From contig NC_089726.1 in NCBI RefSeq assembly GCF_035083965.1, positions 15,691,501 to 15,755,500 on the forward strand: a DNA stretch of 64,000 nucleotides. Direction: 5' to 3'. Below, in pieces: positions 1 through 64,000 of this stretch. The notes below the pieces were generated by a model. That model searched no databases. It was not told the DNA's origin and saw only the letters and a program-made list of their open reading frames with translations. Made by a program: the position numbers and the translations under genes. Every line of letters begins with the position of its first letter. The stretch's first letter is position 1. The stretch is from Branchiostoma lanceolatum (taxonomy: Eukaryota > Chordata > Leptocardii > Amphioxiformes > Branchiostomatidae).

Positions 1-507
1 CTGAAAGTATTCAAGATTTTATGTATTTTTAGTGTTCACCTGTTTTCCCTCTAGGCTAGACTGTTGTTTTTTTTCACTGCAAGTCCCTGATATGATACAT
101 TGGGGGTTTAGAAATGCATGTTGTCTGCAAGTTTTATCATGAAAGACACAAGCCTGTCATATGCATGTAAACCCTGCAAAAATATCTTGCTGGTTACCAA
201 ACTACTGTAAATCCATTTAATATTGCGGTTGGTAATTTTAGCGTTTTGGGGGAAAGGGAGTAGTTCACTGCATTTAATTTTAACTGAGCGAACAAACATC
301 ACTGTCTCAAATGTTAGCGATCAAGTATTTGGGATTATGAAATTATAGCGGTTGACTAGTGACCATTAAATTAGCTAAAATTAAGTCACCGTTAAAAAAT
401 CAAGAATTACAGTAACCCTTGCTTTAATGATGTGCTTGAGGCACCTCCTCAAACTGGAGACCCCCATTTACCTAGGCCTGAAATGTTTCTTGCTTGGTTT
501 CCCACAG

Positions 508-3500
508 ACATGGCGAAGGAGCGCAACATCCTCCTGCAGAAGGCGTACCCGGAGCTGCGGGAGTTCTGTCAGAAGCAGGGGCTGGACTTCCAGGTCATGG
601 ACATGCGCTGGGGCGTACGGGACGAGGTCGTTGCTGATCACATGACCTGCGCCCTGTGTCTGATGGAGATTGACACCTGCAAGAGACTGTCCGTTGGACC
701 CAACTTTGTGGTGAGATTTCAGATATTCTAAAATCTAGTGCTGTTAAGAAATAAGGGTCTTCTGATTTCAAACTGCATATCAGATGTAGTTCTTGTCTTA
801 GCTCTATATGTTCCTTTACATTTTGAGAAGGCCTAGGAAAATCAATGTTGTGATTCCGATTTTGACATAACTTTTTCTGTTATATGATAACATGATTGAC
901 GAGCGTATGTTGGAAAACAAATCCACAATACGTTTTTATCACTCAGATGTCTCACTCCGACTAGGGTGGGCAGGTTTTTCTTGGTCTGAGGTATCCAGAA
1001 ACACAAGATTTTTTTTCCTAGGCCTGAGGAAAATTAAGTCGAAAATCATGAATAAATTGATTACATTTATGTCCCCTCTCCAGGCATTCCTTGGCAACAG
1101 GTACGGCTACCGTCCCATTCCCGCAAAGATTGAAGCAGAAGAGCTTGACATTCTCCTGAAGAAGGCCATCGAATTAGACATGGACACCACCGTCATCAAG
1201 GAATGGTACCTCCAAGACGACAATGCTGTCCCAGCAGTCTGTTTACTACAGCCAATCACCAGCAAGTTTAAATACTACACGGACATGGAGCCAGCCAATG
1301 AGAGCCTGCGGCAGAAAGACAAGGACGGGTGGTATCAGGTGACGGTTCAGTTGGAAAATATCCTCCGCACAGCTGTGAAGGCAGCTCACAAGGAAGGACT
1401 CGTCACTGAGGAGGCGCAACACAAGTACATCAAGTCAGGTAATTTGTTTGTGCAGGTTTGATTGGCTAGAATATACAGAACAGAAGAAACAATTTTACTC
1501 CCCTTTTTGGCAACACCACAGGTCAGAGGGGCAAGGTGCGGACCTGGATTTAGTTGAAAGTATTCTAAAATTCCTTGACAATGTGTGCATTAGTCTAGGT
1601 GCCATCCAGCTGAGTTTACCTGGTCAGGCTCCTTTAGTGGGAGGGCGGAGCAAGATGGCACCCAGACACGTGTGCATTCCTAGTTGAGTTATATTTTGGA
1701 TACAATGCCAGGTTACGGTGTTTGCAAAGAGTATGGACAATTTTACAGCTTTATATCCATTGTCAATATAATGCATTAAGCTTTTTTTGTTGTTGTTTTT
1801 ATTAGTGACTGAAACTGAGATTAATAGAGGCATAATGCAGTCAGCTGATGCCAACCAGCGAGCTGTCATCTTCATGCGGAACCTGCATAACATCGAAAAG
1901 CACGTCGGTGCGGATGCAGTCAATGCCTACCTGGACCTGATGGACAAAGAAAAGCTGAATGAGGAATCACAGAGACTATTGGAGGACCTAAAGGGGAAAC
2001 TGCCTTCTAAACTGAAGAATGTTCACCAGTATGAAGTAGAGTGGACCGACAAGGGGGTTAACGAAGACATAGAAAGTCATGCTTCGTATCTGGAACAGTT
2101 TAGCGATGACTTTGTAGCCGACCTAAAAACAATGATCTTCAAGAGCTTGCAGAGCGAGAATGAAGAAGAACAGAATGATGATTGGTTTTTGACAGAAGTG
2201 ATCTCACACGCACGTTTCTGCCAGGCTAAGTGTGAAAGTTTCTGTGGAAGACAGGAGATATTTGATGCCGTGTATACATACATGAAGGACACAGCCAAGG
2301 TCAACCATCAACCGTTCGTGATCCACGGAGCCTCTGGTACTGGGAAGTCGTCTATCATGGCCATGCTGGCACAGAACGCTGCACAGACGTGTGGAGAAGA
2401 CCTGGTGACTATCATTCGTTTCCTGGGCACGTCACCACACAGCACCCTCATCCACCCTGTTCTACAGAGCCTATGTCTACAGATATGTGAAGTCTACGGC
2501 ATCGAGTCGCCTGCCGAAAGGGTTCTCAACAACTTCGCCGAAATCGTCCAGTATCTGTCCACGCTTTTGGACAAGGTGTCCGAGAAGGACCGGCCCCTTC
2601 TCATCCTCCTGGACTCCTTGGACCAGCTGTCGTCTGTGGACCGAGCCTACAGCCTGACCTGGCTTCCCAAATCCCTCCCACCGAACGTCCACATCGTGGT
2701 CTCCACCTTGCCTGATGAGTTTGATCTTTTGAAGACTCTGAATCGCACAATACGCAGCGACAAAAGCTACATCCAGGTGCCCACACTGTCAGAACAGGTG
2801 GGAGGGGAGATTCTAGACACGTGGCTTGCTCAGGTCCAGCGATGTCTCACCGACAAACAGAGGGAGGTCATCTTGTCTGCGTTTTCACATTGTCGGCAGC
2901 CGTTGTTTCTCAAGCTGGCATTTGACGAAGCTCGAGGATGGAAGTCGTACACGCCAGAATCAGAACTACGGGTCGCCCAGTCAGCGAGGGCAGCCATCAA
3001 TCTGCTGTATGAGAGACTGGAGGTTCAGCACGGAACCATCTTTGTGTCACACACACTGGGGTACATCGCTGCTGCAAGGTAAGAATTGGCATCAACCTTC
3101 TTTTGTCTGCAGGTTTTAAACACACCCATCTGTTGAAAGAACGCTCTTCTTCAGATTGGCACTGAAACTGTCCTTTTGTTACTTCTAGGAATGGAATAGC
3201 AGAACATGAGCTAGAGGATGTCCTTTCTCTGGACGACGAAGTGTTGGACGACGTGTACCAGTACTGGTCTCCTCCCAACAAGGACCTGGTGCGCATCCCT
3301 CCACTCATCGTCACCCGCCTCAAGTACGACATCATGGAGTACCTCGCCGAGAGACAGGCAGACGGGAAGAGAGTCCTGCAGCTGTTTCACAGGTACAGTA
3401 CTTGTTGTATCTTCTCATGCCAGATCAGCCATCACCAACCAATCGCGTCACAGCCTACGGTCAAGAGGTAACATGATTGGCTGGTAACTTTCCCACTAAT

Positions 3501-6500
3501 CATGATTGGCTAACGGCTGGCCAATGCTAAAGTAGCAAGAAGGAAAGATCACAGGTTTTTATTTTATGCCAGGTTAATTGCAATGATGGCAATCTCTTCT
3601 GTTGTACTTTCCACAGACAGTTCATAGAGTGTGCTCAGGAACGCTACCTAGCGGGAGACGACAGAAAAGCACGTCACCACGTCCTGGCCGACTTCTTCCT
3701 CGGCACGTGGAGCAACGGTCGCAAGAAGGAGATTACCATGGACGTCAATGGGAAGAAGGAGTACTACAACGCCGACCGTAACGTCGTCCCTCAGCCCATG
3801 AAGTACGACGACAACGTCTTCAACCGGCGCAAACTGAACGAGGTGACCTTTCACCTTCTCCATGCAGGCAGGATGGACGACATCTTTGAACACACTCTGG
3901 GTAAGGATTAGTGATGTGTAAATATAGAATACAACACGGGGTATTCCGTATCACCCAAGGTACCTACCAGTCTGACCGCAGGAAGATCGCCCGTAGGCCG
4001 GGGACGATCTGACCCGTGGGAGGGCAGGGACCGAGGGTGATGCGGAATACAACGTGTTGTATTTTATCTGTGTCATACCCACCTGAGAAAACACACATTT
4101 CAATGCGGAATGCGCCAGAAGTTGAGGAAGTTTAACAACATTGATTCCAACCCCCGAATCTGGTTTTCGAATTTTCGACGGCGGCGCAACCGGCATGCTC
4201 GAAACGCATTCTAAATATTCTATGGAAGCCTGTGTGATACAACTTTGAACCCCGTATGATACGGAAAATTATCACACGGTCCAGAACACCCGTATAAAAC
4301 ATTTTCGTGGCCCAATTATGACATAATGCCTCATATCTCTTCTATGCCATCTTGTTTCAAACAGTTTCAACAAATTGTCAGCCCTTCTGTTTGAATGGCC
4401 ACTCAGAAGAGTATGCATTCACTTCACTTTTATTCAATGAGCCAAATATGCCAAATGCTATAAGCCATTTAATTCTATTAAAGAAAGAAAATTAGCCAGA
4501 AAGTTACAATAATACTTCTGACAATATCTAACAAATGAAAACTGCACAGAGTTGCTTCATTGAGTTTTATTGGTGTCGAGAGTCACCCTTGTCATTTTCT
4601 TTTCTCTATAGGTAATCTTAACTTTATGAACAACATGATCGATGCCTTCAGTGTCAAGGACCTGATAGAAGATTACAACATGGTGCTTCAGGTGCAGGAT
4701 AACCTAGAAATCAGGCTTCTCAGGGATGCAATTAGGCTCATCAAACCCACTCTGGAGTTCAAAGGTACCTGTTTCTTTTATGCTTGTTCCAATTTTTCCA
4801 ATTTTCTGTTTCAAGTTTTTGTCAAGACTACATGTATCTCGAAGAATTAACTGAATTTTTGAACTGTTGCTTAATAGATTCTGAGCCAAATCTGATGGGA
4901 GTTGTTGGGCGTTCAAGTTTGAATATTCCTTAAGTTATATACATGTATGGTAAATTTTAGTCTTAGTTTTAGGTACCTTTGTTTAGTTTGTGTTTGTTAT
5001 GACAATTTGCTTAAATACAATGTCATGTATATCATTAGCATGGTATGCCATATTTTTCAATACCATTAAATGCATGCTTCTTTAGTATCCAAATGATAGT
5101 ATGTTTATAATTTAGTACATGTTAATGTTATCGGCAATTACTGTAAATGCTGGATTTTTGGTTGCATTTGGATGTTTGTTGTATTTTCATTTGATTCTGC
5201 CTTTTTAACATAGATCTTATGAATATTTAATGTTTTTCTGTTGTAGTTGCAATCATGATCAATGGTATTCAAGGTCAACTTCTTTAACTGCAATCACAGT
5301 TTGTAGGTGGTGTGGTGTTGGCTTCGCTGTGCTGTGCTGCACTTCTGTGTTCTGGAAACCTCACTTTTTAACATCTCGGAAAATCATCCGTTTTGTTTTC
5401 ATTTCCAGTCTAATTTGTAACAAACATTACATGTAGAAACTCTATGGTGGTGCCCTTTGACCCCAACAGGTGGCGTGCCCAGCTATCTGGCATTAGAGCT
5501 GATTGGACGACTTGTGCCCTTCGAACGTCAATCCCGACAGGCCGTAGACAGCCTCCTGGAGCAGTCGCGGGCGTGGTGCAAGAAATTTTGCGACCGCGTG
5601 ACGCGGCGTCCGTTCATGTTGCCTCACAGCCCTTCCATTTACCCACCAGGTATATGATTGGTTCTAAACCCATACGGATACTAACAATGGAAGTTTTCTC
5701 CCTAGGCGGATACACCAATCCCTTGGCCGCAGAGTTGATTGGTCGCTTGGACTGGCTGAGTGACCAATCCCAGCACATTGGGCCCCTCATGTCCCAGTGC
5801 AGGGCCTGGTGCACACGATGGTGTGACAGGGACCGAGAACCCCGACTGGTACCCCAGGGTGCTATAGCTCGCACAGGCCAGCTAGCCAACCAATCACCGC
5901 AATGTTCCTGTTGCACGCGATGGTCTGACGGGGAACGAGACCCGTCCGTGATAACCCAGGGTTCTAGCTTCCCACCACCAGGTACTCCCGACTGTCCTCT
6001 CCCTTAGGTGTCTCTATAACCTCTAACCCCAAAACGCATGTTGTTTTTGTTGTCCTTACTCGAAGCCTTTGAACGAGATGCTGTCAACAGCCTGTCTGCT
6101 GAGCTGGTCGGTCGTCTGTCCTCGTATAGTTCTGACTCTGTCAGGATTAGCCAGTTACTGAGCCAGTGTCTGTCCTGGTGTAGCGCCAACTGTGTTGCTA
6201 GGGGGGCGCCCTCGTTCGTACCACATGGTTCAAGCTTCCCACCACCAGGTACCCCTCCTTCACACCTCTGTGTTTTCTTTCAAAGCCTTCTCACAAAAGG
6301 GTTCCATCGTGAACGTGCTGCCGGCAGAGCTCATTGGCAGACTGTCCTTATTCGGCAAGCGTTTTGAGCGGATAGCGACGTTGGTGACGCAGTGCATGTG
6401 GTGGTGTCAGGACCATTGTGTGTCTAACGGTGACCTGATGTTTGTTACAAGGGGCACGGGCTTCCCTCCCCCAGGTACTTAACTGCTGTTTGGCTTCAAG

Positions 6501-9500
6501 GCTGCACGGCCAAACTTGAATCTATGGATGACATTGGTGCATTCTTTGCTTTTGGCTAACTTGACCCCAAAATCTATAAGCAGCTTTGCTACTTGACCTT
6601 GTGATTAGTTGAATTATGACAAGTAATGTCACAATGCAAGAAATCAGTTTGAGCCCTTCACAAAACTACTTCTAGATGAAAGAATGTCAAAATTGTCATA
6701 AGTCCTAAAATGTTGCAAAGAATGTCATATTTGGGGTCCCTATAAGATGTCATCCATAAAATCAAGTTAATGCAGCCTTTTTAAACATTTGGTGCCATTC
6801 ACAAAGACATTGATGAATTAAAACTGCAAAAGCACTCAGGGAATATTGACTCAGCTCTTTCTTGCAATTCCAAGGGCTTGTCTTTAGACATTTGACATAA
6901 ATGTGATACACCACAGTTGAATGATTTAATATCATATAAAACTGACATAATGCATCACCAGGCTTTATGAATGACCATTTTATTGCCAAATTACTGCCAA
7001 ATTTGATCCAAACAGAAGCAAACTCCAAATCCCCCCAGCAATCATGATCTGCAGCATTCACTGTGGCGTCCATTCTTCTGTGCAAATTAATTAACAGTCA
7101 CTACTTACAACATCATCACTTCCTGGGGAAAAATCCTCGAAAACATTGCATCTCCCTCTACACTGTCATTAAGAGCTCTTGTCACATTTATTCATACTTT
7201 CCCAAATCAAGTTCCTGTTTCCATATTTTATTTTTCCTATTCAATCTTCTTAGAGACTTGAAGCATGCTTTGTGTGATACAACTGTGTCTTGTATGTTCT
7301 GTCATTTACACAACGTAATGGGGGACTCAACTCCAGAGGCGAGTGTTCTGGTTCTCCAGATAATATTTTTCTGATTATCCCAAAACATGTTGGCAATTCG
7401 ACTAGACAGCAGTTGCAATATACAGCCTCAAACTGCTTCTGCGGTTGATTCCCCCTTTAAGAAGCACCATCACTGAATGTCTTTTTAGTTGGTACAAATC
7501 AATTTCAATTGATATACTTCTTTGTACACATGATCTCATAATTTGTGATCTACCTTCCTCATACTTTGGGATCTATATCAGATCATTCCATCAGATTGTT
7601 CAACTTTAAGTCTCATTTTAACATTCACAACATTGATACACTGTCTAATTAACTTTCTCTTGCAAGTTGAAGACTTGCGTCCAATCAGTGACTAACTTGA
7701 ACCTCTTTAAATCCTCCTGCCCTGTGATCTTTGTACATGTGTATAGCCATCAGGTCTAATTCTGTGGAACCCTGCATGTTCTGCTAATTGTCAAAATACG
7801 CTACTCTGTTTTTATTTAGCAATGCTTTTTGTGTATGATTCTGCATGTTGCTTGTAATGTCTAGCAATAAACTGCTATGCTTATGAATTGTAATATTCTT
7901 ATTATGCATATAAATCAATGAATGTGCAATGCATGATATCTGGGACCAAGCAAAATGCAGCAGCTAAAACGAGAATTTAAAAATGTACATGGAGATGGAT
8001 CAGTTAAACTGCACGAGATACATGCACATGTGGAAGAAAATAAATTTTTGTAGAGCCAAACAATTTGACTATAAGTTTAACCATTAAAGAGTCATTGATT
8101 ATTTGATTAAGGCTAAAACTGCTATCATTATAGTTGTCAGAACTTCATAGTTTGTTATTGGATAAAAAGAAAACCAGGTTATAATTATTTTCAGAAAAAG
8201 TGTACTGACTATACATTACCTTCCACTAACAGGTGGTCCCCTGCGGACGACCCTGGCCCATCACCGAGACGGCATCACGTCCATCGCCATGACTCCAGAC
8301 GGAGGCTACATGATGACCGCTGCACGAGACTGTACCATCCGCATCTACGAGAACGAGTCGGACGTCATGGAACTGGAAAGAACACTGACGGGACACACAG
8401 GTGCTCAAGAAAATCTTCATATTTGTCAAGAACTAGAAGTATATATTTTGGCTAGACCAATGGGGCAGAGCCCTTCTTTAACTTGTTATTTGTCAGCACA
8501 TGTAGCAGATAATCATAACAGTAAATCACAAAGTAGTCTCTTTATGTTACAGCCGCGATAGAGGTCCTGGCTGCAGCCCCCAACAACGAGCTGCTAGTGT
8601 CCGGCTCACTGGACAACACCATAAGGGTGTGGAACCTGGAGACAGGGCGGCTGGTCATCACCATGGAGGAGGACCACGCCCACTACCAGCAACACGCCCT
8701 GCTGACCACTACCATGGACTCCCGCAAGGTGGTGTCACCTGCTGGGAAAGTGGTGAGTGGGAGAAAGCAGTACTACCATTGTATTATCAACTTTGCTGTT
8801 GATGATAAACATAATGTCCCGTAATACCAAAGATGTCAGATTTAAGACTCCAGAGCTATAGACATTCAAGTAACTTGTCTTGCTTTGGATTTCAGGTTAA
8901 TGTCTGGGACATAGAGTCTGGCAAGCTGCAGTTCACCTTGAAGGGGCATGAGGGAGCTGTTTCCTGCCTGGCAGTTTCCTATAACGACTTTGATGACAGC
9001 CAGTACATCATCACAGGAGCAGAAGACAACACCATCAAGATGTGGAGCACAGAGACAGGCGAACTGAAAAACACCTTCTCACACCACACAGATCACCTGA
9101 CCTGTCTCAAGGTCACCCAGGATGGAAGAATTGTTTCCGGGTCAAAGGACACAACACTTTCTGTCATAGATATTGAGAACAGGGAGGTGGTTCACAGGTT
9201 AGAAGGGCACTCCCATCCTGTGTACTCTCTAGCCATCACTTCAGATGGTAAATATGCAATATCCGGGTCCGACAAGGTGGTGAAACTGTGGAACTTATCG
9301 AAGGGAAAAGAGGTCCACCATTTGCAGGGGCACTACGGCATTGTGGACTGTGTTGGCGTCACCAGCGACAACAAGGTCATCGTGTCCGGAGCTCAGGACG
9401 AACACCTCAACGTCTGGGACTTCGAGAGTGGTCAGCTCGTCCAGACACTGGACGGACAAGCGGCAAAAATCAACGCGATGGAGGTGACAGGTTACATCGT

Positions 9501-11297
9501 CGTGACGGCGTCCACAGACTCGTACTACACCAAGGTTTGGGACGTCGAACAGAGCAAGATGAAGATGTCCACTCCGAGGTTCATCGACAAGTACGGCATT
9601 GTGGGTGTGACGAGTGACGCAGGGTACGTGGTGTACAAACGGGAGGGCAGCGAGAATGAGGTGAACGTGTGGAACTCAAAAGATGGCAAAGACATCCGAA
9701 CTATCACTGACAAGGATGGTAAGCGGTCATGTTCTCATTGTTTAGACTTGTATGCACTACTTCTGTAACATTTTCTGAACACCACATTCTCTTAGACTAC
9801 CTGATGATATGATATTACATTTATGTGAAATGCAATTTAACCAATCTTTAAATTGTAGACTGCCTGATATTATATTACATTTATGCAAAGTGTAATTCAA
9901 CCAATCTTTAAATTCTAGCTGTAAGTCATCAACTTGCAACAGTTCATATTTTGTAGAAGCGGTATTGTGCTTGTAAGGAAAGTTGAAAATTCTGTGTTTT
10001 TATAGGCTCTATAACCTACCTGAGGATCACTCAGGACAACAACTGTGTGGTGACTGGAGACGAGGCAGGTTTCATCAAGCTGTGGAACCTGAACACGGGC
10101 CAGTTGATACGGCAGCTGGACAAGGCTTCAGGTGGCATCAGGTGCTTCTGGATCACGCGCATGGACAGGTGTGTACCTGAGAAAGAAACCTGTTACCAGT
10201 TTGTAGTCTATTATTAATGAATATTGCTGGACAGGTGCAAAATGTGATTGGTCACTTTCCTTTTGATGTCAGAGCGGGTTATATCATTATTCTGTTAGAT
10301 TAGTACGATTAACCATTTACTGTTATCTTTCTTTGATTAAGGTGCTTTGTTTACAATGCCCAAGAAATAAATTACACTTCGCAAGTCAGCATTTATTTTT
10401 CTTCATAGGTACCTGGTAGCAGTCACAGACGACAACTCCGTGTCAGCCTGGGATATCGACTCCATGATGCTTCTATGGACCCGCAAGCCGAACTGTGAGG
10501 GGAAAATCACCTGTGTTACCATGACAGACGACAGGAAATACACCGCAATTGGCACGGACGACAAGCAAATTTTGGTCTTCGACAACAAGCTGGACAAAGC
10601 TGCGTACATTCTGGTCGGCCATCAGAGCCCGCTGACATGTTTGAGTGTCAGCCATAACCAGAAGTTGTTGGCCTCAGGGTCTTCAGGTGAAACCATGAGG
10701 GTGTGGGACCTCGGCACGGGGAGACTCGTACACGAACTGTACGCAAAGTCACCCGTGTTTAAAGGGATCGTGTGTCTGTCGTTTAGTTACGATGACAAAT
10801 ACCTGCTGACGGGGGGTCACGACAGGTCACTCAAGATGTGGGACCTCGAAACAGGTAGGATATTATTTCAGTCATTTAAATACATTTTGGGCCACAATTC
10901 TTTTTGATTGAAGCTTTGACTAAGAACATTTAAGATGTGTTTGGTAGAAAAGAGGCTGAAACATGCTAATTTTACATGATGAACAGTTTTTGAGCATTGC
11001 CTGCATATACTCGTCTGATGAAAATTCATGTTCTCCTTGTCCTCAGGAAAAATGGTGACTGCCCAGTACGTCTATGCAACAATCACCAACATAGTGGCCA
11101 ACCGTGACGATATCGTCCTGACCACGAAACTTGGCTACGTCATCATCGAAGACATCCTGCTTCCCTCGCCGCGTCCCCCAGAACCCGAGGAAACCCCGTT
11201 CAGTGGACAGTCTGACTTGGATGAAGCCGTTCAACCTGTTTTTAAAGTCAGGGCACGCCAGATGAAGAAGAGATCTCACTTCTGTCACATTCTGTAA
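508..11297 (+). CDS. NACHT and WD40-repeat protein (NWD1/NWD2 family), 5'-partial
   Basis: STAND-type P-loop NTPase. Exons read from splice signals and frame: 508-710, 1084-1438, 1806-3078, 3189-3392, 3617-3900, 4612-4764, 5470-5649, 5706-5981, 6066-6248, 6286-6474, 8233-8400, 8553-8752, 8896-9718, 10006-10168, 10409-10854, 11047-11297 (stop TAA). All phases fit. The first exon opens mid-codon and lacks the family's N-terminal strand, so the start lies left of the window. Order of domains: DUF4062-like N-terminus (DMRWGVRDE, FLGNRYGYRP); NACHT with Walker A GASGTGKSS at 2327-2353 and Walker B LLILLDSLD near 2597-2626; helical linker; a tandemly repeated junction exon; about 14 WD40 repeats, enough for two propellers. 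The C-terminus is polybasic and ends CHIL, a CaaX-like box. With every array exon included the coding part is about 1780 codons. NWD1 versus NWD2 orthology cannot be settled by eye. Vertebrate NWD1 has been tied to androgen-receptor signalling; that role is not implied here. The 1758-nt intron 6475-8232 shows no further exon copy. Confidence -1.
3928..4063. repeat. Short inverted-repeat element in NWD intron
   Basis: Arms 3928-3956 and 4035-4063 are 29 nt each and pair with only a few mismatches (left arm begins AATACAACACGG). The interior is about 78 nt with no coding sense. It looks like a MITE or similar non-autonomous element. No convincing target-site duplication was seen. Confidence -1.
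5470..6474 (+). other. Tandem array of duplicated phase 1-1 exons in the NWD gene
   Basis: Four consecutive exons (5470-5649, 5706-5981, 6066-6248, 6286-6474) encode versions of one ~60-residue unit. Common features in order are AELIGRL (R1 has LELIGRL), then Q-(S/C)-x-x-W-C, then a run ending PPPG (YPPG in R1). Every exon starts after the first base of a codon and ends with one base of the next, so any one could be skipped or swapped without a frameshift. Introns between them are 56, 84 and 37 nt. Known NWD proteins have one such unit just before the first WD repeat (PPGGP-type junction), and here exon 8233 begins GGPLRTTL. The second exon is a fusion of one full unit and the 3' half of another. 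Whether the copies are used together or one at a time cannot be told from DNA. Confidence -1.
6513..6768. repeat. Imperfect inverted-repeat element after the exon array
   Basis: The left arm 6513-6549 (AACTTGAATCTATGGATGACAT at its outer end, interrupted in the middle) is matched in reverse by 6715-6768, which ends in ATGTCATCCATAAAATCAAG. The inner parts of the arms also pair (TGCATTCTTTGC against GCAAAGAATG). Probably a degraded palindromic transposable element in the long intron 6475-8232; the rest of that intron is AT-rich and featureless. Confidence -1.
9795..9918. repeat. Two-copy tandem duplication in NWD intron
   Basis: Two units of about 60 bp (9795-9857 and 9858-9918) share the core ATATTACATTTATG and the tail CAACCAATCTTTAAATT, or close variants. 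The duplication lies in the intron between exons 8896-9718 and 10006-10168 and does not touch the splice sites. Confidence -1.
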
Positions 11298-12377
11298 GAT
11301 CTGGACAATAGTTCCAGAAGTAGAGAGATTGGATATAGTGACAATATTTTTGAATGTCATATTTCATCATCTTTATATACAACTTGGGAAATAAGAACAA
11401 GTGCATAGATAGCTAAAATGATATCGTATTGTGCAATTTATCCTATAGAAAAATCATCTTTGTGAAAAGTTGTCCCAATATCTTTGATTGTCAACAAATG
11501 GTGTTAACCTATACAAATGAATTTAAGCCACATTGAGATTTTATGTGTTTACTGGATGAATCATGTTTTTAAAAAAGTCAGGGATTTTTTAATATCTACA
11601 GGGAAAAGAAGCAAGCTCTTTTCATGGATCTATATGTTGGGTATCAAATATTACCATTCTTATGTAGTATTTTATTACAAGCAACGCTTGTATGTACAGA
11701 AATGTAAAAGTTACATAATGTTATGTACATGCACATGTATGCAAAAATAGAAATACATCTTGCAATAACTTTCACCTCATACTATGCAAATGGAGCTGGG
11801 TTCAGCTAGACATCACTGAAGAAGATTTAGAATAGTATCTCTGTCAACTTTGTGGTAAAATGTGTTTAGTTATCAAGATTTTGAAAATATTGTCACTTTA
11901 GACAACTTGTCACTTTAGACAAGAATTCATAGTAGTTTACTATTTTTGATTAAATCATAGGGTGGCAGCTTTTGTGAAAGAGAGAAAGGAGGAATATTTT
12001 GTAAATATTGAACAATTTGAACTCTTGTAAATATCTGTTAAGGATTTGCAATGATTTGTAATAATTATTGTAGTTCAAGTTTGCTCAGGTGCAATATTTG
12101 TTCGTCTTGTGCAACTGTCGTAAAAAAAAAAATTGTAGTCATATCAGCTTTGAGAATGTGTCCATCAATAGTGTCCAAATCAAGCAAAAATATTTCCAAC
12201 CTGATTATGATTTTATATTTTTCAATGGAATGGCTGAGAAATATCTATGCATCCTTGTGAAAAGGAGATGTGAATTGCAAATAATTTGCAGTAGCTTTAT
12301 CACTGATTTTATCTCTTTGAAGATGCAGGGCGTGTTACAAAAATTGCAAGATTTGTAATGCAAATGATTAGAAAAGT

Positions 12378-12383
12378 AATAAA
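12378..12383 (+). terminator. Candidate polyadenylation signal of the NWD gene
   Basis: This is an AATAAA about 1.1 kb after the NWD stop codon, inside AT-rich sequence that resembles a 3' UTR. A second AATAAA lies at 12905-12910. Which is used cannot be decided from sequence. Confidence -1.
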
Positions 12384-13933
12384 ATGAGGCTTCTGTCCAT
12401 CTCTCTCTCATGAATGGTTTCTTCTATTGTCAATGGTAAAGAAAATGGTAATTCTTAAGTAGCAGTAACAGATAATAAGGGCCCATAGCAAATGCAAATA
12501 GAGTAACATAGATTGACAGGTCAAAGATATCATCGAGCTATCTTTGTTCCTTATACAATGAAATTAAGTAACAGTTGGGTATCTCCATTGAGTTTAAGTT
12601 TACATGTAAAAAAAGTCATGCTGATATTGAAGAAGAAGAACTTAATTGTACGACAATTGTACACGGTACAATGTATGGCAACAACTATTAAAGCATGATA
12701 CCTTCCGAAAAATTGTATTTTTATAAGATATTATATAATTTGCAACTGAGTGACCAATAACTAAAATTCAGAAGAAAAGACATTTTGTACGCAAATCTGA
12801 AAAGAGCGCATTCCGTCCTGAAAGAAATGCACATCCTAATATAAGATAGTACACATGTATATTATCAGTCACTGTATCAAATAACCATGAATATCGGGTT
12901 GATGAATAAACAACACCGTTCTTCGTGGCACATCCAAAGGGATTTTCCTGTGCCAATGTTTTGGTAGTCCTTCTGCTATCTTCCTCATGGCAACACTGGC
13001 TGGTTCTACTTCAGCAATGAACCGTGATGAGGGGGGATACAAGCTTATGATTAGTCACGTTTGGAGCCGAATTCTTCCCACTGCAATGCCAGCTAGCGGT
13101 GAGAAGTAGAACTGCATTATCTAGTTATCTAAGAAAAGGTAAAGTGGGCAATCTCAGACTGAGCACGAAGCAGTGATCCAGTTATTGGGCCAGTTCAGGG
13201 CAGTTCATCAATGTCCAACAGTATCCTTGTTGCTCTTGGCTACGAACGTCAGTGCATAACATTATTATGCATGGCCTTTTCGAACTCGTTTCCAAAGACA
13301 ATGAGGCGCTCCTACGGGCGTTAGATGGATGTCAGTCTGAACTATTAAATGTGTCAGTTGGCACGAACATCTGTCTTCAGTGGCTTCTAATGATTTTCAC
13401 AGCCTGAGAAGTACGCTAATCGTCCATGCCCCATTATGCAGGCATTGACGCCTCAGGTGGTAACACTTAGCTGTGACAACAATCTCTTTCCGTTTGCATC
13501 TTTCATCTAACGAGATCGGACCAAACTAAAGCGTGTGCTGAAATGGGAGGCCTGCTCCACATACGCGTCAATATAGGGGTGCACTTACGACATTACATTG
13601 ACGATAAAAGCAGTTACGGTGTGAAAAAAGAGCATCATCACGCGCAACCTAGCTGACCATTCGCCAAGTTCCACATCAATGCCACAATGGGATCGTGAGT
13701 TCTAGCTGCGAACGGGCAAACAGCATCATTTCTAATACTCCATCAGGAGGTCACCCTCCTTCCCGGAGTAAGAATATTGAGAAAGGGTCTACGTCGTCTT
13801 TTGCACAGTGCGTCGCATATCCGTCATGTAAAGTTCACCTAACTCATAGAGGTATCTGGTCTGAAGTTATACAATTCAATACACACTATGTATATACGTC
13901 AGGGTGGAATATGGAACAATGGCAGATTTTGCC

Positions 13934-14165
13934 TAAAGCGGGTATCTCACTGGGTTGCGTCACGTTGGCGACTTAGATTGGATTTGTGTTACCCTTGACG
14001 TTATAATGGAAATATCATGCAAAACGTACAAGTGTGACTAAAAAGACAACAAAACACACAAAGCGTAAAAAAGATTAGTTTTTTATCGATGAAATTCTCT
14101 TGTCAAATCGCTCGGCCGCAGCGAGGTCGCCAGCGTACCGCAGCGTCGGTGAGATACCCGCTTAA
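13934..14165. mobile_element. MITE-like element A (TTAA-bounded, about 230 bp)
   Basis: The left end AAAGCGGGTATCTCAC and the right end GTGAGATACCCGCTTAA are inverted copies. Pairing continues inward (CACGTTGGCGAC against GTCGCCAGCG). The right boundary is TTAA at 14162-14165; the left boundary is CTAA, a possible decayed TTAA. The interior (AAAACGTACAAGTGTGACTA onward) is shared with the neighbouring element. It has no coding capacity. TTAA target duplication is typical of piggyBac and Kolobok groups; assignment is not possible by eye. Confidence -1.
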
Positions 14166-14408
14166 GCCCCCCTCTCACTGGACCCGCGGCACACTGGCGG
14201 CGTCGCTGCGTTCTAAACTGGATTTGTGCTACCCGACCCTTCACTTTATAATGGGAATATCATTCAAAACGTACAAGTATGACCAAGAAGACAACAAAAC
14301 ACACAAAGCAGAAATTAGCTTAACTTTTAAAAAAAATCGTTTTTTGTCAATTCGATCGGCCGCAACGACGCCGCCAGCGTGCAGTGGGTCCAGTGAGAGG
14401 AGGCTTAA
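14162..14408. mobile_element. MITE-like element B (TTAA-bounded, about 247 bp)
   Basis: TTAA at 14162-14165 and at 14405-14408 flank terminal inverted repeats: CTCTCACTGGACCC, then CTGGCGGCGTCG on the left, mirrored by CGACGCCGCCAGCG, then GGGTCCAGTGAGAG on the right. The interior repeats that of element A (AAAACGTACAAGTATGACCA, then AGACAACAAAACACACAAAG), so A and B are diverged members of one family in the same orientation. They share the central TTAA. Confidence -1.
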
Positions 14409-14420
14409 AGGCCCCAAAAC

Positions 14421-14440
14421 CTTCTCTCTCTCTCTCTCTC
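14421..14440. repeat. CT dinucleotide microsatellite
   Basis: A short run of CT repeats directly right of MITE-like element B. Confidence -1.
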
Positions 14441-15607
14441 CCATCTATCTACATACCCTCCCAATGGACTTGCGTGACCGCAACTGATCGATTAGGGGTA
14501 ACCGGCTTTAAAATGGTACAAGCAAGCGTTACCACATTGACGAAAAAAATCGACCTTTTATTGTCGGGCCATACGCCACAAGGAACAAGGTCGTCTGCAA
14601 AAGCCTAAGGCCTCAATTTGTTGCTGAAATTGGGTCCCTCAAACAATGACTTTCACTAATGGACAAATTTGCCGCTCGCTCGTTCTACACATGTTAGAGG
14701 TGGCATACATTGCCACACAATGGGCATGCACTGTACAATTCAATTCCTTTTTTTCCACTTTGATGGTCATAATGTTACCGAATGTCTTACCTTTCATGGT
14801 CGAATGTTTTACGGACAGTTGCATTGCACATTGTATTGGGATAATCAATTTTTATACTACGAATCTGCCCATGGCTGTGATATTTCCCAATGCGGCATTT
14901 TCTTGTAATGGTGGAAGAAGTACCAAAAAAAATGGGTGAATATTTGTGGCTGCCGGCTGTACCTAAAACCTGTTGTGCAATTAAATCAATTGCGTCGTGT
15001 TGTGTCCTGTTGTGTCGTATCATGTAGAATTCTTAAGCCTTACATTGTGGCACATTATAATGTGTCACCTTACGCATGTGAAATCTCCAGACAGATACGT
15101 TCCAAGCCACTGATTCATATCATGCAAGTCAGCCAGACGCTCTAATAAGACAAGATATAACATGAAGAACACCGCGCATTTAACGTTGATTCTATCAATA
15201 CGACGAAATATAGATTAACTGTGTTAAACTAGGAAGGCGGTTCTCATGACGCAAACGCAGTGCAAAACGTCGCCTACAATGAAACTAAGTCCATATCTCT
15301 TCATTATACAGTTATAAACCCAGTCAGACGCTGTAGCGTTGGTGCTATCACTATTCATTAAATGCCTTACGGGAAATATCTGCATTCGTTTGACTACTCT
15401 CTTAAGAGTACGCACGCATTTTAAGTTGTCTGCTTCTTTCATTTCATTTCTCCCAAACGTTTATTCTAACCTTTTTCTCTCATGTATGATTAGCTCCAGG
15501 GGATCCCCCATGACTAAAGTGAACGTACTTTCCATTGCCTCACGTCCATAATGACAATGATAATAACGTGACAAGCTCCCACTTTGGAGCTTGTCTAGAT
15601 TGTCTGT

Positions 15608-15925
15608 TTATCTATTTCCTGTCAGAAACATGGTGCCTTATCTTTATAGACAGCTTAGGCCGCTCCAAGACACGAGGTCAGCAGAACGCTTTACGAAATC
15701 CCACACATTCAAGTAGCGTCTGCGGGAATATAGCGAAACCTTATCTTTAAGCTTTCAAAATGCCCACCCTAGGACGTCGTCTTTTAAAAGTCAGTTTATC
15801 TTTATTTCACGCTGTCGCCGGGTTTCGTGGTTATCTTAATGGGCGTCGAATAGCGGGGTCAGCATAACGTTTAACCAAATCACCTACCTACAACTGTGGT
15901 CTACGTGGCTGAAAAAGTGCTATCT
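15608..15925. promoter_or_regulatory. Cluster of GATA-type motifs in a diverged tandem duplication
   Basis: TTATCT (AGATAA on the other strand) occurs at 15608, 15638, 15741, 15796 and 15831, and CTATCT at 15920. Two half-conserved units can be seen. Each starts GTTTATCT, carries GTCAGCA(G/T)AACG in the middle and ends with a (T/G)ATCTTT site. The position is about 1-1.3 kb upstream of the putative first exon of the EGF-like membrane gene. That it is an enhancer is an inference from motif density only. Confidence -1.
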
Positions 15926-16909
15926 TTGAGTTCAGCCTTCAGCGGAAAAGAGCTCCCTGTAGCTGTTAAGGTACCGGTAGTATGGACGTAAAGGGTAGTG
16001 TTAAGAACATGTCATTTATTACCATACCCAGGCCAGGGGGCATTGTAGGCAGAACTCCCACGATAGTCACAAATCATGGCGTACGCGTCTAGAAAACCTC
16101 TAAGAACCAATTCACCAAGGTTGTTCTACACATAATCGACATATGAAACCACATGTAAACCACACACAGCGTCGACAGGCGTCATGAGCAATTCAAAACA
16201 GTTCACTGTAAGTCACGAGAAATGGATTTTCCTTCCATGCGTCATGAGACAGGAAGGCGTCGTTGTTCAATAAGTTGGTATGAAAAGAAGAGACTTTCAG
16301 ACGTCGAGGAGGATATATTAGTTGCAGTAATGATATACAACGCCTCCCTTGCTTCTGCGGGGTGACATTGACAAAGGGATCCGCTTACTAGGTAGCTATC
16401 AAAAACTGTCCGACACGTTCAGTTCTCACATCCATGTACTACGTGTACATGGAAGCTTGAGTAGAGTAATGGTTATAGGTAAGGGAATGGTCGAAGCGTA
16501 CGAAGAGGACTTCCTGTAATCGACCATACGAGTAGCATTGTGCGGGTAATGTGGTTAAATGGATATTTCACATCCACTTACTCACGTGGGTGTTCTGCCG
16601 TGTGGTGATTTCTACAGAATACGCGGCTGTAGAAAATAGTATTGAAATACCGTTGTTGCAACGGCGGCGGTTCATCAACCCGCTTCCGAAGACCTTCGAC
16701 TGACGGCCGTAGCACCCTCGTCACTGGAGCATCACTGTCATGGGATCAAATTAAACGGACCTCATCTGTCACGTATGCCTGAAGCTGCTCTGGAGAGCCC
16801 CTGTCTCTATCTGTGATAGTGCCGCGATGACACAATGGGGACGGACAGTTTATGCCGTGGCTTAAGCGTATGTGCGTTGGATCTCCGATGACGGCACCAT
16901 CCAAGTAAG

Positions 16910-19900
16910 ATGTCGAACTGCAGACCGCAGTTCTTTGTCTCATCAACGGGAAACTGCTTCGTATTTTCACGAAGACCACATCACCATTCGGTGGCTGTTT
17001 TGGTTGTGATGGTCGCCAGTCTTCTGACACTGACAGGTTAGTTTGGGCAGTTCTCAAAGCAGGTTTTCCTTATGTACATGTGTCAACCCATTGTGTGAGA
17101 TCTTATGTTGCGAAATGGTCTTCCGTTGTCCATACAGCTTCTCTTCATTCCCCAAAGGAGTTTGGTCACATCCCAGAGGCAAATGCCTTACATAATTGAT
17201 GTACAATCCTATCAGCAAAGCCATAACGTTATGTTAGTTAAGGCCAGCAACCTTTTACCTTTAGATTAATACGACAGAGGATTCAGCACCAAGGTCAGGA
17301 CTAACAAAAATTGACAATTGACATTTACGTTCCACTTTTCCGCATGGATTGTTCCCTTTATATAACCTTTATCTTGCTGTTTTGATATGTTTGTGCATTT
17401 ATGTTGTCAAATATGTTTTTGCTTATGCACCTCTTGTTTGTTATTGAATAAGATGTAGCGTATATTTAATCACCATTAATTGCAAACTCCGCACACATGA
17501 TGACGCATTCGTCATTTTGATGTTTATCAGCCTGCACGGGTATCTGTTTGTCTTTTACAATAAATCTTGCTCAAACAGGAAAGAACTATGATTACTGTTC
17601 AGTCAAATTTTATCGATTTTGACCTAAATGACTGGATTTTGGGACAGATACAGGAGCAAATCGTCAACTGTTTGCTGGCCCGTCCATTGAAAAATGTACT
17701 TATTTCTGAGGCAACAATCCAAGAAAACTAATTATGACGACGACTGTAAAAACGAGTTGTTTATACAGTAATAACAGTTCATAATAACAACAGCAGAGAT
17801 AACTTGTTGCTCAATATTTGCATACGATATGTATATGGTATGGCAACTTTTACAACAATCATAGGAAACTAACATTGCTCGAAAAAACAATATATATGAA
17901 GTATGCTCTCTCAGTTAATATCCGTCTTTGAATTTGCTACAGATGCATTGAAGAGTGACATGGGGTTGTGTATCACCGGAGTGTGCCTTAACGGAGGTAC
18001 TCCTCGGGAAGACGGGACTTGTTTGTGCCCAGAAAACGTAAGGGGCACGTGTTGTGAAGCTATCAACAAGATGCCCTATGCCCCACTGTTGTCTAGGACA
18101 ATAGGTGAGTTTCAATTCAAACTTAAGGTATTACAGTTACTAGTACTGAGGATAGCGTGAATTCAGGACTGCTCTCAGCCTTCCGTTATTTTGATTTTTC
18201 TATAGAAATTTTCATTTCACACTCTATATACACAGCAAAATGTTTCTTTTATTTGCTTCACTGTCAAACGCAGGTCAATGTTTTATTATTAAAAAAAAAA
18301 CATTTTAATAAAAGGGCATTCTCATGGCACCTAACCTGAAGGGAGAGTGTGCACAGAGGGTAATTGCTCTAAATGACCTTCATTGCACTCTGGGTGGTAT
18401 TCATGCCACAAAACAGCTGTAAAACTGTCATTTTAAATAGAGAGATTCTATATATCAAGATATATAGACATTGCAAAATTCCCTAAATGATCAATAAAGA
18501 TGAATAAGCAATATAAAAAATGAATACACAGAATTATGAGTAATATGACGTGTTATCTGATACATGCCCTACAACGTCATATTACTCATAATACTGTATA
18601 TTCATATTTTCAGATAATATGTTCATCTTTATTGATTATATAGGGACATTTGTCATGTAAACACATCGTCATTAGCTAGTATGAGAGTTGTTGATCAAAC
18701 TTTAAAGTTGCAAAATTTGACATTGTTTTTTTTTCTTCATTTTGAGGTATTTCCTTTGTTTTCCTCATTTGCGGGGAAGGGCAATAGTAGACATCGATTT
18801 GGTGTTCTCAAAATCAATTTAGACTACGCCCCAGGGCACAGCTATACATCTGAAGGCATAGATAAAAAGGATAGGGATAGCGATGTCGATATATTGAGGT
18901 CCTCATAGACGAGGAAATAGACAACTGTCGACCTAAAGAGATTCGTCTTCTGCACAATCTTTGACATATTTGGGTCACCGTTTTACATTTTTTAGAATTT
19001 CCGCTGCTCAGAATATCACATTACTGTCCAAAATTAACCATAGGTCACGCTTGATTGCATGGATGAAATCCGCTCGCGCATAATTTTTATCCGTTTCCAA
19101 AAAATGTTTGCGACCATACTATATATCGTACAAAGAAGCTTTAAAATGAGCAAATATATGCGGTAAACTACAATCGGAAAAAGGATACTAACGTCATCAT
19201 ACAATGCCTATTTTCCTACCGCAAAACTTACAGATTATTTCATAAACCTCATCCTTGCACAAAATATATTTCAAGCCCTGAGGGAAATTTCTCAAAGTAT
19301 TCAAAGATGTGAAAGACCAAAAATAAAGAATTTATTGTTTGGTATATACCATGTTCTGTAAGTTCAGTAATTTATAAAACTACTTAGATTTCATAATGAA
19401 GGCAACGTTTTTTTACCCAACTTTTGCTTCGCACGCACGCACGCATCAATTTTGCAGCGCCCAGGGTTTGTCATCCATAAAATCAAATCAGTATCAGAAT
19501 CAGTAAAACATGAAATATTGGATTGATTGAAATAGGTAGATTCAATTGTCAATTAGGCCGTTCTGTGTACATAATATGTAACAATTTGAACGTTTCCAAA
19601 TTTTCCGCTGTCAATGAAGTCATTGTCAGAATATATATCATATTAGAAATCGATTCAAAAGCATCGGTACACTTGTATCAGTCATAGACCAAACGTAGCT
19701 CTATTTGTCTTGATCTATCCATGTATAGCCAAAGTGCCAATATGTGTGAAGTGCTTCCACGGTGGAACCAGGTACTACAGCAACGTCCACGCTGGGTACA
19801 AGTGTCTCTGTCCGCCGTACCACGATGGGACCTGCTGCGAAGTTCAAGGTGATCAATCATGTTGCCACATTATTACGAAACCCATCTGTGTTGGTGGTCT

Positions 19901-21729
19901 ACATAATCAACATATAAACTGTGTCCCAACGCAATAAAGAAACCCCAGCAAATTTAACCGTCCGTACTGCAGGCTTCATCAGGTTTGAATGACTGATCAC
20001 CTAAGACACGTGACTTTTCGGACACGTGACGTCAACAAGTCGTCAGTAGTTACTGGAAGTCTATACCGCCTGCCGCCCGTGTTAGTGATGGCGGGTATGT
20101 ACTGAGGTACCTCCTGTTGCAACATTTTCTCAAGAAGAGTCGGCCGTTATTTTTTTTCTTGCGAAGAATCAGAAGTTTTTATTTGCCTTTCGTCTGTCAA
20201 CGATTCAACTTCAGAATCAACATGCACTAAAATTAGCTCTAAATCTTACACCCAGGATACATAGTAGTACAAAGAAAAACAGCACCATGAAAAATCTATT
20301 GTGAATTGAGCCTTATTCACACTTAATGACCTTGCCGCTGGATCGTCCCTGACTTCTGTCCATCAAAGCGTAGCTAACAGGGCTCTAAAGGAAAACCAAA
20401 TCCACCAAACCCCCATGTTTACAATCTGTGGTCAGAGGTGGGACACTTCATGGCCAGATTTCCAGCTCTAAGGTCTCCAGACTTCTTACAATTCAATCCC
20501 GTAAGATTCCCTATTCTCCCTGTAGGGAGATATTCAAAATCAATGCGTATTATGGGGATCTCAATGGCGGTGAGCTTTGCTGCAGAGGTAACTCGAGGGT
20601 AGTCTCACAAATTTGGATACATGTGTATAGTTCTTGGATCTAGAAAACAGTGAGATCATGAGGGGAAAAAAATTAGGCGCCCGTGTTAGAGGCAGAATAT
20701 AGTTTAATCAAATAAATTACTCTCATTAGTTCTCGCCTATAAATATCTCATGTAGAATTGAGCTTCTTGATAGCTGCTACTAGTCAAGTAAGAAGATACC
20801 CTATCTGTATAAAAACCTCATCTAGCATCAATATGTGAGACTCAAGTACAATAGAGATGAATTACAGTATTTGCCAATGGAATTTACAGAATCAGTAACA
20901 GTAGGATGAATGAGTATCTTGGGTGCTGTTACTACTAGCTGATACAACAAGTATATTTGTCAGAATTCCATTCTGCTGAAGAATAAGTTGCAAAGGTAAT
21001 GCTCTCTTGTATGAATCCTTTTAAACATGTACAAATACAGTCAAATTTGGTCCTAGCAACCACTCAGGGACTGAGGAAAGATGGTTGCTAAATGGAGGTA
21101 GTTGTTCCAAACAAGAGGGTATTTTTAACGTCATTAGTTGGAACTGTTTAGATGTGACTTGTGACTGGTTTGACTGTATGCAGTATTGAGGCATGAGATG
21201 CGCATGTACAAGGGCTGCCATATTTCACAGAATCATGAGATTTTAGAAATAGGAAAGTCTGATTAAAGAAGCATGGCAAGCAACAATATTTTTGTTGCTG
21301 TATTCTGATCACCAAACTTGAATCATTTGCCTGAGCTGCTGACTGTACTGGGATGTTTTAAAGAATTTCTATCATTATACGTAAACAAGGTGGGGCCAAC
21401 CCTTAATACTTGTCTTATTTGTCTGAGGTTTGCATGGCCAAGAACTGCTAGACATAGAAAAGGCTGGAGTCTGTCAAGGGAGGGGTTCCTCCAAAGGAGC
21501 GACAACACCCTGGAATGATGATGATGATTGCATTCCTAAGTCCCAACAAGTTTGTCATTTCTACTTTTACATGCATAAATTATGTGTGTGTTTTCATATC
21601 TTTTTTTTCCCAGAAGGATCCTATAACAGCCATGCCCAGATGTACCTATGGATGAGTGTGGCAACATCAGGGATTGTCCTTCTGTTGGTGTGTCTGTGTG
21701 TCCTGTGTGTCTGCAAGAGACTCGACTAA
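16910..21729 (+). CDS. Putative small single-pass membrane protein with two variant EGF-like modules
   Basis: Proposed exons: 16910-17036, 17943-18104, 19729-19848, 21614-21729 (stop TAA), about 174 codons, all joined in phase 1. Exon 1 carries a hydrophobic run SVAVLVVMVASLLTLT suited to a signal peptide and ends at GTTAGT. Exons 2 and 3 are modules of 54 and 40 codons with the same order: C-x(2-4)-C, (N/H)GGT, C-x-C-P, then GTCCE. Exon 4 has a short stem, a ~21-residue hydrophobic helix rich in L, V and C, and the tail CKRLD. The likely topology is N-terminus outside, tiny cytosolic tail. The cysteine pattern differs from classic EGF: the NGGTC cysteine is absent and an extra cysteine adjoins the last one. 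I do not recognise an ortholog; Cripto/EGF-CFC was considered and not supported. Exons 2-4 are fairly secure; exon 1 is tentative. The introns hold palindromic repeats and otherwise nothing seen. Confidence -1.
18475..18651. mobile_element. Palindromic element in the EGF-like gene intron
   Basis: The two halves pair over about 80 nt each. GATCAATAAAGATGAA and TTATGAGTAATATGACGT on the left are matched by ACGTCATATTACTCATAA and TTCATCTTTATTGATTATA on the right. The loop is short (near GATACATGCCCTACA). No coding capacity; a fold-back MITE is likely. The target duplication is unclear. Confidence -1.
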
Positions 21730-21884
21730 TGGGAATGGACCTGAAGTGATCAACCGGTACAACTGACATTAACCATGTACATAGCACACCACCTTTGGAA
21801 CAGTGTCACTCCTACAGCGTTCATATCTAACCCCAAATGCTAGATATTTACAGCTATACGATGAAAAGGCTGTCTTCTAACTTG

Positions 21885-21965
21885 GCCTGGGTGCCATCCG
21901 ATTACTACCAGGGCTGCTACACTCGCTACCCTGAAGCCCCAGTAGTAATCGGATGGCACCCAGGC
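21885..21965. repeat. Perfect-arm hairpin element
   Basis: Arms 21885-21908 and 21942-21965 are exact reverse complements over 24 nt (left arm begins GCCTGGGTGCCATCCGATTA). The loop is 33 nt. It sits in the 3' region of the EGF-like gene, about 155 nt after its stop, and could be part of that transcript. Confidence -1.
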
Positions 21966-21984
21966 TACTTCTGACTGGCCAACC

Positions 21985-22150
21985 TACTCTCCAAGCAGAG
22001 GTTGGTGGGAGAGATCGTCACCGTTTTATCATATGCCCCGTTTTTTTGTCCGCTCGTCACCATTTTATCATGGTGTGGCGAGCGGACAAAAAAACGGGGC
22101 ATATGATAAAACGGTGATGATCTCCCCCACCAACCTCTGCTTGGAGAGTA
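21985..22150. mobile_element. Palindromic MITE, copy 1 (166 bp)
   Basis: Ends are TACTCTCCAAGCAGAGG and CCTCTGCTTGGAGAGTA; almost the whole element folds back on itself. It is flanked by an exact 9-bp direct repeat, TGGCCAACC, at 21976-21984 and 22151-22159. Two more copies lie at 36985-37105 and 60638-60769. No open reading frame of its own. Confidence -1.
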
Positions 22151-23563
22151 TGGCCAACCATTGTAAAGAGTTAGCAACGATTGACAAAACATGGATACAT
22201 GATCTATGTTCCTCCTAAGACTTAGACTTTTCCTCTGATGTATGATATACTATACGTCAGAACAATGCAGCTTTTGCAAGGACATTTTTCACTTGAATCT
22301 ATACACATTGAGCTGTATTGAGTGGAAATAGCCATACTGTGCATTATTATTAGTAATATTACTCACTACGTCATTGCAATATCTTTGACGGATTTCGTTA
22401 TCCTAAAGCCATTGTAACCACAGGCAACAGTAAGGAAATCTATCATGTCTGCCTGAACCAACGATTACTATAAACCGAAGGGGATAAGTGACCTACTTGT
22501 ATATTGTACCCACTTTGTACTGTGGTAGTTGCAAAGATAGATGGTATGTACATGTACATGTACAGTACAATGGCTCAGTACATTGAAAAATGTCCTTTGA
22601 TCTTTTGAATACTACAGTACATGTAGTTTATCCATATTATTTTTTGCACATATATCCTCTCATTTCATGTTAAGATTCTAAGTGTATTTGGTAGTATTAA
22701 TGCAGTTTGTTAACACATAGCTGTTAAATGTGCTGTAAATACATGTATATATAGCCATATCAACTCTCCAATTCAACTTACAATATGTCAGCTCCTGCAT
22801 GTGATTTACATTAATAAAGGTATCAGAAATGGACAGTATAGTCCAAAGTAATGCTCTTAATATGAAGTCCAATCTTCATTTCAGACATGCCTTCTGATTG
22901 GTTAAGATAATAAGAACACTTCTTGTGACATCACACTAATCAAGTTACATTAATTATACCTCCTATTTCTGTGATGCATTTGAGTACAGAGGTACTATAG
23001 TTTGAATTTAGGAATTCTTCGAATCCAAAGTATATCTATCCATTCCAAAGAAAGACAAAAGACATGATTTGAGAACATAGTGTATGTCCACACACACAAC
23101 ATATACAATATAGCTATGATGCAAAAATATGTCCATGGTCGTTTATGAACAGAGGGATTGTATGTGTGTAATACAAAAGACACAGAATGTCTGAATACAC
23201 AAAGGAATACATAATATTAGGTACTGGTACATGGTACACATCCAGCTCTGAATCTCGCAATAGCTCTTAGTATTTAACTAGAAACAATTCTGACTTCAAG
23301 AAGTGGGCAGAAACAATTCAAGACTACATTATGGACGGACCATCATACAAAACAATAGAAAAATGTATCACCACAAAAATTCATACACACACACAATACA
23401 CATCGCATTGAGTAGTCTTTTTTTGTACAGCATTGTCTGTTCTTAACGGTAAAAATATAGTAATATCATCACTAACGGTTAACAAAGCTACCTTATGCAG
23501 TCTACAAATACATGTATTTGCAACATCTCTGTTTGCGCATTTTGCTGAATTTGTACCTTTTAA

Positions 23564-23569
23564 TTTATT
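23564..23569 (-). terminator. Candidate RPAP3 polyadenylation signal
   Basis: AATAAA on the minus strand, about 70 nt beyond the RPAP3 stop codon. Confidence -1.
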
Positions 23570-23638
23570 GTTAGCATTTTTAAACATCTCTTAGGGAGGA
23601 TGTTTTAATATCCACTGAGGATACAACTGTATTCTGTG

Positions 23639-26600
23639 TCATACGTTTACTCCATATTTCTTACACAGTGCTTCAATATCTTGTTGTGACTGATGTCCCA
23701 ACAACTTCAAGCCCTTGAATACTTCAACGACAACTGGAAAACAAACAAACAAACAAATCAAATCAGATCAGAATCATGCTTTATGGTGTTTTAGAGAAAA
23801 CAAAAAATAGAAGTCATTATGAATTATCTGAATAAGCACACAAGTACACAATATACAAACCTTGCTTGTCCTTAGTTGACATGAACATGATAGCCATATT
23901 GAATCTCTTCACTTCTGACATGCTCCTCAACACATTGTACACATCATCTTTGTTCCTGTACAAAAAGAAAAAAAGATTTTAAAACCATTATATTACACTT
24001 GAAGAAAATCAGAAATGTGCAAAGCAACAAAATAAGACAACAATACCTCAGCTTTTTGAGAAATTATAAAACATACAACTTCATTTTTGCTAGCATATTT
24101 TCTTTTTTAGGAACATCCCAAAATGCCAGACTTACGGTAAGTAGTGGTCCCTGAGAAGTAACATGATGCCGTTGAGAATGTCGGACTCTAGTGACTGTTG
24201 AAACAGCTTCACGTACATGGATGGGGGGATTTGCTGGGGACAAACATGCAGCAGTTAGCAGTCTTTTTTAGTTGCCCGGAAAATGGCAAAATAATACAAC
24301 ATTTCAGGTTGTGTTACATCACATTGTACATCCTAATAAATGATCTTACTGCATTCTGAAATAGAGGATTCCATACACACATTGCTGTCCCCTGAAGGCT
24401 TGGCAGTTAATCTGTAGCTGTGTTGTTCTGTTTACATTACATGTACATTGAACATCATATGTCACACTTAACCTTTGCATATCCAACTTCACACATTCTT
24501 TACAGCTATCAAGTGAGGATGCCCCAATCATAGTTGGTGACAGGACCTTCCTCTTCAAAATAGTTCTAAGAATAACATTTGTTTAATAAGTTTAAGGCTA
24601 TCTGGTGAGGATACCTCAACCATACTAAGTGACAGGACATTCCACTCTAAAAAATTTTAAAAGTTCTAAAAATAAACTTTGACACACCATGTACATAGCA
24701 AGCAACATTCAAGACATACAAAACTGCATGGGTTCTAAACACCAGACCTCCTCCGTACCTTGAAGTATTGATAGAGAAGTTGAGGATAGCCATGCAGCCG
24801 TCTCCAGTCGGCCTGCATCTGGAGCGCTGTGGCAGGTGCACCTGGGACAGCTGGAGGGGCAGAGGTCACCACAGGTTGTTGATCCCTGGGGCTGGTGGGT
24901 TTCTTCCTTTCTACATTGGAGGGCCTATATTGGGAAAAAACTGTTACTCAAAACTGTTGGAGCATTATGTAGACTAAGTGTTGTTTAACACGTTCATAAA
25001 TCTTGTTTATCTTTAAAACACAACTATTGCAAATTTGCGATAGAAATGTTGTAAAGTGATCTTTAAAAAAACATGAAACAAAGGTAAATCCATCAAAATT
25101 ACCTAGGATATAGGAGATTCTTTGTCCACAACCAGGTAATCTCACCTGCTGAAGTTTCAGAAATCAAACTTACCTATTTACATTGATTTGTGGAACATCC
25201 ACATTTGGAGAATCATCAACCTCTTGTATCAAGTTTTCTCTCACTTTCTTCTCTTCACCGCCTGTTTTCAACTTTTCAGAGTTCTCAACAGGAATTTGTG
25301 CTGTTTCTTCTGAGGAAAATGAAGGTAGTTCTGTTGCCTGGAGATTTGTGGACGGTTGAAACATGATCCTGTCCTCTTCACCTCCGATTTCCTCTATTAC
25401 GAGTCTCCTTAGTGGTTTCTAAATACAAAGAGAAATGAACAAGAATCAACACATATCCCTTAGTCTGAACTGATTCCTTGAAGTTCAGAATTTGTCCCTC
25501 TTGTCAGAGACCTGCAATTTTGTAAGAAGTTTTATTTAGAGGATACTTCGTGGTCCATAGCTAACAAAAAAAGCAAAGTCAATCTGTCCTCGAAGAGCCT
25601 AGATCTTGCGACTGAAGCTATACTAAATGTGCATACTAAAACCTCTTTCATGTTACCATGTATTATTAATTACATAAAGTCTGCATTATTCCTTTTCTAC
25701 TATTATGTCACAAAACTGGTGTACCACTTGTTGAGCTGTATCATGCATACTGGTACATCATGTAAAAATTAGCTCAAAATGTGGCAGCTATACAAAATGT
25801 TTTTTACAAAATGTTACTGACCTTTGACCTTAAGTGTACGGGTTTGTTGATTGGTCTGACCACATGAGATGGGTCCTTTGGCTGTGGTTTTGTTTTCTTG
25901 ATTTCTATGACTTCCTCCGACTTCTTCGTTGCTGGTTCTAGAGCCTGAAGAATTCATGAGATATTTGACATTTACTGCATTCATTCCAGAACAGGATATA
26001 ACAATATTTCTTGACTGTAAGCTATTTCATCTAGGGTTAGGGACGTCCCTCAGATAGGACGTGAAATGGAGGTCCCGTGTTGGGGGAGAGCCACACCCCA
26101 CGCACGTAAAAGAACCCACCACATCTTTCAAAAGAGAGTAGGGGCATGCCCCGGTGTGCAATGGTCCAAATCCTTCTGTCTGGAGTTGGTGATTCACTAC
26201 AAATCACCCGGATGAAGGCCTGGCGAACCTCTGTCTCGTATCAGCCATACGGTGATTTACACCATTCACCCGGACGGGAGAACTGGCGCATCCCCATCTT
26301 GTATCAGCCAACGAAAGGGCATGCCACCCCGTAAAAAGGGCGGTATAACCCCCTCGAAGGAAAAGCATGTCGACTGAAGAAGCTATTTGTAAACAGTTCC
26401 TTTGATGTCAAGGAATCAGATGTTAGAGTTAATATCATCAATATATGAACAATATATCACTATAAATGACTTAAAAAGTATAGAGTCTTACTAGGAAACA
26501 AAAGGAAAAGGACAACGGCCAAGAGTGAACTTTTCATAAATTCAAATTGTTGTCCTGCTATAAGTACAATAACAACAACAACATACTGTACCTTCTTTAT

Positions 26601-29460
26601 TTTTCTTAGCTCAGCTTGGGCTTGTTTATTGGAAGGATCCAAACTCAAAACCTTTTCATAATCTAAAGCACAAACATGGGGAGAAAGTTGTTAAACCTTC
26701 GGAACCACATCAAATGAATATGCAACCATTCTAGCATACAGTATATCTAAATCTTCCACTGATGTCACAGATTGTAAATGTAAAATATGCAACAATAGAG
26801 GATTTGAAGTCCAAGGTGTAAGGTTGCCCCCTATAGATTTGAGAGAGAAGTGCAGAACCAACCTCTTTTTGCATCCTCCAGCTTGTTCAGCTCCATGCGT
26901 GCAGTGGCTCTTCTATGGTAGGCCTTGGTGTAGGTTGGGTCCAGGTCTAATGCCAGAGTACAGTCCCGTACAGCATCTTCATACCTATAGATAGTGTGGG
27001 ACATTGTTATCATTGTGGTATGGTGGCCTCGTGTTTAAGGTTGTTGACTTAGAATGTAAAGGTCTGGATTAGAATTCCTGGCATGTTGTGCCCTTGGGAA
27101 ATGCACTTTGCACCATCAACTTTGGTTAGGAACATACTCTTATCTCTTGGATAAGACATGAAGTCAGAGGTTCTGTGCTTGAGGAGAGCCACACCTTCAG
27201 CACATTAAATAGCACACCACACTTATCAAAAAGAGTAGGGGTCCATCCTGGTGTGAGTGGATAAAGCATTACACTCCTACCCAGTCTAAAGCAGCTTGTA
27301 CTTACTGTACAAAACTGGTGTTACACATTGAGGCAGTTTAAAGATTATGCAATACAAAAATACAAAGACTTTAGTGTCATATCATTCCTGTATCATTTGT
27401 AATTTTTACCGTTGCAATGTAATTCTATGTAAGGGGCTGAACCCCCCAGAAATCTGTGAAAAACGCCACCAGGCGAAACGTATTCCTGGTTAGATAAAAT
27501 AAAATAAACTTGTATCAAGCACCTGTTGAGCTTAAGGAGAGCCATGGCCCTGTTGGCTGGTAGGACAGCGTTCTTAGGGTCAGCATCCATCCCTGTTGTG
27601 TAGCAGGACATGGCCTCCTCGTATTTCCCTTCCTTAAAGAAAGCATTTCCCTAGAAGAAGAAACATAAACTTCTTGATATAGAGAAATGCTGCCTATTAA
27701 CACATTAAAAACTTGATCATGACTACAAACTTAAAACAGCCCTCTGGATTGGTCAACACATGTGACTGTTGAGTAAAGTTGGAACTTTCATACAATAGTG
27801 TCGTTTGTGTCATATTTCTTTTACACCAGAAATTGATCATGAAAACAAATTTCAAACAGCTCTCAGGATTGGTCAACAAATGTGACTGTTGAGTAAAGTT
27901 GGAACATTTATCCAATAGTATTGCTTGTTAGATTACCCTGTCCTTCTCCATCAGCGCCTGCTGCATCAGTCTCTGCTGCTCTAGTGCCTTCTCACTGTCA
28001 CTTTCACTCTCGTATTCTGACGATGACTCCTTCTGCTCGTCTTCCAGCTTCTCAAGTTCTTGGTCCTACAAAGAATTAACACACAATTGATAAAGCACTC
28101 AAGATGGTTTCTGCTCAAGTGAACCACTCAGAGGACCTAATCACTATATTTCTAGTCACTATAGACAGGGTCCTTAATGCTTGTGTCAATAGAAAAATTA
28201 TCTAAGGGACCACCAAAAAATGGACAGGTGGTCCTTATGTAGAGGTGGTCACTTGTACAGGTTTGACTGTATTTCACACACAAAAAAATAGTTTGAAACT
28301 CTTCTTACACGGCCCTTAAATGTGCTTTCCAAAAGACTTCAACCCTTAGCACTAGAATGCAAAACAAAAAAGGGGGAAGAAAACATTACAATTTGCCTTC
28401 CATTATCTGCTTGGAGATTAAACAGACACACCAACAAGTCAGTTGGGATAAAAATCCCCACCTTCAGATGTATAAATGGTATTACTGATCAATTAAAACA
28501 AAACACAGTAATTTTAAAGATAGGGTACAGAGTTTTCTCAACATTGTATACATAGTTTTGGAATCATCACCAAGCCTGTTTCTCTATTGCATGTGTTTTT
28601 GTTTCCTCATTTCTTTCTTTGTTTTTATCTTGCTCGAGACGTACCACATCAAACTTGTCCCAGGACCGGTAGTCATAGCCACTGATCCTCTTGGGTTTCT
28701 TCTGTTGACCGTTCTGCTGACCAGCACCAGTTTCTTCCTTCTTTTCCTCTGTCTTCACCTTCTTCTTCTTCTTCTTGGCTGCAGCTCTGTTTCTTATAGG
28801 TGGCAAGACCTTCAGAAATAAAGAAAAAAAATTAAATAAATACAATTATACAATAGCTATGGAGGTTTAACATTAAATCCATATTTATGTGTTGACAATT
28901 TTGTTTCAAAAGATCTTATAGATTGTACTGTAGATTGTGAAATATTTGCTGTGTATGTTCATGGCTTTTGCGGTGACCATGCACAGCAAAGTCACCACAC
29001 CATGAACATGCATTCTGTCTTGCACTGCTTAATTTCACATAACTACTGTTCTTTGAGCCGTGAACTTAAAACACCATAAAAGCCTCCTTTCATCCTCCCC
29101 TGAGATCAAGTCTCCGCTAACTTAAATATTATGTACAGTATTTTTATCTATATCATAGTATATGCACATATCGTCAAGTTCATCTTCACATGAAACAAAT
29201 GTCTTTATTTTTACATTACAGCTTAATAGCTTTTACGCTTTATAGTATGACAAACAATAAGAATCTAACCATACATTTGGCATGTCTAGAATCTGCTAAG
29301 AACTCACTGGTTCATGTCCTTCTTTCTGTGTCTTCAGTTGTTCGTCTTTCTTCTTAATGTCGTCTTCCCAGCTGTCCAAGTCTTTCAGGAAATCTTGCAT
29401 TTCTGATGCGTTCTGACGAACCTGCATCTGTATCTCTAACGCCTTGTCGGGAGAAGCCAT
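23639..29460 (-). CDS. RPAP3: RNA polymerase II-associated protein 3
   Basis: RPAP3 is the TPR subunit of the R2TP/HSP90 co-chaperone complex (with PIH1D1 and RUVBL1/2) that helps assemble RNA polymerases, PIKKs and snoRNPs in the cytoplasm. Twelve coding exons (high to low): 29308-29460, 28645-28809, 27937-28065, 27523-27650, 26863-26984, 26592-26662, 25822-25944, 25174-25418, 24759-24924, 24136-24233, 23861-23955, 23639-23733; 1590 nt, 529 aa, all phases fitting. The N-terminus (MASPDKALEIQMQVRQNA) matches the vertebrate start; an in-frame ATG 11 codons upstream is an alternative. Next come a lysine-rich stretch, an acidic/serine stretch, one TPR block (GNAFFKEGKYEEA to KIKK, three motifs), a PLRRLVIEE segment, a low-complexity linker and the RPAP3_C domain (LYQYFKQIPPSMYVKLFQQ). 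Vertebrate RPAP3 is about 665 aa with two TPR blocks; only one is seen here. Identity is secure. Confidence -1.
26028..26355. repeat. Interspersed repeat copy in RPAP3 intron (SINE-family 3' part)
   Basis: A GC-richer island in an AT-rich intron. GGAGAGCCACACC, CACCACA, AAAGAGAGTAGGGG and CCGGTGTG recur in the same order in the repeat at 27017-27305, so both belong to one family. A tRNA-like head is not evident in this copy. Confidence -1.
27017..27305 (+). repeat. tRNA-derived SINE-like repeat in RPAP3 intron
   Basis: It starts with a degenerate tRNA-type promoter (TGGTGGCCTCGTG as A box, GGTCTGGATTAGAATTCC as B box). A central TTGTGCCCTTGGGAAATGCA core follows, and then the 3' part shared with 26028-26355. 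The same central core is present in reverse at 47790-47995. Confidence -1.
27712..27925. repeat. Two-copy tandem duplication in RPAP3 intron
   Basis: Units of about 120 bp repeat TTGATCATGA, GGATTGGTCAACA and TGTGACTGTTGAGTAAAGTT in order, with small differences. The second copy ends just before the donor of the exon at 27937-28065 and does not disturb it. Confidence -1.
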
Positions 29461-30328
29461 CTTAATATTATTCAAGAGACTGTCAAACGTCAAATGATGT
29501 CGAGTTGTGTTGTCAGAGAAACGAAATTTTTTTCCCGCGTAGAATTTTCGGAAAATAACGCCGTTACACTCAAGTCAGAACTTTCTAACAAAGAGGACTT
29601 CTACGTAAATGCTGTAAATTGCACCTAATACACTTATGAGAAGCAATTCCGTTCAAAATTAGGCGTCAGGAAGAAAACAAGTCAGGCAAAGTTTCAGACG
29701 ATTTTTTTCCTCATGGGCGCCGCCATTACACTTGTTCTTCTACCCACAATGCCACGCGCACACAACCTATGACACCTGTTTCAGAATATTCCATTCGAAA
29801 AAGATGGGGGTGTTTGATGCTGTGATTAATCGGGTGATACCATAATTTGTGGGGTGGTAAATTGATTATATATTTACCCATGCTGATATGTATCTATGCA
29901 ACCGTGGGAAATAATCAATCTCCTTTCCTCTGAAAATATAAGGCTATCTATTTTGTGTTGACTAACAAATCCGGTGAACCGCAGATAAAACAATTACCCG
30001 CCCCCTTTCAGGTACCCAATGAGGATCAAGTGAAAGAGCCAGTCGGACTCGTTTTCCCATATCTGCGGAACCAATGACCTGTGATGAAAAAGCCGGCAAA
30101 GCATCAACTTCCCGGGGCTCAGCTGGTCGGCGGAGGTGATTTTCCTCGCGCAGTGTATGGATCCAACCTACCAGTGAAAGCACTCCCACAGTCAGCTGCT
30201 CTTATCTAAACGCCTGGGATTTTCAGTCATATTTCTGATTACCGTGCGGTATGCCAAGTAAGTCGGACGCATTGTATTCCCTTTAATTCGATAACTATTG
30301 GAACAGTAGGATACCAGATTGAGAGGAC
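29461..30328. promoter_or_regulatory. Head-to-head promoter region of RPAP3 and the TMEM229-like gene
   Basis: The 868 nt between two divergent start codons. The RPAP3 side contains GCGCCGCCATTAC, whose reverse complement has a YY1-like GGCGGC/ATGG core and is compatible with a TATA-less housekeeping promoter. The TMEM229 side has no clear TATA box near the start. No other coding sequence seen. Confidence -1.
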
Positions 30329-31315
30329 ATGGTGCAATTGGCCGAGCTCAAATTCCCCCTCCCGTTATGGAGCCGGGCCTACTTCTATGGGGCACACGGT
30401 GTTCTGAACGAAGTGGTGTTCACCGCATTGTTAAACCTGGTTACCACCGGCGGCCTGCGCCTCTACGGGACCACGTCTCTATGGATGTTCATCAGCTATG
30501 GACTGTGCGGCACCTTCGTCACCGAGAAGATTTTCGCGGAACTGTACACCCGGCGCCGGCACATCCCCGTTCTCCTGCGGGCCTGCTGCTACGTCCCGGC
30601 CGTCTACGCCTGGGAGCTGCTCTCGGGGTTGCTGCTACGGACATTTGACGCCTGTCCCTGGGACTATAGTGACTATCGCTACCATTTCCTCGGTCTGGTA
30701 ACGCTGGAATATCTTCCTCTATGGTATATGCTGGGCCTGTATCAGGACCATCTTTTCCGCTACCTACTCTGCATACAAAAGAAGGGCCCGGGCGAGGCAG
30801 GTACTGAAAACACGGACAAATCGATAGAAACCAACGATGCGAAAGTGGCCGGCGAGGGGCCCTTGCCTCCGTGGATACGGTTTTGTTTCTACGGCATGCA
30901 CGGCTTCCTGGATGAAGTGGTCTTCACCATGCTCTACGATTGCGTCACCAAGGCTCCTGACGCGCGGCTGACGGGTTACACCTCCATCTGGTCATTTCTC
31001 ATCTATGGCAGCTGCCGCATCATGGTCGAGCGGTTTGGCTACGTCTACCTATACCTCCAGTGCGGCGTCCCGACCAGATATCGGGTAGCCCTGTATCTCG
31101 TCATCGCCTATACGTGGGAGTTCGTGGCCGGCCTCATCCTTCGACAGTTTGGAGCTTGCTCCTGGGACTATAGCCATTATCGCTTCAACGTCATGGGACT
31201 TATCACGCTGGAATATGCACCTGGGTGGTTGATACTAGGTCTGTACCAAGACGTCATGGCCAGTTATCTTTTAAGCCTCCGCGTTAGAAAGGAAAAACAC
31301 ATTAGTGTTGACTAA
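30329..31315 (+). CDS. TMEM229-like multi-pass membrane protein with two tandem modules
   Basis: A single uninterrupted frame of 328 codons starting MVQLAELKFPLPLW. Two similar modules cover about residues 16-150 and 184-315. Each opens with (Y/F)FYG-x-HG...(N/D)EVVFT, continues with TS(L/I)W-x-F-x-(S/I)YG, and contains WE(L/F)-x-(S/A)G-L-(L/I)-LR-x-F-(D/G)-AC-x-WDYS-x-YR. Each closes with F-x-x-(L/M)-GL-(V/I)-TLEY...LGLYQD. This is the TMEM229 signature (PF06541-like family). Each module has about four hydrophobic helices, so seven or eight in total; a charged linker of about 35 residues (KKGPGEAG to EGPLP) joins them. Human TMEM229B is 167 aa, one module. TMEM229A is longer and may be the closer relative, so I give no symbol. 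The molecular function of the family is unknown. The missing introns fit retroposition or ancestral intron loss. Confidence -1.
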   Translation: MVQLAELKFPLPLWSRAYFYGAHGVLNEVVFTALLNLVTTGGLRLYGTTSLWMFISYGLCGTFVTEKIFAELYTRRRHIPVLLRACCYVPAVYAWELLSGLLLRTFDACPWDYSDYRYHFLGLVTLEYLPLWYMLGLYQDHLFRYLLCIQKKGPGEAGTENTDKSIETNDAKVAGEGPLPPWIRFCFYGMHGFLDEVVFTMLYDCVTKAPDARLTGYTSIWSFLIYGSCRIMVERFGYVYLYLQCGVPTRYRVALYLVIAYTWEFVAGLILRQFGACSWDYSHYRFNVMGLITLEYAPGWLILGLYQDVMASYLLSLRVRKEKHISVD

Positions 31316-34221
31316 GGCTTCCGTGCAATGTTTGTAGATTATGCCATTCAGTGGGGTATTATTTTTAGAATTGCTCACACGTATGTGATTGCTTCGTGTC
31401 TTCCCAGTTTTATCGCACATTGTCACTTTAGGGAGGGGGAAGGATGACGTCGTTTCATCATGTTCCAACTGGCACGAATGCCACATACATAATGCATGGT
31501 TCCATGCACGGCCGTAAAAAGCCTCCCCATTCATATTGAATGGTTCGACTATTTTAGGAAACTTCTAGGTTAACAAGCACCCAGGTGTCAGCAGATTGAT
31601 AGTTTGAAGTGTCACGCGATGCAAGCGATCAGAAATAAGTCTTAAAAATGGATATTTGAGATGAGAGAGAAAAAGCGCCCGGGCTAATATTCTAAAAGGG
31701 TGGGTTTTTCAGGCATGACGACGACAGTGGGTTGTGACGTAAACCCACATGTCGTCTGTTTTATACGCACAAACGTAGAGCTATGTATTAAAGATCTTCC
31801 TGTAGTTAAGTAGACACCGGGAAACCGAAGAACCCTTCCAAGCAATGCGTAAGGACTGTATGTAGGATCGAATACCTCAATAGAATATCAATATATACGA
31901 ACTCTAAGTAGCGAAGTAGATACAGGGTAATTCTAAAGAACACAAGTCATTCCAGGGTTTACCAAAGAAAATAAACTCGCGGAAAAAAAAACTATGTACA
32001 TATGAGAGTAGTCCAGGGGCATCACTGAATGGTTGACTATAGTTCCAACAATGGGGATAGATGCATCCCATTTGATGGAACAATGCGTATAGTACTTAAT
32101 AATCCGTGTTAATAACTTAAGACAAAGATAGCATCAGAAAATCCGGCCGTAAAGCTAACATGCAGTGAAAAACAACAATGTATCCGATAGCAACCCCGAC
32201 GCTCTTCAAAAGCCATGGTGTGTAACATGGCGGCTTGTACATCTTTTTAACGCACAGGAAAAAACAAGTGTAGTGACATTGCAGACAAGTGTGGTAGACA
32301 CTACGGTAGACAGCGGGCAAAGTGCGCATTCTGTATACCCGCTACGTTGTCTTGATTAAGTTGCTGCTATCCAACAATGTACAACCAATCCATGTAATTG
32401 CTTACGCACACGAACATAAACAAAATCTTGATACATGTATCTATTTCGTAATGAGACAAAAAAGGATGATAATGCCGTCCAGACATTCCATTGGAAATAA
32501 CAAGTACAGTACTATAGAATTCATATGGTGCTTGAAAGATAATAAGTGCAATGAATGTACCAAGTATCAAATGATTATGTAGGTAACGTTAGAGACATTG
32601 TGGAAAAAATGATAAGCTAGAACAAAAATAATATATGGCACAGATACCTAGATGGATTTGAAGCAATAAAGACGTTGATGTTTAACCACTTTTATCTAGT
32701 TTCTTTGAGTCTCTTCTTGTTTGAAACCATGGAATACTAGTATACAGATGACGGAAGACCAAATTGCAATAAGCCACCACAAGGGCCAGTATATTGTTAC
32801 CGTGTTGGATGGTGATATCAATTCAGACGATGAGATAGAGATCTTGTGATTTTTGCTCCCCCTTTTTTGCAAAAACCTAGATCCATCTAGCCTTGGTGCT
32901 ATCCTAGGTAGTTTACCGAGGCTCCCATACTTACATATGGGGGAAATTGAGAGCCCTGATAAACTAAGATAAAATTTGCTAATCTTTAATTTCTTCACGA
33001 CCCGGTTGACCAATGATAGCAGTAAAAGATACGAAAACCAAACGTTCTGCTAGTGCTGCATGAACCATAGAAAGCCCATAGGAGGCAATAATATTCGACA
33101 ATGTCCTTTGCTTTGTTGACGGCACGCCTACCAACATACAAAATATGCATAAATATCCATTCATTATTTCTCGAGTTATGCGCACGCTGTTCACAAATCC
33201 ACAAACAGCACTTAAAACATATAACCTTTTAGGCGAGGCTTAATGGAAACGGTTGTAGAAGGTTAACGTTATTGAAGGCAAAGAATTGGAACGTTACAAG
33301 AGACCGAAAATACGAATATCAAACATATGCGCTTGACTTTCAATCGGGCTTGTTTGATGTATTGATTGTGCCATTCGACTATAATTGTCAATTCCTCTTT
33401 TGTTGCTAAGGGAATTTTCTGCGTCACGGAGTGCGGTCCATTTAAATGAAGAAAAATTAGGCGTGTCGACGTCTTACATTATTATACCCTAAGGCTGAAA
33501 TCAAGCCTAGGTAAATTTGCTTTAAAGCTATGTGCAGCATTCAGTACAATCCACTTGTTTAGAATTTGTGGAAAAACTTTAACAAGTGATATTCATTTAT
33601 TACGGTTTATAGAGAAAAAAATCATCAGATTGTAAAATACCTGATTTTGCGGCGAAAATGTAATTCCATTCATCATTTCATGCTCAATGGTTTTCCAATG
33701 GAAATTGTATTTTGTTGATTGCACTTAGACTGTATTTAGACATACTCACCGTAACGTACATGTTTGGAAATTTGTACGAGAGGATTTCTTAAACAAAACC
33801 TTCTCAAAGACACATGACTTTTAGCACAGTCGCAGAGAAATCCTTCGTGATGAAAATATCTCACGAAGACTGACGCTCAGAATCTAAATGAACGGTAATT
33901 CTAGTATTATCACATAAGATTTAATCCTTAGTTCTCAAGTTTGAAAAGCATTCAGCGAACGAGTACGAGAGTCTGGGATTTTCTGAGTTACCCTAATTCC
34001 ATTGCTCTCACGCATTATTCCATGGGACTATTTGGCCCCTGAAGGTGAATTGGATACGAGGTGGTAACGTTAAATGTAGGTGGGAAATATCTAACTAGCC
34101 TAAGGCCCAAACCGACGTCGATGAAGAGCAGTACTGGTAAAGTATTAAAATCGTCGAGATATGGAGTTACTAGTCGACGTGCAGGAGTAGGGGAGAAAGG
34201 AAGAATCACAACGGGCACCAC

Positions 34222-34437
34222 GTAATGCTTCGGTCCCATTTCCAATCCGGGGCCCGGCCGGGCTGTCTGCGTAAATGAAAAAATAATAAAAAATGCATAT
34301 CAAGAAAATACACAATATATGGTTAGGAGTATCTTATTCCGTTTGTGTCTTTTTTTCGTCTTCAATATCATATTTTTCGTTCCCACAAGCTGCCCGGCTG
34401 GGCCCCGGATTGGAAATTTATGGGACCGAGGCATAAC
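34222..34437. mobile_element. GC-rich inverted-repeat element
   Basis: The left arm 34222-34263 (CTTCGGTCCC, TTCCAATCCGGGGCCCGGC) is matched in reverse by 34392-34437 (GCCCGGCTGGGCCCCGGATT, GGGACCGAGGC), with a 3-nt insertion in one arm. The ~128-nt interior is AT-rich. It looks like a non-autonomous element; the target duplication is not evident. Confidence -1.
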
Positions 34438-36984
34438 AAGACCCAAGGGGAGTTCAGGAAAAACATGAAAAAGGACATAATAAAAGCAGCAGAGAACAAG
34501 AAAATTAGGACAAAGTCTAATTGGAGATAAGGAAAACTGTAATATCTAAAATGACAATAACCATTAATACTACATGTAGTACTATTGAACATTCAGACGC
34601 CGAAGCCGAACAAGTAATGTAACAGAAAATCTTAACATCGTCTCGACCAATCCATCCTTGTTTTAATCAAAAGGTACCTGTCAATCACGAAGAACCAATA
34701 TCAAAGTCGGGCACACCAGCTATCACGTGATGATCACATGATGTGCGAATGATAGTCACGTGAACACAAAGACACAAAGCCAATATACATGTACACCTGC
34801 ACGAATGAAAAACGATATCTCTTCATAGAATGAATCCTGACGATGGATTTTTGTCAATGATTTATGGACGTGACATCGCTGAAAAGATTTACACAAAGGT
34901 TATTCATGAATATTGGGATGATTAATGGATTTGATACAAAAGGTCACATCTGTTTGGGCGAGCCATTCTTTCCCGAATCTAAGCATTTAAACATTCTGTT
35001 ATTGTTGTTTGATGTCTTTAAACAACAATGATGTAAGATACAATTCTAACTTGATCTAATTTGCTGACTTCTTTTGTATATGTTATTATTCTTATACTAC
35101 GTCTATATTATTCTTTCTCTATGTCTGCTCAGAAATGGTTAAAGTCTGTACTGCATTTTAGCAATTTTTTCTTTTATCAATTAATGTTTATGTTTTCCAC
35201 TCTTCTTGTGTAGCATATTATCATTTTGTGATGGATTGTATCAATATTAATACAATAATGATTACCTCGTCGTTATCTCTACCAATTTCTCTATTTATCC
35301 TCATCTTTCATAATCACATTCCGGCCTAACTTTCCCATTACGCAAGAATACTATCCATAGGCAATAATAAAAGTGGTATGTCGGCCAGATATTTTCAAAT
35401 CCGTGTCTGACACAGCCATTTTTCATCAAAGCGTTTCGTCCCGACGTCATTACAATGGGTGACAAATGTCTAACGCGCTTCGCTGGCGGGAAAATCACTA
35501 CCCCATTACTGCGGAAGATGAAGGTCACGGTTTGACCTTGGCGGATGACTTTGCCGTGCAATCAGGGCTCATTATCTATTCAAAGGTAGTCTAGACATCG
35601 GAAGTTCCATTTAATCATTTAGGAGTACGTAGAAACGTTGAAGAATGGCATGGTTATAGACTAATTCAATACAGACAATGGGAAGTAATTATCGTTCCGG
35701 TCATACGGCGTTGTAAATTTTTTTAAATGTGCCAAAATAGAGCGAATGTTTTATGACAAAGTTTTGGATTTACCCGAAAAAAAGCATTTTCTAAGATGAT
35801 TTAGCAAACACAAAGTGGAAAACAAACAAGCAAACGCAATTGTTTAAACAACCAATGGATAGATTAACAGCGCATTCACTACCGAGTGGTAGCATTAATG
35901 TACTGACGAAAAAATTCTATTCTAAAAATTGAGCCAAACTGGGAAGAGAAAATATACTTAGCACTGCGAGCAGGTATAAAACGAACGAAATCAAAAACTG
36001 TGATAATATCTCTCATGTTTTCATTACCCAAAGCTCGTGATTTCTCGTGGGATTTTGTTCTGTCATGTCCTCAAAAATCGAAGCTACTGTAAACGAAATA
36101 AAGAAGTGCAATAGATTTAACTACCTACCGACAACATAAAATACACGGCCCTAAGCCCTGAAGCACTCATGTCTCTTATCGCCAGCCTTTATTGCTTGCT
36201 GTCCGACTGTAGCGCGCATTAGAAAGCTATATATCAACAGCCGAATCATGTGCGGTGCATTTGCCGTGACCATGATCGATCGCCATGTTGAAAACATTAA
36301 TCCTGATCTTAACGATTTTAACACATGACTACCTCTAGATCTCGTACTCATTTTGACTTTCCTTCTTCTTTAGAAGGAACAGATACGTACTTGAAACTTG
36401 GAAGGCAATCTAAGGAATTTCAATAGATACTTGAAAGTTACGTTGGATATTTCTAATTGGACGGTGAAAGGTTTTCAGACTTTCAACGGTTCATTTGAAG
36501 GTTGTTCAGCACCAAGGACAAGTCCTTGAAGGCGGTGCTAGTATATCACTTGAATGGGTGCGCTAATGGCTTCCAACGGTGATGTACGGATAACATGTAG
36601 CGCGTTTCCTGGCGTAATGATCCCTTCAACGAGGTACACTGGAACTTTACGGCGCGTTTTTAGAGCGCTGGGAGTCTCGCACACCCACTCACTCACTGTC
36701 AGAGAAGCCCGGTAGTCAGAGAATGTTACTGTCTGTCCACAAGATCTGCACAACGCCAAGTCTACAATATCTACACATTTACCGATTCTTAGTGGGCGGT
36801 CCCCAAAAATCGTGGTTAGCCGACTGTTTGAAACACGTACAAGTTTAAGAATAAGCTGTTCATAAAATAATGCAGTCACTCTAAGAAGGATATAAACGGT
36901 AAAGATATCCTATAGAGTCAAACTGAAAGTTGATATGTTCCTTTATGATCTCTTTGTAGATTGTGATTGTGCAAGGGAAAATCC

Positions 36985-37105
36985 TACTCTCCAAGCAGAG
37001 GCTGGTGGGGAAGATTGTGACCTTTTTTTGTCCGCTCTCCCCACCGTTGGTGGTAAAATGATAAAAAGGTCACAATCTTCCCCATCAACCTCTGCTTGGA
37101 GAGTA
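36985..37105. mobile_element. Palindromic MITE, copy 2 (121 bp)
   Basis: Same ends as copy 1 (TACTCTCCAAGCAGAGG and GGAGAGTA). The flanking 9-mers GGAAAATCC (36976-36984) and GGAAAATCA (37106-37114) agree at eight of nine positions. The arms contain GAAGATTGTGACC, shared with copy 3. A lone arm-like piece (TCTCCAAGCAGATGTTGGTG) lies near 37470. Confidence -1.
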
Positions 37106-40030
37106 GGAAAATCACAATTTTCCTTGACAGCCAGCTGATATATTGACAGGGCAGCCAGAATACAGAGCGGTTGTTTCTTCTAGTATCCACGCGGAGATAA
37201 GTATCCGTGGCCCAACATGTATTAGAGTAAACTGCCGGGGCTTGCACGAAGGCCGTCCCGGTGGACAGAGATTTAGGCCCGCTCTCTCGGGCTTTCCTGT
37301 GATTATATTTGTTACACCTGGTTTATCTACAAATTTGCAGTTTCAGTATAGCCCATTAAGTACCATCCTGATAAGGCTGGTGGGAGGCGACTATAGCATG
37401 CATGGAAGTGGACATACCTTAACTGGTTACCAGTTATGATGCTACCAAGGCTTTCTTTGTAATTTTGAAATCTCCAAGCAGATGTTGGTGTGGTCGACTA
37501 CAATGGTTCCCAACACACTTCAAAGCGTTAATGAGTTCATTGAGTCATTATGTGACATAAGTATAAATTCAAGTTTATTTCAAAAGATATTTCTTGTATC
37601 ACATTTTTTATACAATTTGCAGGAGCAGCTGATTTAATTTACACCACTGATTGCAAAACATCACTAAATCTTATCATATTGCATAGATAAAAATGTGCAC
37701 ATTGATAGACAGTATGTTCATCTCTTACAACTGCACTTGTCATTGTCCGAATCATAGGGTAGTTGCCTGGCATAAACTACACATTACAAATTGTACATTA
37801 AATTTCTAGGCTATACGTACATGTATCAATACACCAAATTACAGTGGCTCATATTTAGTGACAGAAGGAAAAACGAAGCTGTTTTACAGTAAATAGCAGC
37901 TGGAATACTCACAGGAAAACATGCAAATTTACCATAATGATATTCAATCTGACATGTAATATTTGCAGTAAGCCTTTTCTAAGACTTCCTCAATTCCACA
38001 AGGTTATGTCAATCCTGACTTAGGTTTCCAAATCTTTGGCAGTAAATTTACAAAATCTTCTCTCAAATGTCCGGTAGGTAAGCAGACAATCTCTTTGACT
38101 GATGCACTGACTGACGCATCCTGCATTGTCAATTTCCAAAACCTACCTTGTTTTGCAGTTAACCAACCTTGTTTCAAATAATCAAATCTAAGGTTGCATG
38201 TTCTATAATGAGTTTGTATAGATAACAGCACTTATAACACGAAGGTTTCTGAGTAAAAATATGCAAATGCCTAACTGTTTATTACCTATTAAGGCCCCAG
38301 CAATTTATTTCCTTGTTGTTTTTTTTACATAAAAATCAAGCTAGAGGTCAAGGTGAAAACAGAAGGCTGGGAAGATAACTTGAATCCAACTATGTTCACT
38401 ATCTTCGACAATGTACAGACTCCCCCTCAGATGCTGTATTCATGTTTCATAAATATTTTCTAAATCAAAGAACCAAATTTTAAACTGGTATGGTTTAACA
38501 CTAGGCAGATGTTGTAGGATGTGTTACTACATATTTTTTCAAACTCTTGCTTTCTTTAGTTGAGAACGCTTTGAACTAAAGAAACCAGGATAGAAAAAAA
38601 ATTAACCCACAACATCTCCTTACATATTTGGCTTGGTCTAAAAATGCCATTATCAGCAATATATATACAATATGTATTCCATGAAATGTAAAAACATGCA
38701 ATGCTATGGTTTGAATGTACAATGACAAGAAATGAATCAGGTAGCATAGACACATAGCAAAATTATAGAATCACCGTCTCTCAACCAAAAACTAATCTAA
38801 TTAGCAGCCTTAAATGTTATCTGAATAAATGCTACACTGTATTCTGCATATATAACTGTGGCCTAAATCCTGAATCATATTAGTGTTACTCATTGATATG
38901 CAGGTCCAGCTTCTACTTCATTGACACACCACTGATCGAGTTTGGAAATCAGCGGAGTCGATAATTGGACTATTCAATAAAGATCGTGGCGAGCACTACC
39001 GTTGTAAAGCAAATTTTAAGGCTCCTGTCTAAAAGGGAGCAGCTGGTGGTGTTAATTACACCTGACAGATGGGGGATGTGGTTGGAAGAAACCGCCAGCA
39101 GACGACATTTGCATAGAAGGGCACACGTAGGAGGTGCTCACCACAAGGAAATGAACAGATTTTACAGTCAGTTTATAGCTATAGGGTCTTCTCAAAGAGG
39201 CTTTCCTTACACTTACAGAGCTAAGATTTGAATTTAATGATGTAGGGAGGTCATCAACTGTCATTTCCTTTAAAGCAGCAATATATTCAATTCTTGCCCC
39301 TATTTTTCTTTGGATAGCATATATCATACACTTAACTGTACAATTATTTGAAAGCTTGCTTTGTGTTAATAACAGGGCAGCAGTTACGATTTGAAGCTAA
39401 GCATTCCATATAATGATATATACATGTGCAAAGCCTAAGTTAAAAGCACCTAGTTCCAATGGTGAACCATATAGAGGTGTGGATACCCATTATCTTATCT
39501 ATTTTTTGTTGCATCATTTTCCACTATTGAGGGATAGATCTCTTTGGTAACAGCATATGTATTGTTTAGATTCAGTTGCTAGGACATACTGATAAAGACA
39601 CTGATCCAAACACTATACAGGTAATGCCAACATGAACCCCTGTCTTTTAAATAACAATTTACTCCTCTCATCCCAACTATTATATCTTATTGCACAATTG
39701 CGGTATTTTATGAAAACAATCAAGCTTACTTTATAATGCAATATCTCTAAATTCTGTTCAATATCCAAGACAATGTCCTATCTGTTCATTACACCAAAAA
39801 CTAGGTCATTTGTACCTTATGGTCAGGACATTTAGGTCTCCCCACCTAGTATTATCAGCCATGTGTGCCAGGCAGCCACCACTGGGCAAGGCCTACCAAG
39901 GCAACACTCTCTTAATACATATTTCCAGTTTCCTAACAAAATGGCATCAAGACACAATCCCTTGAAAGGTATTGCATTAATTTTGTGCTCATGTACTAAA
40001 TCTCCACTTTGATATCTAATACCACGAGGT

Positions 40031-40130
40031 CGTTCGGTGTAATGTAACCAGCTGCTGCCGCACCGCGTGCCTGCGAAGCTGGTGTGTTACACCAAATGGC
40101 GGTTATACTGGCTGTATAGATACAGATATG
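40031..40130 (+). repeat. Interspersed repeat with internal hairpin, copy 1
   Basis: GGTGTAATGTAACCAGCT pairs with AGCTGGTGTGTTACACC across CTGCTGCCGCACCGCGTG. A tail GGCGGTTATACTGGCTGTAT then AGATACAGATA follows. A diverged copy lies at 48184-48298. The short TACAGATA-type tail would fit the 3' end of a LINE or SINE. Confidence -1.
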
Positions 40131-40513
40131 TTTGAGCTAATGATTTTGGGTTGTTTCAGTTGTACTCTGCAAAGGAAAATTTCGCTACAACTTCCAACCA
40201 TACAACCATGGATGATTCCACAGCCGTGAAATTCATCAATTTTAGCAAGCAGTGAATTCCACAGCTGTGAGGAGACTTAGTATCAATTTTAAGCAAGAGT
40301 CCGCAGCCATGGAACTCATCACTTTCAGTTGTTAGGATTTTCACAATGGGAACCTTGACAGTAGACTTTGTTACTAAAAGCGATGATAAAGTTCATGACC
40401 AGGGACTTTGAGCCCTTCACAGCTATGACATTCACCACTGAAAGTGCTGAATTCCATAACTGTGCAAATCACCAGTCCATGGTCTCCAAAAATAGCCCTG
40501 ACCATGAAAATTC

Positions 40514-43500
40514 TCAGTCTACACTCAGACAGAAGGACTCCTCTGTCGAATCATTAGGGGTGGTTGGGGTGGTGGGACTGTATTGCACATTGCGGAACTT
40601 CTTCTGCAGACCGATGACCATCCAGTTCCCCATGCTGTTGAAGGCGGGCTGGTCCCTCCGTCTGGCGGGCGTGCCTCCCGGGGAACGCATGCAGTCCGTC
40701 TTACGCAGGCTCCTACGCAGGTCGGACTTGATCAACCTCTGCAAGTCACCCTTATAAGGAAAGAAAGGTGGTGAAGAATTAGAGTGGTAACTGATGTACC
40801 TGGTATATCATCTTGACATCTACACATAGAAATATGATTATCAATTGTATTGTATTTTCTAAATCATATGTAGGCTTTTTATGTTTAGCCATAAGTATGG
40901 CTAAACATATTGTTTTCTCTCATGTTTCTTCTTCTTCTTCTTCTCCTGTCAAATCTTCAAATCGATTCATCTCTGTCATTTTTTGACCAAATGACCTGAA
41001 ATTTGGTACAGAGGTAATGTAGGCAAAAACCAATGTGCGTTCTTTTCCTTGTTTTGATATTGACCTTGAAAGTGATTTTATCGAGGTTTTTAAGCTATTT
41101 TTAGCATATCTTGGCCTCCTGCGCCCTGGTATTTCAACCGAATGACCTGAAATTTGCTGTATATGTGGCTTGAACAAATATTTAAAGGACTACATTCCCA
41201 TTTTTGGCATACATATATTCAAAACGATTTATTTTGGGCTTTCTTGACAATATTTGCCACTTCTGTCACTTTCAATACTACATATGACCTACAGGTCGTT
41301 GACCCCGAGTGCCTTGCACCTGGCCAAGCTGGAAGTTTGCTTACGAGGAGGAAAGACCGGACATAAACATTTAACGTGATTATCGGGAAAACACCATGTT
41401 CCCTTAAACTCAGTGGTTAAATTGCAGTTTAGGAAATTTTATAACAGAAAACAAGTTAAATCAATGATTTTGTGAATGTTTATTCTAGCATTAGTTATTC
41501 CAGATATTTTCAAACTCCAAATTCTTCAACACAACACGGGAGATCGTTTCTCCTCAGACTGGCGCGACACTCCTGTCAAAATTGATTGATGATCTCTCTC
41601 TGCCGCCGACTTCATACATGATCAAAGGGGGTGGTAGGCGGTGCGCGGGGAAACGTAAACATATAATGTAGCGAAGTGTTGCACGAGGAATTCTCACGCT
41701 GAGGGGTACATGAAATAATGCTTACAAAATAGACCTCTATGAATCGGGCTACATTCAGCAATGGTAGACGGATTCGGGGCATGCTGCGCAAAACACATGG
41801 TCTCACTGGGGACAGGCGTTTTGGTCTGGCACGTTGTCGCAGCGGTGCGTCGCCGCTACGCGATCGAAAGCACGCCGCTGTCTGTCTCGGACCAACACGC
41901 ATCTCCCGTGATGTGTAGCGTCCACCACCAGGCCTTCCTACATGTCCTACGTACGGGCGTATGGATCGTAGAATTCGGCAAAAAAGGAATGATTAGGCCA
42001 GTAGAGTCAGTCCCCGGTAAGGTCAATGATTCGCCCCTTTGAGCTAGCTTGTAACGTTAAATGAATGTACCCTCTGGTGGCCAAACTTCACTGACAAACT
42101 TTCTCCCTATTATCATCATGAGCTTGCGTTAGTCTGGTACTAGTGACTATTATGTGCCGGGAATGTTTATCTATAGCACGCCTTGGAAGGAAGTTCAGCC
42201 ATGATAAATGGTCGGCCGTTGCGAAAATTTGGAATCCCATGCTGTTGATTTTCGTGATTGAATCTGTAAGAAAATATATTTTCATGTCGTTCATGTTTTT
42301 GGGACGGACGCCGGGACGGGGTGAATTTTTTCGATCATTTTCGTCCCGTTAGTAATGCAAATCGAATCGTGTTGCACAAGAGGCAAAACACTAAAAACGT
42401 GGGTCTTGTGGAGTGTTTTGGAGCGGGAAAATGCCGGATATTAGCGGTGCCGAACAGTGTACATCGTCGCGCGCGGGTGACGCTCCGTCAAAACAAATCC
42501 GCTGGTGGTCTAGCGCGGCCACCGAAAATAGGCAGAAACACACAGGAGGACTTAGCACCTTCGTTTATGAGGGCAATTGTGAAAATCTTTTGTTACAAAT
42601 TGTTCGAACATTGAAACATTTGGATAGATGGTTTGAAACTGTTCTAAATAAAGAGATTTTTGTGTAGTTACGTTCGAAATGTTTCCAACGTATGTGAAAT
42701 AAGTTCAAACATGTTATAAGTTTCAATTCTAATTGTTTGAACACTTTAGAACTATTGTGACTTAGACATTCTTTTAATCAAAATAGTTCAAACATATTAC
42801 AAATATTATTCTAAAACCCTCTCGGTGACTTTGAATTGACTCAAATATGTTGTTTTTGGTCATTTCCTTCGTCTCCTGTCAAATCTTCATATGTATACTA
42901 TGGAAAACTTCATTCTTCCCTGGGGTTGATCTTTTTTAATTCAATTTTGAACTGGGTTGATTATGCGCAAGAGTGTAATTTTCAGCGGATATTTTTCGAC
43001 TGGTTTACATGGAAATGGCACGGAATATCCCATTCTTGCAAGGGGAGGATTCTTTAATTATTTTTCAATTTTGAGCTGGAATGATTATGAAAAAGTCCAT
43101 TTTTTAGCAGAAGTGTATTTGTTAATCAATAAGTGGATATGGTTGTGGACTGGTCCATATTGTGTTGAGGTGCTACTGGAAGACTCAATTTTGGACTGGG
43201 TGATTCATTTTTTTAGTGCAAGTATTTTAGAATGGTCCATTGTTATTTTGGGAGAGTCCATTTTTTGCATGGCGAGGAGTATGGCTAAACATGCTGTATT
43301 TGCTCGCAAATGTTGCCTTTCTAGTTGATTCTGTTATACTATACTGTCTTATAATACACCTACTTTTACAATAGCCCCACATGACAAAAGACCACTTGTT
43401 ACCTTGAGGTCACTTGTAAACATTCAATTTTTTAGGCGACTACTACTTTTACAATAGCCTGCATAAAGCAATGCTGTTTGTTCTTAACTTAAACCATTTT

Positions 43501-45441
43501 TAAGGCTATGATATTTCTACTCTACTAGTAGTTTGACTGAATACCATATACTCTGTATAACCCAATCTAGAAATTCTACTGCTGATCTATGGTACTAGTA
43601 CAAGTATATGATAAACCTACATGTAGAGATGGACGGAGTGGTGTGCTGTGGATTGGGGTCTGTGGTGCTGCTGCCTGCATCCCAAGTTTCCTCCTCTTAG
43701 GTTGCAGGTTAGGTACCGCAGGAAGCTCATTGGTTGTTTTTTTAGGGCTGGTTACAACTATTGCTGGTGGGGGAGGGGGTGGGGGAGGAGGAGGAGGGGG
43801 AGGGGCTACTGTAATCGGCGATGGGGGCGGAGCTACAGATGACTGGCAGTCCGACATCTGTGACATGTCCAGGTCTTGGGTGTGGCAGTACTTCAGGACT
43901 TCTCCGTACACGTGGATCAGGCTGGTCTTCAGTGCGGGGGGCACGGACGAGCTGTCCAGGGTTCCCATTCGCTGGAGGATGAAGAACAAGTCCCGCATGT
44001 ACTCATCCATCAGTCGCTGGTTGTCCTTGGGTAGGAAATAAAACAACAAATCAGTATATACTGTACAATAAATGTCATTGTGAAAGCAATGCTCATTTAT
44101 AACATGGTTCCTTTCTTTTTCAAAAGGGTTCAGTTGATGTCACAATGTAATGTAACTTGTGCAATTTCTCCAATGTCTGGAATTTCTATGTCCATACCTG
44201 ACAATAACTTTGTCTGTGTACACACATATATCAGCAAGGCTTTGATTTCTAAGATAAGACAAAGTTCTGGGTTCTACCGATCACAGGCTCAGCCTTTATA
44301 GACAGAATCAAAATTTGAAAACTTGTTTGATATATAATTTACACCATAAAGCTACTCAGCCTTCACATTTTAAACTAAACACTTCCCATCCACCAGCTAA
44401 GCCTGCAACACTTACTACATTACTGTAGTACAGTACTACAGTACAAGGTAGGGAATGCTTATGTCAATATTAATTAGCATTATTAGTGTTGTGAAAAGAT
44501 GATTGGCTGACCTCATTGACCTGTTCCCTCAGCAGCCTGTCCCTCTCCTGCAACAGGCTGATCCACTCACTCACTACATTGTCTTGTATGGCTGGAGATG
44601 GCAACAATATAATATATATAGGCCACAACACTTCATTTGCTGTTATTTTTCATATTGTTCACCTTTACCACTCAAATGAGGAACAATACAGGTGCAGGAA
44701 TCTTCACATATACATATTGCCATGTACATAATAAACATGAGGTATATATATTGCATTCAGATGTAAACATTGCTAAGAATAAAGATTAATTTTAAAGCGT
44801 TACATAAGGGAAAACAAACATCCACAAAGTAGCAAAGGTCACAAAATGTGTACATAGTAATGCAAATATAACCGTTAAAGATCAGGTGATACTTATTTCA
44901 TATTCAACAACACTGATGCTAAAATGGTTGCATATGGCAGACAAATTTTGGTGTAAGTGCTAGCCAGTATAAAACTATGATACATTTTGTACACAGCTTT
45001 TTAGAATTTTTGACGCTATACAAGTTATCTAATACTACTAGTACTAGTATAGCCTTCAGATACAGGTCTAGATCTAGAATGGCATCAAATTTGCTATACT
45101 ATTACTATGGCAGTTAAAAAGTATGGCCTCCATAAAAAGTTTCGTAAGTATGTCCACTGGATGGAAATAAATTAACGTCACTCCCTACTTTAGTGTTACA
45201 GACTTAATCAGACCAAGGAGGTTTCATCTAGGAGGTTTAATCATTGATTAAACCTCCTTGATCAGACTAAATCATTTACCTGTAATGTCTTCTTCATCTT
45301 CAGGTGTTTCATCAAGTAGTTCTTCTCTCCTCTGTTCCAGAGCACGTTTCCTGGCAGATCTGGACAGTCTCCTGTCCTGCCAGGTGTACACGCTACCCTC
45401 TACACTACCAGGGCTACTGTCGGCCTCCGGCGTTGCTGGCT
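40514..45441 (-). CDS. PRR11: Proline-rich protein 11, N-terminal exon(s) not found
   Basis: In vertebrates PRR11 is a nuclear cell-cycle-linked protein. Exons (high to low): 45280-45441, 44512-44591, 43621-44025, 40514-40750 (stop TGA); 884 nt, about 294 codons. The decisive segment is the last exon: SDLRRSLRKTDCMRSPGGTP, a short spacer, GLQKKF and a TPTTP tail. This matches the C-terminal block of vertebrate PRR11 (DLRKLLRK..., RSPGGTP, a ...ALRRKF motif, then a TPT-rich end). Upstream lie a basic helix (SARKRALEQRREELL), an acidic run, a predicted coiled-coil/helix (WISLLQERDRLLREQ) and a proline run encoded at about 43766-43805, as in PRR11. The first exon here starts in phase 1, so at least one more lies between 45442 and 47065. 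Human PRR11 is 360 aa and is divergent with SKA2; here the divergent neighbour is CXXC1. The 2.9-kb intron 40751-43620 is filled with repeats. Confidence -1.
40881..41370 (+). repeat. Transposon-derived sequence in PRR11 intron, left part
   Basis: Begins with a perfect 12-bp hairpin (ATGTTTAGCCAT, AAGT, ATGGCTAAACAT at 40881-40908), then a CTT-rich run and CTCCTGTCAAATCTTCA. AATGACCTGAAATTTG appears twice. Parts recur at 42835-43325 in the same orientation, so both are likely pieces of related elements. Confidence -1.
42835..43325 (+). repeat. Transposon-derived sequence in PRR11 intron, right part
   Basis: Starts with TTCGTCTCCTGTCAAATCTT (as at ~40940) and ends with AGTATGGCTAAACATGCTGT (as at ~40896). 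Between these are repeated AATTTTGA(A/G)CTGG-(G/A)-(T/A)TGATTATG blocks. No coding sense recognised. The stretch between the two repeat parts (41371-42834) has a CpG-rich segment near 41750-42560 but no gene I can support. Confidence -1.
43766..43805 (+). other. PRR11: G-rich tract, possible G-quadruplex, antisense of the PRR11 proline run
   Basis: Forty nt of almost pure G with single T or A interruptions on the plus strand, containing at least four runs of three or more G. On the minus strand it encodes the polyproline run of PRR11. Formation of a quadruplex on the non-template or template DNA is an inference. Confidence -1.
45203..45270. repeat. Short palindromic sequence upstream of PRR11 exon 45280-45441
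   Basis: GGAGGTTTAATCATTGATTA continues to AACCTCC, a near-perfect palindrome. A second AAGGAGGTTT lies to the left and TTGATCAGACTAAAT to the right, giving a nested inverted arrangement just beyond the exon's donor site. Confidence -1.
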
Positions 45442-47065
45442 CTGTGAAAAAACATTTTGTTTAACGTTTATGTGGCTTGACCCAGGACAATCACATTATC
45501 CTTGGCTTGACACATCATGCTGAGGCCCGGCCAGTGAGGGTCCAATGCAACAAGAGGCCACAGAATCAGTGGACAGACTCTGTGTGTGTGTGTGTGTGTG
45601 TGTGTGCGCGTGTGTGTGTGTATGTGTGCGCGTGTGTGTGTGTGTGTGTATGTGTGCGCGTGTGTGTGTGTGTGCGTGTGTGTGTGTGTGTGTGTGCATT
45701 TTACCTGGCTAAAAGAACTTAGGCTTTACATGTACTAGTATCATACATGTATATGTCACTCAGCCAGTCACATGCTGCTATTGCTAGTAATGAATTTCGA
45801 TTTCAGCTTTTTCATATAGCTAGAAGGCTCTAGCTCATGTCACTGCACATATACATTTTAAGACATTTTTTCATTGTAAAGCATTTACTGTATCTTCAAT
45901 ATGATTATAGGTGAACATAACTTGTGGAATATACATTGTATATATGACTTATGATGCATGGATAAATTTGACAGTTGCTCAACTTGCTCTTGATCACTAT
46001 AAATTCTCTTTACATTGGTGACAATGGGGTTACAAATACCATGTCATTCATTTATGTAATCCTCATATCTTCTACGTCATCTAAAACCATAAACTAGCCC
46101 ATAATAATTCCCTTACAACAATCAAAAATCAGATTATAAAAGTGTGTACCAGGTTGATTTTCTTTGTCCAGGGGATACTCCAGTATTTCGCGCAGGCGCA
46201 GAAGGCCAACTTTTAGCCCATGGAAATAGGTTTGGTACCCTTGGTAAAGGTAGCTGTAAAGGGGCTTTTTTCCAGGATATGTTGATATTTTGTAGCTGGA
46301 TTTTACAGGTAAGGGTTTTTACCTTCTTATTAAGTTGAAAAATCAGACTTTCATTCATGTTTGTGGTGTCTGTAGGCCTGCAAAGTTTGCTGTTTTTGTG
46401 TGATTATCAGGTGGAGAAGGGGGTCAGAGGTCAACTTTGGTAAACACGCTCGGATTCGTAGGGGTTCCGCCGATTAGAAAGTTGAAATTTTGCTCTAGAT
46501 TGAAACTTTGGGGGCCTGACAGCCCTGCCAATGTATGTTTTTCATGGACTAAAACTCTGGTAGGTGACTTTTGACAGCTTCTTTCTTACATGATTGCCAT
46601 ATATTAAGATAGGAAGCTTAATTACTGTTCTGTGGCCTCCACAGCAGCCATCTTGGGTTTTGAAATTCGTGTTATCACACAAATCACGTGATCAAGGACC
46701 AATGGTAATTGGAATACACCATTTTGTTATAGGGGGATGAGCTACGTTTTTGAAATCTTTTAGAAAAGGCTTAAAAAGGTTTTTTTTCTCTTGAATTTCT
46801 ATTAGAAATTACAAATCGATGAAGAAGAGAACACGTTAAACAGATTTATTATCCTCTGTGTGCTTTGTAAAGTCTTATCTGCTTGATGCCCGTGGAGGTC
46901 AAAGGTTGCTACGCATAGATTGATGACGTAGTCCGCATTAAGCTTCGAATGTTGCCGGCCGCGCTTCCTTCGATTTCCCCCAGTTTCTTTAGTTTTATGG
47001 CCATTTTCTTTCGTTTTGTGACTTAATCTGCACTTTTGTTCGTCCAGAGGTTCCTCTCAGTAACG
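45442..47065. promoter_or_regulatory. Region between PRR11 and CXXC1, divergent promoter expected
   Basis: Must contain the missing PRR11 5' exon(s) and the CXXC1 5' UTR. GCCATCTTGG (YY1-like) lies at about 46648. GC content rises from about 46900 to 47065 (CCGGCCGCGC near 46955), consistent with a TATA-less divergent promoter. A minus-strand frame at 46150-46300 ends at a weak GTACAC donor and is only a possible PRR11 exon. Confidence -1.
45581..45696. repeat. TG/CA microsatellite
   Basis: About 116 bp of TG repeats with scattered CG and AT substitutions (GCGCG, TATG). It makes long cysteine/valine or histidine/threonine open frames by chance, none of them a gene. Confidence -1.
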
Positions 47066-50000
47066 ATGGACAGCGATAAGGAGGAATCGTCGGCCCTCTC
47101 GGTCAGTTGAAGACAAATATGTTATCAGCAAAGTTGGGGAGGGGGGCAGTTTCAAATAGTGGAGAAATATGTAGATTTTTGTTTGTTATGATGCGTTTAT
47201 TTGTCACATTTAAGCCTTTTCATACGTAGAAATATAGCGCAGTTTGAAAATGTCGTTTGAAAAATTAGGCTGTCTTTTTGTACACTTTAAGCAATTCAAG
47301 ATCAATTGAATTTGACACCCCAAATTTTGGTGTATGAGGAGTGCAAGTGGCAGCAAAATTCCTTATTGTATACATGTAACTCTGGCTCTAATTGGTAACT
47401 TGATACCTGGTGTTCTGTGCACTTGGCTTTAATTTGAAACTACATGTTTCTGTTAATGTTTTTATCTTCTGACTGTTGTTGTTTGTCACCAGCAGGAGGA
47501 GCTGGAACGCCAGGAGCAGATCGCCAAACAGTTCATCATGCCCGAGCGTCAGGCCAAGATGGCGCAGCTCTTCAAACAGGTGGAGCCCATACAGTACTGC
47601 ATCTGTCGCACCTCAGACACCGACAGGTTCATGATGTGAGTTGGGACAGTTGTATTTGTTTTTGTTTACTTGTACTGCATAAACAGGAACAGCCTTAAGG
47701 AGCAACACACCAGTTTTGTACATTCAATAGAAGATGAGACTGATATATTCAATCCACAACGTGGATCGGATTTGGTTTGATTTGATTAGAATTGCAACAG
47801 TGCCATACACGTGGGACACAGGTCTGCTGGTGTCGTGACCCACACACATAATACACCCGTTTTTACATTTGGGTGGAGTGAGGAAAGTCGTTTAAAGTGC
47901 CTTTTCCCAAGGGCACAACATTGGTGCCGTCAGGGGATTCGAACCTGGAACTGCTGGGTTCTGGGCCAAAAACCCTGCCGATACACCACACAACCCCACT
48001 CTTTCAATAACTGGAGCAGTTTGACATCAGAAATACCGACACAACTTTATCCGTACAAATTTTTCAAAAGGTCCCTTTTTTCCTTGAATTATCACAGTAG
48101 AACTTGTTGCCACCAAGAGCATCCTCACTTGATGGCTTGTTCTGAAGTTGCAGCTTGATGTACAAAGGTTAGGTGTGACAGGCCATTCAGCGTAATATAA
48201 CCAGCTGCTGCTGTGTGGTGTGCCCGCGAAGCTGGTATAATACTATGCCAAAGGGCAGTTATATGAGTACTATACATGTAACAAATACAGATACTAACCA
48301 TATACAGGTGGTATTTCAAGCCCTGTCAAAGATATCAGTAACAAGCTATATGAATAGTATGATTGTTTTTAACTCTTTTCCTTGCTCCCTCCATAGTGGA
48401 TGTGAGAAGTGCGATGAGTGGTTCCATGGAGACTGTATCCAAGTCAGTCAGGAGATGGCCAGGACCATCAAACAGTGGTACTGTACTCCCTGCATGGGTG
48501 AGTAGGAGTTAGATTTATAGTGAATTCATTATACCAATAATGCCACAAAATACTGTTATAAAGTGTTTTTCTTGGACTTGAAGCCTTTCAGGTGCAATTT
48601 TTCACAATCAGGAAAAAGAATATGTATTAGAGTTTGATAGTAGTTGTAATAGTATCCAGTATTTAATCAGTATTTGATAAGAATTGTCAAAATATATCAA
48701 TGTGAGCTTTGATATATATGCCTGTAATGTAGTTGTTTTGTCCCATTTGAAGTGTCACACATGACATAGTAGTTTGGAAGAACACTTGTATGGTATGTGT
48801 TACTGTCTTTGTGTTTCTGCTAATGCAATACCCAGTATTTGTGACATGAGTTCATCTTGACAATTATTAACACTGAGGAATAACAAGTATCTTTCTATAT
48901 TCTATTGACAGGGAAGGACCCGATGCTTCAAATCCGCTACCACACAAAGAAGGAGAAACACAAAGACAAGAAAGACAAGAACAAAGACAAGAAGAAGAAA
49001 CTGAAGAAGCTGTTAAAGAAGCACCGTCATAGCAGCAGTGGTAGTGGCCTCGACGTCACCTTGCCCTTTGACCTAGAGAAGACCAAGAAGGTAGCAGTGT
49101 CAGACGTGTCAGAAGAAACAGTATGTGTTTGAGTCGTACAGGACAGTATGGTGGATTGGGAACTCATTCTGCAACCACTGTCCTTTTTATTATGGTTTAT
49201 CTATATAACTGCACTTCACTGGTATTGTCAAGCATCATACAATTTGCACCTCACTATCTTGTCTACGTAAAGAATTATCTTGTGTAAAACTTCCGTTTAT
49301 TATAAAAATGAGATTTCCAGCATTTTCATATCTTGTTGTATCCCATCTGTTTACAATCATTTTGCATTTCATTATTCATCTTTTCCACAGTTTTGTAAAT
49401 GCTTATGTTAAAAAAAATGCACAGCCTACCATTTATCATGTAAGCTTAGTATCTGTTTTGAATCTGTTTCCACTGACTTGTCATAGTGTTTTAAGGGAAA
49501 CTGATGTTGTTTTTACAGTTGACACAGCAGCAGTTAGCAAATGCACTGAAGAGGTCGTCTCGCATGTGTGGTGAGTGTGACGCCTGTCTGCGAACAGAGG
49601 ATTGTGGAAAATGTGACTTTTGTAGGGTGAGTATAGCATTAATTTACATGGTTTAGTGGATATTGTTGACATTGAGATTGTTATTGCAGTTAAATTAGAT
49701 TGAATTGATGATTGACACTGTCGTTCTTTCTCAGGACATGAAGAAATTTGGGGGACCAAACAAAATCCGTCAGAAGTGTCGTCTGAGACAGTGTCTGCTG
49801 AAGTCAAGGGTAAGTAGTACTGCCTCTGAACCACTATCCTTGAACTTCTAATAAGTTGTATTTAGCTTGTATGTCAACATGATTTGAAGTTTTACATTGC
49901 ATGCCTGACAAATAACTATTAGGCTGGATAGATCTATCAACTATTATAGCTACTACATGCTGAAATATGAATGAATGTTATTCACATTCCTGAAGGAACC

Positions 50001-53000
50001 TTGAGTATAGTCTCAGGGCTATTCGTGCAATGTAGCCTCACTATGGCACATGTATTTAGCCAAGCACACCCCAATCTTCTAGATTGTTGTTGTTCTTTTC
50101 TGTGCAGAGGTTTGACGCTTGAGGTTAACACCAGAAGATTACTCATATATATACACAGGGTCGCCACCTCTCTGGCTTTACATCACCATCCAAAATGACA
50201 AATGCAATCCCTTGCAATATGTCCAAAGTGGGGCCAACCCTGTGATTGCACCCCCACCCCTACGAATCCACAAAATTTGATCCACATGGCCAAGCAGTAG
50301 TATTGCATTACCATTTTCACCACAGGGACATGTTCTTTATTCACCCTCAACTATTCAGTATATTCAGTATGATTGACAATTTTTTGTAAGGCCACACCAT
50401 CTTAATTTTATGGATGACGTCCTTTAGAGACCCCAAAACTAATGCGCGCGGGCGAAAAAAAAGAAAAATCCAGCAGAGAAAAGAATGCTGCTTACAAAGC
50501 TGGTATTGCGATTTGAACCACAGAACACAGTGCATCAAGTTAACAACAAGTCTTTAGTTGTAGGAGGTACATGTAGATTGTCTATTCATCACAGCAGACT
50601 CAGCTCAAGTGATTAATGTTTAATATATTGACAAGAACGACGCTAGTTTTCTTGTGAACTTTGATCCTGACGTAAATCAACGGCTCGCGGCCGTCATCCA
50701 TAAGATTAAGATGGTGTGGCCTAATAGATGTGTCAGAATTGTGAAGAATTAATCTACTAATTGTACATTCAGGATTGTGCCACAACTACAATTACTGTTG
50801 GCATTCATTGGACTTGATGGTTCAATATTCTAGTATTTTTTACAGAAACTCTTGAGAGACAAGCTGGGCCGTCCTGTGTCGATGACTCGGTACATGGCGC
50901 AGCAGAAGGCCCGAGCCTCGGCCGCCGCGGCAGCAGCCAGAGCAGCAGCAGCGGCAGCAGCAACAACAACGACAGACTCCGAGAGCGACGTCCACTTCTA
51001 CAGCAACATTCTACAGTCACGGCCTGTTGGAAACAAACATGGCACGTACGCAGACATGTCGGGAAGAGTGTTTGAGGTACCCATTTTCACTTATTGTACC
51101 TTTTCACACATTTGATACCACTTAAACAGTAGAAATCTTTTAGATGTTGTGTTGATAGTAGTAATACAACAATGATGTCATCTAAAAGGTTAACTTAACT
51201 TAAAGCAGAACCACGTTTTAATTTCCAATCATAATACTAATGATGTCAATGATATACATACTTTTTTATAGGAACTTCTTTCCATCACTTTACCTCCAGC
51301 AAACATTGAAATTGTATATTAACAACATGATGATTCCACTGTATCATTTTTTGTACTGTATAAAATATTTTAAAATCTCTTAACTTATTAGCTGATGAAT
51401 TATTAGCTGATGAATTATTAGCTGACTTATTGACTTTTTTCACCTTAGGAAGTTTATGGTCTTTTTTTTTCTTGTTTTTATTTCCTTTAGCCCATAGGAA
51501 CCTCAGACCATGACTACACAGTCTTTCGTAGTCCTGGGGACAAGAAGAGAGCAGTCAAGTTGAAACATGCACAGAGTAGAGAGAAAAAGGTATGGTGAAG
51601 AAATCAGTGATAATAAAAGACCATTTTGTAAATGTCCTCTCACAGAGGCTTAATGGCTCTCCCTTTCTTACATTATTAAAAGATTTTGACAATGTGTATT
51701 GAGATTGAAAGAGAATATATACTGATCACAGTTAAAATTCATTACAGCTAAATTTCTTTGCAAAGAAGACTATACCTTGGAACCACAGTTATGTCATGTG
51801 AGATGGTGGTGTTATACCTAGTTGTCTCTGATGTTATGTACTCAATACTGTTACTTGTCCACTTGTAATAAACTAATTCATGGTTTGAAAGAGCACATGT
51901 GCAGTGTAGTTCATTGGGGTAATATGTTTAAGTTGAAGGACCCTGGCAATACATATAGAATAGCCAGAGGCCTTCAACTATGACATATGATATTACCCAA
52001 AAAGCATCACACTGCACATGCACATTTCAAACCTTAGCTTTGGTCATGAATTTTAACAAATATTCAATGTACAAATATAACGATGCATTATTGATCCTAA
52101 CTCCAGCCCAAGCCACCTAAGAAGGCCCTACAGCGGCATAAGAGGAAGACCACCTCGGATGACACGTCTGGTGACAAGGTCAAGTTTGAGGACTCCAAAG
52201 ACCCCCCACGACAGTGCTACGGTCCGGAGTGTGTCAACGCTGCCAGATCGGGGTCCAAGTACTGTTCAGACGACTGTGGGCTCAAGTTAGCCACCAAGTA
52301 TGGCAGCATTTATATACTACATTCAAAGTTTCTTGTCTATATTGTATATTGTTACCTCCATGAAGTTGAGGTTTTCTTTTTGTGTGTCTGTCTGTCTGTG
52401 TGTCAGTCTGTATTACTGTTTGTCTGTCTACATATTACTGTTTGTGTTTCCACAACAAAAAATGTACAAAAGCTTGTTTGTGATTGTTTCCGTTTGGAAA
52501 AAATTGAAATTTGTTTACGTATTGAATTACTTTCAATTGAAAAGTATATTCATTCTATCTACCCTATTGTTATGAGACTTCCAATCCTTTCACTTCTATG
52601 TAATTGTTTAAAAATAATGTTGGAAACTGAACTTTTGTTTTGCAGTCGAATCTTTGAGTTCCTCCCCCAGAGAATTCAACAGTGGCAGCAGAGCCCTTGT
52701 ATCGCAGAGGAAGGTGAAAAAAGGTATGAAGAGCTACTACAAATGGCGTAATATCATTCTGACATTCTTCATAAAAAGAGGCAAAAACCCATATTTGCAG
52801 GATATATAATCAAAGTTTTTCCAACTATGATTTTTTAGTTGAAATTTCTGTTATAATTCAAAATGTATATGTTTCAGATTGTAGATTGTAAATATTCATC
52901 AAGTTAACCGAAATGTTGCTTTTAGTAGCATTTCGTTGTGCTAAGACCTAATTAACATAAGTTGTGTTTACAAGGTGACTTCAGAAATGGGCACACTTTA

Positions 53001-55192
53001 ATTGACATGTAATTGATTTCCTAGAACGCTGGAGAAAATCCGATCGGAGCAGTTGGAGGCTCGTAAGCAGCTTGCCGTCCTGGACAAGCAGAGCGGGGAG
53101 CTGGAGAAAACGATCGAACGCGCCAAGAACGTACCTATAGATCCTGACCAAGATGTAAGGATTTACTGTCTTCTTATCACTGTCTCTTGTATACTTTGTA
53201 TGTTTGAGCATTGATGGCTGCTTGTAGAGTGTTACTAATAGGACATCTGCTTTCAGAGGTTTTATTATGAAATGTGATAATGAAACCAAAGAGTTCTAAT
53301 GATTAATGACTGATGAAAAACAAGGCTTCTATGTTTTGTCTCTCATGTAAGTCTTGACCTTGCAAAACCTGTGGACAGCTTTCTTTCCCATGATATTGTT
53401 AGCTTTGATGTTAGATAATTTTATGATGTGTTCTTTTAGGGTGTAATTGATGTGAATATTCCAGGTTCGTGGTTTTCATGGTGAACATATCACACTGTGA
53501 ACATGTACTCTGTCTTACTGGTTTACTACTGCATTGTTTTCCTTCTGTCCCTCCTGGGAAATTATATTCCAGCAAATTCAAAATGATATACAGTACTTCT
53601 TTGGCTGCTTATACAGTATGTACTAAGAACTTGATGCAATAAAAACGCCACCATTGTTATTGCACAGAGTCAGGATGAAGGAGGAGGTGATGATACAGAG
53701 TTGAGTATCTACTGTGTCTCCTGTGGCCACCCTGTCCACCCACACCGCGCACTCAAACACATGGAGAAGTGCTTCGCAAAGGTCGGGATGTCCTTTTATT
53801 TTCAGACAATAGTGATGGTCACTTATGATGTTTCTTTGGTATGATGATATGTGTCTGTGTTGAATAGTCGGTATTATCACCCCTCAGTGTATACATGAAA
53901 CAAATTGTCACACCTAACCTTTGCACATTGACCTCCATTAACATTCATCCGCCGGGTTACATAAATCCGCCACTTTGAAAAACAGTGGATTTGAGAGATC
54001 TCTAGTGCAGCACCCCCCAGGTATGCACAGTTTAGATATACAGGAGGAGTGCGGTATGGGGGACGTTGGGTTAGAAATCTGTTTCAGAAATCTTTTCAGG
54101 GTGGCGGAATTATGTACCATGATGGAATTATGTTGGTAGATATTAGCTCTAGGTATTGTCAAAAGGTATCTATTTTATTATCATTCTCAGAGTAGTGTTA
54201 GATCTAGAGAACTTTGAACACAAAGACATGATTATTTGTGTTTAACTAGTAGTAGACTAATTGTATATCCTTTATGTCTCCCTTTAGTATGAAAGTCAAA
54301 CATCTTATGGGTCCATCTATAAGACAAGAATAGAAGGGTAAGAATTTCGGTTTTACACACATTTGTATATATACATTTCATATTTCAACATTCGTTATCT
54401 ACATTTTTAAAACACACAAAATTATTACTCCTCTCATATTGCATATGATGTTGCATATACCCCCCAATGTTGAAATCACATTGTTTAATGTATAACTCGG
54501 GGTTTGTTTTTTGCAGTGCCAACTTTTTCTGTGACTACTACAACTCCCAGAACCAAACCTACTGTAAGAGACTGAGAGTCCTGTGTCCAGAACACACCAG
54601 GGACCCAAAGGTAACATTTAACCCTCACACTGCCACCTAATACTGTTGCCAGCACAAAATTTTCCTTAGTAAGACAAGGTTAAACCTTGTAGAGATGTAC
54701 CTAGAATCTGTTGAGGGTAGGGAATGCATTGTGGTAATGTTGCTAATTGTACAGTGTCACAGCGCCCCCTATCAATTTTTCAGGTGAATGCAGATGATGT
54801 TTGTGGCTGTCCCCTGACCAAGAACGTGGTGGACACTACAGGAGAGATCTGTCGGGTGTCCAAGAGGAAGTGTAACAAGCACTACGGTTGGGAGAAACTC
54901 CGCAGGGCTGAGATCGACTTGGAGAGGGTCCGACAGGTAAGGGAGCATCTCAACACAACTTTGTCAGACCTAGGAAGAATCGTGTTGTCTATAGAAGAGC
55001 TCAAAACTACAGGATAACAATTTTCTTCCTTTCTTGCAGTGGTTAAAACTGGATGACCTATTCGAACAAGAGCGTAACATCCGTTACGCAATGGCGAACC
55101 GATCGGGCCTGCTCGGACTGATGCTACACCAAACCATCGACCACGATCTTATGAACCAGCAAAACGCTCCCTTCCAGCAAAACTCAGAGTGA
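47066..55192 (+). CDS. CXXC1: CXXC-type zinc finger protein 1 (CFP1)
   Basis: CFP1 is the nuclear CpG-island-binding and H3K4me-reading subunit of the SET1/COMPASS methyltransferase complex. Coding exons: 47066-47101, 47496-47635, 48397-48497, 48912-49120, 49519-49626, 49735-49809, 50846-51076, 51491-51589, 52107-52297, 52646-52723, 53025-53154, 53668-53781, 54288-54337, 54517-54610, 54784-54936, 55040-55192; 1962 nt, 653 aa (human 656). Domains in order: PHD finger (YCICRTSDTDRFMI-GCEKCDEWFHGDC, CTPCMG); lysine-rich stretch; CXXC finger (CGECDACLRTEDCGKC, KFGGPNKIRQKC, RQC); a basic and alanine-rich segment; a Cys cluster (CYGPEC, YCSDDC); coiled coil (LEKIRSEQLEARKQLAVLDK); and the C-terminal Cys/His SET1-interacting domain ending near LGLMLHQTIDHDLM. 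All zinc ligands expected for PHD and CXXC are visible. The start MDSDKEESS is followed at once by a GTCAGT donor. Exon 2 has a CAGCAG acceptor, so an extra Gln is optional. Confidence -1.
47790..47995 (-). repeat. tRNA-derived SINE-like repeat, reverse orientation, in CXXC1 intron
   Basis: On the minus strand GGTTGTGTGGTGTATCGGCA then CCAGGTTCGAATCCCC gives a good tRNA-type B box (GGTTCGAATCC). It is followed by TTGTGCCCTTGGGAAAAGGC and a ACTTTCCTCACTCCACCCA block. The central core matches the SINE at 27017-27305. A functional tRNA is excluded because no cloverleaf of normal length forms around the B box. Confidence -1.
48184..48298 (+). repeat. Interspersed repeat with internal hairpin, copy 2
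   Basis: A diverged relative of 40031-40130. Shared words in order are GTAAT(A/G)TAACCAGCTGCTGC, GCGAAGCTGGT, GGC(A/G)GTTATA and ATACAGATA. It lies in the CXXC1 intron before exon 48397-48497. Confidence -1.
50389..50722. mobile_element. Terminal-inverted-repeat element in CXXC1 intron (334 bp)
   Basis: Ends 50389-50419 and 50692-50722 are 31-nt inverted repeats with a single mismatch (left end AGGCCACACCATCTTAATTT). The interior contains GCGCGCGGGCG and no coding frame. It is a non-autonomous DNA transposon by structure. The flanks do not show a clear target duplication longer than two bases. Confidence -1.
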
Positions 55193-56039
55193 CTCAAGTT
55201 TTCGGTGCTTATGTCGCTATGTTGCACCACTATGGCAGCTTTTCTCCTCAATGTAGATGCGTACTGACGTGTGTTAATTACTGTGTTGAGTAGAGCCCAG
55301 GGTTTTCTCCAGTGTCCGTCATTCTGTGGTTTCATGGGATCTTGTTGCTAATGACGTACAAAAAGTGTGGCCATTCCGTCATCTTGACAGACAGAATATG
55401 TATGTCTGGTAAGAAAAGTTAAAATCAAACTAAACCAAGCCAAAGGGTGAGAATGGGTTTGCTGAGATGACAGGAAAAAAATGTAGACCCATAAAACCCC
55501 TTTGAGAGCCACAACACTTACATTTACAGCAAAAAGGAAAGAAGTAATGCATCACAAATGGTTGTGTCAGGTTGCAAATGTGATTATATAATTTTTCATC
55601 TCATTAAATAGGAAAATAGCTGAATTACTAGTTCTGACAGTGTAGTATTTCTTCTCACAATGCAAGAATGAAAATTCATTCTAAATCTAAACTATGGATT
55701 TTGGTTCAACTGCAGTTGAATCATTTGTAGATTTCCACTCGCGTTCATGATAGATATTGTAGATTGTTTCTGCAGTTCAATGTTGAATTGAAGTTGAAGT
55801 TCAAATGCACACTAAGTATATGTGTAATGAATATTGTTACCACTTCCATTTTATTCAAAAAGTTTTATTTTCTGTACAAAAATATTTTATACTGTTTAAA
55901 GTTCTACTACTGTATGACCAATTGATAAGGACTACGTACTAGTGATTGTTAAATGAGAGGACTCACAGTTGTAAATATTAGACTAGAGAAAAATTGACAA
56001 TGCATGTTGATAGAATATCATAACTCAGAGATCAGTTGA

Positions 56040-56045
56040 AATAAA
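56040..56045 (+). terminator. CXXC1: Candidate CXXC1 polyadenylation signal
   Basis: AATAAA about 850 nt after the CXXC1 stop, at the end of an AT-rich stretch resembling a 3' UTR. An ATTAAA at about 55603 is an alternative. Confidence -1.
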
Positions 56046-56394
56046 AGTGAACAATTGTTCATGTGTGTATAAAGCGCATTGTGACTTTTTTTTGCCAAAG
56101 CTTAAGTTAAGCATAAATTTGGCTATTTCTTTTCTCGCTGTTTGATACGCTCACAATTCACTTATGTTTTGACATGCAATCATGTCCTTATGCAGTTTTA
56201 AATGAGTTATGATAGACACTTTGAATAGCTTACTACCAATTTTCTTTGTTGATGTGCCAATGAATTCTGTATCGTAGCTGCTATATTTGGATGCAAATGT
56301 AGAGGTACCAGGGGGTTCCAGTTGGCATGGTTTCCAGGCTAGGTTGCCAACTTTGATGTTGGCTGGACACCAGCCATTAGCAATACTATTGTAA

Positions 56395-56698
56395 CTAAAC
56401 AGCTCAAAACGTTTCTAAGAGACTTCATCTGCAGGGCTAGTAGAAATAATCTTGTGACTGCTCTGAGCTCAAAACGTCGATGAGAGACCTTCATCAGGGC
56501 TAGTATAAATAATCTTGTAACAGCTCTGAGCTCAAAACATTGATGAGAGACCTTCATCAGGGCTAGTAGAAATAATCTTTTAACAGCTTTGAGCTGTAAA
56601 CGCTGATGTGATACCTTCATTAGAGCTAGTAGAAATAGTTTTGTAACAGCTCTGAGCTCAAAACGTTGATGAGAGACCTTCAACAGGGCTAGTAAAGC
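56395..56698. repeat. 63-bp minisatellite, five units
   Basis: GAGCTCAAAACG(T)TGATGA-type motifs recur at 56401, 56466, 56529, 56592 and 56655. Each is followed by GAGACCTTCATCAGGGCTAG and AGAAATAATCTTGTAACAGC or close variants. The period (63) is a multiple of three, which is why a long minus-strand frame exists; it has no protein similarity. Confidence -1.
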
Positions 56699-57149
56699 GT
56701 TGAGGGAACTGGAAAAGGCTTCAGTGCCAATAAAACGTCTGGATACTGTCACAGAAGACGGAGACTGACAGTTAATGGTTTTGATAGAATAACGTCTTAA
56801 GTAACTGGCCTTAGAGGGTCACTCGACCACGGAAAGGGTCACAGAGGAAGGCCCAAAATGAATTACACCATTCAATTGGATGTAGTGACCTTTAATAAGA
56901 TAAAGAGGTACTACTGTATTGGGTTTGTCCTGAAACAGGGTCGCCAGGAAGGGACTTGGCGGGAGAGCAAAATCCTAATGTACACAGGTGGTTTGACTGT
57001 GAATGCGAGTACAGTCAACCAGAACATTAGAACTAAATGTTTGAATGGTTATATAAGAAAGGAACCATGAAATAAAAGTGTATTAAGGCGGAATTCTATA
57101 GGGTTATTTCCGATAACAAAACTGTATAAGGCCAACCCAAAGACATCAC

Positions 57150-57635
57150 TAGCTCTTAGTTATAAATCAGGCCTTATATGAGTACAAAAAATCCTACCCA
57201 TCCACTAAATATCATAAGGATCCATCAACAGCTTCTTGAGTTATGTTGTCCACAAGAAAATTCACATCCACACAAAGCCCGCTGCAGTACCGACGGAAAG
57301 TGCCAGGAGAACCGTTTTTGAACTTGACCTCCGTTTTCACAACATCTACACACCTGCAAAAAATCATGAAGATCCATCAACGTTTCCGTCACTTTTTTTG
57401 CCTACATACAAACACAAAAAAATGCTAAGTCCGCTGCAGTACTATTGAAAAACGCAAGGTTAACCATTTTCAAACTTGACCTTCCTTTACACAACCACTA
57501 CACACCTACCAAAAATCATAAAGATTCATTGAAGTTTTCTTGAGTTATGCTCCTGACATACATTCAGACCCACCCAACAGATTTTTCAACCGAAAACATA
57601 ATCCTCTCCGAGTACAAGTACTCGGCGAAGATAAC
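57150..57635. repeat. Degenerate ~150-185-bp tandem units, probable transposon tail
   Basis: Three units share CTACACACCT, AAAAATCAT and TTCTTGAGTTATG-type words. The array finishes with ATAATCCTCTCCGAGTAC then a short palindrome AGTACTCGGCGAAG. This resembles the 3' part of a repeat element; no coding region is attached. Confidence -1.
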
Positions 57636-58286
57636 TAATTGCTTAAACGATACAGCACACAATGCAGTATTGTGGTTTCTCCACTCATTCAACGACTACG
57701 TTGACATGCAGTGATCCAAATGTCCGCAAGATGTCCCCACGGTGTGGTGATTTGTACAAACCAGCCCCATTCTAACCTGCCTTGAACCCTGTCTCTCTTG
57801 GTCTTCCATCAGATACGGTTGAGCGAATGAAAGACGGTCTCACAGCCGCACACGGCACGGTTCCACTTAGTAGCCCCTGTAGTTACCCCTGACATACAGG
57901 AAGAATGTATCCTTTTCCACCGACCCTTGCCGCTCGCGAAAAATCAATTAAACTCGCTTCACAACAGCAGTTGTCGGCAAGAATTGGCTCATGTTGCCGC
58001 CCATCACACTAAATCTGTTCTCACACATATACAATGGGACAGATTTAAGGCGGTTTGATGCCGTTTCTATGCGCCAATTTCAGAGGAACTAATGCAGTTT
58101 CCTTTCAGTGGTATGGCCGTCAGTTAGCGTCCTTACAGGCGAATAGCGGGCTGTGTTTCTTAACGGCAGTCCCTGCAAACCAAATTGTAAAGAAACCGTT
58201 GCGTTCTTTAGAGAGGTAATGAAAACGCACAATTCAGTGAATAGGGAGAAGTATTAGGTGTATCTAGTTTGCCGCTTCCTGGTAAG

Positions 58287-58465
58287 CACATACGTTACGT
58301 AACTAATTTTTTCGCTAGCGCTGATAAAGAATTCTTCGTAATTTCACACAGTGTGACACAGCGTTATGAAATTGAAGCGCACATAGGTTACGTAACTAAT
58401 TTCTGCGATAGCGCCGAGATAGAATTCTTCGTAATTTCACACGCGCAGCGTTATGAAATTGAAAA
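58287..58465. repeat. Two-copy tandem duplication (~90 bp)
   Basis: Both copies carry TTACGTAACTAATTT, AGCGC, AGAATTCTTCGTAATTTCAC and AGCGTTATGAAATTGAA in that order. The differences are small, so the duplication is fairly recent. Confidence -1.
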
Positions 58466-58809
58466 CGAAATTATAGAGAAACCTTACAGACCGTGCTTTC
58501 AAACGGTAATGAACGCAGAATTCATCAAATAGAGAGAGATGTATTTTTCTATCTAGTTTGGCGATTTTTGGTAAACTTCAACTTCAACTTGAAAAAAAAT
58601 GTAGGGTACGGCTTTAATTCGCTGGAATTGAATATAAAAATCATTTGTATACGGGTACTATTTATACTTGCATACACAGCGTTTTGCACACAACAAAAAT
58701 ATAGTCATGAGTTACTAATAACATATTCAACTTATAACCCTTTGGTTGGTACTGGCAACTTTTAGGCCCAGTTTATACACATTTGTCGGAGCACATTCCG
58801 AGTGTGATT

Positions 58810-59193
58810 GAAATGCGTGTGTAAACCCAGCCTTATTCTCCTTGCTTGGAAATGCGTGTGTAAACCCAGCCTTATCTCGGTGCTTGGAAATGCGTGTGTA
58901 AACCCAGCCTTATTCTCGGTGCTTGGAAATGCGTGTGTAAACCCAGCCTTATCTCGGTGCTTGGAAATGCGTGTGTAAACCCAGCCTTATTCTCGGTGCT
59001 TGGAAATGCGTGTGTAAACCCAGCCTTATTCTCGGTGCTTGGAAATGCGTGTGTAAACCCAGCCTTATTCTCGATGCTTGGAAATGCGTGTGTAAACCCA
59101 GCCTTATTCTCGTTGCTTGGAAATATGCGTGTGTAAACCCAGCCTAATTCTCGTTGCTTGGAAATGCGTGTGTAAACCCAGCCTTATTCTCGA
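58810..59193. repeat. 38-40-bp minisatellite, ten units
   Basis: The unit contains GAAATGCGTGTGTAAACCCA followed by GCCTTATTCTCGGTGCTTG. Ten copies are counted. Most variation is at the CGGTG/CGTTG/CGATG position and a one-base T deletion. The extreme similarity suggests recent expansion. Confidence -1.
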
Positions 59194-59351
59194 CGCATGC
59201 AACACATGTCCTCAGCTGCAGGTGACATAGATCATGTATTTATCGTCAGAAACTTATTGTGAGCTTCATATTTCAACCGCCTAAAATACACCATTAAGCA
59301 GTTATGCATTGTGAAATATTTATCTCTACCATACTCCATATATATGTTACT

Positions 59352-59547
59352 GGGAAAATAGTAGAGATTGGCCAAATAGACGGAATGACCGGCCATAAAA
59401 GTACATTTTTAGTAACCTCGGCAAAGTGGACTTCAAAGAAGAAGCCGACTTTACACAGACTCCCCGTGTTTCTGAATGTGCTTCTGTGGTCGGCTGACTA
59501 CTCTGGCATGTTATGCCGTCTATTTGGCCAATTTTTACTATTTTTCC
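59352..59547. repeat. Inverted repeat flanking ~130 bp
   Basis: Arms 59352-59383 and 59516-59547 share GGCCAAATAGACGG and its complement, plus AAAATAGTA on the outer side, with a few mismatches. Possibly another fold-back element. Confidence -1.
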
Positions 59548-59610
59548 AGCAACATATGGACTTATGGAGTCTGATTGAGATTATCGAATGGCAACATCCC
59601 ACATATTTGC

Positions 59611-59763
<153 letters not shown>

Positions 59764-60637
59764 AGGTTTAATCTATCGGTACTAAAAATCCTGAATAAAA
59801 TAGTTCATAGACAAAACGTTAAGATCAAACGAAGCTGTTCTACTCAATTCTAACTAAAGCATGTGCTTTTACCAACTGTGAGTCTGAGTACGTGTGCCAT
59901 CTCGAACCACAAAAATATCAGATATTAAGAAGTCATCACGACAAGCCAACGTTTCTACTTAACAGGCTAGCCGTTACTTGGATACAGGTGTCAGAAAGGG
60001 TACAACACACACCGAACATCTCATGTTAAATCTAACGCTCTGTTTCACAGCTTTCACGGGGTCATACTTTAAGAACGGTTTCTAACGTGACCTCTGGCGT
60101 TCTGGCAAATAAGGGGCTGAAAAGTACGGTCCTGAAATCTCTAAGTATAGAAATCCCAGAGAGTGAAGACGTGGCGGCCGTGGCGGCCGATGGAACTATA
60201 TTCCAGTCTTTTATTCCAGCATACCCCGTCTGTCCTTTCTAACATACGGTGTTCCTACTTTTGTACGTTTCACAGCAGACGTCTTCTCACAGATCGACTC
60301 ATGATTCTGCACTCTTACAGATTAGTCATTAGGGGATGTGGTGAAGGAGTTGATCTCAAGGGTACCGCCGTCTTGCACAGACTTGTACATGCTTAATCAT
60401 CACAGAGGCATGCACAGTGTGCGTTTCTCAGAAAGCTAGGATTCTAATATGCGCTACATTGCGCAAGCAGATATTGAGTGGCAAAACCATTACATGTTAC
60501 GTGTTTTATCGGAAAATCCTTCGTTTGCATTTTCTAAGAGACAGCCGCAAATGTGTCGTACAAATCCAGCTGTCTTTTTAGATCCTATATAACGGCTAAT
60601 TCTGTCATAGCTTCGCTGAACACCGTACGAAAATAAG

Positions 60638-60769
60638 TACTCTCCAAGCAGAGGTTTGTGGGGAAGATTGTTATCATATGCCCCGTTTTTTGGTGGGGAG
60701 AGCGGACAAAAAACGGGACATATGATATAAAGGTCACAATCTTCCCCACCAACCTCTGCTTGGAGAGTA
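60638..60769. mobile_element. Palindromic MITE, copy 3 (132 bp)
   Basis: Ends TACTCTCCAAGCAGAGG and GGAGAGTA as in copies 1 and 2. It is flanked by an exact 9-bp direct repeat GAAAATAAG at 60629-60637 and 60770-60778. The interior contains the ATATGCCCCGTTTTT block of copy 1 and the GGTCACAATCTTCCCC arm of copy 2. Confidence -1.
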
Positions 60770-61309
60770 GAAAATAAGATCGTACGGCGTATTTGACACA
60801 AACTTGCGCCCGTCAAATCACAGTACGCTCCTCCCTGCGTTTGTGAATGGAATCGTCCAAACAGCGGGACTCAATCAGACTAAGAAGCTAGACTGTAACT
60901 TGTTAGAATCCAGATCGAACTTTTACAAGCAGATGGCGGAGGCCACGAGAGGGGGTCGTATATAAGGAACATGAACCATATAAAGCTGTTTTTCTCCTCT
61001 CCTTGAAGATCATTACTTTTTGTACAGAAACTGCGACGGTTATCTAATGTTAATCATACTTTTATGACGTATTTTCGTGGAACAATGTATCTTCTTGAAG
61101 TACAAATTTCATAAATCTCTTCCAGTATGGATTTTAAAAGTCTTTTAGACCACAAAAAGGAGCATTGCACCTATGATAACAATGATGAATCGACTTTTAC
61201 ACGACTTTTTTATTGAGATACTTCAGTTTACAAGGGTTACAGTGAAGTGAAGCAACTTCGTGTAACGTGTTTACGATAATATACAAGAGTTTCCCGCAAT
61301 GTACTAAAC

Positions 61310-61870
61310 CATAATGGTGACGCTCGTCAATTTCTAGTCACCGATGAGTTTCAGATATAATCCTTGCTAAGTGATGATGCAAATTGTTGTAAGCCTATTG
61401 GGTTTTGACGATAAGATACAAGAATTGCCCGCAATAGCGGCCATACTAAACCATCAGGGTGAATTTCCCGCCATACAAGCCGTGAAGGTAACGCTCGTCA
61501 AGTTCTAGTCACCAATTAGTAACAGTGATGATACGTCTTGTGAGACTTGGGCGTCTTCACGCTTCTTTAAGCTTCTTTACGCTTCTTTACGATAAAATAA
61601 AATAAAAATTCCCGCCATGATAAACTATAAAGGTGACAAGAATGTCCCGCCATACAAGCCGTGAAGATGATGCTCGTTAAGTTCTAGTCACCAGTGAGTT
61701 ACAGTGAAACGTCTTGTAAGACTTGGACATCTTTACGCTTCTTTACGCTCCTTTACGATAAAATAAAAGAGTTTCTCACCATAATAAACTAAAGGTGACA
61801 AAAGTTCCCGCCATACAAGCCGTGAAGATGATGCTCTTCAAGGTCTAGTCACCAATGAGTTACAGCAAAA
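61310..61870. repeat. Satellite-like array of ~160-180-bp units
   Basis: CCCGCCATACAAGCCGTGAA begins units at 61467, 61646 and 61807. Each is followed by GCTC(G/T)TCAAG, TCTAGTCACCA and GAGTTACAG, then a CTTTACGCTTCTTTACGAT block and TAAACTA..GGTGACAA. A more diverged unit precedes them from about 61310. The span between unit starts (179, 161) varies because of the internal CTTTACG repeats. Confidence -1.
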
Positions 61871-62976
61871 AGACCTAAAGAGTACACGGAGATTGCGTTG
61901 TAGAATTTCATTGGAACCAAAGCGACAAGCCTGAAACAGTGCACGTTTCTTGTGACCCAACTAATAAGATTACGTGTTCAGACAGACCATTGTTACCTCT
62001 TCGCGTTAACAACGGGAATTATTATGAAGTTAAGGTCGAGGCTCGCATTGATGACCGTTCCCAAGGACATTCACCCGCCAAAAATTAGACTGACCCCCTC
62101 TCCTAGACGAGACGGCGCGAATGGCGCTCGGTCAATGGGTGATTATTCAAGGCAAGGATGAGTCTTCATCTCCCAAGTCATACCACGAAGCCACCGGAAA
62201 ATTGCTCCAAAATGAATAGCGCTACAGCACAAAGGAGCGTAATACGACCCCCGTTCAGGCGTATTTCGATCCTATTTCAAATGACCAGCCGTCCCGACCT
62301 CGGGGTCAACTTTCATCCTTCTCTGGCCTCCACAAGTGACCAAGTCCACTGATGTTGGATACGTTTCCAGTCCAGGGAAGGATAGCCCGCAATAAAATCT
62401 AACCCTTGCTATTCATTATAGGTTCCCGAGCTCATCCCTGCTGCATTATCCCTTCGTTTCCCAGACGACAGGCGGTCAATGGAAAGATAGCTTAGGACGG
62501 GTTTGTCTAAATACCGAAATTACACCAGGAATAGCGAAATGTAGCGAATATGTACTCCGGGATCTCTCAGTGAGTTGCTTCAGTGAATCTCTCAGTGAGT
62601 CCTCCTTGCCTCTACGCAAAGAACTGAAAGCGGTCTCAAAGCGATGTTCATTTTGCCACTCAAAACAAATATCTATATCACGACAAAAAAACTTATACGT
62701 AAAATACATGATCCGCGGGCGACAATGATTCTTCAAACAAAATTTTCCACATAACGAAAAGCCGATGTCCGGATAGGCTTACACTGTAAGATTAATAGGC
62801 TATTTTAACCTTCATTGTAAATAAACAAGGAGCCTAAAAGCGGCGTTGCACAATACGGATTGGGAGACACACGTGTACGCAGTGTGTTTGTACCCTAGAG
62901 GTTCCTGCATTGATCGACAACCCGGATGTCTTCCCTCGGCATGTCTTGACGGGCCGGTATTGACATCCCCCGGGTG

Positions 62977-62984
62977 TATAAGTA
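62977..62984 (+). promoter_or_regulatory. Candidate TATA box for the gene at 63267
   Basis: TATAAGTA in a GC-rich region about 290 nt upstream of the first ATG. If used, transcription would start near 63005-63010 and leave a ~260-nt leader. Inferred from position only. Confidence -1.
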
Positions 62985-63266
62985 GTGAAACGCCCCCGTA
63001 GTTCCTGCCCGGTGGTCTAACCTGTGTTGTTATTTGCCGCAGTCGACTTGACCCTCTCCGAACGACTTACAACAAGCGGCTAGCTCGCATTGACAGCGGC
63101 ACGTCGGAACGCAGGCCGCCCGCCCTGGAATTTGTCTTGGAACGGTGGCGTTTTAGTCCTACGTTCCCCACCGGGTGTTGTAAAATCGCTGGACAGCGGG
63201 ACGGAATACCAGACCGGCCCAGTCAGTCAGTGTGCCCGCGGACAACTTGGCTGTAGAGCAGCGATC

Positions 63267-63327
63267 ATGGAGAGGAGAACTACGGCGGCTCTCTCGACTT
63301 GTTTGCTGTTGTGTGTATGCGGAAGGG
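63267..63327 (+). CDS. First coding exon of an unidentified secreted or membrane protein, 3'-partial
   Basis: ATG at 63267 opens MERRTTAALSTCLLLCVCGR, a typical signal peptide: a short basic start, then a Leu/Cys/Ala hydrophobic core. The exon ends at 63327 before GTAAGT, in phase 1. No further exon can be supported before the window ends, so the protein is unknown. The CpG-rich flanks and a candidate TATA box upstream support a true first exon. Confidence -1.
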
Positions 63328-64000
63328 GTAAGTGTGGAGTTATATTTGTGAACCGTTTCGGCGAGACGACTTTTGCGTTGTTTTGACAGGTGGTTTAGTA
63401 AACTATTGGTGATGGAAAGGAGACCTATTCTGGGAATATGCATTTATGTCTCGACTAATTTGTTCGCAGACCACAACCGAAGGGAAGGGTATAGAATCAA
63501 ACTCGTCAGGGGGTGGCACGATTCAGAAAATTCGGCCTGCATTGCCATGTCTGTACTTATTCTGTACTCTGTCCACGTTTAAGACAACACAGGCAGTGTA
63601 CAGTCGCTTTGTCGCCTTTTTTCCCTGGCGATGAGATTGAAATCCCACCCGGTATACCATTGCCGCCCACAACAGCCCATCGCAGATAAAGTCTGCGCAC
63701 CGATTTGTACGTGTCGTCACCGAGACGAGTTTAAAACCGAGAAGCGTATCTTAGAATCACCGTCATCTGTTGCGTTATCGCCCGGGAATCTTCCTCCACT
63801 AAATCATGACGGAATTCTCAGGCTGATAATCCCTCCCCCCACCAGGCATCGCGGTTGCATTTAGAAACAAGCGAAGCGTTTGAAAAGTAGGTCCCGGAGC
63901 TATAAAAGTCCGTTCTGGACGCGGCGAAGCGTTTCTCCGGCCGTGACGGCCCGGGGTTTAACTGGGCGGGACGTCTGTCCTTGTAACTACAAACACATAG

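What the first reader, a model, noticed from the sequence alone, without database searches (positions are those of the whole stretch)
5470..6474. Tandem exon array at the NACHT-WD40 junction, possibly a mutually exclusive splicing cassette
NWD-family proteins carry one short unit (AELIGRL ... W ... PPGG) between the helical region and the WD40 propellers. Here that exon is present four times in a row, each phase 1-1, each keeping AELIGRL-like and PPG anchors, with divergent middle sequence. Diverged paralogous exons with kept frame and kept ends are the usual signature of alternative exon cassettes (as in Dscam or some ion channels). A NACHT receptor with a choice of hinge exons next to its sensor propellers would be a new way to diversify an innate-type receptor. 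Equally, all copies may be included as a longer linker.
Basis: partly seen in the sequence, partly recalled or inferred. Interest (0 to 1): 0.75.

Follow-up and report, generated by a model that had tools for sequence, protein, structure and literature searches.

The report
Four-copy hinge exon in NACHT receptor
An animal sensor-type protein gene of the Apaf-1/NWD kind carries four old, individually preserved copies of the short exon for the hinge between its arm and its sensor propellers, spaced so tightly that at least two neighbouring pairs probably cannot be spliced together, so the cell may choose between different hinges; no transcript data were available to prove it.

Summary
The array is real. 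Four in-frame, phase 1-1 paralogous exons (A 5470-5649, B 5706-5981, C 6066-6248, D 6286-6474) lie between the helical arm and WD40 propellers of a NACHT gene. A model of any three finds the fourth (E 8.5e-9 to 1.1e-16; no fifth copy). Synonymous sites are near saturation, nonsynonymous ones are not: the copies are old and probably all live. The unit is ancient: 44 distinct prokaryotic NACHT/NB-ARC-WD40 relatives show no second unit. It is predicted as a helical hairpin plus a flexible tether, Apaf-1-like. Inter-copy introns are 56, 84 and 37 nt, the other 12 at least 110. So A-B and C-D cannot reach the ~50 nt 5' splice site-branch point distance reported for human splicing; B-C is borderline, non-adjacent pairs are not blocked. 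Best reading: alternative hinge exons with tropomyosin-like steric exclusion, most likely one per protein. A possible RNA docking site (7315-7354) is a weak, unresolved lead. No RNA data or second Branchiostoma genome could be reached.

The parts
4612..4764 (+). Exon upstream of the array: last part of the helical arm (ends ...AIRLIKPTLEFK|G), weak donor AAG|GTACCT
   Evidence: collinear with prokaryotic arm; donor score 0.9
5470..5649 (+). Hinge exon A (180 nt); keeps the most prokaryote-like tether (RRPFMLPHSPSIYPPG)
5650..5705 (+). A-B intron, 56 nt; best branch point TACTAAC at 34 nt from the 5' splice site, 21 nt from the 3' splice site
5706..5981 (+). Hinge exon B (276 nt) with an internal partial duplication of its second half
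5982..6065 (+). B-C intron, 84 nt; best branch point CTCTAAC at 44 nt from the 5' splice site
6066..6248 (+). Hinge exon C (183 nt), AAG acceptor
6249..6285 (+). C-D intron, 37 nt; no branch point 12 nt or more from the 3' splice site can lie more than 24 nt from the 5' splice site
6286..6474 (+). Hinge exon D (189 nt), AAG acceptor; predicted two-helix hairpin plus disordered tail
7315..7354 (+). Weak candidate for an RNA docking site in the downstream intron: predicted to pair with the region before each of the four acceptors (-19.7 to -25.1 kcal/mol); single-genome evidence, function unclear
8233..8400 (+). Common downstream exon: G|GPLRTTLAHHRDG..., first WD40 repeat
510..11297 (+). Part of the NACHT-WD40 gene inside the window; the spliced model read from the codon at 510 is 1566 aa with unit A and 1569 aa with unit D, ending in a stop; the gene's 5' end may lie upstream of the window

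Best explanation
The locus is a tandem array of four alternative exons, each encoding a complete version of the hinge of an Apaf-1/NWD-type NACHT-WD40 protein: the last two-helix hairpin of the arm plus a flexible proline-rich tether that enters the first WD40 blade. Shown: four homologous in-frame copies kept as coding sequence; no second unit in the prokaryotic relatives examined; inter-copy introns far shorter than any other in the gene. Inferred: when one copy's 5' splice site is bound by U1, U2 cannot productively bind the next copy's branch point a few tens of nucleotides downstream (tropomyosin-type steric exclusion), so A-B and C-D are not joined and B-C rarely. Each donor is instead joined to the distant exon at 8233, and the exon ending at 4764 is joined to one copy's acceptor. 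The main products are therefore proteins with one hinge out of four. Because the hinge couples the sensor propellers to the NACHT motor, the choice would tune autoinhibition, reach or activation threshold rather than swap the ligand-binding face. Exclusion of non-adjacent pairs would need an extra rule; a possible RNA docking site at 7315-7354 is the only lead for it.
For: Paralogy and live coding: (pS 0.62-0.81, pN 0.36-0.51 over 6 of 6 pairs). Of 11 prokaryote-conserved unit columns, 8 are invariant in all four copies against 12 of 48 columns overall, p 1.6e-4. No second unit in prokaryotic relatives: 42 of 42 distinct proteins (4 of them with one unit split by an insertion, 1 truncated) plus 2 new ones. 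Hinge location: collinear alignment and profile bits A 90.3, C 85.4, B 78.0, D 71.5, no unit 52.4; Pfam APAF1_C on 2 of 2 prokaryotic arms; Apaf-1 among the best solved-structure matches; hairpin plus low-confidence tether. Steric evidence: introns 56/84/37 nt against 110-1758 nt for the other 12 (Fisher p 0.002); branch points 34/44/13 nt from the 5' splice site, against a threshold of about 50 nt (PMC7969005 passages) and assembly abolished at 35 nt in E1A (PMC6692369 passages). Weak donors 5 of 5 against 2 of 10.
Against: No transcript evidence. Introns of 43, 49 and 56 nt are spliced in human cells (PMC4463651 passages), so a 56-nt A-B intron is not proof of exclusion; the amphioxus limit was not found. 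An 84-nt intron is near the human short-intron peak of about 85 nt. A+C, A+D and B+D are not sterically blocked, and double inclusion keeps frame. Exon B carries about 32 extra residues and 4 of 42 prokaryotic units carry an insertion, so the hinge tolerates added length. [quoted passage not shown] On their own, B and D are not recognised by the prokaryotic unit profile in the window scan, and D scores 1.4 bits. The coding score of C is not clearly above its other frames. Donor and branch-point scores used matrices recalled from memory.
Confidence: 0.5

Rival explanations
1. Two exclusive pairs in series: one exon from A|B and one from C|D, giving two-hinge proteins (AC, AD, BC, BD). The two shortest introns (56 and 37 nt) forbid A-B and C-D, while the middle intron (84 nt) and the longer ones can be spliced.
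For: The steric pattern itself; A and B share the G|G start, C and D share the A|F start and AAG acceptors.
Against: No prokaryotic relative examined has a second unit. The best B-C branch point is 44 nt from the 5' splice site. Similarity does not split cleanly into AB and CD (B-C is the closest pair overall; halves).
Confidence: 0.17
2. Loose cassette exons: any subset that the spliceosome can join is used, including single, double and skipped forms, without strict exclusivity.
For: All lengths are multiples of three and all phases 1-1, so every combination and the skip form stay in frame; weak donors throughout the region; exon B tolerates extra length.
Against: A-B and C-D adjacency is physically disfavoured; no second unit in the prokaryotic relatives examined.
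Confidence: 0.18
3. All four copies are constitutively included as a longer hinge (about 276 residues).
For: Open frames, matching phases and GT-AG ends; a repeated helical hairpin could lengthen an arm.
Against: It needs removal of a 37-nt intron, below the 43 nt that is the shortest named as spliced in human cells in the passages read, and of a 56-nt intron; the 12 other introns of the gene in the window are 110 nt or longer.
Confidence: 0.09
4. Only one or two copies are used; the others are unused relics.
For: AAG acceptors of C and D and weak donors; D scores lowest against the prokaryotic profile.
Against: No stop in frame in any copy although synonymous sites are near saturation; 8 of 11 ancient core columns kept in 4 of 4 copies.
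Confidence: 0.06

Closest known systems
Mutually exclusive exons with steric exclusion (alpha-tropomyosin Tpm1; OGDH exons 4a/4b)
   Same: Duplicated exons separated by introns whose branch point lies under ~50 nt from the upstream 5' splice site (values for Tpm1, SV40 and OGDH from PMC7969005 passages).
   Different: Four copies, very short introns and a NACHT-WD40 hinge; exclusivity not demonstrated; non-adjacent pairs are not blocked.
FYN tandem duplicated exons
   Same: Tandem duplicated exons covering an interdomain region (SH2-kinase linker and start of the kinase domain), giving isoforms with different interactions (PMC9741552 passages).
   Different: Kinase rather than STAND ATPase; two copies; FYN isoforms are experimentally known.
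Dscam exon clusters
   Same: Arrays of diverged paralogous exons in a receptor-like gene; a weak candidate docking site exists here.
   Different: The candidate pairing covers acceptors and was found in one genome only; the copies encode a hinge, not half of a ligand-binding domain (Dscam details recalled).
Apaf-1 and NWD1/NWD2/TEP1 STAND ATPases; prokaryotic NACHT/NB-ARC-WD40 proteins
   Same: NACHT/NB-ARC - helical arm - WD40 order; arm matches Pfam APAF1_C in prokaryotic relatives; same order described for human NWD1/NWD2/TEP1 and APAF-1 (PMC13174449 passages).
   Different: No second hinge unit in the prokaryotic proteins examined; four hinge exons here.

Membership tests
Mutually exclusive exon cluster | Tandem homologous exons in one gene | tested here: met
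Mutually exclusive exon cluster | Same phase at both ends so that exons can substitute for one another | tested here: met
   phase 1-1, 4 of 4 copies
Mutually exclusive exon cluster | Exactly one copy per mature transcript | not testable with these tools
   no RNA data; no own genome held
Mutually exclusive exon cluster | A mechanism that prevents joining of copies (steric) | tested here: inconclusive
   A-B and C-D below 50 nt whatever the branch point; B-C borderline; A-C, A-D, B-D not blocked
Dscam-type docking/selector arrays | One intronic docking site pairing specifically with a selector at every copy | tested here: inconclusive
   Candidate 7315-7354: worst of four pairings -19.7; reached by 0 of 20 shuffled introns, 1 of 120 sets of shuffled selectors and 0 of 210 overlapping sets of four from 10 constitutive acceptors. 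But it was the best of four scans (the others: 2, 4 and 14 of 20 shuffles), single constitutive acceptors with 60 nt pair as well or better (e4 -28.4, w6 -25.4, e6 -24.0), 3 of 1599 windows elsewhere do as well, and there is no second species to test covariation
NWD/NACHT-WD40 proteins | NACHT domain | tested here: met
   PF05729 E 1.4e-12, above cut-off
NWD/NACHT-WD40 proteins | C-terminal WD40 propellers | tested here: met
   PF00400; PF23586 Beta-prop_NWD2_C 51.7 bits against cut-off 33, though other propeller models also pass
NWD/NACHT-WD40 proteins | N-terminal DUF4062/TIR-like domain | tested here: inconclusive
   part of it would lie upstream of the window; 510-710 and 1084-1437 give no Pfam match above cut-off (NPHP3 13.7 bits, cut-off 33). 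The DUF4062 label is recalled from motif look
Apaf-1-like arm | Pfam APAF1_C helical domain before the propellers | tested here: inconclusive
   met by 2 of 2 prokaryotic homologues; the animal arm pieces give no match themselves but align collinearly

The most novel reading that the evidence does not exclude
An Apaf-1-like NACHT-WD40 protein keeps its sensor and motor constant and diversifies only the mechanical hinge between them, by a steric splicing switch among four ancient hinge exons (one of four, or one of each of two pairs), perhaps helped by an RNA docking site downstream: a splice-controlled setting of the activation threshold of a STAND receptor.
Probability: 0.45. Interest if true: 0.72.

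Novelty: new variant of a known kind. Interest (0 to 1): 0.55.

Why it matters
[quoted passage not shown] the hinge is where that movement is transmitted. A natural four-way choice of hinge would let one receptor be set to different thresholds or partners in different cells and would give four ready-made variants to test how sensor movement is coupled to assembly. It also links an animal splicing array to a protein unit already present, without a second copy, in the bacterial and archaeal relatives examined. An exon array at a NACHT-WD40 hinge was not noticed in the listings of the paper searches made here (20 of 21, 20 of 33, 12 of 22 and 3 of 3 papers listed), which cover open-licence papers only.

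Tried and rejected
Competing RNA structure (Dscam type): four scans were made (upstream or downstream intron, region before the acceptors or after the donors). Three were matched by 2, 4 and 14 of 20 shuffles; the fourth, downstream intron against the pre-acceptor regions, gave a window at 7315-7354 not matched by 20 shuffles. Some single constitutive acceptors pair with it as well or better when 60 nt are taken, but with 37 nt all four array acceptors (-19.7 to -25.1) pair better than the 11 constitutive ones (-11.9 to -18.7); this window had been chosen for the array. So it is not rejected but kept as a weak lead; the pairing would cover acceptors, which fits masking of a copy better than choosing it.

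Homology of the unit in eukaryotes: not possible; no own genome is held, and protein-pattern scans of genome and viral contigs found nothing. Solved structures: no convincing sequence relative of the arm-unit (best E 0.0075 and 0.016, unrelated molecules); the profile that included a WD40 repeat only collected WD40 proteins in the 60 of 584 rows shown. Pfam knows no family for the unit itself (4 of 4 copies; the only hit, UvrB_inter with D, is below cut-off; the matches of the first query lie in its WD40 part).

VIA-align 2 second look: most rows span the first propeller only, so the arm was barely tested and Apaf-1 is not among the 50 rows shown; the Apaf-1 statement rests on Foldseek (rmsd 8.4 to 11.4 A over whole chains).

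Retention of the short introns as coding: 56 and 37 nt shift the frame; the 84-nt one meets a stop at 6005-6007. Codon-composition scores: true frames 0.10-0.28 bits/codon, all above the 95% point of intron segments (-0.10), but some reverse frames score higher, so this is weak support only.

Assembly artefact: not likely, as the copies are too diverged; not otherwise tested.

Amphioxus minimum intron length: not found in one search and the one paper opened for it (passages). Apaf-1 splice variants: one search, nothing used from it.

Full report
What was checked. The window holds, on the + strand, most of a NACHT-WD40 gene. Exons from 510 to 11297 join into a single open frame that ends in a stop codon (64 for the form without a unit); the gene's 5' end may lie upstream of the window. 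Pfam finds NACHT in 1808-3076 (E 1.4e-12) and WD40 repeats downstream, including the NWD2 C-terminal propeller model above its cut-off. The expected DUF4062-type N-terminus was not confirmed by Pfam and is recalled only.

The array. Between the last arm exon (4612-4764) and the first WD40 exon (8233-8400) lie four exon-like units: A 5470-5649, B 5706-5981, C 6066-6248 and D 6286-6474. Each is flanked by AG and GT, is a multiple of three in length and phase 1-1. Aligned, they share 15 invariant columns. A profile of any three finds the fourth in the six-frame window at E 8.5e-9 (A), 6.7e-14 (B), 1.1e-16 (C) and 9.2e-16 (D), with no fifth copy. Pairwise amino-acid identity is 30-50%; synonymous differences are near saturation (pS 0.62-0.81) and nonsynonymous ones are not (pN 0.36-0.51), in 6 of 6 pairs. 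No copy has a stop in frame. The copies are therefore old and have been kept as coding sequence. B contains an internal partial duplication of its second half (45 of 66 nt).

What the unit is. A motif scan of GTDB contigs gave 11 loci, with 12 motif occurrences, from records named as cyanobacteria, Armatimonadetes, a proteobacterium, a Phycisphaerae MAG, an unclassified bacterium and two archaea. Aligned, the animal protein and the prokaryotic ones are collinear across arm, unit and first WD40 repeat. A profile of the prokaryotic sequences alone scores the animal protein 90.3 bits with A, 85.4 with C, 78.0 with B, 71.5 with D and 52.4 with no unit. Against a profile of the unit on its own in the six-frame window, only A and C rise above noise (7.5 and 6.5 bits); B and D do not, so their link to the prokaryotic unit rests on their likeness to A and C and on context. 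The prokaryotic arm matches Pfam APAF1_C above its cut-off in 2 of 2 segments tested; the animal arm pieces do not.

Copy number in relatives. From 49 loci (11, 8, and loci for 30 of the 50 places), 42 distinct proteins matched the arm-unit profile. None has a second unit; in 4 the single unit is split by an insertion and 1 is truncated. Of five further loci, two hold new proteins, again without a second unit (L051 weakly, 8.7 bits; L054 65.8 bits plus a 0.5-bit fragment elsewhere). The genome searches found matches in 27 of 292 genomes of the phylum of L006 (E up to 1e-6), 2 of 294 and 1 of 151 (both E up to 1e-8), so the sample leans to that first phylum. Animal relatives could not be examined.

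Structure. AlphaFold2 on the arm, unit and propellers of L010 (mean pLDDT 88.3, pTM 0.50) puts the unit mainly as two helices (120-131, 137-147) followed by a low-confidence stretch (about 151-168) that leads into the first blade. Foldseek ranks Apaf-1 second, third and sixth among solved structures (E 1.9e-49 to 3e-45), the highest query TM-score shown (0.61) being with the human apoptosome; the propellers contribute most of such matches. Window exon D alone is also predicted as two helices and a disordered tail (mean pLDDT 68); its alignment included the prokaryotic units, so this is not independent. The unit is thus read as the last hairpin of the arm plus a flexible proline-rich tether: the hinge.

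Conservation of the core. Of 48 comparable columns, 12 are invariant in the four copies; of the 11 columns conserved in at least 9 of 10 prokaryotic units, 8 are among them (hypergeometric p 1.6e-4); the three not kept are a D, a W and a T. At one of the 8 all four copies have E where prokaryotes have Q.

Splicing geometry. The introns between copies are 56, 84 and 37 nt, the other 12 introns of the gene in the window 110 to 1758 nt (Fisher p 0.002). The best-scoring branch points lie 34, 44 and 13 nt from the upstream 5' splice site; those of A-B (TACTAAC, 6.4) and B-C (CTCTAAC, 7.1) are the two highest of the gene, closely followed by the one before 8233 (6.3) (recalled matrix). Independently of the branch-point call, A-B cannot exceed 43 nt and C-D 24 nt if the branch point is at least 12 nt from the acceptor. 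Published human work puts the steric threshold near 50 nt (PMC7969005 passages; PMC6692369 passages), with assembly abolished at 35 nt in E1A. Against this, human introns of 43, 49 and 56 nt are spliced (PMC4463651 passages). All five donors of the region (4764 and A-D) are weak, against 2 of 10 others (p 0.007), and C and D have the only AAG acceptors (2 of 16 listed).

How it most likely works. Neighbouring copies A-B and C-D are not joined, B-C rarely; each donor reaches the far exon at 8233 instead. With a one-unit ancestral architecture, the simplest outcome is one hinge per protein. The sterics alone would also permit A or B followed by C or D, which is the main rival.

A possible second layer. 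A 40-nt window in the downstream intron (7315-7354) is predicted to pair with the region before all four acceptors (-20.2, -25.1, -20.3, -19.7). 0 of 20 shuffled introns, 1 of 120 shuffled selector sets and 0 of 210 overlapping sets of four out of 10 constitutive acceptors do as well.

Known or new. Tandem exon duplication with exclusive splicing is a known kind, and FYN shows it at an interdomain linker (PMC9741552 passages); the same paper says that exclusive splicing of duplicated exons is not common. An array at a NACHT-WD40 hinge was not noticed in the paper searches made (listings and abstract starts only, open-licence papers). The proposal stays untested without transcripts.

Noticed in passing
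window 5706-5981: Exon B carries an internal, in-frame partial duplication of its own second half, so that it holds about one and a half units.
   Followed up: partly
window 6328: A second in-phase AG lies 42 nt inside exon D (seen by eye in the sequence, no tool run); it would make the C-D intron 79 nt and start the exon at ELIGRL, but it seems to lack a pyrimidine tract.
   Followed up: no
window 7315-7354: Stretch of the downstream intron predicted to pair with the region before each of the four acceptors; weak candidate for an RNA docking site.
   Followed up: partly
window 30323-31312, + strand: A 330-residue open frame matches Pfam PF06541 (ABC_trans_CmpB), E 3.4e-13, two stretches.
   Followed up: no
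window 52101-52748, + strand: Open frame with a borderline match to the C-terminal domain of CpG-binding protein (PF12269, 25.8 bits against cut-off 26.3).
   Followed up: no
window 58810-59192: Regular tandem array with a unit of about 39 nt, 9.8 copies, 95% matches.
   Followed up: no
L009, L043, L045, L049: In these prokaryotic relatives the single unit is split by an inserted segment between its first helix and its second half.
   Followed up: partly
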